This document shows positions 1-18,897 of a stretch of 18,897 bases of DNA, one piece after another (within the stretch, counting starts at the first letter, position 1; the number at the start of each line of letters is the position of its first letter). The notes beneath the pieces were generated by a model. That model was given only the letters and a program-made list of their open reading frames with translations. It was not told where the DNA came from and did not search any database. Source of the stretch: Dehalococcoidia bacterium (GTDB lineage: Bacteria > Chloroflexota > Dehalococcoidia > SM23-28-2 > RBG-16-64-32); assembly GCA_030690405.1 (NCBI GenBank), contig JAUYGU010000037.1:1-18897 (forward strand). Direction: 5' to 3'. A program made the translations under genes and the position numbers.

Positions 1-1116
1 GTGGTCAACGGAGATGCAGCGGCCGGCGGTCAGGAGATTCTCCAACCCCCGCGGCAGGAGGCTGCGATAGGGGATGTTGTAGAGGCAGCCGTACTTCGTC
101 CAGTGGCCGGTGCGGGCGATGGCGTCGTCGAACGGGCGGTCCAGGTCTTCGCGTGACATAACGTACTCGCCCTTGAGCCGCCGTGACTCGGTGATACCGA
201 GCTGGTCGGCGATGAGCGAGATGTAGGCGTCGCGGAAGGCGGGTAGGGCACCCTGGAGACGGGCGGCCTCCTCCTTCACCATGCGGCGGCATTCGGTCAT
301 CGCCTCCGACAGCTCGACTGGGTCGGTGGCGTCGATCTTGCGCCGGGTGCGGGCCTCGCCGCCCCAGGGGACGAGGGCACGACCTTCGCCCATGGTGTGG
401 AAGAAGAGGCCTTTGCCGCCCGCGAACGCTCCCTCAAGGTCGCCCACATTGCTCATGAGGAACCAGAGCCAGGGGTGGACGCGCTCCAGATCGAACGGCT
501 CGCCGGCGGCGGCGAAGATGTCGCCGTCGCCGCTGGTGTCGATGACGACCCGGGGCGCGATCGCCTGCCTGCCGGCCTTGTTCTGGACGATCACCGCCGT
601 CACGGCGCTGTCCTCGATGACGGGCTCGCAGGCCCAGGTGTGGTAAAGGGGGCGGACGCCCGCCTCCTGGAGCATCTCGTCGGCGGCAAAGATGAACTCG
701 TGCGGCTCGAAGGCGACGGAGTAGCGCACGCGGTGGGGGCCGCTGCCCCAGATGAGCCCCCAGCGGCTGTAGTGCTCCACCAGCCGTGGGTCGGGGTCGT
801 TCCACTCACCTTTCGGTGGGTAATGGACGGCGCCGCGACGCTCCATGCGGTCGACGATCTCCTGACAGAGGCCGGCGACGGCCTGGCGGCCGGCGCCGTC
901 GTCCAGGGTGAGAAGGAGGATGATGAGGCCGCCGGTGGCGAGGCCGCCCAGGTAGCCGAAGCGCTCCACCAGCATGACCTCCGCGCCGTTGCGGGCGGCG
1001 GCCACGGCGGCGGCGAGGCCGGCGGAACCGCCGCCGACAACCAGCACGTCCGGCCGGGCGACGACGGGAACGCGCGCCTGCGGCAGGACTACGTGGTTGC
1101 CGGACAGCTCGGCCAG
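1..1116 (-). CDS. FAD-dependent oxidoreductase (FAD_oxidored/PF12831-like), 3' end cut by window
   Basis: A flavoprotein oxidoreductase whose substrate cannot be told. The dinucleotide-binding beta-alpha-beta fold is clear: VLVVGGGSAGLAAAVAAARN, followed by the acidic end of strand two (VER) and then GYLGGLATGGL, which is typical of the FAD-dependent oxidoreductase family that includes glucose-inhibited-division-like and fumarate-reductase-like proteins. Near the window edge TAGRCISVDH is the conserved late FAD-contact segment, so most of the family is present but the C-terminus lies outside. The frame is open from the stop codon of the upstream methyltransferase (1129-1131). No ATG, GTG or TTG occurs before GTG at 1047, yet the residues before it (ARVPVVARPD) look like the usual segment before the FAD strand. 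I therefore choose CTG at 1116, which has GGGGAG seven bases upstream. The conservative alternative is GTG at 1047. Third gene of the operon. Family confident, start uncertain. Confidence 0.8.
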   Translation of the reverse strand, partial: MAELSGNHVVLPQARVPVVARPDVLVVGGGSAGLAAAVAAARNGAEVMLVERFGYLGGLATGGLIILLLTLDDGAGRQAVAGLCQEIVDRMERRGAVHYPPKGEWNDPDPRLVEHYSRWGLIWGSGPHRVRYSVAFEPHEFIFAADEMLQEAGVRPLYHTWACEPVIEDSAVTAVIVQNKAGRQAIAPRVVIDTSGDGDIFAAAGEPFDLERVHPWLWFLMSNVGDLEGAFAGGKGLFFHTMGEGRALVPWGGEARTRRKIDATDPVELSEAMTECRRMVKEEAARLQGALPAFRDAYISLIADQLGITESRRLKGEYVMSREDLDRPFDDAIARTGHWTKYGCLYNIPYRSLLPRGLENLLTAGRCISVDH

Positions 1117-1123
1117 GTCGGCG

Positions 1124-1129
1124 CTCCCC
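1124..1129 (-). promoter_or_regulatory. Shine-Dalgarno-like GGGGAG overlapping the methyltransferase stop codon
   Basis: On the minus strand the methyltransferase stop reads TAGGGGAG; GGGGAG begins with the last G of the stop and sits seven bases before a CTG codon at 1116. No comparable purine-rich site precedes the next possible start (GTG at 1047). This supports a CTG start and translational coupling for the FAD oxidoreductase. Inference from spacing only. Confidence 0.4.
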
Positions 1130-1767
1130 TACGCCCGGACGGCGATGCCTTTGATGTGGGGCCTGGTGAAGACCATCGGCGGCAGGGGGGGTACGGGCTT
1201 CGTCAGCTCTAGCTGCTCGAACTCGAACCCGGCGTCGCGCACGAGAGCGGCGATGTCGCGGTTAGGGTGGCAGCCAGCGCCGAGCCAGCGCCAGGCCGGG
1301 GTCACCAGGTCCTGCCAGAAGGCGCCGAAGCTGTGGTCGTAGCGAACGTGTTCGTACAGGCGCAGCTTGCCGGAGGGCTTGAGCACACGGCGGGCCTCCG
1401 AGAGCGCGCGCCCGGGATCCCGCACACTGCACATCACGAGCGTGCTCACGACGGTATCGAACGAGGCATCCTCGAAGGGGATCTCTTCGGCGGGGGCCTG
1501 ACGGAGGTCGATTGGCCGCGCGGCCTCGTTGGCGCGGCGGCGGGCGCGCTCCAGCATATAGGGGTCCGGCTCGATGGCGAAGATCTCATCAGCGTCCACA
1601 CCGTAGTAGGCGAAGTTGGCGCCCGTGCCGGCGCCGAGCTCCAGCACACGTCCGCCGGCGCGGCCGGCGATCTCCTCCCGCACACCCTTCATGAACGAGC
1701 GCTCCGCCGAAGCCATCAGGCGGTCGTACACGGCGGCGAACCATTTGTGGCCCTGCTGCTGCGGCAT
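1129..1767 (-). CDS. Class I SAM-dependent methyltransferase, METTL7/TMT1-like
   Basis: Small (212 aa) cytosolic class I methyltransferase. Motif I is VLELGAGTGANFAYYG; the acidic ribose-binding end of strand two is FAIEPDP; motif IV region is DTVVSTLVMCSV; the post-motif VLKPSGKLRLYEHVR is typical of methyltransferase type 11 proteins. The later segment FWQDLVTPAWRWLGAGCHPNRD resembles the METTL7/TMT1 group, whose human members methylate thiols; the substrate here is unproven. The start at 1767 is chosen because GGAGAG lies just upstream and the codon falls 19 bases after the decarboxylase stop. A longer frame reaches 1926 but would overlap the decarboxylase, and its extra N-terminus is low-complexity Pro/Ser-rich sequence. 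Second gene of the operon. Confidence 0.87.
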   Translation of the reverse strand: MPQQQGHKWFAAVYDRLMASAERSFMKGVREEIAGRAGGRVLELGAGTGANFAYYGVDADEIFAIEPDPYMLERARRRANEAARPIDLRQAPAEEIPFEDASFDTVVSTLVMCSVRDPGRALSEARRVLKPSGKLRLYEHVRYDHSFGAFWQDLVTPAWRWLGAGCHPNRDIAALVRDAGFEFEQLELTKPVPPLPPMVFTRPHIKGIAVRA

Positions 1768-1786
1768 GTCGCTCTCCGGATCCCCC

Positions 1787-2620
1787 TTAGCCGGCACGCC
1801 AGCGTCCGCGGCCATCGGAGGTCCTGCGGGAGGCCTGGGCGTGCATAAGCGTGCCCTCAGCGATGACATCGAGGGCGTCCATTTTGCCGAAGGCGTAGGG
1901 CAGGAAGGCGTCCGGATCGACTTCACAGAGGACCCGGCCCCTGGTGTAGGTTACGCCCTCCGTGACGGTGGCCCCCATCACCTGGGTCACGGGGATATCG
2001 GCGACGGGGTCGTGGGGGGAGTCACGGAAGACCAGCTCACCCTTTCCGCGCTGGGAGGTCTGAACGCTGACCTCGGAGTCGATCTGCACCAGCAGGGGAG
2101 GATGGTCAAAACCAACGCCGCCGGGATTCGGCAGGTATTTGAAGTGGAAGGTGGAGAACTGCTGTCGGCCGGTGGGCCCGGCGGCCTCCATGCGTCCCCG
2201 CAGGCTGATGTAGCGGATATCGTACCGTTCGGCTGAACCCCAAACGTGCTCGCCCTGGCGCTCGAATACGATCTTGGCCAGCTTCTTGGGCTCGCCGTAG
2301 AGCTCGCGTCCGAAGGTGACGGCGGCGTCGGTCGACATGGGCATCGTCACGCAGTAGTTGCCGATGATGTCTTGATAACGGGCGCGAACATAGACGGCGG
2401 CACCGAGGAAGGGGCCCACGCAGTTGGAGTTGCCGATCTCGCCCACCCAGACGGAGCCGATCGCCTCCGGGGTCGGCTCCAGGGGTGGCGGCAGCAGGGC
2501 CCGCAGCGCCTCCAGCTTCGTCTCAAACATGACGGTGAGAGAGCGGGTGGCCATGAACTGGGGGCGGGAGTAGATCGCCTGAATCTTAGCCACTTCGTCT
2601 TCGGTCTTAACAAATCGCAC
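1787..2620 (-). CDS. Acetoacetate decarboxylase family protein
   Basis: 277 aa, close to the usual length of the family. The diagnostic Schiff-base segment GRELYGEPKKLA is present with the Lys112-Lys113 pair, matching the catalytic lysine and its pKa-lowering neighbour in clostridial acetoacetate decarboxylase. ADC-fold proteins decarboxylate acetoacetate or act on related 2-oxo and beta-keto compounds; members outside solventogenic bacteria often do not decarboxylate acetoacetate, so the substrate is open. Translation starts at GTG (2618-2620), preceded by AGGAGG at good spacing. It heads an operon with the methyltransferase (19-base gap) and the FAD oxidoreductase, suggesting one three-step conversion of a small carbonyl compound. 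The C-terminal about 15 residues are Arg/Gly-rich and unlike the core. Confidence 0.88.
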   Translation of the reverse strand: MRFVKTEDEVAKIQAIYSRPQFMATRSLTVMFETKLEALRALLPPPLEPTPEAIGSVWVGEIGNSNCVGPFLGAAVYVRARYQDIIGNYCVTMPMSTDAAVTFGRELYGEPKKLAKIVFERQGEHVWGSAERYDIRYISLRGRMEAAGPTGRQQFSTFHFKYLPNPGGVGFDHPPLLVQIDSEVSVQTSQRGKGELVFRDSPHDPVADIPVTQVMGATVTEGVTYTRGRVLCEVDPDAFLPYAFGKMDALDVIAEGTLMHAQASRRTSDGRGRWRAG

Positions 2621-2649
2621 TTGTGCCTCCTCCTGCCTGAACCGTCCTC

Positions 2650-2658
2650 ATGATAGCA
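2650..2658 (-). promoter_or_regulatory. Extended -10 promoter element before the decarboxylase operon
   Basis: The minus strand reads TGCTATCAT, an extended -10 (TG-N-TATCAT, five of six matches to TATAAT). It lies about 30 bases before the GTG start of the decarboxylase, with the AGGAGG ribosome site in between. No convincing -35 is visible, which is common for extended -10 promoters. Confidence 0.4.
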
Positions 2659-2754
2659 CGAGGAGGCGGGACTTCAGACAGGGGTTCACCTTCCGCCAAG
2701 TGTGGGCGTTTGCCATAATGGGAGGACTGCCCCACCTGAGCCCGCAGAGGGAGT

Positions 2755-4143
2755 ATGCCCCCCGACGACGCAGAGACACTTGCCGCGCCGCCGGCCGTCA
2801 TCGATGAGGCGAACCTGTTCCGGTCCGTCTTGCGCCTTGCCTGGCCCGTCGTCATCCAGCAGGTCAGCTTCTCGATGGTGCAGCTGGTGGACACCGCCCT
2901 GGTGGGACACCTGGGCGAGAACGCCCTGGCCGGAGTACGCCTGGCCGGGCAGATCTTCTGGTTCTCGCAAGCGGGGATGGTGGCGGTGGCCGTCGGCTCC
3001 ACGGCGGTCATAGCCAGGAACGTGGGCGCGGGCCAGCCGCAGCTGGCCTCGCGGACGCTGCAAAACGCCTTCCTGATCGCGCTGGCATGGGGCCTGGTTA
3101 TGGGCATCTTGATGTGGTTCTTCGGGCATTGGGGGCTGGGGATGCTGGGGGCGGAGGAAGGCGCGAAGCACCAGGGGACGGTGTACCTGAAGGCGGCGGC
3201 GGTGGGGATGCCGCTTTGGTCGCTGGTGTACGCCGGGAGCGCCTCCCTGCAAGGTGCGGGCGACACCCGCGCGCCGATGGTCATCGGGGTGGTCGTGAAC
3301 ATCGTGAACATCATCGTGGCGTACCTGCTGATCAACGGCGCGGGTCCTTTCCCGCGGCTTGAGGTGCTGGGCTCCGGCGCCGGGTTCACGAGCGCGGCGA
3401 TCATCGGGGCGGCGCTGGTGCTGCTGGTGCTGGCGTCCGGCACGAGGATCATCCACTGGCGGCCGTGGGAGGCGTTCCAGTTCGATCCGGTGGAGGCGCG
3501 GCGGGTGTTGAACGTAGGGCTGCCGGCTGGGGCGGAGCAGATACAGTTCAACATCGCCTTCATGATCTACACGCGGATTATCGCCAGCCTGGGGACGGCG
3601 GCGCTGGCGGCGCACGGGGTGACGCTGGCGATCCAGAGCCTGACGTTCAACATCGGTTTCGCGCTGAGCGTAGCGACGACGGCGCTGGTAGGCCAGAGCC
3701 TGGGCGCCGGGCGGCCGGACCTGGCGGAGCGGGCGACGTACGTGACGATGCGCTACTCCCTGGTGTTCATGATGGGGCTGGGCGTCATCATGATGGTCTT
3801 CGGGGGCAACATCACCGGCCTGTTCGTGGGCGGCGAGAACGCGGACGAGGTGATCCACATCGGCCGCCAGCTGTTGTTCATCTTCGCCTTCGCCATGCCA
3901 GGCCTCGCCGTGAGCTTATCGCTTGGCGGCGGACTGCGCGGCGCGGGTGATACGCGGGCCGTTCTGGTGATCAGCGCGGCGGCCACCTGGATCGTGAGGC
4001 TGGTGCCTGCCTACCTGCTGGCGATCACGGCGGGGCTGGGCGTGCCGGGCGCCTGGGCGGCGGCGATAGCTGATATAAACATGCGAGCGCTCCTCATATT
4101 CATTCGCTTCCGGCGGGGGCGCTGGAAGCGAATGAAGGTGTAA
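2755..4143 (+). CDS. MATE family multidrug/toxin efflux transporter
   Basis: 462-residue inner-membrane protein with about twelve hydrophobic segments in two similar halves, the usual layout and length of MATE cation-coupled exporters. Family signatures are visible: WPVVIQQVSFSMVQLVDTALVGHLG in the first helices, the paired LQGAGDTRAPM and LRGAGDTRAV at the same place in each half, and TTALVGQSLGAG in the second half. The substrate cannot be predicted. The first about 20 residues are an acidic, Pro/Ala-rich cytoplasmic leader, and no other start codon lies before the first helix. AGAGGGAG directly precedes the ATG, closer than usual. A weak CATAAT (2714-2719) could be its -10. The gene is divergent from the decarboxylase operon, which may be coincidence or a paired export and degradation function. 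Confidence 0.93.
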   Translation: MPPDDAETLAAPPAVIDEANLFRSVLRLAWPVVIQQVSFSMVQLVDTALVGHLGENALAGVRLAGQIFWFSQAGMVAVAVGSTAVIARNVGAGQPQLASRTLQNAFLIALAWGLVMGILMWFFGHWGLGMLGAEEGAKHQGTVYLKAAAVGMPLWSLVYAGSASLQGAGDTRAPMVIGVVVNIVNIIVAYLLINGAGPFPRLEVLGSGAGFTSAAIIGAALVLLVLASGTRIIHWRPWEAFQFDPVEARRVLNVGLPAGAEQIQFNIAFMIYTRIIASLGTAALAAHGVTLAIQSLTFNIGFALSVATTALVGQSLGAGRPDLAERATYVTMRYSLVFMMGLGVIMMVFGGNITGLFVGGENADEVIHIGRQLLFIFAFAMPGLAVSLSLGGGLRGAGDTRAVLVISAAATWIVRLVPAYLLAITAGLGVPGAWAAAIADINMRALLIFIRFRRGRWKRMKV

Positions 4144-4171
4144 ACGCCCTGCCAATTTAGCAACCGTTCCC

Positions 4172-4200
4172 TTCAGAAACCCAACGGCCGGTGCTAAAAT
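4172..4200 (+). promoter_or_regulatory. Sigma-70-like promoter for the glutaredoxin-cysS unit
   Basis: TTCAGA (4172-4177), 17-base spacer, TAAAAT (4195-4200), with TG at 4192-4193 making an extended -10. The start codon of the glutaredoxin follows at 4219, giving a leader of about a dozen bases. Confidence 0.55.
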
Positions 4201-4218
4201 AGCGGCTGGAGTCCCCCA

Positions 4219-4431
4219 ATGAGCACCGTCATCATGTACACGCTCCGGAACTGCCCCACGTGCGATAAGGCGCGCGCGGCCCTGGCTGAACGCGGCGTCG
4301 AGTTCGAGGAGCGGCGAGTGGACGAGAACGAGCAGTGGTGGGAAGAAGCCCTCAAGTACGCCTTCACGGTCCCCGTCATCATCTGGGGCGAGGCGAACGT
4401 CGAGATCGGCTGGGAGGGCGAGCATGGCTGA
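4219..4431 (+). CDS. Glutaredoxin-like thiol-disulfide protein
   Basis: A 70-residue thioredoxin-fold protein, at the short end for glutaredoxin/NrdH proteins. It begins with the first beta strand (VIMYTL), then the dithiol active site CPTC (residues 12-15), and has the cis-proline segment TVPV at 50-53. The C-terminus after the last strand is reduced to IGWEGEHG, so helix three is nearly absent. It should reduce disulfides or glutathionylated/low-molecular-weight thiol adducts in the cytoplasm; the partner is unknown. Its stop codon overlaps the start of cysS by eight bases, so the two are translationally coupled. A ribonucleotide-reductase (NrdH) role is less likely, since no nrd gene is nearby. 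Confidence 0.85.
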   Translation: MSTVIMYTLRNCPTCDKARAALAERGVEFEERRVDENEQWWEEALKYAFTVPVIIWGEANVEIGWEGEHG

Positions 4432-6667
4432 GAGATCAGCTAGGGGAGGCCGGTCGGCCTCCCGACCGACGGCCCGCGGCCGCCCGGACGGACGGCGCCG
4501 GGGCCCGGGGCTAGCCCTGTACAACACACTGACGCGCCGCAAGGACGTCTTCAAGTCGCTGGAGCCGGGCCGGGTCAAGATGTACAGCTGCGGCCCGACG
4601 GTGTACCGCCACGCCCACATAGGCAACCTGCGCGCCTACCTGGTGGCGGACTGGCTGCGCCGCCTGCTGGAGGCGCACGGATACCGGGTCCGGCACGTCA
4701 AGAACATCACGGACGTGGGCCACATGCGGCAGGAGATGCTGGAGCGCGGCGAGGACAAGGTGATCGCCGCCGCCCTGGCCGAAGGGAAGACGCCGGCCGA
4801 GATCGCTCGGTTCTATACGGACGCGTTCATGGCGGACGAGCGCAGGCTCAACATCCTGCCCGCTCACGTCTTCCCCCATGCCAGCGAGACGGTGCCCGAG
4901 ATGGTGGAGATGACGCGCGGGCTGGTGGAGAAGGGATACGCCTACGAGTCGGGCGGCAACGTGTACTTCGCCGTGGATAGGTTCCCGGAGTACGGGAAGC
5001 TGTCCGGACAGACGTCGGGCGGGCTGGAGGCGGGTGCGCGCGCGCAGGCGGACCCGCTGAAGCGCGACCCGCGGGACTTCGCGCTCTGGAAGGCGGCGGA
5101 GCCGGGACGGCAGCTCGTCTGGCCTAGCCCCTGGGGCGACGGATTTCCCGGCTGGCACATCGAGTGCTCGGCGATGGCGGCCAAGCACCTGGGCCCGCGT
5201 CTCGATCTCCACACGGGCGGCGTGGACAACATCTTCCCCCACCACGAGGACGAGATCGCCCAGAGCGAGGCGGCCTTCGGCCATCAGCACGTCAACCACT
5301 GGGCCCACGCGCAGCACCTACTGGTGGACGGCGTGAAGATGGCCAAGTCCAGCGGTAACACCTACACGCTGACGGAGCTGGAGGCGCGCGGCTTCGAGCC
5401 GCTGGCGTTCCGCTATCTCTGCGCCACCGTGCACTACCGGGCACGGATGGATTTCTCGTTCGCGGCGCTGAGGGCGGCGCAGCGGGGGTTGACCCGCCTG
5501 CGGCTGAAGCTCACGGAGCCGGACGGGCGGGTGACGAAGACGGCCCGGGCCGAAGGAGAGCGCTGGCGGCGCCTGTTCTGGACCATCGCTGCCGATGATC
5601 TGGGCCTGCCCGGCGCCCTGGCCGTGGCCTGGCGCGTCGGCCGCTCGCGCCTGGCGGCGCCGATAAAGCGAGAGCTGCTGATGGACTTCGACCGGCTGCT
5701 GGGGCTGGACCTGGTGCAGCCGGTCCGGCCGCGGCGGCCGGACGCCGGTACCGAGGAGATGCTGAACGAACGCGACGGGCGACGGCGGGCCGCCGAATAC
5801 GGCGCGGCGGACCGCATGAGAGAGAAGGTCCTGGCCCAGGGCTTCGAGGTGCGGGACAGCCGCCGCGGGACGTTCGCCGTGCCGCTGCCGCTGTGGGCGC
5901 GCAGCGCGGAGGCGATCTCCACCAGCGCGGACGTGGAGTCGCTGCTGGAGGGGTCGCCGGACCTCGACTTCACGATCGGCATCGTGGCCCGCGAGGGGTG
6001 CTCGGAGCTGGAGCGCTGCGTGAGCAGCATCCAGGGCTGGCTGGGGTCCCGCCGGGCGGAGGTCATCGTCGTCGATAACGGCTTCGAGGACGCCTGCAGC
6101 CTGCGGCTGGACAGCGTCGCCGAGGTCGACCCGCACGTGCGCGTGTTCCACGCGGACCACTTCCTGGGAAGCGCCGCCGGGCGCAACGTCTGCCTGCGCC
6201 AGGCGCGGGGCCGCTACGTCCTCCTGATAGACACGAGCGTGGAGGTGACGGGGGACGTCTTTTCCGGCCTGACGGCGCTCCTGGATGACCCGACGGTGGG
6301 CGTGGTGGGGCGCTGGGGGGTGGTCACGAACGACATCCGCAGCTTCGACGAGGCGACGGCGGCGGGCGACGTCGACGCCGTCGAGGGTTACCTGATGGCG
6401 TTCCGGCGCGAGATCCTGCGGGAGATCGGCCTGCTGGACGAGACGTTCCGCTTCTATCGCCACCTGGACCTGGACTTCAGCTTCGCTGTGCGCAGCCGCG
6501 GCTACCGGGCGGTGGTGGACACGGAGCTACCGCTGATCAGGCACGAGCACGTGGACTGGGAGCGCACGCCGCCGGAGGAGCGGGAGCGTCTGAGCAAGCG
6601 GAACTTCTACCGCTTCCTTCACAAGTGGGGCGACCGTACGGACCTGATCCTGTCCGCGCGGCCCTAG
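4424..6667 (+). CDS. cysS: Cysteinyl-tRNA synthetase fused to a C-terminal GT2 glycosyltransferase-like domain
   Basis: A 747-residue protein about 280 residues longer than a normal CysRS. Residues 1-30 are an Arg-rich tail with no alternative start. Residues 31-490 are a complete class I CysRS: HIGN (65-68), KMAKS (305-309), and Cys56, Cys248, His273 and Glu277 at the spacing of the zinc ligands of E. coli CysRS, ending with the helical anticodon-binding domain (NERDGRRRAAEYGAADRMRE). It charges tRNA-Cys in the cytoplasm. From residue 515 the chain continues in frame as a GT2 fold: FTIGIVAREG, EVIVVDNG, AAGRNVCLRQARGRYVLLIDTSVEV and LDLDFSFAVRSRGYR. The metal site is Asp603-Thr-Ser605 instead of D-x-D, and the usual ED near the end is Arg679-His680, so transferase activity is doubtful. 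Ribosome site GGAGGG. MshC is unlikely because the anticodon domain is present. Confidence 0.92.
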   Translation: MAERSARGGRSASRPTARGRPDGRRRGPGLALYNTLTRRKDVFKSLEPGRVKMYSCGPTVYRHAHIGNLRAYLVADWLRRLLEAHGYRVRHVKNITDVGHMRQEMLERGEDKVIAAALAEGKTPAEIARFYTDAFMADERRLNILPAHVFPHASETVPEMVEMTRGLVEKGYAYESGGNVYFAVDRFPEYGKLSGQTSGGLEAGARAQADPLKRDPRDFALWKAAEPGRQLVWPSPWGDGFPGWHIECSAMAAKHLGPRLDLHTGGVDNIFPHHEDEIAQSEAAFGHQHVNHWAHAQHLLVDGVKMAKSSGNTYTLTELEARGFEPLAFRYLCATVHYRARMDFSFAALRAAQRGLTRLRLKLTEPDGRVTKTARAEGERWRRLFWTIAADDLGLPGALAVAWRVGRSRLAAPIKRELLMDFDRLLGLDLVQPVRPRRPDAGTEEMLNERDGRRRAAEYGAADRMREKVLAQGFEVRDSRRGTFAVPLPLWARSAEAISTSADVESLLEGSPDLDFTIGIVAREGCSELERCVSSIQGWLGSRRAEVIVVDNGFEDACSLRLDSVAEVDPHVRVFHADHFLGSAAGRNVCLRQARGRYVLLIDTSVEVTGDVFSGLTALLDDPTVGVVGRWGVVTNDIRSFDEATAAGDVDAVEGYLMAFRREILREIGLLDETFRFYRHLDLDFSFAVRSRGYRAVVDTELPLIRHEHVDWERTPPEERERLSKRNFYRFLHKWGDRTDLILSARP

Positions 6668-8037
6668 GACCCGCCGGCGGCGCCCAGATTCACCGCGATC
6701 TGCCAGATCTCGGCGGGCTGGAAGAACGTCCTGCGGTAGTTCAGCCAGACATCGGCGGAGCTGTCGTAGGTACCGTCGTAGGCGGCCTGGACGCGATCGT
6801 ATATCTCCTTGACGACGCGACTGGTGCTGGAGAAGCGCGCGGTGAGGCCGCGGGCCTCGGCCTCACGATTGAGGATCGCGACGATCCCCTCCGAGCCGGA
6901 GAGGGCGCCGACGACGCTGCGCTCCGCCTGTTCGCTGCCGACGGTAGCCGGTTCGTAGGCGAGGTAGATGAGGCCGCCGGGAGCGTCCGCCTGCTTCGCC
7001 ACGCCCGCCTGGTGGATGCCGGCCTGCGTCGTGAACACGTCGCCGATGATCGGCGCCGTGCCGGCCAGCGGCGTCAGGTGCTCCTCGACCGTGCGCTTCA
7101 TTTCCCTGAGCACCGGCAGGTCGAAGCCGGGATCGCCGTTGAGGCGGATGTATCCGGTCAGCACCTGCTCCAGCGGCGTGTTGCCGGTGCGCTCGCCCAG
7201 GCCGCCAAAGGTGACGTTGACCTTGCGGCAGCCGTAGCGCCAGGCGGCGAAGGCGTTGGCCGTGGCGAGGCCGAAGTCGTTGTGGCCGTGGAACTCCAGC
7301 TCCGCCCCGGTCTCCGCGAAGAGGGTGGAGACCAGCCGCGGCACGCCCTGGGGCAGGGCGGCGTAGGGGTCCGGCATGCCCCAGCCGATCGTGTCGCAGA
7401 TGCGGAACTTCGCCCGGCCCTCCGTCGCCTCGAGGACGGTGAGCATGAACGGCACCACCCAGCCGAAGACGTCGGCGCGAGTGCAGTCTTCCAAATGTAC
7501 GCGGGGAGTGATGCCGTACTCGCAGGCGGTGAGGATCGGGCGGAGGTACTTGTCGACCGCCTCCTCTTTGCTGTGATAGCCGAGCTTGTCGAAGATGTGG
7601 TGGTCGGAGGAGGAGGCGAGCATCCCTGTCTCCTTGACCCGACCCTGACTGGCATCGTAGAGCTGCTTGACGTCCTTGGGGTTGGCGCGGATCCAGGTGG
7701 TGATCTTCGGGTAGTCGTACTCGCGCTCCAGAAGCTTGTCCAGCACCCAGAGGTCGCGCTCCTGATAGATGAACGTCTCGATGGAGTGGATGACGCCGGT
7801 GCCGTTATCGAGGGCGTGGAGGAGGTCGACGTAGCGGAGGCGGGCCTCGTTGGGGAACAGAGCGAAGCGGGAGTCCTGGGCGCCGTCACGAAGGGTAGTG
7901 TCGGTGATCAGCTTCGGGAGACCGTCGCGAGCGAGGTCGGGGAGGGAGGCGGGCTCCGCCTCCAGGCGGACGGCGGGCATGCGGCCGCCGAAGTTGTAGT
8001 AGACGCGTTCCGGGTTGACGGCGTGCTTAGGCGTCAT
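6664..8037 (-). CDS. HMGL-like DRE-TIM metallolyase (isopropylmalate/homocitrate synthase-like)
   Basis: 457-residue TIM-barrel enzyme of the pyruvate-carboxyltransferase/HMGL family. It has DTTLRDGAQ (Arg50, Asp51), the divalent-metal motif HGHND (His250, His252) and the GLGERTGN motif typical of isopropylmalate and homocitrate synthases, so a Claisen-type condensation of an acyl-CoA with a 2-oxo acid is expected. It lacks the C-terminal LeuA allosteric domain and carries an unusual 40-residue N-terminal lead with YYNFGGRMPAVRLE, so the product (isopropylmalate, citramalate, homocitrate or other) is open. Start chosen at ATG 8037: an upstream ATG at 8067 lies inside the predicted -10 box and would not be transcribed from that promoter, and a much longer open frame runs through the neighbouring PPOX gene. 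It converges on cysS and shares the bases of the stop codon with it. Confidence 0.85.
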   Translation of the reverse strand: MTPKHAVNPERVYYNFGGRMPAVRLEAEPASLPDLARDGLPKLITDTTLRDGAQDSRFALFPNEARLRYVDLLHALDNGTGVIHSIETFIYQERDLWVLDKLLEREYDYPKITTWIRANPKDVKQLYDASQGRVKETGMLASSSDHHIFDKLGYHSKEEAVDKYLRPILTACEYGITPRVHLEDCTRADVFGWVVPFMLTVLEATEGRAKFRICDTIGWGMPDPYAALPQGVPRLVSTLFAETGAELEFHGHNDFGLATANAFAAWRYGCRKVNVTFGGLGERTGNTPLEQVLTGYIRLNGDPGFDLPVLREMKRTVEEHLTPLAGTAPIIGDVFTTQAGIHQAGVAKQADAPGGLIYLAYEPATVGSEQAERSVVGALSGSEGIVAILNREAEARGLTARFSSTSRVVKEIYDRVQAAYDGTYDSSADVWLNYRRTFFQPAEIWQIAVNLGAAGGS

Positions 8038-8065
8038 TCGAAAATCCGATGGGCGTGATAAACCC

Positions 8066-8094
8066 ATTGTACGGGTTCGTACCCTACATGCCAA
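8066..8094 (-). promoter_or_regulatory. Strong sigma-70-like promoter for the HMGL-like gene
   Basis: Minus strand TTGGCA (8089-8094), 17-base spacer, TACAAT (8066-8071); five of six matches to consensus in both boxes. Transcription would begin near 8058, about 20 bases before ATG 8037, which decides the start of the gene. Confidence 0.65.
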
Positions 8095-8120
8095 ATCCGG
8101 AAAAGTACGGAGACTTACGC

Positions 8121-8627
8121 CTAGCTCGCGTAGCCGGAGCCGGTCCAGCTGCGCACGCGCTCCTGCGCCCGGCCTCCTACCCTCCACTCCCGCACCACCT
8201 GGTCGCCGTTCTCCATGTACTTGATGTGGGCAGCGCTTTCGATCTCCAGCGCGAACAGGTGGAACCGCCCCTGCGGCCGCCAGTCGATCGCCTCCTGGAG
8301 GGCCTGGCAGTAGCGCTCGATAGTCGCCCCGTCCTGGACGCCGGCGGCGTTGCCGCGGAGCTTGAGGTCTTCGGCGGGGTCGTTTCGGTTGCAGACGACG
8401 GTCTGCACGAGGCAGCGGGGGTCCCGCAGCAGGTCCAGCGCCTTGCGCGACCGCCACATCATGCCGAGGTAGAGCTGCCCGTCCACGATGAGCGGCTCCA
8501 CGGGGCTGATGCGGGGGAGGCCGTCCTTGCGGACGGTGCCGACGAGGGCCAGGCCGGTGCTCTTGAACCGCTCCTCTCCCCACTGCGCCAGCTCGGACGC
8601 TGCTTCTGCGAACTCAGCCCAGTTCAT
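8121..8627 (-). CDS. Pyridoxamine 5'-phosphate oxidase-like FMN-binding split-barrel protein
   Basis: 168 aa, the size of single-domain PPOX/FMN-binding split-barrel proteins. The pattern is that of the general family rather than PdxH: FKSTGLALVGTVRKDGLPRISPVEPLIVDGQLYLG forms the first strands of the barrel, followed by MMWRSRKALDLLRDPRCLVQTVV and then a strand pair ending in HLFALEIESAAHI. Such proteins bind FMN, F420 or heme and act as small reductases; cofactor and substrate cannot be assigned here. AAAGGA lies seven bases before the ATG. The gene follows acsA on the same strand after an 89-base gap holding a GC-rich repeat, and the HMGL-like gene downstream has its own promoter, so this gene may be transcribed alone or with acsA. 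Confidence 0.83.
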   Translation of the reverse strand: MNWAEFAEAASELAQWGEERFKSTGLALVGTVRKDGLPRISPVEPLIVDGQLYLGMMWRSRKALDLLRDPRCLVQTVVCNRNDPAEDLKLRGNAAGVQDGATIERYCQALQEAIDWRPQGRFHLFALEIESAAHIKYMENGDQVVREWRVGGRAQERVRSWTGSGYAS

Positions 8628-8641
8628 GCGGTTGTCCTTTC

Positions 8642-8703
8642 GCCCTCACCCCGACCTGCGGTCACGCGCCCGCGAGCGGGAGAGGGCCGGGGGAGAGGGG
8701 CCA
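8642..8703. repeat. GC-rich intergenic repeat-like element
   Basis: Between acsA and the PPOX gene. It contains CCCTCACCCC, then CGCCCGCGAGCGGGAGAGGG and GGGGGAGAGGGG. This composition (pyrimidine-rich tract, central GCGCCCGCGAGCGGG, purine-rich GAGAGGG) resembles dispersed intergenic elements seen in many GC-rich genomes. No coding frame is supported. Copy number cannot be judged from one window. Confidence 0.4.
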
Positions 8704-8716
8704 TGCTTCGCACCAT

Positions 8717-10459
<1,743 letters not shown>

Positions 10460-10504
10460 CGGTCCCTCTTCGCCAGGGGCGTGTCGACCTGGAGGATGCT
10501 CACC

Positions 10505-10533
10505 AATGTAGCGCAGAGCCCAGACGCCGTCAA
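10505..10533 (-). promoter_or_regulatory. Sigma-70-like promoter for acsA
   Basis: Minus strand TTGACG (10528-10533), 17-base spacer, TACATT (10505-10510). The acsA ATG follows at 10459, giving a leader near 40 bases that ends in a GAGGGA ribosome site. Confidence 0.6.
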
Positions 10534-10543
10534 CGCGGCTCGG

Positions 10544-10573
10544 TTGCGGCGGCGAAGGGGGTGAATCTATCAT
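10544..10573 (+). promoter_or_regulatory. Probable promoter for ccdA-tlpA
   Basis: TTGCGG (10544-10549), 18-base spacer, TATCAT (10568-10573). The -10 lies downstream of the GTG at 10561 and about 26 bases before ATG 10600, so it favours the ATG as the start of ccdA. The -35 match is only moderate. Confidence 0.4.
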
Positions 10574-10599
10574 GGAGTCGTGGGCGTAAGGGCTGTCTG

Positions 10600-11430
10600 A
10601 TGGGCATCTTCGAAGTCGGCGGCGTCAGCATCTTCGTGGCGTTCGCCGCGGGGCTGCTTTCGTGCGCCTCGCCCTGCGTGCTGCCGCTCGTCCCGGCTTA
10701 CCTGGGCTATCTGACCGGCGCCGCCATCGATTCCACAACCCCCGCGGCGGTGGCTGCCGGCGGGGGGCCGGGCGCCGCCTCAATCGCCATGGGCGGACGG
10801 CCGCCGGCGGCCGTGGCCGGGCCGTCGCCGTTCCTGCACGCGGTGGCGTTCGTCTCCGGGTTCTCGCTCGTCTTCATCATCTTCGGCGCGTCGATCGGGT
10901 TGCTGGGCTTCTTCCTGGGCGGCAACGAGTTCGTCATCCGCGATCAGCAGGACACGATCCTGAAGGTGGCCGGTGGAGCGCTGATCGTAATGGGGCTGCA
11001 CTTGAGCGGCGTCATCACGATCCCATTCCTGGAGCAGGAGAGGCGGATCAACATCAAGGGCGGCGACAGGGCGGGCTACGCCCGCTCGTTCGTGGTGGGA
11101 TCGTCGTTCTCGGCCGGCTGGAGCCCGTGCATCGGCCCGACGCTGGGCGCCGTGCTGACGCTCTCGGCGGCGAGCGCCAGCGCGTGGCAGGGCGTGATCC
11201 TGCTGGCGGTTTACTCGGCCGGGCTGGCGGTACCGTTCCTGGCGATGGGGCTGGCGTTCAACACGCTGAAGCCCGCTTACGCCTGGCTGAAGCGCTACAT
11301 GGGCGTGGTGAACTACGTCAGCGGTGCGTTGCTGATCGTCGTGGGGATCCTGGTCTTCACGGACAGCCTGATCAACCTGAACAGTATGTTCAACTTCGGG
11401 TTCCTGGGCGACCTCTCGGGTGAAACGTAG
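10600..11430 (+). CDS. ccdA: Cytochrome c biogenesis protein CcdA (DsbD transmembrane family)
   Basis: 276-residue inner-membrane protein with six hydrophobic helices. It carries electrons from cytoplasmic thioredoxin across the membrane to extracytoplasmic thioredoxin-like proteins. The two reactive-cysteine helices are clear: LLSCASPCVLPLVPAYLGYL (Cys26) and SAGWSPCIGPTLGAVL (Cys177), in the pseudo-twofold layout of CcdA. Between the first and second helix is a 40-residue Ala/Gly/Pro-rich loop, longer than in short CcdA proteins. I chose ATG 10600 over GTG 10561 because of the predicted -10 and because the earlier residues are not hydrophobic; AAGGG lies just upstream. The TlpA-like gene starts two bases after the stop, so the pair is a System II reductant module. 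Confidence 0.92.
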   Translation: MGIFEVGGVSIFVAFAAGLLSCASPCVLPLVPAYLGYLTGAAIDSTTPAAVAAGGGPGAASIAMGGRPPAAVAGPSPFLHAVAFVSGFSLVFIIFGASIGLLGFFLGGNEFVIRDQQDTILKVAGGALIVMGLHLSGVITIPFLEQERRINIKGGDRAGYARSFVVGSSFSAGWSPCIGPTLGAVLTLSAASASAWQGVILLAVYSAGLAVPFLAMGLAFNTLKPAYAWLKRYMGVVNYVSGALLIVVGILVFTDSLINLNSMFNFGFLGDLSGET

Positions 11431-11432
11431 GG

Positions 11433-12131
11433 ATGGCGGAGACGCGCAGGCGTGACTTGCGGGCGCGGCTGACGGCCCTGGCCGGCCTCGTGGTCATCGT
11501 GGGGGGAGCGGCGCTGGTGCTCTTCCTGGCGGGCGTGTTGGGCGGCCAGGGCGGCGGCGAGACGGAGAGCGGGGTGAAGATCGGGGACGCGCAGGTTCTG
11601 GCGCCGCCGCCGGCGCCGGGCCGCGGTGAGCTCGCCGTCGAGCCAAAGGTGGGCGCGCTGGCACCCGACTTCGAGATATCCGACTACAACGGCGTCCGTC
11701 ACCGGCTCAGCTCGTTCCGCGGTAGGCCGGTCTACCTGAACTTCTGGGCGAGCTGGTGCGTCCCCTGTCAGGCAGAGCTGCCCGACATACAGGAGCTCCT
11801 TGACCGGCACGAGGACGAGCTCATCGTCGTCACAGTGAACCGGCGGGAGCCGCTGGAGCGGGCGCGGCTGTACTTCCAGAACATCGAGAAGCTGAACGGC
11901 GAGCCGGGACTCAGCTTCAGCGTGAACGGGCTGGACCCGGACGACACGCTCTACGGCGAGTACCGCGGCCTGGGGATGCCGGTGAGCGTGTTCATCGACG
12001 CAGACGGCGTCGTGACCAGGGTGAACAACGGCCTTATCCGCCTGCCCCAGATGGAGGAGGCGGTGGCAGAGGCGATCGCCTCCGCGGCTCCGTCCGGGGG
12101 GAGCGCTCCCGGCGGCTCGATCGGCTACTAG
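11433..12131 (+). CDS. Membrane-anchored thioredoxin-like protein (TlpA/ResA family)
   Basis: 232 aa. A basic N-terminus (residues 1-13) is followed by one hydrophobic segment (about 14-36), which is a signal anchor, so the rest faces outside the membrane. After a Pro/Ala-rich linker (about 55-70) comes the thioredoxin fold: GALAPDFEISDYNG, FWASWCVPC with Cys109 and Cys112, and the cis-proline strand GMPVSVFIDADG. This is the layout of ResA/TlpA proteins that reduce apocytochrome c or other exported disulfides. The gene is two bases downstream of ccdA, which supplies its electrons. The tail after residue 215 is Gly/Ser-rich and probably disordered. ResA and a general TlpA cannot be told apart here, as no haem-lyase genes are in the window. 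Confidence 0.9.
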   Translation: MAETRRRDLRARLTALAGLVVIVGGAALVLFLAGVLGGQGGGETESGVKIGDAQVLAPPPAPGRGELAVEPKVGALAPDFEISDYNGVRHRLSSFRGRPVYLNFWASWCVPCQAELPDIQELLDRHEDELIVVTVNRREPLERARLYFQNIEKLNGEPGLSFSVNGLDPDDTLYGEYRGLGMPVSVFIDADGVVTRVNNGLIRLPQMEEAVAEAIASAAPSGGSAPGGSIGY

Positions 12132-12145
12132 CAGCGAATCGCGAG

Positions 12146-12174
12146 TTTCGGGTTTCGGCGGATTGCGGTATACT
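12146..12174 (+). promoter_or_regulatory. Probable promoter for the thiolase-crotonase unit
   Basis: TATACT (12169-12174) is a good -10. The box 17 bases upstream, TTTCGG, is a weak -35. TTTCGG also occurs twice in close succession (12146-12158), which could be an activator site or chance. AAGGAGG at 12203-12209 is the ribosome site of the following gene. Confidence 0.4.
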
Positions 12175-12214
12175 GCCCGCGGGTAACCCTTACGCAACCG
12201 TCAAGGAGGACGCC

Positions 12215-13450
12215 ATGAGGGACGTCGCTGTTATCGGCGCCGGCATGACGAAGTTCGGGAAGTTCCTCGACCGCAGCATGAAGGACCTGACACGGGAGGC
12301 CGTGGACGGCGCCCTCGGCTCGGCCGGCATCGACAAGTCGAAGCTGGAGGCCGCCGTGGTCGGCAACGCCGCCGCGGGGCTGATAACCGGCCAGGAGTGC
12401 ATTCGCGGCCAGGTAGTCCTGCGCGAGATGGGGATCGGCGGCATCCCGATCATCAACACGGAGAACGCCTGCGCCAGCTCCTCGACTGCGTTCCACATGG
12501 CCTGGCTGTACGTCGCCTCCGGCATGTACGACGTCGCCCTGGCCGTCGGCCTCGAGAAGCTGTACCACGAGGACAAGCGGAGGTCGTTCGCCGCCATCGG
12601 CGCGGCCGTGGACGTGGAGTGGGCGGCGCAGATGCAGGCGGCGATGGCGGCGGCCAAGGGCAACGGTGAGCGCGGCGACCAGCCGGCCCCGGCGGAGGGC
12701 GCCGGCGAGAAGCGCTCCATGTTCATGGACTTCTACGCCGCCTTCGCGCGGCAGCACATGCAGCGCTACGGGACGACGAAGGAGCAGTTCGGGCGTATCG
12801 CCGTGAAGAACCACTTCCACGGCTCTCTGAACCCTCACGCCCAGTACCGGGAGGTCTACACTCTGGAGGACATACTGAACTCGCCGCTGGTAGCGGAGCC
12901 TTTGACCCGCCTGATGTGCTCCCCCATCGGCGACGGCGCGGCGGCGGCGGTCCTCTGCTCCACGGAGAAGGCAAAGCAGTTCACGACCAAGCCCGTCCAC
13001 GTGCTCGCCTCCTGTATCGGCTCCGGCAGCGACCACGCTCCCGGCGAGCCCGGCATCACGGAGCGAATCTCGCAGCAGGCGTACAAGCAGGCCGGCGTGG
13101 GCCCGGAGGAGCTGAGCGTGATCGAGCTGCACGACGCGTCGGCGCCGGCGGAGCTGGTGCTGTACGAGGAGCTGGGGCTGTGCGGCCCCGGCGAGGGCGG
13201 CAAGCTGATCGACGCCCGCGCCACCTACTTCGACGGGCCGATCCCGGTGAACACGAGCGGCGGCCTGATCTCCAAGGGCCACCCGATCGGCGCGACCGGG
13301 GTGGCCCAGATCTACGAGGTGTTCACGCAGCTCCGCGGCGAGGCCGGCGACCGGCAGGTCGCCAACCCGCGCGTCGGGCTCACGGAGAACGGCGGCGGCA
13401 TGGTAAAGGGCGAGGCGGCGGCGCTGGCGGTGCACATCTTCTCCGTCTAG
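12215..13450 (+). CDS. SCPx-type thiolase / acetyl-CoA acetyltransferase-like protein
   Basis: 411 aa, thiolase fold. Catalytic Cys86 lies in NTENACASSSTAFH and His356 in NTSGGLISKGHPIGATG, with HDASAPAEL where SCPx/archaeal-type thiolases have HDCF or HDAF. The C-terminal loop is TENGGGMVKGEAAAL, with no second cysteine where classical degradative thiolases have one, consistent with the SCPx subfamily. It probably cleaves or forms a beta-ketoacyl-CoA (steroid side chain, branched or acetoacetyl-CoA); the substrate is open. Residues about 145-165 (GNGERGDQPAPAEGAGEK) are a charged, low-complexity insertion between core strands. Archaeal-type thiolases of this kind normally sit beside a DUF35 zinc protein; none is present. 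The crotonase follows 24 bases later, so they form a unit. Confidence 0.88.
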   Translation: MRDVAVIGAGMTKFGKFLDRSMKDLTREAVDGALGSAGIDKSKLEAAVVGNAAAGLITGQECIRGQVVLREMGIGGIPIINTENACASSSTAFHMAWLYVASGMYDVALAVGLEKLYHEDKRRSFAAIGAAVDVEWAAQMQAAMAAAKGNGERGDQPAPAEGAGEKRSMFMDFYAAFARQHMQRYGTTKEQFGRIAVKNHFHGSLNPHAQYREVYTLEDILNSPLVAEPLTRLMCSPIGDGAAAAVLCSTEKAKQFTTKPVHVLASCIGSGSDHAPGEPGITERISQQAYKQAGVGPEELSVIELHDASAPAELVLYEELGLCGPGEGGKLIDARATYFDGPIPVNTSGGLISKGHPIGATGVAQIYEVFTQLRGEAGDRQVANPRVGLTENGGGMVKGEAAALAVHIFSV

Positions 13451-13474
13451 AACGCCACTATCGAGGGAGCCACG

Positions 13475-14230
13475 GTGGAGTACGAGAGCCTGATCGTCGA
13501 GAAGACCGGCGCCGTCGGGACGGTCCGCCTCAACCGGCCCGAAAAGCACAACGCCCTCAACGCGCAGCTCTCGCACGAGCTGATCGCAGCCCTGGACGCG
13601 CTGGAGGCGGACGACGAGGTCAACGTCATCGTACTCACGGGCGCCGGCGAAAAGGCGTTTTGCGCCGGCGCGGACATGGCGGAGGCCGTCGGCGGCAACG
13701 GCCCGGACTCCAGCAACGTCGGGGCGCCGGCGCAAGCCGTCGCGCGCGTGCTACGCACCGCCAAGCCGATAATCGCCGCCGTCAACGGCTACGCCTACGG
13801 CGGCGGCGCCGTGCTCGCCATCAACTGCGACATCCGGATCGCCTCGGAGAACGCGAAGTTCCGGTTCGTCGGCGCCAGCTACGGCCTAGTCGTGGGCGCG
13901 TTCCAGCTGCCGGGTATCGTCGGGGCGCCGCTGGCGAAGGAGCTGATCTTCACCGCGCGCACGATCGATGCGCAGGAGGCGCTGCGGATCGGGCTGGTGA
14001 ACCACCTGACGCCGCTGGAAAAGCTTGAGCCGACCGTGATGGAGGTGGCGCTGGCGATAGCGGCGAACTCGCGGGCGGCCGTCATGGCGTCGAAGCAGGT
14101 GATCGACACCGCCACTTCGAACCGCGAGGCGCTACGGCAGGAGGTGGAGGCGAACCAGGGGCTGCGGAAGTCCGATGAGCACCGGGAGCGCTTCCGGGCG
14201 GCGGCGATGCGGGTTACGGGCGAGAAGTAG
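13475..14230 (+). CDS. Enoyl-CoA hydratase/isomerase family (crotonase) protein
   Basis: 251 aa, the usual crotonase length. The oxyanion hole is formed by CAGADM (Gly65/Ala66) and YGGGAVLA (Gly109-111), and the family entry segment LNRPEKHNALN is present. Aligning by eye to rat mitochondrial hydratase, the position of Glu144 is Gly133/Ala134, while the second glutamate (Glu164) is kept as Glu156 in LAKELIF. A classical hydratase needs both; enoyl-CoA isomerases work with the second alone. So it may be an isomerase, hydrolase or other crotonase rather than a hydratase. GTG start at 13475 is supported by GAGGGAG five bases before. It follows the thiolase and ends seven bases from the convergent MmgE/PrpD gene. 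Confidence 0.87.
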   Translation: MEYESLIVEKTGAVGTVRLNRPEKHNALNAQLSHELIAALDALEADDEVNVIVLTGAGEKAFCAGADMAEAVGGNGPDSSNVGAPAQAVARVLRTAKPIIAAVNGYAYGGGAVLAINCDIRIASENAKFRFVGASYGLVVGAFQLPGIVGAPLAKELIFTARTIDAQEALRIGLVNHLTPLEKLEPTVMEVALAIAANSRAAVMASKQVIDTATSNREALRQEVEANQGLRKSDEHRERFRAAAMRVTGEK

Positions 14231-14237
14231 GGCCGCG

Positions 14238-15596
14238 CTAGCCGCTTAGCGCTTCGGTTAGCCCCCTCACGTTATCCAGGCCGTCCAACCGCTCGATCAG
14301 CCGTAGAGCCCGCTCCACGCGCCCGCCCGGCAGCGCCACGCCCGCGCAGTCGCCGAACTTCGCCGCCAGCTCCTCCCACGATAGCGGCCGCGAGGGGTCG
14401 CCGCGGGGAACGTCCACCCGCGTGCCGTATTCGGTCCCTTCCCGGAGGTCGACGAGCACCGCCGCGTAGCCACCGATTGGGAACTCGGCGGCCTCCTCGC
14501 CCTCATCGACCCGCACTCTGGACATCAGATCCCGCGCCTCGGGCCGCCGGATCGCCTCATCAGTGAAGGACGATAGGCCCACGCCGCCGTCGACCAGCGC
14601 GGCGGCCAGGCAGTACTCCAGGCTGAACTTCCCCTCCAGCCCCGTCACGGGCGGCTCCACGCGCAGAGGCAGGAGACCGCCGCGGTTGACCTCCACGCGC
14701 ACCTCCGCCACATCGCCGGGCTCGATGCCGTGCGCGGCGCGGAGGGCGAGGACGGCGTCGATCGCCCGGTGGGTGGCATAGCAGCAGGGGTAGAGCTTCA
14801 CGCCCACGCCGGGCGAGACGATCTCGAACGGCTCGCCCAGGGCGTCGAACGGCGTCAGGTCGGGCTCGGCGCCGCCGCTCATCGCCCGCAGGAAGCCGCT
14901 CGGCCCCTCGATCGCCTCTGCGTCGGCGCTGAAGCCGCGGGCGGCGAGCTGGGCGGCGACGACGCCGCTACGGGCGGCCCAGCCTGCGTGCAGCGGTTTC
15001 GTCATGCTGCCGAAGTTCTGCTGCAGGCCGGAGGCCAGCGAGGCGGCGATGCCGAGCGCCATCTGCGTGCGCCCGGCGTCCAGGCGGAGCAGACGGGCGC
15101 AGGCGGCGGCCGCCCCCAGCGCTCCCAGGGTGGAGGTGGCGTGCCAGCCGAGGGCGTAGTGGGGTGCGCCGATGGCGCGACCCAGCTTCGCCTCCACCTC
15201 GAACCCGAGGACGAAAGCGGTCAGGATGTCGCGGCCGCTGCTGCCGGACGCCTCGCTGAGGGCGAGGACGGCGGGGAGCAGCGGGGCGCTGGGATGGCCT
15301 CGCATCGGCAGACTGACGTCGTCGAAGTCGAGGGCGTGGGCGGCGGTACCGTTGACGAGGGCAGCGTCGGCGGCGGGGAGGCGAAGCGCCCGCCCCAGCA
15401 CCACCGCCTCCGGCCGCCCGCCCTGGTCGCGCAGCCAGCCGACGACCGCGCGGGTGCTCTCCTCGTGCGAGCCGGCGAGGGCGACGCCGAGGGTGTCGAG
15501 CACGGCGCGCTTCGCCTGGTGGAGGGCATCGTCGGGGACGGTCTCCGCCTCCGCGACGAAGCGGGCGAGGCGTTCGCCGACGTTCACGGCGCACAT
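14238..15596 (-). CDS. MmgE/PrpD family protein
   Basis: 452 aa, normal for the family that includes 2-methylcitrate dehydratase (PrpD) and cis-aconitate decarboxylase. Landmarks: NGTAAHALDFDD (ending near residue 93), GSMTKPLHAGWAARSGVVAAQLA, and GVKLYPCCYATHRAIDAV, the lysine/tyrosine/histidine stretch that lines the active site in this family. The reaction is probably dehydration, isomerisation or decarboxylation of a small tricarboxylate-like acid, but many MmgE/PrpD proteins have no known substrate. No prpB or prpC is beside it, so a methylcitrate-cycle role is not supported. The ATG at 15596 has no clear ribosome site; GTG at 15587 is the alternative. Convergent with the crotonase and divergent from the PhaJ-like gene. 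Confidence 0.88.
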   Translation of the reverse strand: MCAVNVGERLARFVAEAETVPDDALHQAKRAVLDTLGVALAGSHEESTRAVVGWLRDQGGRPEAVVLGRALRLPAADAALVNGTAAHALDFDDVSLPMRGHPSAPLLPAVLALSEASGSSGRDILTAFVLGFEVEAKLGRAIGAPHYALGWHATSTLGALGAAAACARLLRLDAGRTQMALGIAASLASGLQQNFGSMTKPLHAGWAARSGVVAAQLAARGFSADAEAIEGPSGFLRAMSGGAEPDLTPFDALGEPFEIVSPGVGVKLYPCCYATHRAIDAVLALRAAHGIEPGDVAEVRVEVNRGGLLPLRVEPPVTGLEGKFSLEYCLAAALVDGGVGLSSFTDEAIRRPEARDLMSRVRVDEGEEAAEFPIGGYAAVLVDLREGTEYGTRVDVPRGDPSRPLSWEELAAKFGDCAGVALPGGRVERALRLIERLDGLDNVRGLTEALSG

Positions 15597-15624
15597 GCTA
15601 GCACAGGGCCAGCTTGTCCTGTGG

Positions 15625-15642
15625 GACTCGCCTAGGCGAGTC
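15625..15642. repeat. Perfect 18-base palindrome GACTCGCCTAGGCGAGTC
   Basis: Fully self-complementary over 18 bases with a CCTAGG centre, in the divergent gap between the MmgE/PrpD and PhaJ-like genes. It could be an operator for a dimeric repressor or one arm-variant of the hairpin class next to it. It sits immediately after the first direct-repeat copy. Confidence 0.7.
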
Positions 15643-15653
15643 GTGACCCCACT

Positions 15654-15671
15654 GTCAGCCTGAAGGCTGAC
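15654..15671. repeat. Hairpin GTCAGCCT-GA-AGGCTGAC
   Basis: Eight-base perfect arms around a GA centre, so the core reads TGAA. Same design as the hairpins at 17827 and 17871 but with different arms. Confidence 0.75.
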
Positions 15672-15716
15672 CCGCCGGGAAGCCGGACCGAAGGCGGTGC
15701 GAGCTTGTCCTGTGGA

Positions 15717-15732
15717 GCAGGCTTCAGCCCGC
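15717..15732. repeat. Imperfect hairpin with the same TGAA core, minus orientation
   Basis: Read on the minus strand: GCGGGCT-GA-AGCCTGC, seven-base arms with one G:T pair. It follows the second copy of the direct repeat directly. Confidence 0.5.
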
Positions 15733-15744
15733 CTCCAGAGAAGG

Positions 15745-15773
15745 TTGCCTGGCGAGCACGATGCGTCTATAGT
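15745..15773 (+). promoter_or_regulatory. Sigma-70-like promoter for the PhaJ-like gene
   Basis: TTGCCT (15745-15750), 17-base spacer, TATAGT (15768-15773). The ATG at 15806 follows with AAGGAG at 15794-15799 six bases before it. Confidence 0.6.
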
Positions 15774-15805
15774 GGTCGCCGCGAGGCGAATAGAAGGAGC
15801 ATTCG

Positions 15806-16228
15806 ATGACGGAGGCGGTGCTCGGCGTCAAGGTGGGCGACCGGGCCGAGTTCGAGAAGACGGTGACGGCGGAGGACGTCCAGCGGTTCGCGGACGTCAG
15901 CGGCGATACGAACCCGCTGCACCGTGACCCGGCGTACGCGGCGAAGACCCGCTTCGGCCAGTGCATCGCCCACGGGATGCTCAGCGCGGGGTTCATCTCG
16001 GCGGCGCTGGGCACCAAGCTGGCGCCGCACTGCTGCGTGATCTACCTGAGCCAGAGCCTGCGTTTCCTGCGTCCGGTCAAGATCGGCGAGACGATCCGGG
16101 CGGTGGCGGAGGTGAAGGGGACGGACGCGCAGAAGCGGATCGTCACCCTGGAGACGGACTGCTACAACCAGGACGGCGAGCCGGTGGTGAAGGGCGAGGC
16201 GGTGGTGCTGCTGGACCCGGTGTCGTAG
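15806..16228 (+). CDS. MaoC-family (R)-specific enoyl-CoA hydratase (PhaJ-like)
   Basis: 140-residue single hotdog domain, the length of PhaJ. The hydratase motif is complete: FADVSGDTNPLHRDPAYA with Asp34 and His39 five residues apart, as Asp31/His36 in Aeromonas PhaJ, followed by AHGMLSAGFISAALGTKL for dimer packing and RFLRPVKIGETI. It should hydrate trans-2-enoyl-CoA to (R)-3-hydroxyacyl-CoA in the cytoplasm. In PHA-making bacteria this feeds polymer synthesis, but no pha gene is in the window, so a role in beta-oxidation side chemistry or with the next gene is equally possible. Good promoter and ribosome site; the mesaconyl-CoA hydratase gene begins 73 bases downstream on the same strand. 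Confidence 0.92.
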   Translation: MTEAVLGVKVGDRAEFEKTVTAEDVQRFADVSGDTNPLHRDPAYAAKTRFGQCIAHGMLSAGFISAALGTKLAPHCCVIYLSQSLRFLRPVKIGETIRAVAEVKGTDAQKRIVTLETDCYNQDGEPVVKGEAVVLLDPVS

Positions 16229-16301
16229 GCGCGCGGGCGCGGACTTTCGCATCTGCCGTCCCGTCGGTTAGCATACGGTGGGCCGTAGCAGGTGGTGAGA
16301 G

Positions 16302-17381
16302 ATGTCCGCAAAGACGACGACCGGCAACTTCTTCGAAGACTTCCAGGTGGGCCAGGTGTTCCGCCACGCCGTGCCGCGCACAGTCAGCGAGGGCGACCTG
16401 GCGTTGTACATCGCGCTGACCGGCGACCGGCGGCCGCTGCACTGCTCGCGTGAGTTTGCGCAATCGCTCGGCTTCAAACGGGAGGTCGTGCACGACCTGC
16501 TGGTGTTCCACCTGGTGTTCGGGCGGGCGGTGCCGGACGTCTCGCTCAACTCCCCCGCAAACCTGGGCTACGCGGACGTGCGCTTCCTGAACACCGTCTA
16601 CCCCGGCGACACCCTGCGGGCGGAGACGGAGGTTATCGGCAAGCGGGAGACATCGCGGCCGGACGTGGGGATCGTCTGGGTGCGCACGCGCGGCTCCAAC
16701 CAGCGGGACGAGCCGGTGCTCCAGTTCTACCGCTGGGCGATGGTGAACAAGCGCGACCCGAATACGAGCTCCGGTGCGGACGACGCGCCCGAGCTGCCGC
16801 CACGAGTCGCCGTCGAGGACCTGCACGTGCCGCCGGAGCTTGACCTGTCGCGGTTCGATCCGGTGGCGACGGGCGGCCGCTTCTTCTGGGAGGACTACGA
16901 GGCGGGGGAGCGGGTGCTGCACCCGCAGGGGATCACGATAGAGGACGCGGAGCACCAGCTGGCGACGCGGCTGTACCAGAACAACGCCCGCGTCCACTTC
17001 AACGACTACATGCAGCGGAAGTCGAAGCTGGGGCGGCGGATCGTCTACGGCGGCCACATCATCTCGGTGACGCACGCCATCTCCCACGACGGGCTGGAGA
17101 ACGTCATCCGCATCCTGGGGTTCAACGCCGGCACGCACGCGAACCCGACGGTGGCCGGCGATACGCTGTTCGCCTGGACGGACGTGCTGGAGCGGATCGA
17201 CCTGGGGCGCGAGGACGCGGGGGCGCTGCGGCTGCGGCTCGTCGGCGTGAAGAACCTGGACCCGAGCCAGGAGCCTATCGAGCTGAAGGTGAAGGACCCG
17301 GAGTCCGGCCGGGAGCACCACCACCCGAACGTGGTGCTGGAGCTGGACTACACGGTACTGATACCGAAGCGACGGTCGTAG
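16302..17381 (+). CDS. mch: Mesaconyl-CoA hydratase (beta-methylmalyl-CoA dehydratase), two-hotdog MaoC protein
   Basis: 359 aa with two hotdog domains, matching the length of Mch. It interconverts mesaconyl-C1-CoA and erythro-beta-methylmalyl-CoA, a step in the ethylmalonyl-CoA pathway and 3-hydroxypropionate bicycle. Mch landmarks: GNFFEDFQVGQVFRHAVPRT at the N-terminus, DLLVFHLVFGRAVPDVSLNS, ANLGYADVRF, and in the second domain ATRLYQNNARVHFNDY (residues 222-236) and RRIVYGGHIIS, which form the active site. The end LDYTVLIPKR is also typical. Start ATG 16302 has GGTGAGAG upstream. The neighbouring PhaJ-like gene may be cotranscribed. Partner enzymes (malyl-CoA lyase, ethylmalonyl-CoA mutase, mesaconyl-CoA transferase) are not in the window, so the pathway is not proven. 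Confidence 0.88.
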   Translation: MSAKTTTGNFFEDFQVGQVFRHAVPRTVSEGDLALYIALTGDRRPLHCSREFAQSLGFKREVVHDLLVFHLVFGRAVPDVSLNSPANLGYADVRFLNTVYPGDTLRAETEVIGKRETSRPDVGIVWVRTRGSNQRDEPVLQFYRWAMVNKRDPNTSSGADDAPELPPRVAVEDLHVPPELDLSRFDPVATGGRFFWEDYEAGERVLHPQGITIEDAEHQLATRLYQNNARVHFNDYMQRKSKLGRRIVYGGHIISVTHAISHDGLENVIRILGFNAGTHANPTVAGDTLFAWTDVLERIDLGREDAGALRLRLVGVKNLDPSQEPIELKVKDPESGREHHHPNVVLELDYTVLIPKRRS

Positions 17382-17410
17382 GGTATAGGGACGCTGCTCG
17401 TTGCGGCCCC

Positions 17411-17432
17411 GGGGCGGAGCAAGCGCCGCCCC
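17411..17432 (+). terminator. Possible terminator or repeat hairpin after mch
   Basis: GGGGCGG (17411-17417) pairs with CCGCCCC (17426-17432) around an eight-base loop, 30 bases after the mch stop. There is no T-run, so intrinsic termination is doubtful; the sequence also resembles dispersed GGCGGAGCAAGCGCCGCC elements. Confidence 0.3.
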
Positions 17433-17471
17433 TACATTTCGCGCCCGAAAACGCCCCCCAGGGCCGGCGGC

Positions 17472-17510
17472 CTACTCGTACAGCTTGACGATGCGGACCT
17501 GGCCGGCCCT
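17472..17510 (-). pseudogene. Possible relic of a ferredoxin 3' end
   Basis: On the minus strand, twelve codons and a stop read RAGQVRIVKLYE. The intact ferredoxin just upstream ends with GRIKVHKLY before a different tail, and GQVRIVKLY matches it residue for residue by identity or conservative change. Short match, so it may be chance. Confidence 0.25.
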
Positions 17511-17516
17511 TCGACT

Positions 17517-17533
17517 GTCCGCCTGCGGCGGAC
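17517..17533. repeat. Hairpin GTCCGCC-TGC-GGCGGAC inside a CTTCGAC...GCTCAGGATGAGCGG element
   Basis: Seven-base perfect arms around TGC. Left flank is CCCTTCGACT and right flank is GCTCAGGATGAGCGG, which together resemble the dispersed element CTTCGACAAGCTCAGGATGAGCG known from many bacterial genomes, with a hairpin placed at its middle. Located just after the ferredoxin stop. Confidence 0.5.
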
Positions 17534-17557
17534 GCTCAGGATGAGCGGCAGACGCTA

Positions 17558-17797
17558 TCACCGCTCTAATGTTTCCCCGGAGTAGAGCTTGTGTACCTTG
17601 ATGCGACCCTCAGGGGCGGCCTGTATGCAGAGGTCGCAGAGGACGCACTCGTCCTCGTTATCCGTCACCACGACCGCCTTGCCGTCAGCGTCGAGGTCGA
17701 AGATGTTGACGGGGCAGACCTCCACCAGCTTCTTCGCCAGTTCGGCGTCGGCGGCCGCCTGCGGATCGACCTCCACGCGGATGAACATGGAGGGCAT
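17558..17797 (-). CDS. Single-cluster [4Fe-4S] ferredoxin family protein
   Basis: 79 aa. Cysteines: Cys28 followed by Pro (EVCPVNIF), then Cys51-x-x-Cys54-x-x-Cys57. In the 2[4Fe-4S] ferredoxin scheme these are C4 and C5-C7, so one cluster is kept. The first three cysteines and the last one (now Ala in AAPEG) are gone, so the other cluster is lost. It is a small cytoplasmic electron carrier of the FixX-like or family-protein kind; the partner is unknown. ATG 17797 is chosen because AGGAGG lies seven bases before it; the open frame runs to 17869 through hairpin sequence. It lies 118 bases downstream of the SucD-like gene on the same strand. Two hairpins fill that gap and may affect expression. 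Confidence 0.88.
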   Translation of the reverse strand: MPSMFIRVEVDPQAAADAELAKKLVEVCPVNIFDLDADGKAVVVTDNEDECVLCDLCIQAAPEGRIKVHKLYSGETLER

Positions 17798-17826
17798 CAG
17801 GCGGCCTCCTGGCGGGGGACAGAAGC

Positions 17827-17846
17827 CCGCGGATTGAAATCCGCGG
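17827..17846. repeat. Hairpin CCGCGGATT-GA-AATCCGCGG
   Basis: Nine-base perfect arms around GA; the core is TGAA. Lies between the SucD-like and ferredoxin genes, 30 bases before the ferredoxin start. Confidence 0.8.
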
Positions 17847-17870
17847 CTCTGCGCCCTTCCTTCGACCAAG

Positions 17871-17890
17871 CCTCGGACTGAAGTCCGAGG
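17871..17890. repeat. Hairpin CCTCGGACT-GA-AGTCCGAGG
   Basis: Nine-base perfect arms around GA; the core is TGAA. 24 bases from the previous hairpin and 25 bases after the SucD-like stop. Same design, unrelated arms. Confidence 0.8.
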
Positions 17891-17915
17891 TACGTATCGC
17901 CAGGTGCACAGGCGG

Positions 17916-18812
17916 TCACTGCAGGCACTCCTTCACCAGGCCGGGGATCTCCGATATCTCCTCCGCCACGCGGATGCCGGCCTCAGTGAGACGGCGGACC
18001 TTCTCGGCGGCGGTGTCCTGCTTCCCCTCGACAATCGTGCCGGCGTGGCCGAAGCGCATGCCGGGCATCGCGTCCATGAAGCGCCCGGCCATAAAGGCGA
18101 CGATGGGCAGGCGGGTGCCATGCTCCTGAACGTAGGCGGCGAGCTGCGCCTCCATGGGGCCGCCGGGCTCGGAGTAGATGACGATCGCCTTCGTCTCCGG
18201 GTCGGCCTCGAACAGGGGCAGGAGCTCGGCGTAAGTGGAGCCGATGATGGCGTCGCCGCCGATGCTGACGGCGGTGCTCTGGCCGAGGCCGGCGGCGGTG
18301 AGGGCGTTCGATATCTCGGTGGTCATGCCGCCGCTGCGTGACATAACGCCGACCGGCCCCGGCGTGTACGCCTTGCGGGCGTCGTCGGCGGGGCCACCGA
18401 GGCCGCCCATCTTCGCCTTGCCCGGCGCGATGACGCCCAGGCAGTTGGGGCCGATGAGCCGCGCCCCGTGCATGCCGGCGAACTCCACGATCTGCGCCAC
18501 CTCGCCGCGGGGGATGCGCTCGGTGACGATGACGAGCAGCTTGATCCCGTTCTCTATCGCCTCGAAGGCGGCGTCGCGGACGAAAGCGGGAGGCACGGTG
18601 AGCACAGAGCCGTCCACGCGGATGCGGGAGGTGATCTCGCGGACGGTATCGTAGACGGGGACGCCGTAGACGTCGCGGCCGCCGCGGCCGGGCGTGACGC
18701 CGCCAACGATCTTAGACCCGTAGTTCAGGCACTCGCGGGTCATGTTGACGGCCTCGCGGCCGGTGATGCCCTGGATGATGAAGGTGGTGTTCTCGTCGAT
18801 GAGGATGGACAT
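17916..18812 (-). CDS. CoA ligase (ADP-forming) alpha subunit, SucD/MtkB-like
   Basis: 298 aa, the length of succinyl-CoA synthetase alpha (SucD) and malate-CoA ligase beta (MtkB). The CoA-binding domain begins MSILIDENTTFIIQGITGREA and GGVTPGRGG, the ligase domain has GVMSRSGGMTTEI, and the phosphohistidine motif is GMRFGHAGTIVEGK with His256 (His246 in E. coli SucD). It works with the beta subunit upstream to make an acyl-CoA from an acid, CoA and ATP/GTP. The segments IYSEPGGPMEAQ and SRSGGM differ from classical SucD (EIGG, SRSGT), so the acid may not be succinate; malate is worth testing, given mch nearby. Start codon overlaps the upstream stop (TGATG), so the pair is translationally coupled. 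Confidence 0.88.
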   Translation of the reverse strand: MSILIDENTTFIIQGITGREAVNMTRECLNYGSKIVGGVTPGRGGRDVYGVPVYDTVREITSRIRVDGSVLTVPPAFVRDAAFEAIENGIKLLVIVTERIPRGEVAQIVEFAGMHGARLIGPNCLGVIAPGKAKMGGLGGPADDARKAYTPGPVGVMSRSGGMTTEISNALTAAGLGQSTAVSIGGDAIIGSTYAELLPLFEADPETKAIVIYSEPGGPMEAQLAAYVQEHGTRLPIVAFMAGRFMDAMPGMRFGHAGTIVEGKQDTAAEKVRRLTEAGIRVAEEISEIPGLVKECLQ

Positions 18813-18897
18813 CAGACCTTCGCCCCCGCCTTCTCGACGGCACGGCGGGCGGCCTCGGACATCGAGACCGTGCGGTCGCAGTACTCCACGCCGTACT
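18812..18897 (-). CDS. CoA ligase beta subunit (SucC/MtkA-like), C-terminal 28 residues only
   Basis: Only the last 28 codons are inside the window: YGVEYCDRTVSMSEAARRAV followed by EKAGAKV and a TGA. The stop shares one base with the ATG of the SucD-like gene, the normal order (beta then alpha) for ADP-forming CoA ligases. The short peptide alone is not diagnostic; the call rests on gene order and overlap. Confidence 0.6.
   Translation of the reverse strand, partial: YGVEYCDRTVSMSEAARRAVEKAGAKV

Follow-up and report, generated by a model that had tools for sequence, protein, structure and literature searches.

A recurrent fusion of cysteinyl-tRNA synthetase with a GT-A-type domain in Chloroflexota and a candidate hairpin-GT family directed at tRNACys

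Paralogues of cysteinyl-tRNA synthetase (CysRS) or the coding of cysteine have been treated in several reports (accessible text of PMC9437257, PMC5424206, PMC2922099, PMC8762117). In the accessible portion of one of them, CysRS* of Desulfobacterales is described as charging SelC*, MshC, likewise a paralogue of CysRS, as linking cysteine to GlcN-Ins, and GluQRS (YadB), a paralogue of GluRS, as modifying the anticodon of a tRNA (PMC9437257), while the available part of another source describes galactosyl and mannosyl modification of queuosine in animal tRNAs (PMC12518689). The fusion protein examined here is reminiscent of these systems: like CysRS*, it occurs as a second CysRS beside a normal one; it has the CysRS catalytic fold in common with MshC; as in GluQRS, a synthetase paralogue may have been turned to tRNA modification; and with the queuosine enzymes it might share a sugar placed at the anticodon, which is an analogy only; their substrate is the queuosine of tRNATyr and tRNAAsp, unlike the tRNACys proposed here. 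Whereas CysRS* has no anticodon domain, the fusion keeps the anticodon hairpin and adds a GT-A domain, which sets it apart from that group. MshC has, to our knowledge, neither an anticodon domain nor a GT domain, and we know of no GT domain in GluQRS, which attaches glutamate. Besides, the MshC model gave the fusion protein 216.4 bits, under its cut-off of 485.1. With the ordinary CysS (TIGR00435), the fusion shares the full domain set, the zinc/cysteine motifs and the anticodon hairpin, to which it adds a C-terminal GT-A domain, a GHM insert and the HIGN/KMAKS signatures, and it usually coexists with another CysRS. From the GT-A glycosyltransferases of the GT2 and ppGalNAc-T (GT27) families it differs in having no DxD motif and in being joined to an anticodon hairpin. 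The literature searched, outside which most subscription journals lie, held no description of a CysRS-glycosyltransferase fusion as far as its accessible text goes, in keeping with the original prediction that no role had been described for this pairing; a count of the string 'glycosyl' gave 0 for each of PMC9437257, PMC5424206 and PMC8762117, and one of 'glycosyltransferase' gave 0 for PMC2922099.

The gene lies in a window of 18,897 nt, i.e. the whole stretch of DNA that was analysed, from a Dehalococcoidia bacterium, and comprises the following parts:

4424 to 6667, + strand: CysRS-GT2 fusion gene, 747 aa (ORF scan, Pfam, TIGR00435, homologues)
4424 to 4510, + strand: Arg-rich N-terminal extension, residues 1-29 (sequence; low confidence in the structure model)
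4550 to 5482, + strand: CysRS catalytic domain, residues 43-353 (PF01406)
4616 to 4627, + strand: HIGN signature, residues 65-68 (motif scan, fused versus unfused CysRSs)
5336 to 5350, + strand: KMAKS signature, residues 305-309 (257 of 265 fused sequences)
5741 to 5872, + strand: CysRS C-terminal anticodon hairpin, residues 440-483 (alignments; accessible part of PMC12684709)
5963 to 6664, + strand: predicted GT-A (GT2-like) domain, residues 514-747 (Pfam, structure look-ups)
6230 to 6244, + strand: DxD-site equivalent D-T-S-V-E, residues 603-607 (third position never D in 92 members)
6449 to 6469, + strand: RFYRHLD motif, residues 676-682, with D682 at the catalytic-base position (alignment)
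6593 to 6616, + strand: conserved tail SKRNFYRF, residues 724-731 (alignment)

The 747-aa reading frame (4424-6667, +) contains no internal stop and matches both tRNA-synt_1e (residues 43-353, E 1.1e-97) and Glycos_transf_2 (residues 520-651, E 2.2e-13; PF00535 score 50.9, above the gathering cut-off of 23.3), confirming the earlier proposal of a complete CysRS joined in-frame to a GT2 domain. The TIGR00435 cysS model covers residues 30-483 with 405.8 bits (cut-off 340). Since the Pfam model of the CysRS C-terminal domain, CysS_C, gave no match in the window protein, its C-terminal CysRS part rests on TIGR00435 and alignment. The predicted structure of the full chain has a mean pLDDT of 82.3 and a pTM of 0.71, and the close relatives P0019 and L001 begin with a similar MAERSA.

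When residues 440-747 served as query, 312 proteins were retrieved, and 118 of the 120 matches listed (60-95% identity; counted by hand from the tables, like the other counts so marked below) carried both PF01406 and PF00535, so the fusion recurs across relatives. Sources named among the matches listed were Dehalococcoidia and Chloroflexi; a one-genome-per-species collection added fusion loci from Thermoflexales, SAR202, Thermodesulfobacteriota and Desulfarculaceae, and the fusion of genome G064 as query returned 633 proteins, including one protein of Thermogemmatispora argillosa, named simply cysteine--tRNA ligase, and several of Ktedonobacteraceae. An assembly or annotation artefact, to which we attach practically no credence, is refuted by the identical architecture in many independent contigs and in the Thermogemmatispora argillosa protein; an assembly join in the window is likewise excluded by the best homologue, P0002, which shares 95% identity with the query and the full-length size of 747 aa with the window protein. 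The CysRS-GT fusion is real and recurrent, and the original view of it as genuine and unusual is supported. Among 107 near-full-length fusions (from 121 proteins), the mean frequency of the top residue was highest in the catalytic domain (0.81), followed by the GT domain (0.78) and residues 361-485 (0.65); the GT part, conserved nearly as well as the catalytic domain, is under strong selection.

A profile of the hairpin and GT domain together detected the module, fused or standalone, in 119 of 400 Chloroflexota genomes at E ≤1e-25 (the set being the phylum of G002, a Chloroflexi MAG that contains locus L005), 100 of them at E ≤1e-70 (hand count), while the 19 weaker genomes, with a best E above 1e-70, may count other GT2s. 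In the phylum of the Desulfarculaceae genome, the profile matched 4 of 198 genomes, 3 of them in fusion-sized frames. The matches fall into two frame sizes, ~690-930 aa for fusions and ~300-345 aa for a standalone form (frames of 350-640 aa in the table of 119 genomes were assigned to neither), and both forms occur together in at least 10 genomes (hand count).

Two aspects had been overlooked in the original prediction, namely that the fused CysRS is mostly a second copy and that the hairpin stays with the GT domain even where there is no synthetase. As to the former, a separate CysRS was found beside the fusion in 44 of 49 fusion-bearing genomes, the window's own genome lying outside this hand count: in 14/14 fusion genomes from the one-genome-per-species loci and, among 64 further Chloroflexota genomes, in 30 of the 35 with a fusion (in G265, G286 and G307 the separate enzyme was seen only in part, and G178, with its frame cut, was excluded from the fusion count). 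All 14 standalone-only genomes likewise contained a CysRS, seen in part in G258, G372 and G378. Judged from this distribution, the fused enzyme appears not to be the housekeeping CysRS, and it would therefore be free to specialise. In the five fusion genomes with no second CysRS (G028, G039, G151, G226, G234), the fused enzyme could be the sole CysRS, or the assemblies may be incomplete. Extra CysRS matches in long open frames were seen at G008:C279:771-2153 (786 aa) and G009:C12:40001-41404 (848 aa), possibly with other appended domains; the single hairpin-GT profile match of each of these genomes lies elsewhere.

In a tree of the synthetase part, all 30 fused rows grouped in a single clade with an SH-aLRT of 100, separate from 12 unfused CysRSs, the latter being those that passed the motif filter in 38 scanned loci. 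HIGN and KMAKS replace HIGH and KMSKS nearly family-wide in the fused enzymes: H[ILV]GN was present in 255 of 265 fused sequences (inspection of the ten off-pattern ones gave HIGN or HVGN in four, HTGN in one, and none in the stretch searched in five), KMAKS in 257, and a GHM insert after ITDV in 261. The unfused enzymes had H[ILV]GH in 9 of 12 and QIGN in the other three. These three (L084, L087 and L090, from genomes G133, G165 and G157) combine QIGN with KMAKS and, with the tree rooted at its midpoint, lie closest to the fused clade, which makes them possible unfused sisters; a signature of the HIGN/KMAKS type may thus predate the fusion. The zinc/cysteine motifs were kept in 260, 257 and 262 of 265 fused proteins, and in the window this site corresponds, by alignment to the E. 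coli residues, to C56, C248, H273 and E277.

A tRNACys(GCA) pattern matched a single site in 18 of 21 fusion genomes, and ARAGORN confirmed a tRNACys at 17 of these 18 sites, G013 being the exception (both hand counts). Within the GCA anticodon, a dedicated second tRNACys is thus not evident. G031 had five tRNACys-like anticodon-arm matches (C5, C28, C33), and at the locus checked, L131, ARAGORN called no tRNA.

The shorter form, of about 300-345 aa, consists of just the CysRS C-terminal hairpin and the GT domain. Across 30 loci of profile matches, searched with flanks of up to 1.5 kb, no CysRS catalytic domain was detected in 25, the other five being fusions. In a module tree (a quick tree of 81 of 95 rows, 14 mostly near-duplicate ones having been dropped, with the root not known and some forks open), the standalone form requires two changes of state. 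The simplest reading would be a fused ancestor that lost its synthetase part, which is favoured because the standalone form retains the CysRS hairpin.

In the E. coli CysRS-tRNACys complex (1u0b), G34 is hydrogen-bonded by Arg427 and Asp436 and stacked on Trp432, with Arg423 in its hydration network (accessible part of PMC12684709). We compared these positions in 92 hairpin-GT members, 36 standalone and 56 fused. (From 106 profile matches, 23 were removed, i.e. 17 same-gene duplicates, the cut or frame-broken L014, L030 and two L015 pieces, and the weak L152 and L171; 12 database proteins were added to give 95 rows, of which L006, L008 and L064, partial fusions or of unclear length, were excluded.) Counterparts of Arg427, Asp436, Trp432 and Arg423 were Arg in 91, Asp in 92, aromatic in 92 and Arg in 91 members, and correspond by alignment to R454, D463, Y459 and R450 in the window. 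Only six of 37 hairpin columns were conserved in ≥87 of 92 members (R450, R454, A462, D463, G473 and D478): three are G34 contacts, and of the rest one is Ala, one is Gly and one is the Asp matching E. coli position 451. A more diverse subset of 11 standalone members kept all four contacts, with most other columns variable. The hairpin of P0209, a standalone protein from Candidatus Limnocylindrales in which CysS_C is followed by the GT domain, aligned to E. coli CysRS 410-459 (E 1.8e-7), the family profile matched 3tqo, 6ujd and 3sp1 at the hairpin, and the window hairpin alone matched solved CysRSs weakly (E 0.1). Besides P0209, CysS_C recognised the L020 fusion; it gave no match in P0199, a member of the other standalone clade whose hairpin aligns too, or in the L026 fusion, so that there, as in the window protein, the hairpin rests on alignment. 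The kept G34-contact residues, whose positions touch the anticodon in the solved E. coli complex, are the main evidence for tRNA targeting, although hairpin residues could be conserved for folding reasons alone.

The GT domain adopts a GT-A fold according to the predicted model (model residues 74-308) and to structure look-ups, which cover the GT part and not the hairpin fold. Alignment to solved glycosyltransferases places D-T-S, followed by V-E, at the DxD site of the window. Across the 92 members, the first Asp of this site was kept in 85 and the Glu four residues past it in 87, and a canonical DxD occurred in 0 of 92: the third position was never Asp, with Ser in 67 and one of Asn, Gly, His, Ala, Cys and Thr in the rest. 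GT27 enzymes carry D-x-H instead of DxD. The catalytic-base Asp was kept in 90 members, the window included, and the nucleotide-binding Asp of VVDNG in 70, its replacements being split evenly between the standalone (11 of 36) and the fused form (11 of 56). The proposal of a non-canonical sugar-nucleotide site is thereby supported, D-T-S at the DxD position included; the late ED, however, is not lost to RH as had been thought, for the HED of the solved glycosyltransferase 6p61 aligns with H-L-D in the window, where Glu is replaced by Leu and the Asp (D682) is kept. The degenerate DxD together with the replaced nucleotide-binding Asp implies that some clades, if not more, may no longer be catalytic; group transfer appears possible, and clades may differ.

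Little in the genomic surroundings was constant. No tRNA gene was found in the 36 loci searched or in the window, and in the loci compared no gene for RNA modification stood consistently nearby, two points against a tRNA-directed role; nor did these loci show an envelope gene cluster recurring around fused genes. Across L001-L031 and the window (32 sources), a MATE gene lay upstream in 16, and HMGL-like and KAS III-like genes were present in 14 and 12, respectively; thiolase and ADC-like genes recurred in part of the loci only, and a YqeY-like gene (Pfam on one) directly preceded 6 of 20 fused genes. One of the standalone clades (L153-L164 and L166, probably Ktedonobacteria) had a ManC-like nucleotidyl transferase gene (PF00483 and PF22640 in L166, the one member tested) in 11 of its 13 loci, at a distance of 0.2-2.5 kb on the upstream side. 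Defence-system models returned 0 matches for three proteins.

With somewhat better than even confidence, we read the protein as a second, non-housekeeping CysRS whose G34-reading hairpin docks a GT-A domain on the tRNACys anticodon arm. The functional core would be the unit of hairpin and GT-A domain: by reading G34, the hairpin would dock the GT-A domain on the arm, where its most likely role would be group transfer from an activated donor, the alternative being to clamp the tRNA. Where a synthetase half is attached, it would probably still activate cysteine on this same tRNA; a standalone unit would work with no synthetase. We infer that tRNA is bound, that the unit acts at the anticodon arm and that a donor group may be transferred there; the hairpin-GT family is probably tRNACys-directed, and its occurrence outside the synthetase suggests an undescribed protein acting on cysteine tRNA. 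It is conceivable, if on the doubtful side, that it represents a bacterial tRNACys glycosyltransferase which captured the G34 hairpin of CysRS, places a sugar at or near the anticodon, and was first fused and later freed. Rather unlikely, in our estimate, is a GT-A pseudo-enzyme that performs no transfer and serves a stress-type second CysRS as an extra tRNA-binding, dimerisation or sensing domain; the absence of Asp from the third DxD position in all 92 members, the loss of the nucleotide-binding Asp in several lineages and the intact zinc/cysteine motifs of the synthetase would fit such a role, yet the catalytic-base Asp and the first DxD Asp persist in 90 and 85 of 92 members, and the standalone hairpin-GT form, persisting with no synthetase, is hard to explain as a charging accessory.

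GT2 enzymes commonly act on envelope glycans, and together with the ManC-like gene of the one standalone clade this could point to a non-RNA acceptor (envelope, lipid or metabolite) with the CysRS hairpin as a mere docking or leftover part. We consider this improbable: within the hairpin, conservation is highest at the G34-reading set, fused genes show no recurring envelope gene cluster, and the ManC-like gene may reflect ordinary gene order, because its block also holds oligopeptidase F (13/13 loci) and G6PD (12/13; Pfam on one member each). The cell-envelope link suggested earlier finds no support, the loci compared showing no recurring neighbour of that kind bar this gene. Less credible still, and with a very slim chance, is the idea that the GT half makes a sugar to which the CysRS half attaches cysteine, mycothiol-style. 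It can appeal to MshC, which joins cysteine to GlcN-Ins (accessible text of PMC9437257), and to the presence, in many of these genomes, of a third CysRS-like protein with no anticodon part. Against this cysteine-sugar thiol link, which had also been raised at the outset, speak the MshC score of the window protein, less than half the cut-off, the anticodon hairpin that the fusion retains, unlike MshC, and the standalone form with no cysteine-activating part; moreover, the MshC-like paralogue also occurs in 7 of 14 genomes with no hairpin-GT profile match.

If the module acts on tRNACys as we favour, it would exemplify how the tRNA-reading part of a synthetase comes to serve a different enzyme, and it would point to a tRNA modification, possibly a new one, in Chloroflexota; were it a tRNACys glycosyltransferase, this would place a bacterial sugar modification of tRNA outside the queuosine pathway. 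The family is widespread and commonly annotated just as 'cysteine--tRNA ligase', which would hide its second function. The prediction at residue level, that R450, R454, Y459 and D463 read G34, makes the model directly testable.

The third CysRS-like protein was seen at L015:19070-20248 (-), with similar frames, mostly of about 390-450 aa, in other genomes with or without the fusion; as the alignment to the cysS model ends near position 375, it seems to have no anticodon part, and the L015 protein reached 382.7 bits with the MshC model against the cut-off of 485.1, which hints at a mycothiol-like ligase in Chloroflexota. In the window itself, an HMGL-like gene (homocitrate/isopropylmalate synthase-type; 6664-8058, -), for which no NCBIfam match reached its cut-off, converges on the fusion gene such that the two stops overlap. 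Further on, at 10561-12131, a CcdA-like membrane protein (Pfam) is followed by a thioredoxin-fold protein, TlpA-like by eye, and homologues of this pair lie downstream in L005, L013, L015 and L017.
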